A DNA stretch of 39,523 nucleotides, taken from the NCBI GenBank assembly GCA_023254365.1, contig JALRLQ010000005.1, positions 1 through 39,523 of the forward strand, in the 5' to 3' direction. Below, piece by piece: positions 1 to 39,523 of this stretch; position 1 is the first letter of the stretch; each line of letters starts with the position of its first letter. This DNA is from Candidatus Poseidonia sp. GTDB taxonomy: Archaea; Thermoplasmatota; Poseidoniia; Poseidoniales; Poseidoniaceae. The translations under genes were made by a program, and so were the position numbers. The notes beneath the pieces were generated by a model. It saw nothing but the letters and a program-made list of their open reading frames with translations. It was not told the DNA's origin and did no database searches.

Positions 1-2250
1 ACGGGTTTCTTTGGTCAACGATGCGTAAAACACATCAAGGAGGAAAATTTCACTTTGCTCTGAACCCGGCAGATTAAATTTGCCGGGGTCCGTCAGCAAA
101 TCCCAGAACGACGTATCAACGTTGATGCTTTGATTGAAAAACACGTCTGCAGTTGCTTTCACATCCTCGCATGCCTCTTGCTCCAGGCAGGGCACAAGTT
201 GGAAAAGTTCGTTGACCTGTTCACCTGAAACGGTGACCTGTACCCCAGATGCTTTCATCAAAAAGACCACCGAAACGGCTGTTGTGTTTTGTACCGAGTT
301 GAGCGATGCTTCCAAAGAATCAATTTTCTTGAGCAATTCCACGGGGTCGTCGTTGGTGTTATCCTCGTCGTTGAAGTCACCGCTGACGTTTGCATTCACG
401 AGAATCATTCCGACTTGGCCAGCCTCAAACTCGCTGCTGTATTGTTTCATCTTCACGACGGGAGACTCCCCTTCAGGCGCCATACCAAGCAAGTCAATGT
501 TCTCCTCAACGTTGGCTTGACCAACGGTTGCTGAGAGCAAGATGAGCAACAAGAACACGCCGATGACCGGTTTGTTGTGGCGAACGGGTACGTCCACCAA
601 CACATCAAACGCCTTCAACGGAGGGTGCTTTGGTTTTCGAAGGTCGAGGATGAGCGTGAGGTTCGGCACCATGAACATGGTGAGGATATACACGATGACG
701 ATGCCGCCTGAAAGCGCAATTCCAACGGTTTGGATGGGCGCCATCGGCGTGAACACCAGCGAAATGAATCCGATGACCGTGGTAACGGCTGAGAGGAACA
801 CGGCTTTCCCAGTTGAGGAGAGAGAGGCCCGCATTTTTTCTGATTTTGAACCCGATTCTTCCGCGTACCGATTGGTGATGTGCAACCCATACGATACGCC
901 AAGCGCCAATAAGATCGGTCCAACGATGATGACCGTCATGGTCACCTCATAGTTGGTGGCTCCTATTAGGCCTAATGTCCAAAACACAGCACACAACGTC
1001 GGCAATCCTGCGATAACAACCACCTTGAATCCTTGGAGTGGGCGCATGCCCGTGATACCTGCTTGTAGCAAATCCGAGTGAAAGACGAACAGACCAATGG
1101 CGACAAGAACAACGGCCATGGGGAAAATTTCCCAGAACAAGCGGAAGGAAAATTCCGTCACGGCGTTGGTGATAGGAACCGGCCCGGTAAGAATCATGCT
1201 CAGTCCGAGATCTTCCCAATCGCACATGCCTTCGGACTCAATAGGGTCGCCGTTGGCGTCAAAACGACAAGCACGCTCGAGAGACGAAATGGCGTCAAGA
1301 ACTTCCTGTGTATCGGCAATGATGTCTTTGGCAGGCCGGTTTTCTGTCACGGCAACGGCCATAATGGCCCGGTCAAGTAAACCATCTGGCTCACCGTCTT
1401 CTCCCCCTTCGATGTCTCTGGCCAATTTGTTCAACCCAGATGTTGGTTGACCGTTTTGGTCATACATTTCACCAATGACAAGGTCGATGGTGGTTTGGCT
1501 TGGTATCTCATACGAACCGCCAAAACGGTCGTCGGTTTGAGCCGCTACATCGTTGAGGTTTTCAGCCAGCTCACGAGAGGGGCAATCATCCGTGGGGTCG
1601 CTGGAACAACCGAGTTCACCCACTTCGGTGATGATCGCTTCGCGGATGCGAGGCGCACTGGAATTCACTTCCTTCAACACCGTTGAAAGGGAGAGAATGT
1701 AGATGACGTCATCGGATTCATCGGAGAGATAGGGATTGAGTATGTTTTCCACGTAACTGATTTCTTGGAGAATGCGCTGGTCAGTGATGTTGTATTTCGA
1801 TGATTCAATGTAGACCACCATCACGTTCGTCGACCAGTCTTCCTCAACCTTTCCAATCAACTCAGCCACTTGACTGCCGTCCGGAAGGTACACTTCGAGA
1901 TCCCCGTTGACGTTCAAGGCAGGATTGTCCAGGTCGTCATCAAATCGAGTATCATCGAGAAAGCCCGATTGGGTCACGAAGTACACCGTGAGCAACAAGA
2001 ACACCATAATGGTCGGAATTGGAAATTTTGTGATGGCGCCGGTAGCACCTGTCTTTTCCCACTCTCGCTTGAATCGCTTTGGTGCATCAAGGACTGCATC
2101 AAGCGTCTTCTTTGAATCAATGGTTTTCAACTGACTGGTTAACTGGTCACGCACGACTTTGCTGGTTTGTGCAACAGCATCCAAACGACGATTTCCCTTT
2201 GAGCCCCTGTCGGCTGTTGGGGCGGAGTCGGACTCGTCTGGCGAAGTCAA
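1..2250 (-). CDS. RND/MMPL-superfamily membrane transporter, 3' end outside window
   Basis: Reading the minus strand gives 750 uninterrupted codons that run off the window at base 1, so the C-terminus is missing. The protein has a charged cytoplasmic N-terminus of about 60 residues, a first membrane segment (IPTIMVFLLLTVYFV), an extracytoplasmic domain of about 260 residues, then a bundle of membrane helices (FPMAVVLVAIGLFVF; VVVIAGLPTLCAVFW; MTVIIVGPILLALGVSYGLH; AVFLSAVTTVIGFISLVF). A second large external domain begins after another helix (VIGVFLLLILLSATVG). This duplicated helix-loop-bundle plan, with GVSYGLH and the AVTTVIGFISL helix, is typical of RND/MMPL proteins that export lipids or hydrophobic compounds; the substrate cannot be read from sequence. 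The start is set by the in-frame stop just upstream: the first usable codon is TTG at 2250, preceded by AAGGTG at SD distance. Divergent from valS. Confidence 0.85.
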   Translation of the reverse strand, partial: MTSPDESDSAPTADRGSKGNRRLDAVAQTSKVVRDQLTSQLKTIDSKKTLDAVLDAPKRFKREWEKTGATGAITKFPIPTIMVFLLLTVYFVTQSGFLDDTRFDDDLDNPALNVNGDLEVYLPDGSQVAELIGKVEEDWSTNVMVVYIESSKYNITDQRILQEISYVENILNPYLSDESDDVIYILSLSTVLKEVNSSAPRIREAIITEVGELGCSSDPTDDCPSRELAENLNDVAAQTDDRFGGSYEIPSQTTIDLVIGEMYDQNGQPTSGLNKLARDIEGGEDGEPDGLLDRAIMAVAVTENRPAKDIIADTQEVLDAISSLERACRFDANGDPIESEGMCDWEDLGLSMILTGPVPITNAVTEFSFRLFWEIFPMAVVLVAIGLFVFHSDLLQAGITGMRPLQGFKVVVIAGLPTLCAVFWTLGLIGATNYEVTMTVIIVGPILLALGVSYGLHITNRYAEESGSKSEKMRASLSSTGKAVFLSAVTTVIGFISLVFTPMAPIQTVGIALSGGIVIVYILTMFMVPNLTLILDLRKPKHPPLKAFDVLVDVPVRHNKPVIGVFLLLILLSATVGQANVEENIDLLGMAPEGESPVVKMKQYSSEFEAGQVGMILVNANVSGDFNDEDNTNDDPVELLKKIDSLEASLNSVQNTTAVSVVFLMKASGVQVTVSGEQVNELFQLVPCLEQEACEDVKATADVFFNQSINVDTSFWDLLTDPGKFNLPGSEQSEIFLLDVFYASLTKETR

Positions 2251-2416
2251 GGGAGCACCTTGACATAGGCGACGTGTGAGCCCTTCAAAGCCTTACCTTT
2301 CGTCGGTGTGATGTCATGCCCGATTTGCGAGGATTTACGCCGACGGGTTGAAATGATGACCCACATCCCGCAGGTTGGACCCTCTTCATTGACCGAGGCG
2401 GGGCCAGGTGAGGCAC

Positions 2417-4909
2417 ATGCCAGCCCCAAAACTTCCCGAAAAACGATGGTCGATTGACCTCGAAAAGAGCATCCAAGAAGCCCATTACAGCGACGACGAC
2501 GCTTATTCAGGCCGGTATGCATTCAACCCAACAAGCGGCAAGGAACTGTTCGTCATCGACACACCTCCACCGTATCCATCGGGCACTTGGCACATCGGTG
2601 CGGTGGCCCAGTATTCGATGATCGATGTCCTCGCACGAAGTCAACGGCTGCTCGGAAAGGAGGTGTATTTCCCTTGGGGTGTTGACCGAAACGGCATCAA
2701 CATTGAGTTCACGGTCGAAAAAAACACCAAGCGGAAGATGAAAACCTACGACCGAGAGGAATTCCTCAATTTGTGCCGAACCACCATCGAGACCTACACA
2801 CAAGCCATGCGTGACACGGCCAAGCGAGTTGGGCTTTCCTGCGACTTCTCTCGAGAATACCTGACCGATGCACCCGATTACCGAAGCGTCACACAATCCA
2901 TTTTTGTTGAACTGTTCAAGAAAGGCGACATCATCGAGGACCTACGACCCAATATCTACGACCCTGTTGAGGGAACCACCATCGCCGACGCTGAAGTGGA
3001 ACGCCTGCCACGCAAAACCAAGTTGGTCGATGTTCGATGGACGTGCGAGGACGGAACCGAGTTGGTCATTTCCACCACCCGTCCCGAGATGATTTGTGCT
3101 TGCGGCGTCGTCGTCGTGCATCCTGACGATGAACGATACCGCCATCTCGTCGGCAAACGCGTTTCGCTTCCCATGCCGACGAGTGAACGTGCAGTCACCG
3201 TGGAGATTCAACAACACCCCTCGGTCAAATCCGACTTTGGTACGGGCGTGCTGATGGTCTGTTCCTTCGGTGACCAAAACGACGTGGCCGTTTTCAGAGA
3301 ACTCGGATTGACGCCCTTCCAAGCCATTGACCTTGAAGGCCGAATGACCAACGTTGCCGGTCCGCTTGCCGGCCTCACCGTTCTCGAGGCCCGGGCAAAG
3401 GCCATTGAGATGCTGGAAGCATCTGGACAACTGCTCCAAGCCGTCGAACGTGACCAGGATATCCCCGTGTCGGAACGTGGAAAAAACCCGGTCGAGATCA
3501 TCCTGCTCAAGGAATGGTATGTACGGCAGACGCACATCCAAGACCGTATGCGTGAACATATTGAGGACATCCAATTTCATCCAGTCCGAAATCGCCAATT
3601 CTTGTTGGACTGGATGGACAACATCAGCATTGACTGGCCTATCAGTCGTCGACGTTGGTACCACACCGAAATCCCAATTTGGTACAGTGAAGACCAACAG
3701 CGAGTCGTCGTACCTCCAGCAGGAACCTATGTTCAACCATGGAAGGATGCACCTCCACCCCAAAGCCGTGTTTTGGACCGAGAAACACGAGAAGATCTGG
3801 GGCCCTATGAGGACCTTCATAACGAATTGGGCACGCTCACCGGGGAAGAGAAAGTGTTCGACACATGGATGGATTCCTCCAATTCCAATCTCTTTGTCAG
3901 CGGCTACTTAAACCATCCAGAGGTGTTTGCCAATGCCTTCCCAACAGCCCTCCGCCCGCAAGGAAAGGAAATCGTTCGGACATGGCTGTACTATACCTTG
4001 CTGAAATCCACCTTGGTTTTGGACCAGCCCGGCTTCCAGCACGTGTGGATTGACGGGTTGGGCATGGACCCTTGGGGTCGTAAAATGAGCAAGTCACTGG
4101 GCAACGGCATTGATGCAGATTCCGTCCTCGAGTGCGGTGCTGGCGGCCGAACCGGTTCTTGGAATGTCAAGGGACCCAACGGTTCCATCAAACTCCAAGC
4201 GAACAAAATCGGCAGCGAGTGTTTCAGGTTGTGGAAGGCTTGCGATGCACAGGTTGGTGACGACTTCCAAATCAACCCGGAAGAAATTGAAAAGAAGTAC
4301 TTCGGCGTGCTTACGAAATTGTTCAATGTTGCCCGGTTTGCCTCGCAATTCGATGTTCCTGAGAACCTCGATACGCCACCAGCATCCCTTTCGGCAGAGG
4401 ACCGTTGGATTCTTGCAGAATTCCAATCGATGATGAACACCGTGGAGCAGGCATGGACGAACCTCGACATTTACACCGCCACGCAAGCCCTCAAGACCTT
4501 TGGAACGGGACTTCTCCCAAGCCATTATCTCGAAATGGTGAAATCACGCTTGTACGACGGAGACCAAGCCGCTTCGTGGACGCTTCATCGTGTGGTTCGG
4601 GATTTCATGGCAGCCTTCAGTCCGGTTTGTCCGTTCTTTACGCACCACATTTCCAGCACCGTTTATGGCCACTCATCCGTTGACATCGACGCCTTCCCAG
4701 TCCATCCGTTGCCATCGGTGGCCCCAGATACTGACGAAGGGCAACGCCTGTGTGGCTTATCCCACGCATTGCAGGAGTTCAACGGCGAGGTATGGGGAGC
4801 CAAGAAAGAAGCTGGTCTTTCCCTGAATCAACCGATTGAGGGCATGGTCCTGCCCGAGAGCTTAACCGAATTCAGTGAGATCCTTACTCGCATGCACCAA
4901 CTTGCTTGA
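2417..4909 (+). CDS. valS: Valyl-tRNA synthetase (archaeal type)
   Basis: Charges tRNA-Val with valine in the cytoplasm. Class I features are visible: an N-terminal nucleotide-binding motif in the form WHIGA near residue 58 (last His of HIGH replaced by Ala), the CP1 editing-domain signature STTRPE, PISRRRWYHTEIPIW, the valine-specific pocket region FDTWMDSS, and GRKMSKSLGN near residue 556, followed by the anticodon-binding helices (LTKLFNVARF onward). About 830 residues matches archaeal ValRS. ATG at 2417 is preferred because AGGTGA at 2406-2411 sits 5 bases before it; an in-frame GTG at 2408 lies inside that SD. About 20 extra residues rich in Gly and polar residues follow KMSKS before the conserved helical region. 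The stop abuts the convergent dinB stop at 4910. IleRS is the main alternative, but DTWMDSS favours ValRS. Confidence 0.95.
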   Translation: MPAPKLPEKRWSIDLEKSIQEAHYSDDDAYSGRYAFNPTSGKELFVIDTPPPYPSGTWHIGAVAQYSMIDVLARSQRLLGKEVYFPWGVDRNGINIEFTVEKNTKRKMKTYDREEFLNLCRTTIETYTQAMRDTAKRVGLSCDFSREYLTDAPDYRSVTQSIFVELFKKGDIIEDLRPNIYDPVEGTTIADAEVERLPRKTKLVDVRWTCEDGTELVISTTRPEMICACGVVVVHPDDERYRHLVGKRVSLPMPTSERAVTVEIQQHPSVKSDFGTGVLMVCSFGDQNDVAVFRELGLTPFQAIDLEGRMTNVAGPLAGLTVLEARAKAIEMLEASGQLLQAVERDQDIPVSERGKNPVEIILLKEWYVRQTHIQDRMREHIEDIQFHPVRNRQFLLDWMDNISIDWPISRRRWYHTEIPIWYSEDQQRVVVPPAGTYVQPWKDAPPPQSRVLDRETREDLGPYEDLHNELGTLTGEEKVFDTWMDSSNSNLFVSGYLNHPEVFANAFPTALRPQGKEIVRTWLYYTLLKSTLVLDQPGFQHVWIDGLGMDPWGRKMSKSLGNGIDADSVLECGAGGRTGSWNVKGPNGSIKLQANKIGSECFRLWKACDAQVGDDFQINPEEIEKKYFGVLTKLFNVARFASQFDVPENLDTPPASLSAEDRWILAEFQSMMNTVEQAWTNLDIYTATQALKTFGTGLLPSHYLEMVKSRLYDGDQAASWTLHRVVRDFMAAFSPVCPFFTHHISSTVYGHSSVDIDAFPVHPLPSVAPDTDEGQRLCGLSHALQEFNGEVWGAKKEAGLSLNQPIEGMVLPESLTEFSEILTRMHQLA

Positions 4910-6016
4910 TCATTCCTCTTCCACCGTCAACGTGGTTTGCTTGGAAGGGGGAACTTCGAGTTGACCCAAGCGAAAGCCGATCAAGCGCACGTGCTTGTTG
5001 GTATCGATGTTGGTAGCGAACAAATGCTGGGCAACTCGCCTGAACACAGAGGGGTCATCCATCGCCACGGGAATGCTCCTGCTGGCCGTATGGGTCTCAA
5101 ATCCAGTGTAGCGGATTTTGACTTCGGCCAGCCTTCCAGAAACGCCCAATGACGATGCGCGTTCCATCACGGTGTCCACCAAATCCACCAGGCGCTCAAG
5201 CACCAATTCGTGGTCGCTGCGATCACGGTCAAAGGTGTGTTCCTTCCCGATTGATTTCCGGCTTCGCAACGCGCTGATGACATCGCTGCTTTCGCCTTCA
5301 ACCACCGACATGAACCATCCTGCAAAACGGGCACCGGCGAGCCTCGCAAGGGAAAGTTCTCCCAAAGCCTGCAGTTCATCAGCCGTCGTGTACCCCCATT
5401 CTGCCAACTGCGTCGCTCGTTTGGGACCAATGCCGGGAATTTCGCGAAGTGAACGGCCCTCGAAAAACGGTTTGAGTTCATCGGGCATCACCCGAAACAC
5501 CCCATTTGGTTTGTTGACTTCACTGCTCATTTTGGCAACGATGCGGGTCGGGCCGATGCCAAACGAAGCTGTCAGGTTTAGCGATTCAAAAATTTCCTGC
5601 TGGAGGGTTTTCGCAAGCGCAAGGGCCCCGTCCCAGTCACCGTTGACGGCCTCGGTCACATCGAGGTACGCCTCATCGATACTCGCTTGTTCGAACAAGT
5701 TGGCTTTTCGACGCAAACACTTCATCACACGGCGGCTTGCACGGCTGTACAATCCCCGAGTCCCGCGAATGTAGATGGCCGGACCAAAAGGCGCAGCAGG
5801 GCATCGCCTCCATGCCTCGGAAATGGGCATTGCCGAACGGATACCGTAGGTTCTAGCCTCATAGTTGCAGGTGGAAACGATACCCCTGCCTCGTCCCTGC
5901 TTTGGGTCCGAGCCAATGATCAACGGAACGCTGTTGTCAAACCCGTGATGGAGCACTTCAACGGCGGCGAAAAACGCGTCGAGATCGCAATGGATGATGA
6001 TGCGTGAAGCGTTCAC
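4910..6016 (-). CDS. dinB: Y-family DNA polymerase IV (DinB)
   Basis: Translesion polymerase of about 368 residues, the usual size of Dpo4/DinB. The palm carries the first catalytic Asp in HCDLDAFF (D11), with a Phe at the steric-gate position, and SIDEAYLD (D114, E115), so the metal site looks intact. YEARTYGIRSAMP is the nucleotide-contacting finger motif, EIPGIGPKRATQLAEWG is the helix-hairpin-helix of the thumb, and a little-finger domain with IRYTGF follows. The C-terminus reads SKQTTLTVEEE, which has the QxxL half of a PCNA-binding box but no aromatic pair. GTG at 6016 is chosen because AGAGGT lies just upstream; an in-frame GTG at 6043 has no SD. Convergent with valS and divergent (125 bp) from the RecA-like gene, so those two may share a control region. 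Likely partner of the neighbouring RecA-like protein and PolB2-like polymerase by context only. Confidence 0.95.
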   Translation of the reverse strand: MNASRIIIHCDLDAFFAAVEVLHHGFDNSVPLIIGSDPKQGRGRGIVSTCNYEARTYGIRSAMPISEAWRRCPAAPFGPAIYIRGTRGLYSRASRRVMKCLRRKANLFEQASIDEAYLDVTEAVNGDWDGALALAKTLQQEIFESLNLTASFGIGPTRIVAKMSSEVNKPNGVFRVMPDELKPFFEGRSLREIPGIGPKRATQLAEWGYTTADELQALGELSLARLAGARFAGWFMSVVEGESSDVISALRSRKSIGKEHTFDRDRSDHELVLERLVDLVDTVMERASSLGVSGRLAEVKIRYTGFETHTASRSIPVAMDDPSVFRRVAQHLFATNIDTNKHVRLIGFRLGQLEVPPSKQTTLTVEEE

Positions 6017-6141
6017 GCCAACCTCTGCTTCTCCGCCCACCACGGAGGTTTTTCACCGTCAAGGGTGCTTGAACTTGATGCTGAATTCACTTCAAGCAAG
6101 GGGTCTGGAGAACGATAGAAGACCTCCCAGAGCGACCGTCC

Positions 6142-6927
6142 ATGATTGAAATGCATCGACACCTGGAACCAGCCGCTCTGCACCCTGTGCTCACGCCACC
6201 TCGAAACGGCATCGATGTAGGACTGGTTCAGCCACAACGTGGCCAATTGTACCATCTTGCCGGACCTGGTCGTGCTGGAAGCAGCATGCGCCCTGTAGCC
6301 GAGCACTGGATTGCCCGTGCCTTGGCCGAGGGCGAGGTGGTGCACTGGGTCGACGGAGCATGCAGAATCGACCCTTCTCGCTTGATTCCCGCACTCGATG
6401 CACTTGACGCTGATACGGAAGCCTGTCTTTCACGCCTTTACTTGAGTCGTGGATTTACCCTGCATCAACTCGACCGGCAGTTGGAGCGACTCCCCAAAGA
6501 ATTGGCCATCACGCGCTCACCTTTGGTGGTTGTCGATGGACTGTTGGCCATGCATGAAGACGACGCTGTTCGGCGTCTTGAATCACGGGTGTTGCTCCGC
6601 CGTCACATCGGCCTTTTGCAACACATCACTGCCCGATTGCACCTCGCCGTCATCGTCATCACGGAACGCCATGCAACATCCTCGCATCAACAGCGACTGA
6701 TACGCCACGTCCATCGAGCATCACACAACCATTTGTACGGGCACTGGCAAGGGCCACGCCGACGACGCAACCTCCACCTTTTTCACCCAAGAAGCGGGTT
6801 GCAAGGGATTTTTGCACCTCGGTTGGACGCAGCACAGGCGCGTTTTGCCATCCCCACGCCCCTCCTCAACAACCGGAAGAGCGCTCAATTGATTGGTTCG
6901 TTGCCGCTTCATCATGAGGAGACGTGA
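6142..6927 (+). CDS. RecA/RadA-superfamily protein with degenerate Walker A
   Basis: 261 residues. The order of elements matches RadA/RadB-type ATPases: RGQLYHLAGPGRAGSS at the P-loop (residues 33-48), EVVHWVDGACRIDPSRL where RadA has its YIDTEGxFRPERL strand, a FTLHQLDRQLERL helix, the Walker B strand SPLVVVDGLLAM (D132), and LAVIVITERHA where RadA has its VVVTNQ strand. The P-loop has no Lys: GPGRAGSS replaces GPxGxGKT/S, so ATP hydrolysis is doubtful. The C-terminal third is rich in Arg and His (HWQGPRRRRNLHLFHP), suggesting nucleic-acid contact. The first in-frame ATG after the upstream stop is at 6142. Divergent from dinB, and its 3' end overlaps the PolB2-like gene on the other strand by 62 bp. 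No family name can be fixed without a profile search; a RadB-like or ImuA-like accessory role is inference. Confidence 0.72.
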   Translation: MIEMHRHLEPAALHPVLTPPRNGIDVGLVQPQRGQLYHLAGPGRAGSSMRPVAEHWIARALAEGEVVHWVDGACRIDPSRLIPALDALDADTEACLSRLYLSRGFTLHQLDRQLERLPKELAITRSPLVVVDGLLAMHEDDAVRRLESRVLLRRHIGLLQHITARLHLAVIVITERHATSSHQQRLIRHVHRASHNHLYGHWQGPRRRRNLHLFHPRSGLQGIFAPRLDAAQARFAIPTPLLNNRKSAQLIGSLPLHHEET

Positions 6928-9355
6928 ACTCCTCCAGGGTGGGTTGCCGCCCACCCATTCGTATCTGTTCAGTGGTCCAACCAAACGGTGCAAGGATGGC
7001 CCAAATGGCCCGCTCGGCAAGCGCACCGTAATGCGATGCACACCCCCTCATCGACGGAGGAGACGATGCAAGTTCTTCGTTCAGAAGAACACGGTTGAGA
7101 GGTTCAACCGCTGTGCTGTTGACGACAACATAGCGTATTTTCCCACCGGGTGGCACATGATGACCTTGCTCATGGGCCCGCATCAAGGCCCCATAGGTCA
7201 AGTTCTTCACGCGATAGTCACGAAGGGTTGAGGTCACGCGGCGAGTCACGATCAAGTCCTCAAGGGGCACTGTTCGCTGTTCAAGACGTTGCAGTTCGGC
7301 TTTGTAGAGGCGCCAGACCCGGCGTTGTGCATCGCTTCCTGGAAGACCGTTGTGGTCCGTCCCCGAGGCGAGCACCTCAAGCGCGCGTTCTTGCAACGAA
7401 GCGACCCACGGGGGAGTTGAATGCTGACGCATCTCAATACCGCGAACTTTGAACGTCCCGCCCCCGTAGGCCCAATATTTTGTCAACGAACCTGCGCCAT
7501 GGATGCGACTTGGCAGAAAACCGATGAAATCGTAATGCTGTTCCAATTCGAGAGGAATGCCGACCAGCCGAGAAATCCGCTCAGCGAACGAGCGTGCATC
7601 GCGTTGCTGTTCTGCGGGTGAACGGTGCAGACGATCAGCAAGCCAAACGCAGTCAACAATGGCATGCAAGACGTCCCACCCGTCGTTTTGCGCTTCCTCG
7701 ATGGTCGTCAGCAAGATGTCACGGGACCACGCACAAATCGCTTCATGGGCTTCGATGCGACCGAACCTTGCATTGCGATAGCCGGTGTAACCGAAACACG
7801 TGACAAGAAGCCATTTGAGCGCGTTTTGACGAAGGTCAAAGGCGTCTCCCTTGACGACACGTTGTTCCTTCAGCATCCGACGACGTTCAATGATTGGCGC
7901 CACAACCCGTCCGAGGAAACCGTGCGTTCTCCCGCAGGTATGGCTGTTCAAACCCGGCACGCGAAGCGCTTTCTCATTGGCAAGGGGGAACAATCCGTGA
8001 CCAAATTGCGAGCGAAGCCGGCGTTGCCGAAACTCCTGCTCGGCTTCGCGTGGATGAAGTGGAACCGTGCTGACGGAGGAGGTGTTGACCGGTTGACAAC
8101 ACGCACAATTCAGCGTCTCCGGTGAGATGTTTCGGGTGGCGATGATGCTTGGAAAGAGACTTGCAAAATCCAATTCAATCACCGAAGCATACACGCCTGG
8201 ACGGCTGTCAAGATAGAGGCCACCTCGATCAGCGTGAAGCAATTCAAGGGCGGACTTGGTGTCCTCTGGACGGTTCTTTTTCCACGGGACCAAGACACCG
8301 TCATCCATGGCCACTCGCGTCTGAATCGCGCTGATGACCGAGCCCGGTGAGAGGCGCGAAATGACCTGCGCTGACTGGCATGAATGTTGAGCGAGTTCAA
8401 AGAGGCCGGCAACACCTCCTTCGTTCACGATGAAACTGTTTCGAACATCCAGATGCAAGCGGCCTTCAAAGAAGAATGCCCCGTGACGATGGAGCGTGTT
8501 CCCGTACGAGTGAACGGTTCGAGCTTGCGTTGATTGCGACAACACAGAGACAGAGCGACCAAGACGGAAGACACCACCCGATTGTTGGCGTTGATGAACC
8601 AGCCATGGAAAGAGACGCTGGTCGCCTCCGTACGTCAGCACAACATCCGGGTCCAGGCGGCTGTAGATCTCCTGAAACGCGTCGAGCATGGCCTCTTGCG
8701 AGGGATACGCCTCGCGATGAAGCACCGTCTCCACCATCGACATATCGGCTCGCGCAAGGCCGGGTTCCTCAACCGGTTGAAGGCGAATACTGTCCACGGT
8801 ATCATGGAGCGATGGAAGGCCGGATGAGGGGGTGAAATCAATGGCCAATCGAACCACGCGAAACGGAGGGAACTCACCGGTGGTTGCTTCGTCCATTCGG
8901 GCCAGCATCGGTGTCTTCTCAGGCGACCACCGAACACGAGCAAACGGCTCACATCCGTGTTCGTTGAGGAAACGCTGAGCGAAATGGGCATCGACGGAAA
9001 ACAACGTGTAGCGATGGAAGTCGCCGCGCGCTTCAATGTGTTCGGCAAGCGCACGAAGTCGACCAAACGGCTCCACATGAACCTCGAGAACATCCGCCGA
9101 ATCCTCCTGTTCAAGGTCCAGTCGCATGGCTCGGTACTGCGTGGATGAAACGCCAAATCGAACGCTGATTTCGGGTTGCATCAGCCAGTGTTCCAAACGA
9201 TGCAATTCATCGCGAGATGCATGAACGTGGATGCACGGTTGCCAGGGAACTTCGCAGCCGTGTGCCTGACCCTCATCATCGACAATCCACACCACCATGG
9301 TGGATTGATTTGCATGTTCATGAACGTCCAAAATTCGACCTTCAATCATCGTCAT
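6866..9355 (-). CDS. PolB2-like B-family DNA polymerase with degenerate motif C and exonuclease motifs
   Basis: 829 residues with the B-family plan. Motif A is ELDFASLFPSII (D396 kept). Motif B is RQNALKWLLVTCFGYTGY (K514 kept). Motif C, normally YGDTDS, reads AIVDCVWLA (D568 kept, second Asp replaced by V570). The KxY-type motif is TKYWAYGGG, followed by FKVRGIEMR. In the exonuclease domain, DxE reads AIDFTP, the ExoII NxxxFD region reads TYGGDQRLFP, and the ExoIII YxxxD region reads VAGLFE, so proofreading residues look lost. The C-terminus carries RQPTLEEF (Q804, L807, F810), resembling a PCNA-interacting box. Archaeal PolB2 proteins are known as a conserved, apparently inactivated family; assignment to it rests on motif loss and is inference. 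The start overlaps the upstream 89-residue gene by 14 bp, with GAAGGT before ATG at 9355; ATG at 9349 is also possible. Confidence 0.88.
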   Translation of the reverse strand: MTMIEGRILDVHEHANQSTMVVWIVDDEGQAHGCEVPWQPCIHVHASRDELHRLEHWLMQPEISVRFGVSSTQYRAMRLDLEQEDSADVLEVHVEPFGRLRALAEHIEARGDFHRYTLFSVDAHFAQRFLNEHGCEPFARVRWSPEKTPMLARMDEATTGEFPPFRVVRLAIDFTPSSGLPSLHDTVDSIRLQPVEEPGLARADMSMVETVLHREAYPSQEAMLDAFQEIYSRLDPDVVLTYGGDQRLFPWLVHQRQQSGGVFRLGRSVSVLSQSTQARTVHSYGNTLHRHGAFFFEGRLHLDVRNSFIVNEGGVAGLFELAQHSCQSAQVISRLSPGSVISAIQTRVAMDDGVLVPWKKNRPEDTKSALELLHADRGGLYLDSRPGVYASVIELDFASLFPSIIATRNISPETLNCACCQPVNTSSVSTVPLHPREAEQEFRQRRLRSQFGHGLFPLANEKALRVPGLNSHTCGRTHGFLGRVVAPIIERRRMLKEQRVVKGDAFDLRQNALKWLLVTCFGYTGYRNARFGRIEAHEAICAWSRDILLTTIEEAQNDGWDVLHAIVDCVWLADRLHRSPAEQQRDARSFAERISRLVGIPLELEQHYDFIGFLPSRIHGAGSLTKYWAYGGGTFKVRGIEMRQHSTPPWVASLQERALEVLASGTDHNGLPGSDAQRRVWRLYKAELQRLEQRTVPLEDLIVTRRVTSTLRDYRVKNLTYGALMRAHEQGHHVPPGGKIRYVVVNSTAVEPLNRVLLNEELASSPPSMRGCASHYGALAERAIWAILAPFGWTTEQIRMGGRQPTLEEFTSPHDEAATNQSIERSSGC

Positions 9356-9611
9356 GACCTTCTCTCATGCTGCGCAGATGCTGCTCGAGGCGCTCGAGAC
9401 GACCCATGACCCCAACCAGCATGTTGAGCAACATCACTTCACGGGCGTTGGCTGCGGGAAGCATCCCTCCGGCCGCCCGACGCTGTCGCACCTCGTTCAT
9501 CAGGTGGTCAAGGGCATGCTGATCGGTGGTAGCGAGAGCCCTCCGGTACGGAACGAGACGTTCCAATTCATCCTCAACCCGCGTTCGCCATGGAGGTACA
9601 CTTCGACCCAT
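9342..9611 (-). CDS. Small helical protein coupled to the PolB2-like polymerase
   Basis: 89 residues, no recognised domain. It starts MGRSVPPWRTRVEDELERLVPYR and is mostly predicted amphipathic helix; the last third (LLNMLVGVMGRLERLEQHLR) looks like a short coiled coil and the tail is acidic (EGHDDD). Its stop lies inside the polymerase gene: the sequence encoding its last residues supplies the SD and ATG of the polymerase, so the two are very likely translated together. That makes a direct physical or regulatory partnership plausible. I recall haloarchaeal small proteins beginning MGRTNPTYR with a similar layout, but cannot confirm homology here. The gene follows serA on the same strand after 64 bp, so a three-gene transcript is possible. 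Confidence 0.75.
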   Translation of the reverse strand: MGRSVPPWRTRVEDELERLVPYRRALATTDQHALDHLMNEVRQRRAAGGMLPAANAREVMLLNMLVGVMGRLERLEQHLRSMREGHDDD

Positions 9612-9675
9612 AACCGTCGACTTACCGAGCCGACTCAGTTCGTTTGCTCAGACCCAGAACATGAAAGTGAAAGTG

Positions 9676-10659
9676 CTAGAGATGGGAGCGATTCACGACG
9701 AATTCGCACGGTCGACCTGCGAGAATGTCCATCACGTTGGTCACGATGTCGGCACCCACACGAGCCTGAGCCTCAACAGTCGCTGCGCCGATGTGGGGGG
9801 TGCCGTGGAAGTGTTCCATTTGGAGCAAGGGATGATTCGGGTCCACAGGTTCATGCTCGAACACATCCAACGCCGCCGAGGTCAATTGACCCGACTCAAG
9901 GGCCTGCAGCACAGCTGTTTCGTCCACGATGCCGCCTCGTGCACAGTTGACGATGTGGTTTCCACATGGAGCACCGTCTTTCCCGGTCTGCGGCATGGAC
10001 GCAATTCGGGCAGCATTGACAAGGTGGTGGGTCTCGTCGGTAAGGTTGCAGTGAACGGAGATGTGGGTGCAGTTGGAGAACAACGTGTCAACCGATTTGT
10101 GGAGGCGAGTGTCTTGGGCTTTGGCTATTTTTGGTGGGAGGTAAGGGTCGTACGCGTGAACCTCCATCCCGAGTGTTTGTGCCACACGGCCGACGGATTG
10201 AGCAATTCGCCCAAACCCAACCAAACCAAGGGCCTTCCCGGAGAGTTCGGAGCCCTTCATCGCCGATTTTTCCCATCGTCCGTCACGCAGAGAGCGGTCA
10301 GCTCGAGGAAGGTGGCGAATGGATGCAAGCAGATGCCCTAGCGTCAGTTCAACGACCGACTGCGTGCTGGCTCTTGGAGCGTTCACCACGGGAATGCCTT
10401 TGGCGCCCGCGGCGGCCAAATCGATGTTATCAACACCGACGCCTGCACGACCAATGACCTTGAGACGGTCGCCGGAGGCCTCGAGCACTTCGGCGGTTAA
10501 TTTCGTCGCACTGCGAATCACGATACCGTCGAAATCGCTGAGCGCTCCAGCCGTGAGATCCTCGAGAGAAATGCTGGCGAGCACCACTTCGTGACCCGCT
10601 TTTTCCAGCATCGCGACCGCCTTTTTGTCCATGCCGTCCGTGACCGCAATTCTGGCCAT
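9676..10659 (-). CDS. serA: D-3-phosphoglycerate dehydrogenase-like 2-hydroxyacid dehydrogenase (short form)
   Basis: 327 residues of the D-isomer-specific 2-hydroxyacid dehydrogenase family, NAD-dependent and cytosolic. Visible parts: the N-terminal substrate lobe with GRAGVGVDNID, the Rossmann motif GLVGFGRIAQ (residues 145-154), and the catalytic triad Arg241 (NCARGGIVDE), Glu270 (EHEPVD) and His289 (GTPHIGA). GRAGVGVDNID and the NAPRAST loop resemble 3-phosphoglycerate dehydrogenase, the first step of serine synthesis, but the C-terminal ASB and ACT regulatory domains of long SerA are absent, so feedback control by serine through ACT is not expected. A roughly ten-residue insert (QTGKDGAPCGNH) precedes the Arg motif. 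Glyoxylate or hydroxypyruvate reductase is the main alternative. ATG at 10659 is the natural start; serB and serC are not nearby. Confidence 0.85.
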   Translation of the reverse strand: MARIAVTDGMDKKAVAMLEKAGHEVVLASISLEDLTAGALSDFDGIVIRSATKLTAEVLEASGDRLKVIGRAGVGVDNIDLAAAGAKGIPVVNAPRASTQSVVELTLGHLLASIRHLPRADRSLRDGRWEKSAMKGSELSGKALGLVGFGRIAQSVGRVAQTLGMEVHAYDPYLPPKIAKAQDTRLHKSVDTLFSNCTHISVHCNLTDETHHLVNAARIASMPQTGKDGAPCGNHIVNCARGGIVDETAVLQALESGQLTSAALDVFEHEPVDPNHPLLQMEHFHGTPHIGAATVEAQARVGADIVTNVMDILAGRPCEFVVNRSHL

Positions 10660-10741
10660 GGCCTGAACTGCGCACGAAGGTGTTAGAACATTGGCTTTCC
10701 CTCATGGTCCAACCGCTTCCTTCAACAACCTCAGTTGGCTC

Positions 10742-10760
10742 GGAAGTCCGAGGAAGTCCG
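10742..10760 (+). repeat. Tandem 9-bp direct repeat at the start of the 10761 gene
   Basis: GGAAGTCCG occurs twice, separated by a single A, and ends directly at the ATG at 10761. Each copy contains a purine run usable as a ribosome binding site, so the repeat duplicates the SD-like element. It may also simply be codons if translation starts at the upstream GTG. Confidence 0.5.
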
Positions 10761-11915
10761 ATGGAAGCCGGGACACAAGAGTTGCTGTGGGGGCTAGGAA
10801 TTCTCGCTCTCCCGTTGGTCTTGGCCCTTCCCATGCGACTTGCATGGCAGTTTTGGGTCGGTGTCGGCCATGAAGTCTCAGAATACCGTACCATCGTTCG
10901 ACAAATCGTGGATTCCGGAAATCAAGTGGCCTCGTTTTCTCAAAACCTCGATGACATCGCTCGCAACTTGCGCATTCCACCAGCAAAGCAACGACTGATC
11001 GAAGCAGAACTTCTCCATCCACTCCGACTCTCGCATTTTTTGCTGCTTCCAGCCTTGTTGATTCTTCCACTCTCGGCCATCATGGCCCTCCCCCTCATCT
11101 TGATTGGCTTCCCGTTTATGTTGTTCATCGAATACCTTCTCATTCGAAAGAACCTGTTGATTTTCATTCTGAAAGGAACCGAGCGCGTGATGCACTGGCA
11201 GGTCATTCACATTCCAAAACCGCACCGTGGCAATCGAGAAAATCGACGGTCGTTGACGGAGTTTTCGCAACACATTGAGCATTTCAACTACGTTCCACAA
11301 GCGGCGTTCCTCGGACTCTTTGCTTGGCTCATCGTCCACTGGGTGCTCAATCTCGATTCGTGGTCGGTGGAAATCTTGGTTTCCGCAGTTCTGTACATGG
11401 TTCTGCTCTCCGTCCTCTCGGTGCTCAACACCGCCTTTGAGGCAGACCTCGTGTTCGTCGACCCGGCGAAAGGTCGGCTTGTTCCCGTGAACCAGTGGCT
11501 CGAGGGTGTCTTGAACCCCATTGTTGGCATCGGTCTGCTGTTCCTGCTAGGACGCAATCTCTTGGAAGAATCAAGGGACGTTGGTGGCAATCCCATTTTG
11601 TTTGCAACGGTGGTCCTGACGTTGCTGTACGGTGCGGCCATCGTGGGCATCTCCTATCGGTGGGGTTACTCGACGTGGCGAGGCAGTCGGGTTCGACAGC
11701 ACTTTGAATCCCAGGTCATCGCCAATCTCAACCCGCTTTCATATGACCTCACACGTTCAAAGGGCCGTATTGATTTCAATGTGCGAATGAACATGGAAGA
11801 GCGTCTCACCGCTTTTGAGGCGGCCAACCCTCAGCAACTGACCTTCGAGGAGTTGCAAAGCCTTCCCAGCATACCCTCAGGGACCACTGCACCTGAAAAT
11901 CCGTTGAAGAAATGA
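10761..11915 (+). CDS. Polytopic membrane protein of unknown function
   Basis: About 384 residues. Not recognised. Hydrophobic segments: ELLWGLGILALPLVLALPM at the N-terminus; FLLLPALLILPLSAIMALPLILIGFPFMLF (probably a hairpin of two helices); AAFLGLFAWLIVHWVL; EILVSAVLYMVLLSVLSVL; PIVGIGLLFLLG; and ILFATVVLTLLYGAAIVGI. A soluble segment after the first helix (SEYRTIVRQIVDSGNQVASF) looks helical, and the C-terminal 80 residues are hydrophilic and end KNPLKK-like. ATG at 10761 is preferred because AGGAAG sits 4-10 bases upstream and the first membrane helix starts directly after it; in-frame GTG 10680 and ATG 10704 would add 27 or 19 residues without a convincing SD. The stop is 1 bp from the convergent hydrolase stop. 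Confidence 0.75.
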   Translation: MEAGTQELLWGLGILALPLVLALPMRLAWQFWVGVGHEVSEYRTIVRQIVDSGNQVASFSQNLDDIARNLRIPPAKQRLIEAELLHPLRLSHFLLLPALLILPLSAIMALPLILIGFPFMLFIEYLLIRKNLLIFILKGTERVMHWQVIHIPKPHRGNRENRRSLTEFSQHIEHFNYVPQAAFLGLFAWLIVHWVLNLDSWSVEILVSAVLYMVLLSVLSVLNTAFEADLVFVDPAKGRLVPVNQWLEGVLNPIVGIGLLFLLGRNLLEESRDVGGNPILFATVVLTLLYGAAIVGISYRWGYSTWRGSRVRQHFESQVIANLNPLSYDLTRSKGRIDFNVRMNMEERLTAFEAANPQQLTFEELQSLPSIPSGTTAPENPLKK

Positions 11916-11916
11916 A

Positions 11917-12627
11917 TCATTCCAACCAGGGAATCACGTCGGGAACTTCGCCGAACAAGTTGGCAGGAATAGCGGTCTTGATCTTTGAAACACCGCCGAG
12001 TTGAGCCGATGTCGCCGCCTGCCATGTGGCGTATTCCTCGTAGCTCTCCATACGGAGAATGGGGTTGTGTTCTCGATTCCAATCCAACGATTTCATCTCG
12101 GTGCCCGGAGGGTCGTGTCCCGAGCAGACGATGGTGTGGCCTTCGAACCGTTCGAGCACTTCAAGTGCCTCCCAGTGAATTTCCACACGGCCGCTGGGCA
12201 GGTCGTCTCGACCGACCCCGCCTTCACCGTTGAACAGGAAGTCTCCCGTCATCATGTATCCGGGGACATGCACGATCATCGAATCGTTGGTGTGGCCGGG
12301 TGCAGCATGAAATTGGAGAGGTATAGAGCCAAGCATCAATTTCTCTTCATCGTCAACCAACATCGTAACGCCAAGACTGGCGGTGTTGTTGAACATCACG
12401 TACTCGCAACCGTAGTGCTCCTTAAGCGAGAAGCAAGCAGTGATGTGGTCTGCATGCGTGTGGGTTGCGATGGCATACACCAAGGTCAAACCCTCGTTAT
12501 CCAATCGGTCGATATAAGCCTGCATGTAGTCGTAGACCGGGTCGATAAGCGCAGCTTGACGCGTGTCTTCATCCACGATCAGATAGGTCATCGCCCACAC
12601 ACCTTCGTTCAACTGCTCAAAGCGCAT
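11917..12627 (-). CDS. Metallo-beta-lactamase-fold hydrolase, ETHE1/persulfide dioxygenase-like
   Basis: 236 residues with the full metal site: THTHADH (H56, H58, D60, H61), GHTNDS (H112), MTGDFLF (D129) and CSGHD (H171). The segment TGDFLFNGEGGVGRDDLPSG resembles the GDxLFxxxxGRxD stretch of ETHE1-type persulfide dioxygenases and some glyoxalase II proteins, which use a mononuclear iron or a dinuclear site to handle glutathione-type persulfides or thioesters. The thiol used by this organism is unknown. Start: ATG at 12627 gives a protein beginning MRFEQLNEGVWAMTYLIVDE, the expected first strand. The frame stays open upstream, but that part is antisense to rmuC and has no family match. Divergent from rmuC with 79 bp between starts. 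Glyoxalase II is the alternative function. Confidence 0.85.
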   Translation of the reverse strand: MRFEQLNEGVWAMTYLIVDEDTRQAALIDPVYDYMQAYIDRLDNEGLTLVYAIATHTHADHITACFSLKEHYGCEYVMFNNTASLGVTMLVDDEEKLMLGSIPLQFHAAPGHTNDSMIVHVPGYMMTGDFLFNGEGGVGRDDLPSGRVEIHWEALEVLERFEGHTIVCSGHDPPGTEMKSLDWNREHNPILRMESYEEYATWQAATSAQLGGVSKIKTAIPANLFGEVPDVIPWLE

Positions 12628-12706
12628 GGTGTCGGGACACCCCACTATGACTTGAACCTTGACCGTTACCGATTTCATCAAATACTGTCGACGATTTTCA
12701 TCGCCC

Positions 12707-13915
12707 ATGGTTGGGTTGTTTGAATACGGATTGCTGGCGGTTGGTTTGGTTCTTGGAGGCCTGGTCGGTTGGATTTCCGCTCGGCAATCCATGGCTGGGG
12801 AATTGATTCGCGCAGAAGAACGTCTGCGTGCAAGTGAGGACGCTGCGGTGGTCAATGAACAACGAATTCGGGCAGAAGTGGCCAACATCGGGAAGAAATT
12901 AAGCGAAGAAAACACCGAGCACTTCCTCAAGGTTGCCCAAGAGCGCTGGGCATCCAACCAATTGGAAGCAGAACATGCTTTGGAGCACCGAAAACAAGAG
13001 GTCGAACACCTCCTCAAACCAATCCGAGACGAACTCGAAAAACTGCAGACCCACAACACCGAGATGGAAAAAGACCGTGCTGGCGCCTACGAGGGGCTTC
13101 GCCGTCACATCAAAGAGTTGGGTGAAAAGACAGAATCGCTTTCAACCAGGACAACCGCTTTGTCAACCGCGTTGACGACCTCCGGACAAGCCCGTGGAAA
13201 TTGGGGCGAAGTCAAGTTGCGTCGCTTGTTTGAGATGGCAGGCTTGAGCGAACATGTGGACTTCAAGGAACAAGTAACCCTTGAGGGAGGTTCTCGACCT
13301 GACTTTGTCGTTACCCTTCCCGAACAAGCCGTGATTCCCATTGACTCCAAGGCGATCGGAGAGAAGTACTTGGAGGCGGTAGAACTCGATGCGGGCCCTG
13401 AACAAGATGCGCTCCTCGTCAAACACGCCAAAGCCATGCGAGGGCGCATCGCTGACTTGAGTTCAAAGGGGTACCAAGAGTCGATCGAGGGTGATTTTGA
13501 TCATGTCGTCATGTTTGTTCCAAGCGAAGCTATGGCGGCAGCGGCGTTCACGGTGGACCCCGATTTGATGGAATACGCCATGAGCAAATCTGTCCTCGTC
13601 ACGACGCCCGTGACCATGCTCGGCTTGCTGCGTACGGTTGCCCTGTACTGGCAACAACACGCATTGGCTGAGGGGGCTCGAGAAATCTACGATGTCTCAC
13701 GGGAATTCTACAAGCGTGTCATGACGATGGTTGAACACTTCAACAAGGTTGGAGGCCATTTGTCAAAGGCTGCAAAAGCCTACAACGACACGGTGAGTTC
13801 ATACGAAGGGCGAGTGTTGCCCCAAGGACGTCGTCTCGATGAACTGAAAGTTTCTGAAACGCTTCCGCTGGCCCTTCCCGAAGGAAAGGATGTAGAGCAC
13901 ATTCCCAAAGAGTGA
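12707..13915 (+). CDS. rmuC: RmuC-family DNA recombination protein
   Basis: About 402 residues. An N-terminal membrane anchor (YGLLAVGLVLGGLVGWI) is followed by a long charged coiled coil (residues about 25-150) and the RmuC domain: RGNWGEVKLRRLFE, then RPDFVVTLP and VIPIDSKA, which carry acidic and Lys residues like restriction-type nuclease folds. Bacterial RmuC limits inversions at short repeats and is a predicted nuclease; archaeal function is untested. ATG at 12707 is preferred over an in-frame TTG at 12659: translation then starts just before the membrane helix, and an AT-rich AAATAC lies about 24 bp upstream, which fits a leaderless transcript. The stop codon overlaps the GTG of the NUDIX gene (GTGA), implying coupling. 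Probably of bacterial ancestry (inference). Confidence 0.9.
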   Translation: MVGLFEYGLLAVGLVLGGLVGWISARQSMAGELIRAEERLRASEDAAVVNEQRIRAEVANIGKKLSEENTEHFLKVAQERWASNQLEAEHALEHRKQEVEHLLKPIRDELEKLQTHNTEMEKDRAGAYEGLRRHIKELGEKTESLSTRTTALSTALTTSGQARGNWGEVKLRRLFEMAGLSEHVDFKEQVTLEGGSRPDFVVTLPEQAVIPIDSKAIGEKYLEAVELDAGPEQDALLVKHAKAMRGRIADLSSKGYQESIEGDFDHVVMFVPSEAMAAAAFTVDPDLMEYAMSKSVLVTTPVTMLGLLRTVALYWQQHALAEGAREIYDVSREFYKRVMTMVEHFNKVGGHLSKAAKAYNDTVSSYEGRVLPQGRRLDELKVSETLPLALPEGKDVEHIPKE

Positions 13916-14694
13916 ACGCTGTTCATGCGAGGATTCATGGTCAAGCCGTCCTTGGCTTGAGCATGCACCCAAGGGTCGTTGTGTATCTTGAGCACGACGG
14001 AAAGGTGCTCCTCGTGAACCAAGACGGAGAAGGGCCTCAACAACCCGTTCAAGGACGGGAAGATGGAACATGTGACCTTCGCTTTCCAACCGAGGAGGAA
14101 GTAAGCAACCTGGGCATCGACTGGTCAAAGAAAGAGGTCTTGGAGTTGAGCTTTGGCACCAATGCCTACCGCGTCATCAAGGCTTATCCCAAAATCGCTT
14201 GGCCAGATGACTGGTGCTGGAAGGACGCTTGCATTTCTGACAACACTGTTCACCCCGTTGCTCGTGAATCGATCTACCGTTCTTTGCATCGTCTGGTGTC
14301 AAAGGTGATGGTGGTCAACAGTGAAGGGCACGTGCTCATGGGGAAAGTTGAGCGAGGGCACTTCAACGGTTTTTGGACGCTCCCTGGAGGGTACATGGAC
14401 CACAACGAGCACCCAGCGATTGGATGTGTTCGTGAGACCCTGGAGGAAATGGGATTGTCCATTGTCTTGGACGACGTCGAGCCCGTCATTACGCAGCGTG
14501 TGTTTAACAAAGAAGGGATATCCTTTGTCTCCTTCACCTATCAGTCGACGTGGGACGGTGATCTTGCCGACCTGAATTTACTGACCGAAGAAATATCCGA
14601 GGCGAAATGGTTTACGAAAAGCGAAGCGCTTGCCATCGCTGTATCGCATTTTGACAAAGAGGCTCTGCGTGCCCTCAACAACAGAGAGAATTAG
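13912..14694 (+). CDS. NUDIX hydrolase with extra N-terminal domain
   Basis: 260 residues. A perfect NUDIX box, Gx5Ex7REx2EExG, runs from G160 (GYMDHNEH ... RETLEEMG), so the protein should cleave a nucleoside-diphosphate-linked substrate with Mg2+. The C-terminal NUDIX domain (from about residue 128, KVMVVNSEGHVLMGKVERG) is complete. The first 120 residues are additional; VVVYLEHDGKVLLVNQDGEG there looks like a NUDIX first strand without a box, hinting at a degenerate second copy. The segment WPDDWCWKDACIS between them has two Cys but no clear CxxC zinc pair, unlike NudC. Start GTG at 13912 overlaps the rmuC stop by 4 bases; ATG at 13963 is the alternative. Convergent with alaS (4-bp overlap). 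Substrate unknown. Confidence 0.88.
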   Translation: MNAVHARIHGQAVLGLSMHPRVVVYLEHDGKVLLVNQDGEGPQQPVQGREDGTCDLRFPTEEEVSNLGIDWSKKEVLELSFGTNAYRVIKAYPKIAWPDDWCWKDACISDNTVHPVARESIYRSLHRLVSKVMVVNSEGHVLMGKVERGHFNGFWTLPGGYMDHNEHPAIGCVRETLEEMGLSIVLDDVEPVITQRVFNKEGISFVSFTYQSTWDGDLADLNLLTEEISEAKWFTKSEALAIAVSHFDKEALRALNNREN

Positions 14695-17537
14695 ACACCA
14701 ATCAGCGATTTGGCTGCCTCCAAGGCATCGCTAAGACCGTCTGGATTTGAACCTCCTCCTTGCGCAAAGGTGGGACGTCCGCCACCTCCACCGTTGATGT
14801 GTGTCGAAATGGAACGAAGAATGTCAACGGCGTTGTAACGCTCAGCAGCAATCGAGTTCTCCGTCAACCCGATCATGAGTTTCCCACCACCGTCTTTGGA
14901 ACCAAGAACTGCGAGGGTTGGCTGTTCAGGGTCAAGGGTCAGTTCTTTGAGCATCGTCGTCATGGACTTGAGATCACCATCAATTTCCATCACAACAATC
15001 CGAACGCCGTCCACTGACGTGGATGCATCGCCTCCGCCACTTGTCCGCAGACGGACGATTTCCGATTCGAGGTGCTCGATCGTTTTTCGCTGCTCTTTCC
15101 ACTCCTTGAAGAACCGAGCGGATGCTTTTGGCAAATCCTCAGCGTTCACGCCAAAAATCTCGCTCGATGTGCGAAGGAGTTCATCCTGTGACCGAGCGTA
15201 ACGCAACGCCGCTTCGCCGGCAACGATGTGCAAACGCTCGACACCATCCTGCACGGCCGTTGAGCGAACCACGCGGATGGAACCAATTTGCCCGGGTTCG
15301 TCGTGGTGTGTCCCGCCACAGGCTTGGGTGTCGTGGTCGGCAATCTTCAGAATACGAATGGAGTCGCCTTTTGGTGCACCACCTTGATACAAGTCAAAAC
15401 CGTGAACGATGTCGGCGTCTTTCCGATTTAATTCCGATTTTTCGGTGGCTTGAACCGTGGCCAAAATGGAGTTGGCCATGTCTTCCATGGCATCCAAGTC
15501 CTGGCGAGTGAGCCGATGGAAATGAGTGATATCAAGACGACCGCTTTCGACCGAAAGATGTGAACCGGCTTGGAAGATATGGGGGCCCAGTAAACGACGG
15601 GCAGCACCACCCACAATGTGAACGGCCGTGTGGTGGTCCATCAGTTGCTTCCTGCGCTTCCAATCAAGATGACCCTCAACGGTTTCACCGACCACCATCT
15701 CACCGTCGGTGTAATGCAAAATCACGTCACCGTGTTTTTGCGTATCAAGAACATGAACCACAACCTCGCCTTGGTGAAGTGCTCCACAATCGCCTTCTTG
15801 ACCGCCTCCTTCTGGATAGAACAACGACGCATCGAGAACGACCGCATGGCTGGCTCCATCGGGGCCGTTTGTCCCGATATCGATGTTGCCAAGGACGGTT
15901 GCTGTGAAGTTCTGTGCGTAGACGTTGTCATAATACGCCTGTGTGGTTGCAGGAAAAGCACTGACATCGACCGTGGAAGCCTGCTGGTCTGAAACTTTGG
16001 CCGCCTCTTTGGCGAGCCGTGCATGACGCTCCGCCATCTCCGCTGAAAATCCGGTGCGAAGCGCAACGTTGGACCAACCTGAGCCTCGAGCGAGTGCGAC
16101 GGCCATGTCCGGTGCGAGTCCGTGGGAATCATTGAGCGTGAACAAGTCCTCATCGTCGATGAATTCGGCATCTTTTGCCAAGCCTTTGAGTTGGGTTTGG
16201 ATCACGTTTCCACCTTTGCGAAGCATCTCTGCATAACGCTCTTCTTCGAGATTGAGGATGGTCAACAACCCTTCTCGATGCTGTTTGTTTAATTGCCCAC
16301 CGAGGTTGACATCAAGATGGTGTTCAGCTAAATCACTCAACCGAACGTCAATGGACAATTCATCCCGCATTCGAAGGACACGGCGAGCCAGCATGCGAGC
16401 GAGATAACCCGCCTTTGCGTTGGAGGGAACCAGTCCGTCACCGAGCATGTTGCACAATGCATGCAAGTGGTCTGGGATGGCATAGATGTTTGACAGTGGT
16501 TCGGTAATGCCAGTGAATTGCTCAGCGGTGACCGTGATGCCACGTTCCTGAAGTCGGGACAAAAAGAGTTGAACCAATTTTTCACCATCAACGCCCGCCT
16601 CGATGTTCATGATACCGTTCAAACGGCTCATCTCGCTCAACAACTGGTCGAGGTTAAGATCAGGCCACTGCTCCGCAATGCTATCAAAACCTGCGAGGTC
16701 TTTGAGCCAAGCAACAGATTCAGGATAGATGGCCTCGTAGATGGTTGGTGTACCCGCCGCAGCCCAGCAAAACCGTTCAAGCCCGTAACCGGTGTCGATG
16801 ATTTGCAGGGGCATCTTCCGATAACGGTCGCCTTTGAGTTCGACATCACCTTCGGGATGCTCTTCCATATCCATGAATACCAAGGTGGCCAATTCCAAAC
16901 CACCCACGATCACTTCAACAGCTGCGCCTGCATTCCCACCACCGCACCAGGGGTTTTCGACGTAGGTGATTTCACTGGAGGAAATCCCAAACGTGTCGGT
17001 GAGCATACGGTGGCAGTGCTCAACGCACGTTTCCATCCAGTAGATTTCCTCACCTTTCTCCGGGCGATTAAACACGTGGTGGGCCATCATTTCAAACGTC
17101 GTAAGGTGGCGACCGGAACGGCCCACGGCATCGACATCGGTCAGGCGGATGCACGGCTGGGAAACGGCCAGGGGATTGGCAGGTGGCTGAACGGCACCCG
17201 ATGTCACGTGAGGTTGAAAGTCAGCAATAGACGCAATCGTAAGATGAATGTCATCGCGCCAGCGTGCCAGCACCGGATAGGGGTCGATTCGGGTGTGGTC
17301 ACACGCCTCGAAGAACCCAAGGAAGGCTTCCCGCATCGCATCCTTCAATGCTTTTCCTCGCTCATCAAATCCACCGATCAGGGGCGCTCCGATGAAGGTG
17401 TATTCGTCCTCCTCCGTATCGCCGCAGGTGTCCCGCTCTGCGTCGCAGGTCCAAAACCACAAATCGGTCACTCTGCACTGCTTCCGCTGGTAACCGTTGT
17501 CGTGAAAGACAGACAGGTCAATCGGGGGGAGTGCCAT
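14691..17537 (-). CDS. alaS: Alanyl-tRNA synthetase (archaeal type)
   Basis: 948 residues. Charges tRNA-Ala and clears mischarged Ser/Gly. The class II catalytic core starts after an archaeal-type N-terminal part (CRVTDLWFWTCDAERDTCGD, with paired Cys). GRSGRHLTTFEMMAHH is the motif-2 region of archaeal AlaRS, and QIIDTGYGLERFCW the motif-3 region. The editing domain has HTAVH (near residue 633) and CGGTHHDEPGQIG (near 743), the HxxxH and CxxxH metal sites. The C-Ala domain ends with a glycine stretch (HINGGGGGRPTFAQGGGS) seen in AlaRS C-termini. Length fits archaeal AlaRS. ATG at 17537; 127 bp separate it from the divergent rtcB, presumably holding both promoters. Confidence 0.96.
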   Translation of the reverse strand: MALPPIDLSVFHDNGYQRKQCRVTDLWFWTCDAERDTCGDTEEDEYTFIGAPLIGGFDERGKALKDAMREAFLGFFEACDHTRIDPYPVLARWRDDIHLTIASIADFQPHVTSGAVQPPANPLAVSQPCIRLTDVDAVGRSGRHLTTFEMMAHHVFNRPEKGEEIYWMETCVEHCHRMLTDTFGISSSEITYVENPWCGGGNAGAAVEVIVGGLELATLVFMDMEEHPEGDVELKGDRYRKMPLQIIDTGYGLERFCWAAAGTPTIYEAIYPESVAWLKDLAGFDSIAEQWPDLNLDQLLSEMSRLNGIMNIEAGVDGEKLVQLFLSRLQERGITVTAEQFTGITEPLSNIYAIPDHLHALCNMLGDGLVPSNAKAGYLARMLARRVLRMRDELSIDVRLSDLAEHHLDVNLGGQLNKQHREGLLTILNLEEERYAEMLRKGGNVIQTQLKGLAKDAEFIDDEDLFTLNDSHGLAPDMAVALARGSGWSNVALRTGFSAEMAERHARLAKEAAKVSDQQASTVDVSAFPATTQAYYDNVYAQNFTATVLGNIDIGTNGPDGASHAVVLDASLFYPEGGGQEGDCGALHQGEVVVHVLDTQKHGDVILHYTDGEMVVGETVEGHLDWKRRKQLMDHHTAVHIVGGAARRLLGPHIFQAGSHLSVESGRLDITHFHRLTRQDLDAMEDMANSILATVQATEKSELNRKDADIVHGFDLYQGGAPKGDSIRILKIADHDTQACGGTHHDEPGQIGSIRVVRSTAVQDGVERLHIVAGEAALRYARSQDELLRTSSEIFGVNAEDLPKASARFFKEWKEQRKTIEHLESEIVRLRTSGGGDASTSVDGVRIVVMEIDGDLKSMTTMLKELTLDPEQPTLAVLGSKDGGGKLMIGLTENSIAAERYNAVDILRSISTHINGGGGGRPTFAQGGGSNPDGLSDALEAAKSLIGV

Positions 17538-17664
17538 GGTACCAACTCCAATCCAAGGTGGATGATGCTTCCAAAACGAACCCCCCCTTCAAGCCTGTGT
17601 TGGACAACAGCCTTGAGGGGAAGATTGTGAAAAGACTCAAAGCCATGCGGCGGAAGGGTTTGGC

Positions 17665-19140
17665 ATGGATGCAACATGGCGTGAGCACCTCATTGACGAG
17701 GGTGACGGCACCATGCGCATCAAAGCCCACGGGTCAATGAAGGTGGACGCTCGCCTCGTGACCGACCAGGCTCACATGGAACGGCATGCCGATGACCGAG
17801 GGCCAGAACAATTGGTCAACACCGCCAGCCTGCCGGGCATTGTGGGTGAAGCGTGGGCCATGGCGGACTGGCATTACGGCTACGGATTTCCGATTGGTGG
17901 TGTCGTGGCCACCGACGTGAACGCTGGTGAACAAGGCGGTGCAATTTCTCCCGGGGGTGTCGGCTTTGACATCAATTGTGGCGTTCGTTTTCTCGCCTTG
18001 GATGCCACCGTGGATGATGTGCCCAACGTGAAGAAACTCGCCGGCCGACTTGCGGGGAGAATTCCTGCCGGTGGGTCTGGTAAGGGGGGCATTGACTTGA
18101 CTTCATCGAACCTTCAGGAAATCCTGCAAGGCGGTGCTGCTGCCGCACTTGATTTGGGATACGGTCAAGACGATGATCTCCCAGCATTGGAATCCAACGG
18201 TCAGCTTTACACCGAGAATGCTGATGTTTCTCAACGGGCACTTGAACGTGGCCTTCGGTCACTGGGTACACTCGGTAGCGGCAACCATTTTTTGGAATTG
18301 CAAACCGTTGGCAATGTGGTGGACCACGAGACTGCAGACGCATGGGGCTTGTACGAAGGCCAACTCGTAGCAATGATTCATTCTGGAAGCCGTGGATTGG
18401 GGCATCAGGTGTGCACCGACCACGTACGAGCACTCGAAGCCACCTATCGCCAAAAAGATGGAATGTGGCTCAATGAACAATGGGGTTACGCCCTCCCTGA
18501 CCGGCAACTTGCCGCTGCGCCGTTGCACTCCAAAGAAGGCCAGGCCTACTTTGATGCGATGAATGCGGCAGCCAATTTTGCCTTTGCGAACCGTGCAGTT
18601 TTGGCTGAACGGTTGAGAACCGTTTTGCGCCTTGAACTCGGCGTCGACGGAGAGGCTCGAACAATTTACGATGTCGCTCACAACATTGCGAAGATTGAGG
18701 ACCATCAGGTCGACGGCGCTAACTGCACATGTTGTGTCCATCGCAAAGGTGCAACCCGATCCTTTGGTGGAGACCATAGCGAAGTAGGGGCTACCTTTGC
18801 CACCACTGGCCAACCGGTGATTGTACCCGGTGACATGGGGCATGGTTCCTGGGTGATGGCTGGGCCACGCCAGGGACAGAATCAGGCCTTTGGTTCGTCA
18901 TGCCACGGTGCTGGCCGAGCCCTCTCACGAGCTCAAGCGAAGAAAACCCTTGATGGGAAAGCACTGAAGCAACAACTGGAAGCTGAAGGTATTCGGGTTC
19001 ATGCATCCACGCCAAACGTGCTTTCCGAGGAAGCACCAGCAGCGTACAAGAACGTGGACGAAGTGATACGACTCACGCACGATTCAGGACTTGCACGTCC
19101 TGTTGTAAGGATGAATCCGTTGGCTGTCATCAAAGGATGA
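17665..19140 (+). CDS. rtcB: RNA-splicing ligase RtcB
   Basis: 491 residues. GTP- and Mn-dependent ligase that joins 2',3'-cyclic phosphate to 5'-OH ends, sealing archaeal tRNA exons after intron removal. Diagnostic motifs: PGGVGFDINCGVR (metal Cys), TLGSGNHFLE, IHSGSRGLGHQV, NCTCCVHRKGATRSF and SSCHGAGRALSR, whose His near residue 413 is the one that becomes guanylylated. Length matches archaeal RtcB without an intein. The start ATG at 17665 has GGAAGGG upstream. An archease gene, the usual activator, is not in this window. Divergent from alaS. Confidence 0.96.
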   Translation: MDATWREHLIDEGDGTMRIKAHGSMKVDARLVTDQAHMERHADDRGPEQLVNTASLPGIVGEAWAMADWHYGYGFPIGGVVATDVNAGEQGGAISPGGVGFDINCGVRFLALDATVDDVPNVKKLAGRLAGRIPAGGSGKGGIDLTSSNLQEILQGGAAAALDLGYGQDDDLPALESNGQLYTENADVSQRALERGLRSLGTLGSGNHFLELQTVGNVVDHETADAWGLYEGQLVAMIHSGSRGLGHQVCTDHVRALEATYRQKDGMWLNEQWGYALPDRQLAAAPLHSKEGQAYFDAMNAAANFAFANRAVLAERLRTVLRLELGVDGEARTIYDVAHNIAKIEDHQVDGANCTCCVHRKGATRSFGGDHSEVGATFATTGQPVIVPGDMGHGSWVMAGPRQGQNQAFGSSCHGAGRALSRAQAKKTLDGKALKQQLEAEGIRVHASTPNVLSEEAPAAYKNVDEVIRLTHDSGLARPVVRMNPLAVIKG

Positions 19141-19332
19141 TCACATGCACACCTGCAACGCACCTTGGCCTGGTAGCGTTGGTGCAGCGCCGGTGTGCAC
19201 GCCGTCCGGTTCTTCGACAATCACACTCAGCAGTGTGTTGACGAGTTCTTTCAATTCATCGACTTGGTTCTGAAGGTCCTTCACACGTTGTTGAATGACC
19301 TCGTTCTGTTCTTGCTTGCGCTCCATGTGCAT
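19141..19332 (-). CDS. Small coiled-coil protein
   Basis: 63 residues, unrecognised. MERKQEQNEVIQQRVKDLQ continues into a heptad-like helix (NQVDELKELVNTLLSVIV), then a short Gly/Pro-rich tail (HTGAAPTLPGQGALQV). The first 40 residues would form a dimeric coiled coil. The start may be ATG 19332 or 19326. A TATA-like ATGTATAAAG lies on the minus strand about 45-55 bp upstream, and an inverted repeat sits directly before the start (19340-19355). The stop abuts the convergent rtcB stop. A real gene is likely because it fills the gap exactly and has its own promoter-like sequence. Confidence 0.6.
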   Translation of the reverse strand: MHMERKQEQNEVIQQRVKDLQNQVDELKELVNTLLSVIVEEPDGVHTGAAPTLPGQGALQVCM

Positions 19333-19339
19333 CCCATCT

Positions 19340-19355
19340 GAGAAGTTTCCTTCTC
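19340..19355. repeat. Perfect inverted repeat upstream of the small coiled-coil gene
   Basis: GAGAAG and CTTCTC flank a TTTC loop, 8 bp before the ATG at 19332. It lies between the TATA-like box (about 19376-19386) and the start codon, where it could be a repressor site or, in RNA, a short hairpin hiding the translation start. Not followed by a T run, so not a terminator. Confidence 0.45.
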
Positions 19356-19444
19356 ACCACCGAATTAGCAAAATCGCTCTTTATACATTGAGGTGGAAAA
19401 ACGGCCCCAACGCATGTTTGTCAAACCAGTGGTCAACACCAACA

Positions 19445-19519
19445 TGGAGCCACCGGCGAGATTTGAACTCGCGACCTCCTCATTACCAATGAGGTGCTAT
19501 ACCCCTAAGCCACGGTGGC
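19445..19519 (-). tRNA. tRNA-Thr (anticodon GGU)
   Basis: The minus strand folds as a complete cloverleaf: acceptor stem GCCACCG with CGGTGGC, D-arm GGCTTAGGGGTATAGC, anticodon arm CCTCA-TTGGTAA-TGAGG (anticodon GGT in DNA), and T-arm GCGAG-TTCAAAT-CTCGC. The 3' CCA is encoded after discriminator T. No intron. Reads ACC/ACU codons. Confidence 0.95.
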
Positions 19520-19542
19520 AGTGACCCGCCCACCGGCCATGT

Positions 19543-19550
19543 GAATATAA
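19543..19550 (-). promoter_or_regulatory. TATA-like box of tRNA-Thr
   Basis: TTATATTC on the minus strand, centred about 27 bp upstream of the tRNA 5' end, the usual archaeal TATA spacing. It lies in the short gap between the tRNA and the end of the membrane-protein gene. Confidence 0.65.
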
Positions 19551-19569
19551 CCACTTCGTGATTCGCCCG

Positions 19570-21159
19570 TCACGTCACGCCACGATAGAGTTTCCATGAG
19601 CCTTCTTGGATACCACCTGGGACGTGAACGGGAACGTCTTGTTGCTCAACAAGCACCCAATGTTCTTCATCCATCTCGAGGACGATGTTGGGTGCAATGA
19701 GAACAAAGTCGATGCCCCCCTCTTCTTGTTCAAGGAAGGTAAATGCCTGTTCTGCATCCCTCCAATACCCAGCAATACCCAGTGACCCATCCAAATCAAC
19801 ATGTGTCTTGATGATGTAGAGGTGATGCATGGCCATGGCCTCAGGTGCGATGAGCAAGAAAGCGTCATCGCCTTGACCCCACTCCTCGGAAAGAGCCTCA
19901 CCTGCATCTTCCGACCAGATTTGATGGCCGATGACGGTGGTGAACAACATCAGGGGGAGAAGAACCGCAGCGAGTTTGAGCTGGCCTGAAGGAGGGGAAG
20001 CAAGGGGGGATTGTGGAGGATCAACCCATTTGAGTATCAGCATGATCGGGATGAGAAGACACGTAGCGTAGCGACCGTTGTTGCCAAGTCGAACCATGGT
20101 TTCAGGTAACCCAAGACCCCAAAGATTGGATTCAAGCGTCCAAAGGGCACCAATGTAAGCGATGAGCCCCCCCAACACTCCGCACACATACACCACCAGC
20201 AATGTCAACCCGGGATCTCTGACATCTCGAAGCATGGTCCACCGTTGTTTGACCAACGGCCACAATGCTGTTCCAAGAAGGAGGTAGAGCACCACCGTAT
20301 CAAGCAAAGCGAACACCGAGGCCATGAGGAAAGCCAACGGCGACTGACCGATGATGGAGAACGTCCCGCTTTGACGAAAGAAACCGACGATAAAGATGCC
20401 AACAAAAACCAACCCTCCAACCACACCACCCATCAACCAAGGGTGTTGCGTCCATGGCACTTCCACCCGCACAGCGAGTCGGCGATGCACTTCAATCCAC
20501 AGAAAACCTCCCATCACAACAGCGAGCCATACCAATAGCGAAGGCAGCATGGAAAACCCCTTCCACCCCATCAGCGCCAGCAGGGTGGTCGCCAACAGCA
20601 CCACATGCAAACGAAGGTGGGGGGTGCTGTCACCGTTGTTGAAGTAAAATCCACTCGCTCCTGCACCAACGATGAGGGCGAGCGTTGCTTCATCGTAACC
20701 TCGGCCCGTGGCAAAAAGCATCACGGGACTGTAGAGAATCAACATCGCCCACATGGGTTGAACCGACCATTCTTCCCCCTTCCAGCGGGGCTGCAAACTG
20801 GCCAGGGCTGCCAAGGCGATGAGGGAGACGAAGGCCGTGAATTTGATCGCAGCCTCGCTGGTGAACCACGGAGGGATGTACCCGCTGTATGTCCCGGGCA
20901 CACCAGGTTGTTGCTCGGTGCTGTTTGCAAGGCGAAGTTTTCCCCATGCCAACGTTTGGCTCTCCGTCGATTCGTCGGCCATGGCATTAAGACGGATATG
21001 GGCGTCGAGCCCCAAGTCACTGTTCACCATCGCCATGGCTTGCAGCAACAAACCCAACAACAACAGGGCAACCCAACGGCGCCGGGTGTCCTTCAAACCA
21101 GCGTCCACATTCCCGCCTTGTGAATGACGGTCAAGGACGTTGCGGTTCAACACGGGCAT
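19570..21159 (-). CDS. Polytopic membrane protein, possibly GT-C glycosyltransferase-like
   Basis: 529 residues from ATG 21159. The frame is open further upstream but those codons are tRNA-Ser sequence, so an upstream start is rejected. After about 28 residues comes helix 1 (WVALLLLGLLLQAMAMV), then a roughly 50-residue external loop with NSDLGLDAHIRL, then about ten more helices (for example FTAFVSLIALAALASL, WAMLILYSPVMLF, LLVWLAVVMGGFLWI, LMASVFALLDTVVLYLLLG, LLLVVYVCGVLGGLIAYIGAL). A soluble region of about 100 residues at the C-terminus (AFLLIAPEAMAMHHL to YRGVT) closes the protein. An acidic first loop after helix 1, many helices and a soluble tail resemble GT-C enzymes of lipid-linked sugar transfer, but no motif proves it. 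It starts 10 bp after the tRNA 3' end, so it may share the tRNA transcript. Confidence 0.75.
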   Translation of the reverse strand: MPVLNRNVLDRHSQGGNVDAGLKDTRRRWVALLLLGLLLQAMAMVNSDLGLDAHIRLNAMADESTESQTLAWGKLRLANSTEQQPGVPGTYSGYIPPWFTSEAAIKFTAFVSLIALAALASLQPRWKGEEWSVQPMWAMLILYSPVMLFATGRGYDEATLALIVGAGASGFYFNNGDSTPHLRLHVVLLATTLLALMGWKGFSMLPSLLVWLAVVMGGFLWIEVHRRLAVRVEVPWTQHPWLMGGVVGGLVFVGIFIVGFFRQSGTFSIIGQSPLAFLMASVFALLDTVVLYLLLGTALWPLVKQRWTMLRDVRDPGLTLLVVYVCGVLGGLIAYIGALWTLESNLWGLGLPETMVRLGNNGRYATCLLIPIMLILKWVDPPQSPLASPPSGQLKLAAVLLPLMLFTTVIGHQIWSEDAGEALSEEWGQGDDAFLLIAPEAMAMHHLYIIKTHVDLDGSLGIAGYWRDAEQAFTFLEQEEGGIDFVLIAPNIVLEMDEEHWVLVEQQDVPVHVPGGIQEGSWKLYRGVT

Positions 21160-21169
21160 CCTCAACGAT

Positions 21170-21256
21170 TGGCGCCGAGAGAGAGATTTGAACTCCCGAG
21201 GGAACGGGCCCACGCGATTTCCAGTCGCGCGCACTACCAGGCTATGCGATCTCGGC
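21170..21256 (-). tRNA. tRNA-Ser (anticodon GGA)
   Basis: Type II tRNA with a long variable arm. Acceptor stem GCCGAGA with TCTCGGC, D-arm GCATAGCCTGGTAGTGC, anticodon arm CGCGA-CTGGAAA-TCGCG (anticodon GGA), variable arm TGGGCCCGTTCCCT, and T-arm containing GTTCAAATC. Discriminator G and 3' CCA are encoded. Reads UCC/UCU codons. Confidence 0.94.
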
Positions 21257-21282
21257 TCTTGTTCCGGCGAAACCCAATCCTC

Positions 21283-21290
21283 GTTTAACC
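21283..21290 (-). promoter_or_regulatory. TATA-like box of tRNA-Ser
   Basis: GGTTAAAC on the minus strand, about 27 bp upstream of the tRNA 5' end. It probably also drives the membrane-protein gene starting at 21159. Confidence 0.55.
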
Positions 21291-21341
21291 ATCACGCTTG
21301 AAGGGACACAAGTCATCCTTGAGAAGCGAAAGGACTCAAAG

Positions 21342-22493
21342 GTGATACCACAAGCGATGAACATGGGCGAAGGGGCAGTGGGTGAGGACCATGCCGCCCT
21401 CAATCACAAAGACCTCCCGTTTCGCATGGCGGAGATTGAACTCCTCAATCCATTTCCAGCCAACTTCCCGCTGTCCAATCAATTGAACACGTTGAGAAAG
21501 GAATGGAAATTTCAATTCCTTTTGCTTCGCTCTGAATGGAAGCGAGAGCACTACATGACCATGCTCTTTGGCATGGTTGCTCTTGCGCTCGGATCTGTAT
21601 CAACGGAACTGTGGAACGGTGGAAATGCAAAGGTGAGCGGCCTTGACGGCATCATGGCCATCAACGGGTTCCAATTTTTCCAGGTCCTGGTCTCGTTGCT
21701 CTGTTGGGCATGGTTTGCCTACCAAGCATGGATGCTTTTCCCGGTCATGAGGGTGCACGCCATGTCCTTGCTGGTCATGTGGAACGCCATGATGGGGGCT
21801 CAAATTTTCTTTCACCGCAACAACGCCACCTTCCCGATGGGATTCAGACTAGCGGATATGATGGAAGGAACATTGATTGTCCTCATCGTGTTCTTCTTTC
21901 TGTTCTTTTTCTGGAAAGCCGTGGTCGAAACCCGCGATTTACACGTTGAAGTCAATCATCTGCACGAAGATGTAAGGGTGATGGAAGCCGAATTAGCAGA
22001 ACATTCGTTGAAAGGTTGGAGCGGTTTATTTGGCGTGTGGGTGTTGCTGATCACCCTTTCATCGTGGTCTGGCCTACACCATATAGCAGAATACGGAGAG
22101 GGAAATTATGGATTCCTTTTCCTCCATCTGATAACCGGACTGCCGGCCATCCCCATCTTCTTGGTTGTTCTTTGGTATCCACAACGCATGCTCGGTAACG
22201 AAGCACGTGTTCGTACACGAGCCGCCGTTGACGCTGCCCTCGAAATGGAGGGCGAAGGTGCTGTGATCAACAAACGAGCGGCGTGCCCTGATTGCGGTGC
22301 GCCGTCAAGCATCACCCGAAACAACAACGGCGAACTCGTCCATCCGTGCGGTGCGAGTGGGTGTTCAGCGACTGTTGTCGTTGGAACCACCTGTGCTTCG
22401 TGCAAGACGGCGATGCCGACGAGAATTGATTGTCCCTCTTGCGGCGTCAATGCACCTGCTATGGACTTTTTACCCGACCAGGAGGCTTGGTGA
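21342..22493 (+). CDS. Membrane protein with C-terminal zinc-ribbon pair
   Basis: About 383 residues, family unknown. The first 70 residues are soluble. Membrane helices follow (TMLFGMVALALGSVST, FFQVLVSLLCWAWFAYQAW, LLVMWNAMMGAQIFF, LIVLIVFFFLFFFW), then a short coiled coil (HVEVNHLHEDVRVMEAELAE), two more helices (LFGVWVLLITLSSW, LHLITGLPAIPIFLVVLW) and a cytoplasmic tail. The tail holds CPDCG, HPCGASGC, CASC and CPSCG (about residues 316-372), enough Cys for two zinc ribbons. GTG at 21342 has AAAGGA upstream; ATG 21357 behind AAAGGTGAT is nearly as good. The stop overlaps the GTG of the aminotransferase gene, indicating coupling. Confidence 0.78.
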   Translation: MIPQAMNMGEGAVGEDHAALNHKDLPFRMAEIELLNPFPANFPLSNQLNTLRKEWKFQFLLLRSEWKREHYMTMLFGMVALALGSVSTELWNGGNAKVSGLDGIMAINGFQFFQVLVSLLCWAWFAYQAWMLFPVMRVHAMSLLVMWNAMMGAQIFFHRNNATFPMGFRLADMMEGTLIVLIVFFFLFFFWKAVVETRDLHVEVNHLHEDVRVMEAELAEHSLKGWSGLFGVWVLLITLSSWSGLHHIAEYGEGNYGFLFLHLITGLPAIPIFLVVLWYPQRMLGNEARVRTRAAVDAALEMEGEGAVINKRAACPDCGAPSSITRNNNGELVHPCGASGCSATVVVGTTCASCKTAMPTRIDCPSCGVNAPAMDFLPDQEAW

Positions 22494-23710
22494 AGGTGAT
22501 TGAGCGCTGCCGTGAAGATTTCCCGACGCTCAGTGGCGACCATGCCCCTGCCTATCTTGACAACGCCTGTGTGACCTTGAAACCACAAACCGTCATCGAC
22601 AGCATCAACCGGTATTACACCGAAACCCCCGGTTGCGGTGGTCGCTCTGTTCATCGATACGGTACGGCTGTTTCCCGAAGTGTTGCTGATGCGAGGGGAA
22701 AGGTTGCGAACTTCCTCAATGCTTCGAGCTCAAAGGAGATTGTGTTTACGCGAAATGCAACGCACTCCATCAACCAAATTGCTCACGGCTTGAAGTGGGA
22801 ACGTGGTGATGTTGTACTCACCTCAGACCGAGAGCACAATTCGAACCTCGTTCCATGGATTCAACTTGGCCAAGAGCAGGGCGTTGACCACCGAGTGGTC
22901 GCAAGTCGGGAAGACAATTCGTTTGATATCGAGGCCTTTGAAACCGCTTGCGATGAGGCCAACGGACGGCTACGCATGGTGGCTATGAGCCATGTTGGGA
23001 ATCTTGATGGCGTTGAGATACCCATCGCAGAGGTGACAAAAATCGCTCACGACCACGGAGCTCTTGTGGCCGTTGACGGGGCTCAATCAACCCCCCACAT
23101 GAACGTGGACGTCCAAGATTTGGACATTGATTTCCTGTCGTTTTCCATTCACAAAATGTGCGGACCTTCCGGCATGGGTGGTCTTTGGGGAAGGTACGAA
23201 TTGCTTGATTCGCTTCGAACCATCCAATCCGGGGGACAAACCGTCACCCGCTCCACCTACACCACCGCCGAATGGGCAAAGCCGCCCGCACGGTTTGAGG
23301 GAGGCTTAGGGAATTTTTCCGGAATGATGGCGACCGGAGCTGCCATTGACTACCTCTCAAAACTCGACATGGATGCCGTCCATGAGCATGAAATCAACCT
23401 CAACCGCATCATGACCGACGGGGTCAAGGATTTACCCGGGCTGACCATCATCGGTCCCGAAGACCCTCGACAACGAGGTGGCATCTGTTCAATTCTGATG
23501 GAACAACTGCCAGCACACGATGTAGCGCTCCTCTTGGACGAAGCGGCCGGGGTCATGGTCCGCAGTGGTCAACACTGCGTCCATTCATGGTTTGAAGCAA
23601 AGGGCCACCCAGAAGGCTCACTTCGCGCCTCAGCCTATCTGTACAACACCGAAGAAGATGTTCGCCGATTTGTTGACACACTTACTGAAATAGTTCACAC
23701 ACTTGGGTGA
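22490..23710 (+). CDS. Class V aminotransferase, SufS-like cysteine desulfurase
   Basis: About 406 residues, PLP-dependent. It should release sulfur from cysteine as an enzyme persulfide for Fe-S cluster or thio-cofactor assembly. Signatures: AYLDNACVTLKPQ near the start, FTRNATHSINQIAHGL (phosphate cup), SDREHNSNLVPW (His stacking on PLP), VAVDGAQSTPH (Asp196), FSIHKMCGPSGMG (Lys222, Schiff base) and RSGQHCVHSWF (Cys363, persulfide site). This arrangement is group II (SufS/CsdA). Start GTG 22490 has GGAGG four bases upstream and overlaps the previous stop (GTGA), so it is preferred over codons further up. No SufE, SufU or SufBCD neighbours are present. Selenocysteine lyase-like activity is the alternative. 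Confidence 0.9.
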   Translation: MKVIERCREDFPTLSGDHAPAYLDNACVTLKPQTVIDSINRYYTETPGCGGRSVHRYGTAVSRSVADARGKVANFLNASSSKEIVFTRNATHSINQIAHGLKWERGDVVLTSDREHNSNLVPWIQLGQEQGVDHRVVASREDNSFDIEAFETACDEANGRLRMVAMSHVGNLDGVEIPIAEVTKIAHDHGALVAVDGAQSTPHMNVDVQDLDIDFLSFSIHKMCGPSGMGGLWGRYELLDSLRTIQSGGQTVTRSTYTTAEWAKPPARFEGGLGNFSGMMATGAAIDYLSKLDMDAVHEHEINLNRIMTDGVKDLPGLTIIGPEDPRQRGGICSILMEQLPAHDVALLLDEAAGVMVRSGQHCVHSWFEAKGHPEGSLRASAYLYNTEEDVRRFVDTLTEIVHTLG

Positions 23711-23714
23711 TGGC

Positions 23715-24902
23715 ATGGATGAGGTGATCCCACCAATACCCGTTATGGCAGTGGGTGAAGAACCTCCACCGTGGGCTGGCATTGAACAAAAGCACACGCA
23801 CGTTCCAACTCAGGATGACCAAGAATTGAGGGCCATCAAAATCCTTGTCAGCGTGACCTTGGGCATCACCCTCGTGCTGGCCGCAGGATACATTGCGGCG
23901 GTGGTGATGAGTGATGGTGCAATTCTTCTGCGACCAAGCGAAGTCGCTCTTGAACGCCACGCCACCTACAACTCGTTGGTCCAACATCCGGGCGAATCCT
24001 TCACCGGTGCAGGCATCACGGCTTGCATCGTGGATTCAGGGATTGAATTGGAACACAGCGACCTTGCCGATGTACAGCTCAAAGGTTGGCAGGATTTCAT
24101 TAACGGAAAGGTGACACCCTACGATGACCACGGTCACGGGACAGCCATGGCTGGACTGTTGGTGGCCAACGGATGGCTCAAAGGGATAGCAAAGAACGTT
24201 GATCTGCTCGTTGCCAAAGCCCTTGCCAGTGACGGAAGCGGCAACGATGAAACCGTCGCTTTGGCCGTGGATTGGTGTGTTTCAGAAGGCGCCGATGTGA
24301 TATCGCTCTCCTTGGGGGGGGCCCCTGGAATTTTGCCCTTTTCGATTGGTTCTGGTCGAAATTCAGGCGACGCCGCCAACGATGCCATCGATGCTGGGGT
24401 GTATGTGGTAGCCGCAGCAGGAAACGACGGTGGTGAAAATGACGATGGAGATGTGGCTCATCCATCCAGCGAGCGTGGCGTGATTTCGGTTGGTGGTGTT
24501 ACCGAGCAAGGTACGCATTGGTCGGGTTCATCAACGGGTGACAACAACGGACGATTGCTCCCCCTTCCCGTCCTTTTGCCACGAGGTGACCCCGACAAAA
24601 AACCGGAAGTGGTCGCCCCCGCTCAAGGCGTGCCCATTCTCTTGGAAGACGGTTCTTGGGGCCTCGCAGACGGTACCAGTGCGGCTACGGTGTATGTAGC
24701 GGGAGCGATTTGCCTGTTGTTGGAGAGCAAGCCAGAACTCAAACACGACGAATCCGATGGCGGTGCAGACAATGTTGACGCCGTGAAACGATGGCTCATG
24801 GAAAGCGCGGTGCCCGACGAAGGACAGGTGGGTCACGATGATGACTACGGTTACGGATTGCTGAACATCCAAGGCCTCTTGGCCGCCCCTCAAGCTTCGT
24901 GA
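23715..24902 (+). CDS. Membrane-anchored subtilisin-like serine protease (S8)
   Basis: About 395 residues. A hydrophilic N-terminus of about 42 residues is followed by one membrane helix (IKILVSVTLGITLVLAAGYIAAVVM), placing the protease domain outside the cell. The triad is complete: Asp107 in CIVDSGIE, His141 in DHGHGTAMAG and Ser322 in DGTSAATVYVAG, with the oxyanion Asn237 in AAAGND. The short linker between helix and catalytic Asp leaves little room for a classical inhibitor propeptide. ATG 23715 is chosen (GGTGA just upstream) over an in-frame TTG at 23703 inside the previous gene. Third gene of a tight set with the zinc-ribbon membrane protein and SufS-like enzyme. Target unknown. Convergent with the methyltransferase gene (13-bp overlap). 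Confidence 0.9.
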   Translation: MDEVIPPIPVMAVGEEPPPWAGIEQKHTHVPTQDDQELRAIKILVSVTLGITLVLAAGYIAAVVMSDGAILLRPSEVALERHATYNSLVQHPGESFTGAGITACIVDSGIELEHSDLADVQLKGWQDFINGKVTPYDDHGHGTAMAGLLVANGWLKGIAKNVDLLVAKALASDGSGNDETVALAVDWCVSEGADVISLSLGGAPGILPFSIGSGRNSGDAANDAIDAGVYVVAAAGNDGGENDDGDVAHPSSERGVISVGGVTEQGTHWSGSSTGDNNGRLLPLPVLLPRGDPDKKPEVVAPAQGVPILLEDGSWGLADGTSAATVYVAGAICLLLESKPELKHDESDGGADNVDAVKRWLMESAVPDEGQVGHDDDYGYGLLNIQGLLAAPQAS

Positions 24903-25630
24903 GGCATCCATGCGACCAGCGTGCCACCAAACAGTGGCATGAACGCCACGTGGTGGGTCGACTGCGTTTCACTGACCAGTTCAATCCAAGCGTTAAATCC
25001 GTTGACCAACGCCATGCCTTCTTCATCATCCTCTGCGACATCACCCGACGGCATGTCGGGTTCAACGGTGTAGAGTACCCCGTTGTTGCTCAAGAATGGA
25101 AGGTACGTTTTGACCAGTTGTGCACGCTGGGTCGACGGACCGTCGACGACAATGGCGTCGTAGGATGACTCAAGGGGAGAGCGTGCGTGCTCTGCATTGG
25201 TTGCAGCGGCCAATGACCATGCTTGATGTTCTGCAGCAAGTTGCAGCGGTTCCCCAACCACAACGCTGGCCCAACTCAACGCTTCGTACCGGTTCAGGAG
25301 TCGTTGGAGGATAACGCCGAATTTACCGCCTTGTTCAATCAACGTGTAAGGGGATAACGAACGCTGTGAACGTTCCCACAAATCCAGCAACCATGCAGAG
25401 CGGTGACCGATACCAGCACCGATTTCAAGAACCGATGCCGGGTGTTGTCGAGCCAGTGCATCACGCAGGCGTCGGTGGATGGAGATGGACCATGTCGAAA
25501 GACCCATGTGCCGGAGTTGTTCATGGATATTGGCCGCAATGAGAGGTTCATCTCGTGGTTGAGCATCGTCTTTTCCCAACAAGTAACCCAGAACAGCAGA
25601 GCGGTCTTGCTCCGTGGGTTTCTCGGTCAT
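24890..25630 (-). CDS. Class I SAM-dependent methyltransferase, O-methyltransferase-like
   Basis: 246 residues. Motif I is ASVLEIGAGIGHRSAWLLD, followed by YTLIEQGGKFGVI where the acidic residue of motif II binds ribose, then SSYDAIVVDGPS and LPFLSNNGVLYTVEPD, the strand 4 and 5 elements. VVDGPS with the preceding AEHA region resembles catechol O-methyltransferase-like enzymes. The N-terminal 60 residues form a helical cap. The acceptor cannot be inferred. ATG 25630 has AGGCAGG upstream. It diverges from the COG1326-like gene with 99 bp between starts. Confidence 0.8.
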   Translation of the reverse strand: MTEKPTEQDRSAVLGYLLGKDDAQPRDEPLIAANIHEQLRHMGLSTWSISIHRRLRDALARQHPASVLEIGAGIGHRSAWLLDLWERSQRSLSPYTLIEQGGKFGVILQRLLNRYEALSWASVVVGEPLQLAAEHQAWSLAAATNAEHARSPLESSYDAIVVDGPSTQRAQLVKTYLPFLSNNGVLYTVEPDMPSGDVAEDDEEGMALVNGFNAWIELVSETQSTHHVAFMPLFGGTLVAWMPHEA

Positions 25631-25729
25631 GTCCCTGCCTCACGGGCTTCCAACATCAAGCCTTGCACCGGTCCATGTGACGGAGGGTTCAAACACAGGT
25701 GGTTCAGCGCTCATCACAGAGGCGAGTGC

Positions 25730-26503
25730 ATGACGGAGGACGAGGAGTGGGAGGAGGACGAGGAAATCCTCGACAACGCCACCCATTGTCCCGAATGCGA
25801 TGACATGACCGCCCATACCGTGCTGCGAGAAAAGAAGGTTGGGACTGGGGCCGATTTCATGGTTCGATGTGAGACATGCCAAGGGATCCACACGGTTGAA
25901 TTTCGACCACCACCACCCGTCAACATCCCGTTCATTTTGACCGAAGGACCTCGCTCGGAGCGCGTGGTGTTGGTGGTCGACGCCGATGAAGAATTTGTTC
26001 TCGACGATGTGTTTGAAGAGGATGAAAAATTGTGGAGAATCCATCAAATTGAAACCAAGGATGAGCAGCATCCGTCATCCTCCATCGCCACCGATATCGC
26101 TCGAATCACCGCATTGCGAACGGACATGGTTCGTGTGAAACTCACCTTAACCAGAGGCGAAGATTCGCAGTCAGACGTGCTCGTCGTCCCCCAAGAATCA
26201 ACCTTCACAGCATCGCATTTGATGGAATACGAAGGAGAAACATGGCGAATTCGAGCCATCCACACAGGAGCAGGACGCACCCTTCGGGGAACCGTCAATG
26301 CACCCGATATCAAGCGCATGTACCTCCACGAGCCGCCAAAGGGTGAACATTTTGCACCACGAACGCCACGAGAACGGCGCCAGGCCTGGAAAGAAGGCCG
26401 ACTGGGGTTCAACCCAAACCCTGAGCGACCTCGTGAGCAAGTGAAAAAAGGCGTTCACCCAAATGCCTCAAAGAAGCGCTCGCAGAAGAAAAAGCGAAAG
26501 TGA
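25730..26503 (+). CDS. COG1326-like archaeal zinc-ribbon protein
   Basis: 257 residues. A very acidic start (MTEDEEWEEDEEILDN) is followed by a zinc ribbon CPEC...CETC (residues about 19-50), then two repeated beta-rich segments (SERVVLVVDADEEFVLDDVF with LWRIHQIE, and QSDVLVVPQESTFTASHLM with TWRIRAIHTG), and a Lys/Arg-rich tail (KKRSQKKKRK). This layout matches the HVO_0476-type archaeal Zn-finger family as I remember it; biochemical role unknown, with nucleic-acid binding likely from the basic tail. ATG 25730 is chosen because GAGGCGAG lies at SD distance and the protein then starts just before the zinc ribbon; upstream codons are antisense to the methyltransferase gene. Confidence 0.8.
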   Translation: MTEDEEWEEDEEILDNATHCPECDDMTAHTVLREKKVGTGADFMVRCETCQGIHTVEFRPPPPVNIPFILTEGPRSERVVLVVDADEEFVLDDVFEEDEKLWRIHQIETKDEQHPSSSIATDIARITALRTDMVRVKLTLTRGEDSQSDVLVVPQESTFTASHLMEYEGETWRIRAIHTGAGRTLRGTVNAPDIKRMYLHEPPKGEHFAPRTPRERRQAWKEGRLGFNPNPERPREQVKKGVHPNASKKRSQKKKRK

Positions 26504-27481
26504 TCACGGACGGTTCGTCCACGGCATCAGGAAGGCTTTGGCCACCTGGGTTCCAATCGTGGGGTTCTCTTTCAAACGCCGAATGCTGTATTCATACCAT
26601 TTTTCCCCATACGGAATGTACACCCGGGTTCGATGACCTTCGTTCAACAATTTCCTGCGGAGAGGGCCCCGTACCCCGAGCAACATTTGGAATTCATATC
26701 CGGGTCCTTTGTTGGTTCGTGGACCCCCAGCGTTGGAACGAGGGTCCTCAATACCTGGGCCCATACCGTGCGCCTTCAGGGCTGAAAGCGCATGGTCGAT
26801 CACTGGGTGGTCATGGGATGCAATCCCAACATAAGCGCCAGCATCAAGCATGCGGTCGACAGCAGCATTTGTTGCATCAACGATGTCCCGGTATGATTCA
26901 AAGGCGATTTCGGACGGTTCCAAATAAATCCCTTTGCAAATCCGGTAGTCTGCTTGTGGGCCAAGTTCGGTTTCCATGTGGTCAATGTCACGCAACGTCC
27001 GGAAAAGTCGTCCTTGAAGAACGGTCCCCACATTGGTCAACCCTTCTTGATGGAGGGTTAACACGACCTTGATGGTGTCCGTCGTCACCCGGTGATCTTC
27101 CATGTCAAGACGTACAAACATCTCGCGTTCCGCAGCCATCTGCACCAGTTGTCGGATGTTTTGCAAGCCTTGCTCCGGGTCGATGAGGAGGCCAAAAGCC
27201 GTGGGTTTGATACTCAAGTTGGCATCAAGTCCATGCTCTTCGATGCTGTGCATGACGCGAATGTATTCCTCCAAGAAAAACGTCGCTTCCTCAAGCGTTG
27301 AAATCTCTTCACCCAGAACATCCACGGTAAAACAAGCTCCCTCGGATGACAATCGTTTCATGACTTGAACAGCGTCTTCAAGCGAGGGGCCTGCGACATA
27401 GCGCCGACTGACCCAACGGACAAACCACTTGGGCATCCGCACAGTGGTGGCAACCACCATCCGTGAGAACCATCCCACCAT
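26504..27481 (-). CDS. Proline dehydrogenase
   Basis: About 325 residues. FAD-dependent oxidation of proline to pyrroline-5-carboxylate. Signatures: LSIKPTAFGLL, FVRLDMEDH, LQGRLFRTL, RICKGIYLEP, VGIASHDHPV, YEFQMLLGVRG (equivalent of the E-x-QMLYG strand) and the substrate-binding end VYIPYGEKWYEYSIRRLKENP. This is the monofunctional PRODH barrel, without the P5C dehydrogenase half of bacterial PutA, and no P5C dehydrogenase is nearby. ATG 27481 is preferred (AGAGGT upstream) over TTG 27487. It follows the D-aminoacyl-tRNA deacylase on the same strand after 45 bp and abuts the convergent COG1326-like gene. Points to use of proline as carbon and energy source. Confidence 0.93.
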   Translation of the reverse strand: MVGWFSRMVVATTVRMPKWFVRWVSRRYVAGPSLEDAVQVMKRLSSEGACFTVDVLGEEISTLEEATFFLEEYIRVMHSIEEHGLDANLSIKPTAFGLLIDPEQGLQNIRQLVQMAAEREMFVRLDMEDHRVTTDTIKVVLTLHQEGLTNVGTVLQGRLFRTLRDIDHMETELGPQADYRICKGIYLEPSEIAFESYRDIVDATNAAVDRMLDAGAYVGIASHDHPVIDHALSALKAHGMGPGIEDPRSNAGGPRTNKGPGYEFQMLLGVRGPLRRKLLNEGHRTRVYIPYGEKWYEYSIRRLKENPTIGTQVAKAFLMPWTNRP

Positions 27482-27526
27482 GACCAAACCTCTGCCAAGG
27501 CGCTCTTTGACCCTTTGTGTAGGTGG

Positions 27527-28474
27527 TCAAGCGACGCGCTCAGCAATCTGACGACTGGTCAAGAGCGGAATGCCCTCTTCTTCAAGATAGTCGCGAACCG
27601 CTTGACGTTGCCATCCGCGAAAGGCCTTTTTGTCCATTGAACAGACCAGGTCCCCGCCAGGGAATGCTTGCTTGGTAGCCTCGATGGCGGCGGCAATCGC
27701 TTGTCGCCAGGGGCCTGTGACGCCTTGTTCTGTTTGTTCAAAGGGCAGCGCATAGGTTGCCAACATATGACCCAGCCAAACCTGTTCCATCGACCCAAGA
27801 AGATTCGCACGTGGAGCATAATGACCGCCCCCAAGCGTCACAACAACGGTTTGGCCTTGATGCTCCTCTTCGTTCCAGCGCGTTTGTTTGTCCTGCACGA
27901 CCAAGCCCTCTCGCATGATGTTGGCGAGCAGACGGGCTGCACCTTCGTGGCCCCATGTTGCTTCGGTGGAACCAACTTCAATGAAAAGGCAAGGTGTTTC
28001 GAGGTACGGTCCATGGTGCGTCACTTCGAGGGAGAGGTCAAAATCGTTCAGATCAGGTTCAACCGGTGCGAGAGCCTGCAGCATTTTCCACCACGGCGAG
28101 AGGCGTGTTGAAGGAGGCGGTGCCCGGCCGCCCCAGCCACCGAACGGACCAATCTCATCAAGCGGCAAATGAGGCACCCCAATGGGATGAAGGGTCAACG
28201 ACGGTTGGCCGCTGGCCGCAACGTGACGCGATGGGAAAATCACTTCACGTACATGCTCGCCTGCATGGGTGCGCCATCGACGATCGAGATGATCTTCGAA
28301 CAACAATCCGTTCGGGAGATAGACCATTCGAAGATGTTCGAATTGAAACGTGGGGCATCCCTCGAACGAAGGTGCTGTATCCCAATCATCGAGGGTTCGG
28401 AGGATATCGGCCTGATTGGTGCTGGCGATGTCTTTGGCGTTGACAGCAATCAACACCACTGACCCTTCCGCCAT
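27527..28474 (-). CDS. dtdA: D-aminoacyl-tRNA deacylase (archaeal/plant type)
   Basis: 315 residues. Removes D-amino acids wrongly attached to tRNA; the archaeal DtdA family is unrelated to bacterial DTD. Signatures: VTHHGPYLETPCLFIEVGS followed by TEATWGHEGAARLLANIM, and TLGGGHYAPRANLL, with metal-binding His and Glu residues. The C-terminus KAFRGWQRQAVRDYLEE carries the family's closing helix. ATG 28474 gives MAEGSVVLIAVNAKDIAS, the expected first strand; the frame is open upstream but lies antisense to the neighbour. Its start is only 5 bp from the start of the divergent propeller-like gene. Probably co-transcribed with the downstream proline dehydrogenase. Confidence 0.92.
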   Translation of the reverse strand: MAEGSVVLIAVNAKDIASTNQADILRTLDDWDTAPSFEGCPTFQFEHLRMVYLPNGLLFEDHLDRRWRTHAGEHVREVIFPSRHVAASGQPSLTLHPIGVPHLPLDEIGPFGGWGGRAPPPSTRLSPWWKMLQALAPVEPDLNDFDLSLEVTHHGPYLETPCLFIEVGSTEATWGHEGAARLLANIMREGLVVQDKQTRWNEEEHQGQTVVVTLGGGHYAPRANLLGSMEQVWLGHMLATYALPFEQTEQGVTGPWRQAIAAAIEATKQAFPGGDLVCSMDKKAFRGWQRQAVRDYLEEEGIPLLTSRQIAERVA

Positions 28475-28479
28475 GTGCA

Positions 28480-29502
28480 GTGGATGGAGTCGTCCTTTTT
28501 GACCTGACCCAGACGAGGCTTGACATACTTCGTTCCTTACACCACGGCATGGACGAGGGGCTTCCAACGAACATCCCCTTTATTCCCGATAAGGTGGTTC
28601 ACCATGCCAACGGGGCGTTGGTCACCGGAATGGAAGGAGAAGTCGTATGGCTTGATACTCAAATGAACCCCGTCTCTGAGGTCTCAGTGCCCTACCCCAT
28701 GCGCATTCAGCAGGCCGTGGTTTCTGATGGTCACCTCCACGCAACGTGGCTCGACAGGGAACTGCTCCTCGCCCACATGGGTTCCATGCCCATCGGTTCC
28801 TCAGAAAACGGGCCTCGCCGCGAAGAGTTGCGCACAGCCATCAACACCACCACCGTGTATTCACCTGCTGGAACGGTTTGGGCACACGCCCTGGATGCAG
28901 AGCCCATGGCGCTGGTCGCCAACAACGATGTCTTGGTGTTCATGCTCTACAACCGGGGCCTCTACAGCATCACCACGTCCGCTGATGAGTGTTGGCGTCG
29001 CCCCCCTCCAACCTGGTCCTACCCGAAAAAGCGGCCGAGAGGAGCAGAAACGCTCTGTGTTCACATCGAGGCCGACGACTTGCTGTTAACCTCCCGGGGA
29101 GGCCGCGTCCAACGTCGCTATCTCTCAACTGGAAATCTGATTGAAGAATATCTCCTCCCAGGTGTTGACGGACCTGTTGAGCATCATGTTCGACACGGAA
29201 ACAATGCGCTGGTGTGCTCAACAACCGGAGAAGTGGTGTGGTTGAAGGACCAAACCGTTTTGCAACAAATCCAACTCAGCGGTCCGATTCAACACGCAGT
29301 TTGGGACCATCGACTCGATGGATGGAGAATCGCTGGATGGCGAGAAGAAGTGGTGGTGGCCAATGGACGCATGGAACGACGAGAAACACGAGAAATTCCC
29401 GTGCACGTTCATCCGTTTGATGCTGGCGCACTCATCTTGTACAACGATGGTTCTTGGGAAAACAGCCCGTTTGAATCATCGTCTCCTCGAGAAGAGGAGT
29501 GA
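28480..29502 (+). CDS. Beta-propeller-like protein of unknown function
   Basis: 340 residues, no signal peptide or membrane helix. Short beta-strand repeats dominate, with recurring patterns such as GALVTGMEGEVVWLD, DLLLTSRGGRVQRRYL, NALVCSTTGEVVWLKD and GWRIAGWREEVVVANG, i.e. hydrophobic strand, Gly turn, then strand ending in W/L-D. About six or seven such blades can be counted by eye, so a cytosolic WD40- or PQQ-like propeller is likely. Start GTG 28480; ATG 28549 is an alternative that would lose the first strand. It ends next to the convergent eS31 gene. Function not inferable. Confidence 0.72.
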   Translation: MDGVVLFDLTQTRLDILRSLHHGMDEGLPTNIPFIPDKVVHHANGALVTGMEGEVVWLDTQMNPVSEVSVPYPMRIQQAVVSDGHLHATWLDRELLLAHMGSMPIGSSENGPRREELRTAINTTTVYSPAGTVWAHALDAEPMALVANNDVLVFMLYNRGLYSITTSADECWRRPPPTWSYPKKRPRGAETLCVHIEADDLLLTSRGGRVQRRYLSTGNLIEEYLLPGVDGPVEHHVRHGNNALVCSTTGEVVWLKDQTVLQQIQLSGPIQHAVWDHRLDGWRIAGWREEVVVANGRMERRETREIPVHVHPFDAGALILYNDGSWENSPFESSSPREEE

Positions 29503-29670
29503 TCACTCGTTCATGCTGGTGAATCCACATCGGCCGCAAGATTTGCGGTTGTTGTGGTGGGCAAGGAAGACACCGGGCCCACAATCTGGACAGCTTTCAG
29601 CACGGACGAGTTTTCCGTCTTCAACCTTGTACTTTGACCACTTGGCTTTGGCGTTTGGACCGTCTCCCAT
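29503..29670 (-). CDS. rps27ae: Ribosomal protein eS31 (S27ae)
   Basis: 55 residues. [19 protein letters not shown] is followed by a zinc ribbon, [13 protein letters not shown]...CGRCGF, the hallmark of the archaeal S27ae protein in the small subunit head. There is no ubiquitin-like fusion, as usual in archaea. Its ATG overlaps the eS24 stop (TGATG), so the two are translated together. Confidence 0.94.
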
Positions 29671-30044
29671 CACTCATCGCCTCCTTCTTCGCTGGCTTCG
29701 TCTTCCGATGCTTCCTCAGCAACTTCTTCAGCAGGTTCCTCTGCAGCCTCGGGGGCTTGTGAAGCACTGCGCATGTCTTCGTGACGCTTGTGAATGTATT
29801 CTGGCTCAACAGCCATGGCCTCTGCAGATCCGTAGATGTACGCAACCCCCGTGGTGAGGGGTTGGCCAAATCGTGTGATGCAATCCTTGACAACAATCAA
29901 GTCAGGGTTGGAGCCAGGTTCAAGGGTTTTCACCAAATCCATGACCTCCTTGCGAGAAGGCGTGGCTTTCTTGTCGTGCTTCCAACTGAAGGAAATTTCA
30001 ACTCTGTTCAGGACTTTGTTTTCGGTTCGTTCTTTGATCTCCAT
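29670..30044 (-). CDS. rps24e: Ribosomal protein eS24
   Basis: 124 residues. The S24e core ([65 protein letters not shown]) is complete at about residue 90. It is followed by an acidic Ala/Glu tail of about 33 residues ([19 protein letters not shown]) not found in most homologues. SD GAGGTGA precedes ATG 30044. Small-subunit protein within the rpo7-spt4-eS24-eS31 operon common in Euryarchaeota. Confidence 0.94.
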
Positions 30045-30053
30045 GATTTCACC

Positions 30054-30257
30054 TCATCGAATGTTGACCTTGAGGGCGTATCGGCCTGGTTGGTCCACCT
30101 GCAGACGCTTCGCAATTTCAGAGCGTTCAGGTTGCATGATGATGACATAGCCGGTCCAGTCGGACGAGACTTGGGCTGATGGGTGACGAGGGCACTGGTC
30201 CACACCGTCGTTGAGCACCAGGTGACACTCACCGCAAGCAAAAGGCATCTTGACCAT
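30054..30257 (-). CDS. spt4: Transcription elongation factor Spt4 (RpoE'')
   Basis: About 67 residues. Zinc ribbon with CGEC and a single later Cys-Pro-Arg-His (QCPRHPSAQ), then the beta core DWTGYVIIMQPERSEIAKRL and GRYALKV, the classic archaeal Spt4. It pairs with Spt5 on the polymerase clamp to aid processivity. ATG 30257 is chosen because GGTGA sits upstream in the end of rpo7; GTG 30263 and ATG 30248 are alternatives. The start region overlaps or touches the rpo7 stop. Confidence 0.93.
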   Translation of the reverse strand: MVKMPFACGECHLVLNDGVDQCPRHPSAQVSSDWTGYVIIMQPERSEIAKRLQVDQPGRYALKVNIR

Positions 30258-30259
30258 CT

Positions 30260-30820
30260 TCACTCACCGCCGTCGCTGTTTTTCTTTTCCCAACCGGGTG
30301 AACCAAGACCGTCTTGCTTGCTGGTCAACCCGATCTTGGAGCGTCGTGGATCGGACGTGTCCGGTGACAACGACACGATGCGTGCTCGGACAAACGAACC
30401 AATGGCGAGTTCACGACCCGACTGACGGCCGGTGATTTTGTTCGCACCGATGTTGATGTCAACGGGTTCATCCATGATTTGGGACTTGTGAAGCAACGCT
30501 TCCATGGGCCCGATTCGGACAAAGGCGCCGAATTCATTGACCTCGGAGACGGCCCCTTCGACCACTTCTTGGTCGTCCATGCAAAACAAGACAGCGTCGA
30601 ATTGGACCTTCTGGTAGATGGCGCCGTCGCCGTGAATGATTCTTCCTCGGCCGATGGTCTTGTGGTTGTTTGTCACCAAGACAAATCGGTTCTCGGAGTC
30701 AAATTTACCCTCGAAAGCATCCATCGAGAGACGGTCGATGTGTTGGTCCAACGATTGGCCTTTCCGCATGTATTCCGCAGGGATACGGATGGTGTCTTCC
30801 TTGGTTACGACCTTGTACAT
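30260..30820 (-). CDS. rpoE1: RNA polymerase subunit Rpo7 (RpoE')
   Basis: 186 residues. The N-terminal tip domain (MYKVVTKEDTIRIPAEYM) is followed by an S1 OB-fold (EVVEGAVSEVNEFGAFVRIG to IVSLSPDTSDPRRSKIGLT). Rpo7 with Rpo4 forms the stalk that binds nascent RNA and helps open the promoter. The C-terminal tail (GLGSPGWEKKNSDGG) is usual for euryarchaeal RpoE'. A strong SD, AGAGGTGAAAAA, precedes ATG 30820. First gene of the operon. Confidence 0.95.
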   Translation of the reverse strand: MYKVVTKEDTIRIPAEYMRKGQSLDQHIDRLSMDAFEGKFDSENRFVLVTNNHKTIGRGRIIHGDGAIYQKVQFDAVLFCMDDQEVVEGAVSEVNEFGAFVRIGPMEALLHKSQIMDEPVDINIGANKITGRQSGRELAIGSFVRARIVSLSPDTSDPRRSKIGLTSKQDGLGSPGWEKKNSDGGE

Positions 30821-30946
30821 TTTTTCACCTCTTTGCGCTCTTCAAAGGCAAGGTGAAACACGGAGGCTGTCAAGCGGTTCCGTCCTTCACCGGGGTTACC
30901 TCTGGAGAGAATGCGACCGAAGTCGTTTCTTCCCACCGACGACCCC

Positions 30947-30955
30947 TATTTAATT
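30947..30955 (-). promoter_or_regulatory. TATA-like box, candidate for the rpo7 operon
   Basis: AATTAAATA on the minus strand, the most AT-rich site in the 262-bp gap between rpo7 and the surface-protein gene. The predicted start of transcription would give a leader of about 100 nt. The rest of the gap holds only short reading frames without support. Confidence 0.35.
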
Positions 30956-31028
30956 CAAGCGGCCATTTCATGCACGGCGAGGGAGGCGTCATCGTGTTTG
31001 GCGACGATGATGCACATGAGAAAAGAGG

Positions 31029-31050
31029 TTTAATGGCTTGGAAGAGCCAT
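31029..31050 (+). promoter_or_regulatory. TATA-like box and overlapping inverted repeat before the surface-protein gene
   Basis: TTTAAT at 31029-31034 lies about 54 bp before ATG 31083, leaving a leader of about 27 nt. It overlaps a perfect inverted repeat, ATGGCT at 31033-31038 and AGCCAT at 31045-31050 with a 6-base spacer, placed just downstream of the TATA as an archaeal repressor operator would be. SD GGTGAG is at 31075-31080. Confidence 0.4.
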
Positions 31051-31082
31051 AATCCATAACAACCCCCCGAAGGCGGTGAGTC

Positions 31083-34000
31083 ATGATGTCAGCGAAGCCG
31101 TCCCCAACTCGAGGCGCAGTCCTCCATGCGGGGTTCCTCGTTTCGCTGCTGTTCTTGATGCTGCTTGCACCGCTGGTCCAACCCCAGAACATCCTCGAAT
31201 CATCGGCCGAATCACGGACGTCAGGGAGTGAACCCTGGGATGTTTATCAGCAGCCCTGGAGTCAATACGCACGAACCCCCACACACAATCAAACCGTACC
31301 ACCTCATGGACCCGATGGAGGGCCCGGGAGTGGGAATGTCAGCGAAGTGACGGTGTTGGCAACGGTTGAACACCCGGTCGTCAACTGGCAGGTTTTCGAT
31401 ACTGGAGATGGAAGCGATGCCTACGGCTCGGTGATCGGCGACTTTTCACAAAGCATCTCGGCCTCTGAAGCCGCAATTGAACGCTGCGGGGAAGGCACGC
31501 TCTTTCCCGTGATGATATCGAGCGTCATCGCCGATGGTTCACGCGAGAGTTTCCTCAATATCGTGACCGGCAACGATGCGAAAATCGCCTGGAGGGTCTC
31601 GCTCGGCATAACGGATTCGATTCGCTCAACACCCATCATCCACGACATTGACGATGATGGTTTCCAAGAGATCATCGTCGTTTACGACACATCGAGCGCC
31701 CTGAACATCGATGTGTGGTCGCCACGACTCACGTGCACGGAGTCCAACTGGCAGACGTCCGGCCACAGCAACGAATTGGTTTGGTCCTATTCCGATTCGA
31801 ACGTCCGCATCGCCTCGCCTTCGCCTCACCTGCCAACGGAAGAAAGCGGGCACAAGGCGGTTACGCAACCGTTGCTTGCTGACCTTGAACTGGACGGCAC
31901 ACCAGAATTGGTGTTGGCTGTGGTCGATGACCCCGAGAACAATCCGACCATCTATGTTCAATCCTACTCGCTGACCACCGCACAACCGTCAAGTGCTGAT
32001 TGGAGTGTGAACCTCGACCGTGGAACACACCCCTCCGATCCGGTTTGGGCCCAACTCGACAGCACGACGAGTTCGGTCTTGCTGACCACCATCGACACCA
32101 ATTCAGGCAACATGTGGATTTGGCAAATCGACGGCTCCACCGGTTCGCTGGATTGGGAGCGTGTTGCCGTCCAAGGAACGGATTCGGGCAACAGCGATGC
32201 GCCAAGGCTCCGCTTGCCGGGGCCCATCATCACCCAACTCGACGGTGACGACGCACCAGAGATGATCCTTACCGTACCTACCGACCCAAACGGCCGAACA
32301 TCGGGAACAGGGGCTCGGTTCATTGGCATGGAAATCACGTCAACGACGGAGGTGTTCAATTTCAGAGCACCCAACGGCTACGCCGATGCGCAACCGCTTG
32401 CCCTTGACACCGACGACGACGGTATCGATGATCGCCTCTGCTGGGTCACGTGGTATTCCGAATCAGCGTTCAATTTCAACCGCAAAGGTATGCTGGGGTG
32501 CACCGACATCAGTGGCAGTACACCGGTCAACGAATGGGTTCGCGACCTTCAACGAGGCAGTGGAAACGACAACGATGAAATCGCAGTATCACCACCGTTT
32601 TGGCTCGATATCGACGGGCAAGGAACGCCAGAAGTGCTGGTCGGATTCGGACGACGAGTATGGGCCTTTGACGGAGACACGGGTGCATCAGCCGATATCA
32701 ACAACGAGTGGTCAACCCCCTTGAGTACACCCCATCGTGTTTGGACTGCACCTGCGCTTGCAGATGTTGATGGCGACGGTCATATCGACATCTTGTTCGG
32801 CGACACCTTGGTGTCTACACGAGGCCCCGACCTTGCACCATCCTTCGACAACCGAGGGCTATCGTTCAATCCAGCACAGGCAGACCCTGGCGACACCGTA
32901 ACGGTCACCGCCCAGTTTTCCAACATCGGCACCGGTGAAGCGGACGATGACGTTGACGCTGCCATCATCATGAACGGGGTTGAAATCAGCCGAGAACGCT
33001 TCACATCAAGTGAACCCGTCGCCCCTACCGCAGAAGGAGGGCCGATGACGTTCACGGCTGAGTTCACAGCGCAACTGGGAACCCACTCGTTTGAAATGGT
33101 GCTGGACGTCAACAACAACATCACCGAATTGCGCGAGGACAACAACCGTGCATCAGCGTTGTTCACGGTCGTGGAGCCCTACGTCGCTGAACTCGCTGGC
33201 CCGCTTGATGCACCACGCATTCTACCAGGGCAAGCCAGTCAAGTCGATGTGTTGCTCACCTCAACGGGTTCTCGAACCGCCGATTGGACCCTCAGTTACG
33301 ACACATCAGATCTTCCCGAGGATTGGGGCTTCGCACCCATGGTCGGCACCTCCATGAACGTGGAACTGGTTCCCAACACACCGCTGACCATTTCGTTTGA
33401 GGCATCCGTGCCATCCTCGGCGCTCGGGGATGAAACAGGCCAAATTGAATTCGTACTGACCTTGGACAGCGATACATCGGTCAACACGACGCTTGTTGTG
33501 CCCATTGAAGTGTTCCGGACGCGAGGCTTGGACCTCGCGGGTGCAACGGGCCTGAATGCATCGTACGGACAGGGTCGTCCGGGTCAAACGGCCACAGCAT
33601 GGTTCATGGTGGAAAATCTAGGAAACGCTGCTGAAACCACCACCTCCATCACATGGACCGCTCCATCTTGGGGTGGATCTCCCTCGATTCACGATGCTCA
33701 AGGCAATGAATTGTTCAGCATCAGCTTGCAACCGGGAGAGATCAAAGAATTGTTTGCCCACCTCCCGACGCCGGGGTCTGCGGCGTATGGAAGCGCAACA
33801 CAGTCCACCCTCACGCTTTGCATGGGCAGTGGAGACGACACCCTGTGCGAATCCATGCCGTTTACATTCACATCCAGCAAGTTTGTTGTCAGCCCCACGC
33901 ACCACCGTTCGCTACCCGACAGCAACCTATCGTGGACCATCAGCGGCGTCCTGCCTGCATCCGGCATGGTGCAGTGGAACATGGTTGAAATGGGCATGAT

Positions 34001-36854
34001 TCAAACCAACTGGGCATGGAGCGTCACCGGTGACTGGAGCATCAACGGTTCTACGTTGGAAAGCCAAGGAACCGGCGGCGATACGGTAACGGGTGAACTC
34101 AAATTGACCCTTCCGCCAAACGCCGTTCCAAAACGACACGCATTCGTTGGCATGGACCTCAACGACGGTGACGCCGTGTTCAACGCATCGTTGCATGTGC
34201 TCCAAATCTATCGGGCCAACGTTTCCATCCTCGAACCGACATTGGCTCCGGGAGAAACTGTGTTGTCGTTGAATGTGAGCGAACCTCATCGGTTCTTATT
34301 GGCACTGAGCAATCCCGGGAACGGAGCCGACACCTTCACCCTCGAGGCGACCGTTACCTCCGACGACCTTGCGTTTGACCCCCAAGTCACCTTCACCTAC
34401 TACGACCCGGTGAAAACTCTCGGGGCATTGGCCACGGGTATTGGAACGGTGGACCTTACACTGTCTGAAGATATTCCCGCAATGCAGCCGTTCTCACTCA
34501 CGTTCACGTGGACATCCTCTGGCGACTCAGGGGTCGTTGACGCCGTCACCACCGAGATTCAAGCCGCCCCAAGCCATGAATGGTCGGTGGCCGTCGTCAA
34601 TGGAACAACACTGACGGGGAAGCCCAGCGAGACCGTCGAAGTCGAATTGAGTCTGACCAACTTGGGCAATGCCGTGGACACACTGACGCTCACACCAGTC
34701 CTTTCGCCCGTGCTGTTTGGTGAAGACACGTCGTCGTGGACGGCGCAATCCGTGCAAACTTCCGATGTTCAGGTCAACGGCAGTACAAGCCTGCTGTTCA
34801 GCATCACCGTACCGGCATCTTCCTGGGCAGGAAGCAGCGTGAACATCCTGCTTCTCCATCAAACAAGTGGCTACACGATCGGGGATACTTCCTTGCAGCT
34901 TGAGGTTCTCCCTGTTGCAAGTTGGCGATTGAACCTGACAGGGGCCGATTTGGAAATCGAGCCCTCTGGTGAAAACATCACGCTCCAACTTGAACACACA
35001 GGCAACAGTTACGAGACACCCTATTTCAGCAAGGCTGGAGCAGGTTGGAACATCACGTTGCCAAGCAATTCGACGCCGGTTGCCCCCTTTACGACCACGA
35101 CGTTCGTGGTGCATGTTCAGCCACCTGAGGATGCCATTGCCGGTGAAATTGGTGTGTTGCGAATCCGCATCACGGGCAACGATACCAGCGGCATGATCGA
35201 AGAAGAAATACCGGTCAAAGTTGGAGCTCATCCACAACTGAACATCGACCACCGCAGCACATGGAAGGTGAATGAACGTGGAGGCTACCCCACGGCATGG
35301 ATCGAAAACCAAGGCAACGATGTTGCCATTCTCACACTTGATGTCGCCTCCCTGCCCGAAGGGTGGTCAACACAGCAAGGGGTGCAGTTGGTCTTGGCGC
35401 CTGGCTCGTTCGCAGGCATTCCGTTGGATCTCACACCAGCAGCAGATTGGAATCAACAACGATTTTTGGTAACCATCAACATCCACCACCCGCTTTTAGG
35501 CACGCTGGCGCACACCATCGAGGTCGAGCATTCATCGGTCTCCTTTGCACAATCTCCCGTTCTGGATGCCTATGCGGGCACCATGCAGTCCGTTGCCGTC
35601 TACGACCTTGCAGACGGAAACACCTCCTTCACGGGTGACCTAGACGTCAACGCCGTCGACGCCACCTTAGCATTTGAACAACCGAGCATCACCGGCGAGC
35701 ACGTCCTTGGTTTCGCTTCGTCGCAAGGCCAAGGAAACCTGTCCCTCTACACCGTGTCTCGCACCTATCCCAACGCTGCTATGACGTGTTCCTTCCTGCC
35801 GAACGCCTTTGACCTACTCGGCCAAACAAGCCTCAGCGGCGTCATTGGAACGTGTGACCTCGAAGCTGGCGCTGGAGGTGACCTGCGTGCTGTGTTGACT
35901 TTGGTCACCACGAACGGCGAACGCATCCCGCTCGACGAAGACCGGTGGACCGTCCCTGAAGGAACGACCCAACGCGTCAACGTAACCGTCGATGGTTGGG
36001 ACCCCGATGCGGGTTTGCTGACGATTGAATTGAGAGGATACGACCAGTTCGGACGGACCTTGGAAGTGGAACAAACCGATATCGTTGCACGAGAGAGCGG
36101 ATGGAACATCGGTATCAATTCACTTTCCACCGACGGAGACATCCGAGTGGGCATCAAACGTACGGGTTACAGCGTCCTGGCCGATGCTGTCTGTGAACTG
36201 ACGGTTGAGACCTCCGGTGGTTGGAGCACCACCTACATCGTCGACGTGGCCTATGCTGAATTTGCTCCCGTCGTCTCCATTGAAGTCCCTCAACAAGTCG
36301 AAAAGGATGAGAAAGTCACGGTGAGCATTGCCTGCAGCGTTCCCTTTGACATCGATGACAACCCCGAGGACGACACCATGAGCGCTTACTACAAACCTGA
36401 AAGCATTCTCACGGTATCTTCCAACGATGTAGGGTGGATCATCGGCATTGCGGCGGTCATGTTTGCTCTTGCGTGGTTTGGTGGGGTCGTTCAATCTCCT
36501 TCAGCCAAGCGCACTGGTGAGCAACCCCGCAAGTCAGGAACGGGTGCTTCATCCAAACCATCAACCAAGACGCCTGAAAAGACTGAACCCGATGCTGTTG
36601 AAAGCGAACCTGAAATCATTGATGATCTCAGTGTTGAACAAGAACAGGCAGAGAGCGAGGTCGAGGTAGAAGCGTTGAATGAACAGGCGCATGTGGATTT
36701 GATTGAGGTCATTGAAACACCAAACGAGGAACCTGATTCAATGGACGCCAGCGGACGGCTCGCCTCCATCCGACAAGAGATGGGGGAGAACCAAACACCT
36801 GACCGTGAGGGAGATCTTGAGGACCGAATGAAGCGGTTCTTCGGAGATTCGTGA
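31083..36854 (+). CDS. Giant cell-surface protein: FG-GAP-like propeller, CARDB and Ig-like repeats, C-terminal anchor
   Basis: 1923 residues. A signal peptide (GFLVSLLFLMLLAPLVQPQ) precedes a propeller-like region to about residue 570 with Ca-binding FG-GAP/VCBS motifs DIDDDGFQEIIVV (near 189), ADLELDGTPELVL (267), DTDDDGIDDR (441), DIDGQGTPEVLVG (508) and DVDGDGHIDILFG (560). A CARDB-like domain follows (PGDTVTVTAQFSNIGTGEADD ends in ITELREDNN). Then come Ig-like modules marked by NLGNAAET (846), NPGNGADT (1077), NLGNAVDT (1193), HTGNSYET (1305) and NQGNDVAI (1410), resembling NEW3/CARDB-type folds. One membrane helix (VGWIIGIAAVMFALAWFGGVV, near 1783) leads to an acidic cytoplasmic tail of about 120 residues ending RMKRFFGDS. 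ATG 31086 fits the SD slightly better than 31083. Adhesion or polymer binding is likely. Confidence 0.9.
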   Translation: MMSAKPSPTRGAVLHAGFLVSLLFLMLLAPLVQPQNILESSAESRTSGSEPWDVYQQPWSQYARTPTHNQTVPPHGPDGGPGSGNVSEVTVLATVEHPVVNWQVFDTGDGSDAYGSVIGDFSQSISASEAAIERCGEGTLFPVMISSVIADGSRESFLNIVTGNDAKIAWRVSLGITDSIRSTPIIHDIDDDGFQEIIVVYDTSSALNIDVWSPRLTCTESNWQTSGHSNELVWSYSDSNVRIASPSPHLPTEESGHKAVTQPLLADLELDGTPELVLAVVDDPENNPTIYVQSYSLTTAQPSSADWSVNLDRGTHPSDPVWAQLDSTTSSVLLTTIDTNSGNMWIWQIDGSTGSLDWERVAVQGTDSGNSDAPRLRLPGPIITQLDGDDAPEMILTVPTDPNGRTSGTGARFIGMEITSTTEVFNFRAPNGYADAQPLALDTDDDGIDDRLCWVTWYSESAFNFNRKGMLGCTDISGSTPVNEWVRDLQRGSGNDNDEIAVSPPFWLDIDGQGTPEVLVGFGRRVWAFDGDTGASADINNEWSTPLSTPHRVWTAPALADVDGDGHIDILFGDTLVSTRGPDLAPSFDNRGLSFNPAQADPGDTVTVTAQFSNIGTGEADDDVDAAIIMNGVEISRERFTSSEPVAPTAEGGPMTFTAEFTAQLGTHSFEMVLDVNNNITELREDNNRASALFTVVEPYVAELAGPLDAPRILPGQASQVDVLLTSTGSRTADWTLSYDTSDLPEDWGFAPMVGTSMNVELVPNTPLTISFEASVPSSALGDETGQIEFVLTLDSDTSVNTTLVVPIEVFRTRGLDLAGATGLNASYGQGRPGQTATAWFMVENLGNAAETTTSITWTAPSWGGSPSIHDAQGNELFSISLQPGEIKELFAHLPTPGSAAYGSATQSTLTLCMGSGDDTLCESMPFTFTSSKFVVSPTHHRSLPDSNLSWTISGVLPASGMVQWNMVEMGMIQTNWAWSVTGDWSINGSTLESQGTGGDTVTGELKLTLPPNAVPKRHAFVGMDLNDGDAVFNASLHVLQIYRANVSILEPTLAPGETVLSLNVSEPHRFLLALSNPGNGADTFTLEATVTSDDLAFDPQVTFTYYDPVKTLGALATGIGTVDLTLSEDIPAMQPFSLTFTWTSSGDSGVVDAVTTEIQAAPSHEWSVAVVNGTTLTGKPSETVEVELSLTNLGNAVDTLTLTPVLSPVLFGEDTSSWTAQSVQTSDVQVNGSTSLLFSITVPASSWAGSSVNILLLHQTSGYTIGDTSLQLEVLPVASWRLNLTGADLEIEPSGENITLQLEHTGNSYETPYFSKAGAGWNITLPSNSTPVAPFTTTTFVVHVQPPEDAIAGEIGVLRIRITGNDTSGMIEEEIPVKVGAHPQLNIDHRSTWKVNERGGYPTAWIENQGNDVAILTLDVASLPEGWSTQQGVQLVLAPGSFAGIPLDLTPAADWNQQRFLVTINIHHPLLGTLAHTIEVEHSSVSFAQSPVLDAYAGTMQSVAVYDLADGNTSFTGDLDVNAVDATLAFEQPSITGEHVLGFASSQGQGNLSLYTVSRTYPNAAMTCSFLPNAFDLLGQTSLSGVIGTCDLEAGAGGDLRAVLTLVTTNGERIPLDEDRWTVPEGTTQRVNVTVDGWDPDAGLLTIELRGYDQFGRTLEVEQTDIVARESGWNIGINSLSTDGDIRVGIKRTGYSVLADAVCELTVETSGGWSTTYIVDVAYAEFAPVVSIEVPQQVEKDEKVTVSIACSVPFDIDDNPEDDTMSAYYKPESILTVSSNDVGWIIGIAAVMFALAWFGGVVQSPSAKRTGEQPRKSGTGASSKPSTKTPEKTEPDAVESEPEIIDDLSVEQEQAESEVEVEALNEQAHVDLIEVIETPNEEPDSMDASGRLASIRQEMGENQTPDREGDLEDRMKRFFGDS

Positions 36855-36902
36855 TCAAAGCTTCATGCAAGCCCTTAACCCGAAAGGCGTTCCGCAGGGT
36901 GC

Positions 36903-37589
36903 ATGGATGAATTGTCGGCATCGACAACCACCCCGTTTTACACCCTCGATGCCTTTGATGGGCGCCTCGCCGAGGAAACGATGCGTGCCATCGAACATGC
37001 CATCAACAGCGAATTTGAGCCATGGACGAGGCTCATGGAACAAGAGCCAGTTCGAAGACAGCGTTTGGTCGACCAAGGAATTGCTGAGCCTGAACAGTTC
37101 GCATCCATTCAGTGGGATGCTGCAACGTTGCTCTTTACCACGTGTGTTGAACTTGCTTCCGACGGTCGCCCGCTTCCCATAGGTGAGACGCTCACCAAGG
37201 AACGATTCGGCCGGTTCCCCCACGGGAACGGTTCAGCCTTGGCCTACTTGTTGGAATACATCCGCCCAAACAGAAGTGTGACTGAACACGACGGTCAAAG
37301 CATCTACGACGGCCTGATTGAATTGCTGAAACAACTGGCTGAAGGCTGTACCGAAGCACACAGGGGGCATGACATGTTCGAAAACGGCTTTGGCGGGATG
37401 CGGATATGCGGCTACCTTTCTGCAGAAGATGTTCAAGTTCTCCGGCGGCATCTCGCGAGCAGAGCATGGACGGTCTCGCACGATGAACCGCTTGATGGAG
37501 GCGTCGCCGATGTGGCGAAGCACTTCACAACCTTGCTCAAGGCTGCTGAACGAAGGCGAGTAGGGCTTGCCTTCCGCACGCACCAGTAA
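36903..37589 (+). CDS. Hypothetical protein, mainly helical
   Basis: 228 residues, not recognised. Soluble with no signal or membrane helix. Mostly helical (RLAEETMRAIEHAINSEFE, IYDGLIELLKQLAEGCTEAH, SAEDVQVLRRHLASRAW, VAKHFTTLLKAAERRR). A central HDMFENGFGGMRIC stretch and EAHRGHD hold several His/Asp residues but no known motif. ATG 36903 lies 48 bp after the surface-protein stop on the same strand, so the two may be co-transcribed. Convergent with purC (4 bp between stops). Confidence 0.68.
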   Translation: MDELSASTTTPFYTLDAFDGRLAEETMRAIEHAINSEFEPWTRLMEQEPVRRQRLVDQGIAEPEQFASIQWDAATLLFTTCVELASDGRPLPIGETLTKERFGRFPHGNGSALAYLLEYIRPNRSVTEHDGQSIYDGLIELLKQLAEGCTEAHRGHDMFENGFGGMRICGYLSAEDVQVLRRHLASRAWTVSHDEPLDGGVADVAKHFTTLLKAAERRRVGLAFRTHQ

Positions 37590-37593
37590 GGCA

Positions 37594-38499
37594 TCAGAAC
37601 GTCTGCGACGTCAAGCGCTCGTACATCGATGCGTAGAGCGCAGCGGTTTCATCGATCACGGATTGCGGCAGTGCAGGAATCGGCGGTTCCTCCGTACCTG
37701 CATCCCTTGCAGCTTTCAAAGCCGTTTGGTGCCCTGTTTCGATGTAGTGGGCACGAACGAATTCCTTGGAGAGTTCGATGCACTCACCGTTGGCGTAGGC
37801 TGCTGCATCCCACCATCGATCCTCGTCAAGGGTTCCAAACGTGTCAACCAACACCACTTCTCTGTTGGTGCCAAGTGCAAATTCTTTCTTTCCGTCAACG
37901 TGAATCAAACCGTTCTTGGCCGCCTCTCGCTCAATGATATCATCAACGGCGAGTGCAGCAGCAACAATGGCTTCGTATTCATCGTCGGTGATGTTGGAAA
38001 TTTCCAATGCCTCTTCGCGACCGATGTTTCGGTCAAAGGTTTCGAATTTGGTGGTGACCTCAACAAAAGGCTGGGCGAGTTTCACACCGTACTCACAATC
38101 GGGTGCAACACCAAGGGCTTCAGCCGATAATTCACCGCGTTGGAAGCGGCGCCAGGCTGAGCCTGAAAGGTAGTGCCGAACGATCACTTCGAGGGGTACG
38201 AACACCCATTCCATGTCTCGAGGAATTGCACCTGGCTCCTTGATGACCTTGACCTTGCGAACGAGACACCGGTCAGCGTGATTCACTTCAATCAAGTGCG
38301 TTTTGCAAATGCCGGCTTCTTCGACCAACTTGAACCAGTGCGCAGTGGTTCGGTTAAGGGATTCCCCCTTCCGTGGGATAAGGGACGGAATGATTTGGTC
38401 AAACACTGAAATTTGATTGGTAAATCTGAATTCCAAAATCTCAGGGTCATCGGTTGACCACACTTGCTTCACTTTGCCTTGGTAGAGCATTTCTCCCAT
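37594..38499 (-). CDS. purC: Phosphoribosylaminoimidazole-succinocarboxamide synthase
   Basis: About 301 residues. SAICAR synthetase couples CAIR to aspartate with ATP in purine synthesis. Signatures: MLYQGKVKQVWST (glycine-rich ATP loop equivalent), FRFTNQISVFDQIIPSLIPRKG, VFVPLEVIVRHYLSGSAWRRF, LIHVDGKKEFAL and VLVDTFGTLDEDRWW (metal-binding Asp region). Length suits the longer, eukaryote/actinobacteria-like PurC form. ATG 38499 is chosen; ATG 38490 is nine bases in and has GGGAGA before it. The open frame upstream overlaps aIF6 and shows no homology. Follows aIF6 on the same strand after 52 bp. Confidence 0.93.
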   Translation of the reverse strand: MGEMLYQGKVKQVWSTDDPEILEFRFTNQISVFDQIIPSLIPRKGESLNRTTAHWFKLVEEAGICKTHLIEVNHADRCLVRKVKVIKEPGAIPRDMEWVFVPLEVIVRHYLSGSAWRRFQRGELSAEALGVAPDCEYGVKLAQPFVEVTTKFETFDRNIGREEALEISNITDDEYEAIVAAALAVDDIIEREAAKNGLIHVDGKKEFALGTNREVVLVDTFGTLDEDRWWDAAAYANGECIELSKEFVRAHYIETGHQTALKAARDAGTEEPPIPALPQSVIDETAALYASMYERLTSQTF

Positions 38500-38551
38500 G
38501 GCGCAGGAACCCTTGAAAACAGCCCTTGAACCTTTCAGCCCACACATTTGG

Positions 38552-39214
38552 TCAAAGGAATCCAAGAGCGTCTTCAATTCGATTCAATTCAGGCCCGCTT
38601 GTTTGTGTACCGCTGACGGCGCCGGTGTTCGATGCACATACCCCAGCGCCAACATAGGGCGAGCCAAACGATACGGTGCCCACCATCGGTTTGACACCGA
38701 GAACATCTTCAATCAGCATGGCCTCATCAGGCGTTACATCAGGATGCAAGAGAACACCTTGGTCGTTCGCCACCGCAAGGCTCCCAACCACGTCATGGCC
38801 CGCAACGGTGGTTGAAGCGACGTCCACTGCGAGGACTTCTGCGAGAATCTCCAACCCTTCTTGAGGAATACTGGGTGAGGCAACAGCCCCTTTTTCGTTC
38901 ACGACCAGAAGATTGCCTGCGGTGTTCACGCCACCTTCCATCACGACAACATCGCCAAACGAAGTCAGACGATCGATGTCGCTTTCCGTAGCGATGTCAG
39001 CAACAGCGATACCACGGCTGTTTCCACAGACCAACGCTCCAATGAGGTTGGAACCACCAATGGAAAGAGGTTGAAGCTCCAAACCCAAGGACGCGTCAAT
39101 GGTTTGAATCACCGGTTCAGGGAGTTCAAGAGGATGGAACAACACGTTTCCAACAGCGGCAAGATGGATGCCCACCTGGTCGCTACCAAAAATATCCACC
39201 GTGTCAATTGGCAT
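38552..39214 (-). CDS. eif6: Translation initiation factor 6 (aIF6)
   Basis: 220 residues. Ribosome anti-association factor that binds the large subunit next to uL14. The fivefold pseudosymmetric repeats are visible: DIFGSDQVGIHLAAVGN, SIGGSNLIGALVCGNSRGI, VVMEGGVNTAGNLLVVNEKGAV, TVAGHDVVGSLAVANDQGV and MVGTVSFGSPYVGAGVCASNTGAV. Full archaeal length. ATG 39214 has GGGATGAG upstream; an AT-rich GTTTTAGA about 30 bp before it may be the TATA. Lies downstream of 5S rRNA on the same strand but behind a terminator-like hairpin. Confidence 0.95.
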   Translation of the reverse strand: MPIDTVDIFGSDQVGIHLAAVGNVLFHPLELPEPVIQTIDASLGLELQPLSIGGSNLIGALVCGNSRGIAVADIATESDIDRLTSFGDVVVMEGGVNTAGNLLVVNEKGAVASPSIPQEGLEILAEVLAVDVASTTVAGHDVVGSLAVANDQGVLLHPDVTPDEAMLIEDVLGVKPMVGTVSFGSPYVGAGVCASNTGAVSGTQTSGPELNRIEDALGFL

Positions 39215-39278
39215 GTGCTCATCCCGACCTTATGGTGACTGTTCTAAAACGTGGTGTTTTTGTGGTTCCCCAGAACGC

Positions 39279-39312
39279 AAAAAAGGCCGGCCTCCATTGG
39301 AGGTCCGGCCTT
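39279..39312 (-). terminator. Hairpin plus T run after 5S rRNA
   Basis: On the minus strand, AAGGCCGG-A-CCTCC, loop AAT, GGAGG-CCGGCCTT, then a run of T (six Ts overlapping the stem end). A 13-bp stem with a single bulge followed by Ts is a strong intrinsic-type terminator for the 5S transcript, separating it from aIF6. Confidence 0.75.
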
Positions 39313-39344
39313 AAGCGCCCTTACGGGTCGAGGATACCCGAGGT

Positions 39345-39485
39345 GAAAAGAGAGGGGCACAGTGACTTCCTTTCCCGTGGACTCTCGTACCACAGTAATG
39401 GGAGAGACGCAGAAGGGCTTGACTTCTGGGTTCGGAATGGGACCAGGTAAACACCTTCGCTGTGACCGTGCACCCATCTCTTTTC
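39345..39485 (-). repeat. Processing stem bracketing 5S rRNA
   Basis: GAAAAGAGA (39485-39477) and TCTCTTTTC (39353-39345) on the minus strand pair over 9 bp and extend helix I of the 5S rRNA beyond both mature ends, with a single unpaired T at 39476. Likely a maturation signal in the precursor. Confidence 0.7.
39354..39475 (-). rRNA. rrf: 5S ribosomal RNA
   Basis: 122 nt on the minus strand. Conserved segments TACCTGGTCCCATTCCGAAC and CCAGAAGTCAAGCCCTTCTG (loop B/C region), GTGGTACGAGAGTCCACGGG (helix IV/loop E region), and 5' GGGTGCACGGTCACAGCG pairing with 3' GTCACTGTGCCCC as helix I. Ends were set from helix I and may be off by one or two bases. A 23S gene may lie upstream, outside the window. 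Confidence 0.93.
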
Positions 39486-39499
39486 GAATCGGATAGGAT

Positions 39500-39514
39500 G
39501 CGACGTAGCGTCGC
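39500..39514. repeat. Short perfect hairpin upstream of 5S rRNA
   Basis: GCGACG and CGTCGC around a 3-base loop, 15 bp upstream of the 5S processing stem. Could be part of an upstream rRNA spacer or a terminator/processing element; the window ends 9 bp further on. Confidence 0.45.
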
Positions 39515-39523
39515 AAAGTGAAT

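Follow-up and report, generated by a model that had tools for sequence, protein, structure and literature searches.

The PolB2 mutasome of Poseidoniales archaea: a tail-to-tail iRadA/polB2 arrangement and a conserved promoter box that suggests an SOS-like damage regulon

The PolB2 mutasome was described in 2025 as a complex of the B-family polymerase PolB2, the inactive RadA homologue iRadA and a trimer of the small protein PPB2 (PMC11791011). As presented in that report, iRadA has a RadA ATPase fold without the N-terminal domain and has lost ATPase residues, a D(K/R) motif of PolB2 is said to contact the PPB2 arm, and PIP-like motifs are rarely present in PolB2 and iRadA together. Motif C of the Sulfolobus islandicus PolB2 reads IID in the same source. 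According to the data given for Dpo2, a polymerase with such a motif C shows robust incorporation, lacks 3'-5' exonuclease activity and continues synthesis from mispaired ends beyond lesions (PMC8764526), and in S. islandicus Dpo2 is reported to be induced by damage and to account for targeted mutagenesis, with Dpo4 as the housekeeping enzyme (PMC7390963). More distant parallels are bacterial Pol V (UmuD'2C-RecA) and ImuA-ImuB-DnaE2, which also bring together a polymerase, a RecA-family protein and an accessory protein, although the polymerase families differ and the PolB2 complex, as published, is without a Y-family subunit.

With respect to regulation, the sequence TTTCACTTTCA was reported in 2008 as the motif of four UV-B-induced Halobacterium genes (radA1, top6B, vng17 and vng280), where it is located upstream of the TATA box, and according to the same report it also occurs in the promoters of radA genes from other haloarchaea and from Methanospirillum (PMC2556686); the box as such was therefore already known. 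Neither its occurrence across Poseidoniales nor a link to the PolB2 mutasome was found in the open-licence literature. In Sulfolobales, a DNA damage response element with the sequence ANTTTC is bound by Orc1-2 (PMC9738581).

We analyzed a window of 39,523 nucleotides (the whole stretch of DNA under study) from a Poseidoniales archaeon. The four open reading frames described in an initial annotation were confirmed in it at the same coordinates, as was the overlap between the gene of the 89-residue protein and the polymerase start, which measures 14 bp (Table 1). The mutasome-type cluster proposed there, in which a polymerase is accompanied by a degenerate protein of the RecA family and by a small coupled protein, agrees with the published complex, and positions 6142-9611 are, judging from the encoded sequences, the PolB2 mutasome of this archaeon (PolB2, iRadA and PPB2). 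Homologues of the polymerase, the RecA-like protein and the 89-residue protein are, where named, nearly all from Poseidoniales or Thermoplasmatota, one of the polymerase records being labelled Woesearchaeota, and the closest named loci belong to Poseidonia sp., with PolB2 around 70% identical. When synteny was checked, ppb2, polB2 and iRadA were seen to recur together, while dinB accompanies them in some members of the order and not in others. The ppb2 gene is present in 69 of the 71 Poseidoniales loci having both polB2 and iRadA, so that clustering exceeds chance; in the other two (L014, L016) the contigs begin inside polB2. On the same strand and 5' of ppb2, a gene at 9676-10659 is presumably serA-like, and the UV box sits in the short spacer right after its stop codon.

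Table 1. Features of the locus, with positions given in the window.
Feature	Position	Strand	Description
dinB	4910..6043	-	Y-family polymerase, complete; divergent neighbour, outside the mutasome count
iRadA	6142..6927	+	261 aa; Rad51 fold, P-loop Lys absent; strand opposite to polB2
polB2	6866..9355	-	829 aa; assigned as B-family polymerase of the translesion extender type; residues of the exonuclease motifs not conserved
ppb2	9342..9611	-	89 aa; small helical PolB2 partner; R3 and R9 in an N-terminal MGRS arm
iRadA/polB2 overlap	6866..6927		Tail-to-tail overlap of the open reading frames, 62 bp
UV box	9662..9672	-	TTTCACTTTCA; 50-60 bp upstream of the ppb2 start codon; sole exact copy in the window
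Degenerate box	6086..6106	+	TTCACTTCAA with 2 mismatches, and GGGGTCT; located upstream of iRadA in the 98 bp that separate it from dinB
PolB2 motif A	8141..8170	-	DFASLFPSII, residues 396-405; intact (LDFASLFPSII in the window)
PolB2 motif C	7652..7660	-	IVD replacing DxD, residues 566-568, from the alignment; reads HAIVDCVW
PolB2 D(K/R) motif	8225..8230	-	D376-R377, before motif A
PolB2 PIP-like motif	6926..6946	-	QPTLEEF, residues 804-810; PCNA-binding motif predicted from sequence

The polymerase belongs to Pfam DNA_pol_B (E 1.2e-19). Among 79 aligned sequences, the second Asp of motif C is kept in 78 and is X in the remaining one, and the D(K/R) columns contain D in 77 and X in two sequences, followed by R in all 79. 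The locus thus resembles the PolB2 mutasome and Dpo2, as published, in having all three components, an intact motif A, a motif C that has lost its first Asp and the D(K/R) motif, along with the MGR[ST] arm of PPB2, the Rad51 fold of iRadA and a PIP-like motif in PolB2. Since the proteins of the window share these published features, the apparently broken motif C is, as the alignment reads, the state typical of the PolB2 family and no random breakage. The polymerase had been read initially as inactivated, with a broken motif C, but Dpo2 with such a motif is active, and the idea of PolB2 as a dead scaffold is not supported, its motif A/motif C pattern being that of active Dpo2, as described in PMC8764526. 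PIP-like motifs were detected in 18 PolB2 and two iRadA proteins of 34 Poseidoniaceae-type representatives, never in both proteins of a locus. In a second group of 16 representatives, mostly of Thalassarchaeaceae type (L049-L072), they were present in 12 PolB2 and 12 iRadA proteins, and in both for 10 of the 16, a combination that the published description of the mutasome presents as rare.

The RecA fold attributed to 6142-6927 was borne out by three approaches: Pfam Rad51 was matched with E 9.1e-6, the AlphaFold model had a mean pLDDT of 82 (block means of 84-98 across residues 21-220), and Foldseek found 565 matches in the PDB with E <= 0.001, headed by one of RAD51/RadA type (E 9e-12). A profile match to haloarchaeal iRadA was also obtained (90.3%, E 1.5e-6). 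The P-loop of the window protein reads GPGRAGSS and, as noted initially, is devoid of the Lys, in line with the loss of ATPase residues in iRadA as published (PMC11791011). This does not extend to all relatives, however: GxxxxGK[ST] is intact in 16 of the 34 Poseidoniaceae-type representatives and in one of the 16 others, which include two loci with polB2 broken or cut (L048, L066) that may belong to the first group. Because of this variation, iRadA is, from its sequence, likely to be catalytically inactive in the window, and the statement does not apply to the clade. The Walker A motif flickers between intact and degenerate forms among close relatives, which is odd for a protein called catalytically inactive. 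PPB2 starts with MGRSVPPWR, the MGR[ST] start being conserved in Poseidoniales loci, and aligns with haloarchaeal PPB2 over 88 columns (profile match 98.4%, E 4.8e-15). Its structure model is helical, with a mean pLDDT of 75, and its relatives carry PF26485; for PPB2 itself no convincing match was obtained in the Pfam copy searched or in the PDB.

One difference with respect to the published mutasome concerns gene order. In that report the genes are mostly in one orientation, this being usual and not required (PMC11791011), whereas iRadA is located beyond the 3' end of polB2, on the strand opposite to ppb2-polB2, in all 71 of the 71 Poseidoniales loci that contain both (L026 and L064, in which iRadA was not found, are outside this count). 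The initial observation that the genes do not form a single operon, the RecA-like gene being on the opposite strand, therefore holds for the window and for the order, and the tail-to-tail layout across Poseidoniales is new here: the cluster is a known complex with a new gene arrangement in marine archaea. The two open reading frames overlap in 60 of the 71 loci, by up to 214 bp and mostly by 115-145 bp in L049-L073. In three of the 11 loci without overlap the polB2 frame is broken or cut, and in two loci (L019, L045) more than 2 kb separate polB2 and iRadA. The order iRadA-ppb2-polB2 on one strand was seen in all five loci of outgroup Thermoplasmatota that yielded an iRadA gene and in six of 10 haloarchaeal plasmid records, and an inversion of iRadA early in Poseidoniales would be the simplest account of the arrangement.

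Upstream of ppb2, most Poseidoniales loci carry the block CACTTTCACTTTCA...GGGTC. The 10-mer TTCACTTTCA was picked by eye from ppb2 promoters and then tried on other genes. For that purpose, 72 loci, including that of the window, were dereplicated at 90% PolB2 identity to 50, giving 42 usable windows for ppb2 and 46 for iRadA; 120 bp upstream were scanned for ppb2, iRadA and control genes, and positions -180 to -60 for radA. With one mismatch at most, and considering that promoters of related species are not independent, the 10-mer was present before ppb2 in 29/42 cases, before iRadA in 16/46 and before radA in 27/30 (the best-scoring genomes of the 112 with a match), compared to 1/227 control promoters from other genes of the same loci, the latter value speaking against a general promoter element. 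At two mismatches the figures were 40/42, 24/46, 30/30 and 17/227, respectively. Thirty of the 46 iRadA promoters miss the one-mismatch cut; in the near relatives of the window the iRadA box reads TTCAGTTCAA. Forty permuted 10-mers gave mean hit fractions of 0.01-0.03, and the best of them reached 0.48 of the ppb2, 0.13 of the iRadA and 0.60 of the radA promoters. In 20 additional, lower-scoring genomes of our choice, with upstream windows of around 450-690 bp, the radA box was exact in 17, had one mismatch in two and two mismatches in one. It is located near -164, often with an inverted partner.

The number of copies was evaluated in the complete genome G001, where the exact 10-mer occurs 11 times, compared to 5, 11 and 18 in Markov sequences; in four genomes it was found 8-11 times, and the reversed pattern used as control 3-6 times. 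Since its count in G001 is not above the Markov expectation, the 10-mer is not over-represented genome-wide, and the evidence lies in its position and conservation, not in its number. Six of the exact copies in G001 precede ppb2, iRadA, radA and two genes described below (S and X) or lie near a tRNA-Glu gene, and five are inside long open frames; the crude gene caller put the iRadA and X sites inside longer open frames. The copy found around 100 bp before tRNA-Glu(CTC), exact and with an inverted partner, is at C1:1126379 (L108) and has a counterpart in contig C2 of G010 (L093). Among the 25 positional 6-mers listed for G001, the Shine-Dalgarno-like AGGGG and TTCAAG were present and the box was not. 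GGGTC-N5-AA[AG], considered as a specific partner element, was discarded because it is not enriched (110 copies in G001 and 141-156 in Markov sequences).

Whole-genome pattern searches, followed by reading of the downstream genes, led to three further families preceded by the box. S (around 58 aa, 51 of 115 genomes) has it with one mismatch at most in 28/29 promoters, 23 of them exact; X (around 205 aa, 58 of 115 genomes) in 28/30, 25 exact, the two misses corresponding to a gene with a truncated start (L324) and to a run of N (L325); and T (around 100 aa, 38 of 115 genomes) in 30/30, 28 exact. These promoters are from the best 30 loci of the 51, 58 and 38 genomes, respectively (one S locus, L401, was not located), and the counts include the genomes in which the box first drew attention to these families (G001 for X and S, G004 for S, and G006, G007 and G009 for T); without them the values are 27/29 for X, 26/27 for S and 27/27 for T. 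None of the three families matched Pfam at E <= 0.1, and X gave no convincing PDB match. In G001, S follows a gene that we take to be rfcS. Genes for TopoVIB and a CinA-domain protein were boxed in a single genome, G006.

There is a resemblance to the Halobacterium UV-B box as described in PMC2556686: the 11-mer before ppb2 in the window is identical, and its 10-mer core precedes radA in Poseidoniales and, in one genome, TopoVIB. The differences are that a distinct archaeal class or phylum is involved and that the box is here linked, from promoters, to the PolB2 mutasome and to S, X and T. Outside the order, TGCACTTTCA, with one mismatch, is located 60-64 bp before the PPB2 match in two of seven outgroup Thermoplasmatota loci, which is no more than suggestive. 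Among 10 haloarchaeal plasmid polB2 loci, taken from 109 matching records, one has an exact box before iRadA, TTCACTTTCA being located 66 bp before the iRadA-ppb2-polB2 operon of a Halobaculum roseum plasmid (L411:2851-2860); with one in 10, these plasmids were not taken as independent support. As to Sulfolobales, TTCACTTTCA contains ACTTTC, a match to ANTTTC that is weak because the element is short and degenerate. Orc1-2, for which this gave a lead, received no support as regulator: none of 13 Orc1/Cdc6 promoters from eight Poseidoniales genomes had the box, and an orc1-2 gene carrying the element itself, as in Sulfolobales, was not found among them. There is a further likeness in the damage-inducible expression of polB2, which was measured in Sulfolobus and would be expected in Poseidoniales.

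The gene identities, their arrangement and the conservation of the box were observed in this work, and they suggest an order-wide, SOS-like damage regulon containing the PolB2 mutasome. Damage induction is inferred from Halobacterium and Sulfolobus, and the activity of PolB2, the architecture of the complex (AlphaFold models) and the UV induction of boxed genes come from publications on relatives. Upon damage, a putative regulator, presumably a single one, would act at the box and switch ppb2-polB2 through the copy before ppb2. As the box is also present before radA, many iRadA genes and several further genes, mutasome and recombinase would be co-induced: RadA would rise for recombination and the mutasome for lesion extension. 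PolB2 would be an active extender polymerase without proofreading, iRadA may dock on it as one RadA subunit does on another, and the PPB2 trimer would insert one MGRS arm in the PolB2-iRadA cleft, both partners stabilizing PolB2. The C-terminal PIP-like motif might tether the complex to PCNA. After insertion of a nucleotide opposite the lesion, the complex would extend the distorted primer end, survival being bought with mutations. By inversion, iRadA would have left an ancestral iRadA-ppb2-polB2 operon, with a related promoter box in many lineages. We consider this whole explanation, an active extender in a mutasome co-induced with radA through the box, to be probable.

A different distribution of roles had been proposed initially, in which synthesis falls to DinB, while scaffolding or loading is left to an inactivated PolB2 and the degenerate RecA-like protein. 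DinB is indeed catalytically complete, as had been stated (Pfam IMS, E 3.8e-38; motifs HCDLDAFFAAVE and SIDEAYLDV intact), and it adjoins iRadA divergently, separated by a short spacer, both in the window and in 28 of the 59 loci whose sequence extends 1.5 kb or more beyond iRadA; the 12 loci with a shorter flank are outside this count. However, the published complex, as described, consists of PolB2, iRadA and three PPB2, and DinB is not among its members (PMC11791011); dinB was found in 58 of 115 Poseidoniales genomes, and none of 30 dinB promoters (12 beside iRadA and 18 alone) had TTCACTTTCA with one mismatch at most. On distribution and promoters, membership of DinB in the complex was rejected. 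In PolB2, both motif A and the second Asp of motif C are conserved, and the Sulfolobus enzyme with such a motif C is active according to PMC8764526, so that synthesis by DinB with PolB2 as scaffold is unsupported and, in our estimation, scarcely credible. The related parallel drawn with ImuA-ImuB-DnaE2 holds for the classes of polymerase, RecA-family and accessory protein, but is looser than the comparison of PolB2 with Pol V made in PMC11791011; membership in that system was rejected because the Y-family protein is catalytically complete, not ImuB-like, and the second polymerase is of family B and not a C-family DnaE2. At its C-terminus, DinB of relatives has a short tail resembling a clamp-binding motif, with RQTTLF-EEE or a similar sequence. 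The tail-to-tail overlap could also be read as an antisense damping device allowing the complex to form only when both promoters are strongly induced, given that the opposite orientation is universal in the loci with both genes and the overlap frequent and at times long. Against it, overlap length and frame vary between clades, the genes are well apart in L019 and L045, and 67 of 286 convergent pairs overlap in G001 with a crude gene call, so that genome compaction may suffice; since such overlaps are not rare there, we gave the overlap no weight and regard the device as quite improbable.

Two other readings accept the mutasome and concern the meaning of the box. The regulon could respond to growth or replication phase, covering a recombinase, a polymerase and a gene behind a clamp-loader gene, instead of damage. 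It is known that radA is also a growth-phase gene, and the position of S behind the presumed rfcS in G001 would fit, but the identical motif is common to the four UV-B-induced Halobacterium genes, as reported in PMC2556686, and polB2 is described as damage-inducible in Sulfolobus (PMC7390963), which makes this reading unlikely. Otherwise, a dedicated TFB or TBP might recognize the box as part of an alternative core promoter, in which case it would not be the operator of a damage regulator. Its nearly fixed distance to the start codon before T (around -48), ppb2 (around -60 to -66) and X (around -73) agrees with this possibility, which we nevertheless find rather improbable in view of the location of the Halobacterium motif upstream of the TATA box (PMC2556686, as described there) and of the more distant position of the radA box, with its frequent inverted partner.

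The interest of the locus rests on the regulon and not on the model centered on DinB. A broader proposal, which we put forward tentatively and hold to be slightly on the doubtful side, is that of an ancient, LexA-free SOS-like system of Euryarchaea, shared by Halobacteria and Poseidoniales, in which TTTCACTTTCA and one putative regulator would govern radA, the PolB2 mutasome and lineage-specific small proteins, and which would have kept the mutasome co-controlled after the inversion of iRadA. Across the entire order, presumed partners of one complex would have had their operon divided by an inversion, and in many lineages both parts would have retained a related promoter box. If true, S in Poseidoniaceae and T in Thalassarchaeaceae could act like the checkpoint proteins of the bacterial SOS response. 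The box offers a handle on what switches on damage genes in archaea outside Sulfolobales, and damage-induced mutagenesis in these uncultured marine archaea becomes a testable prediction.
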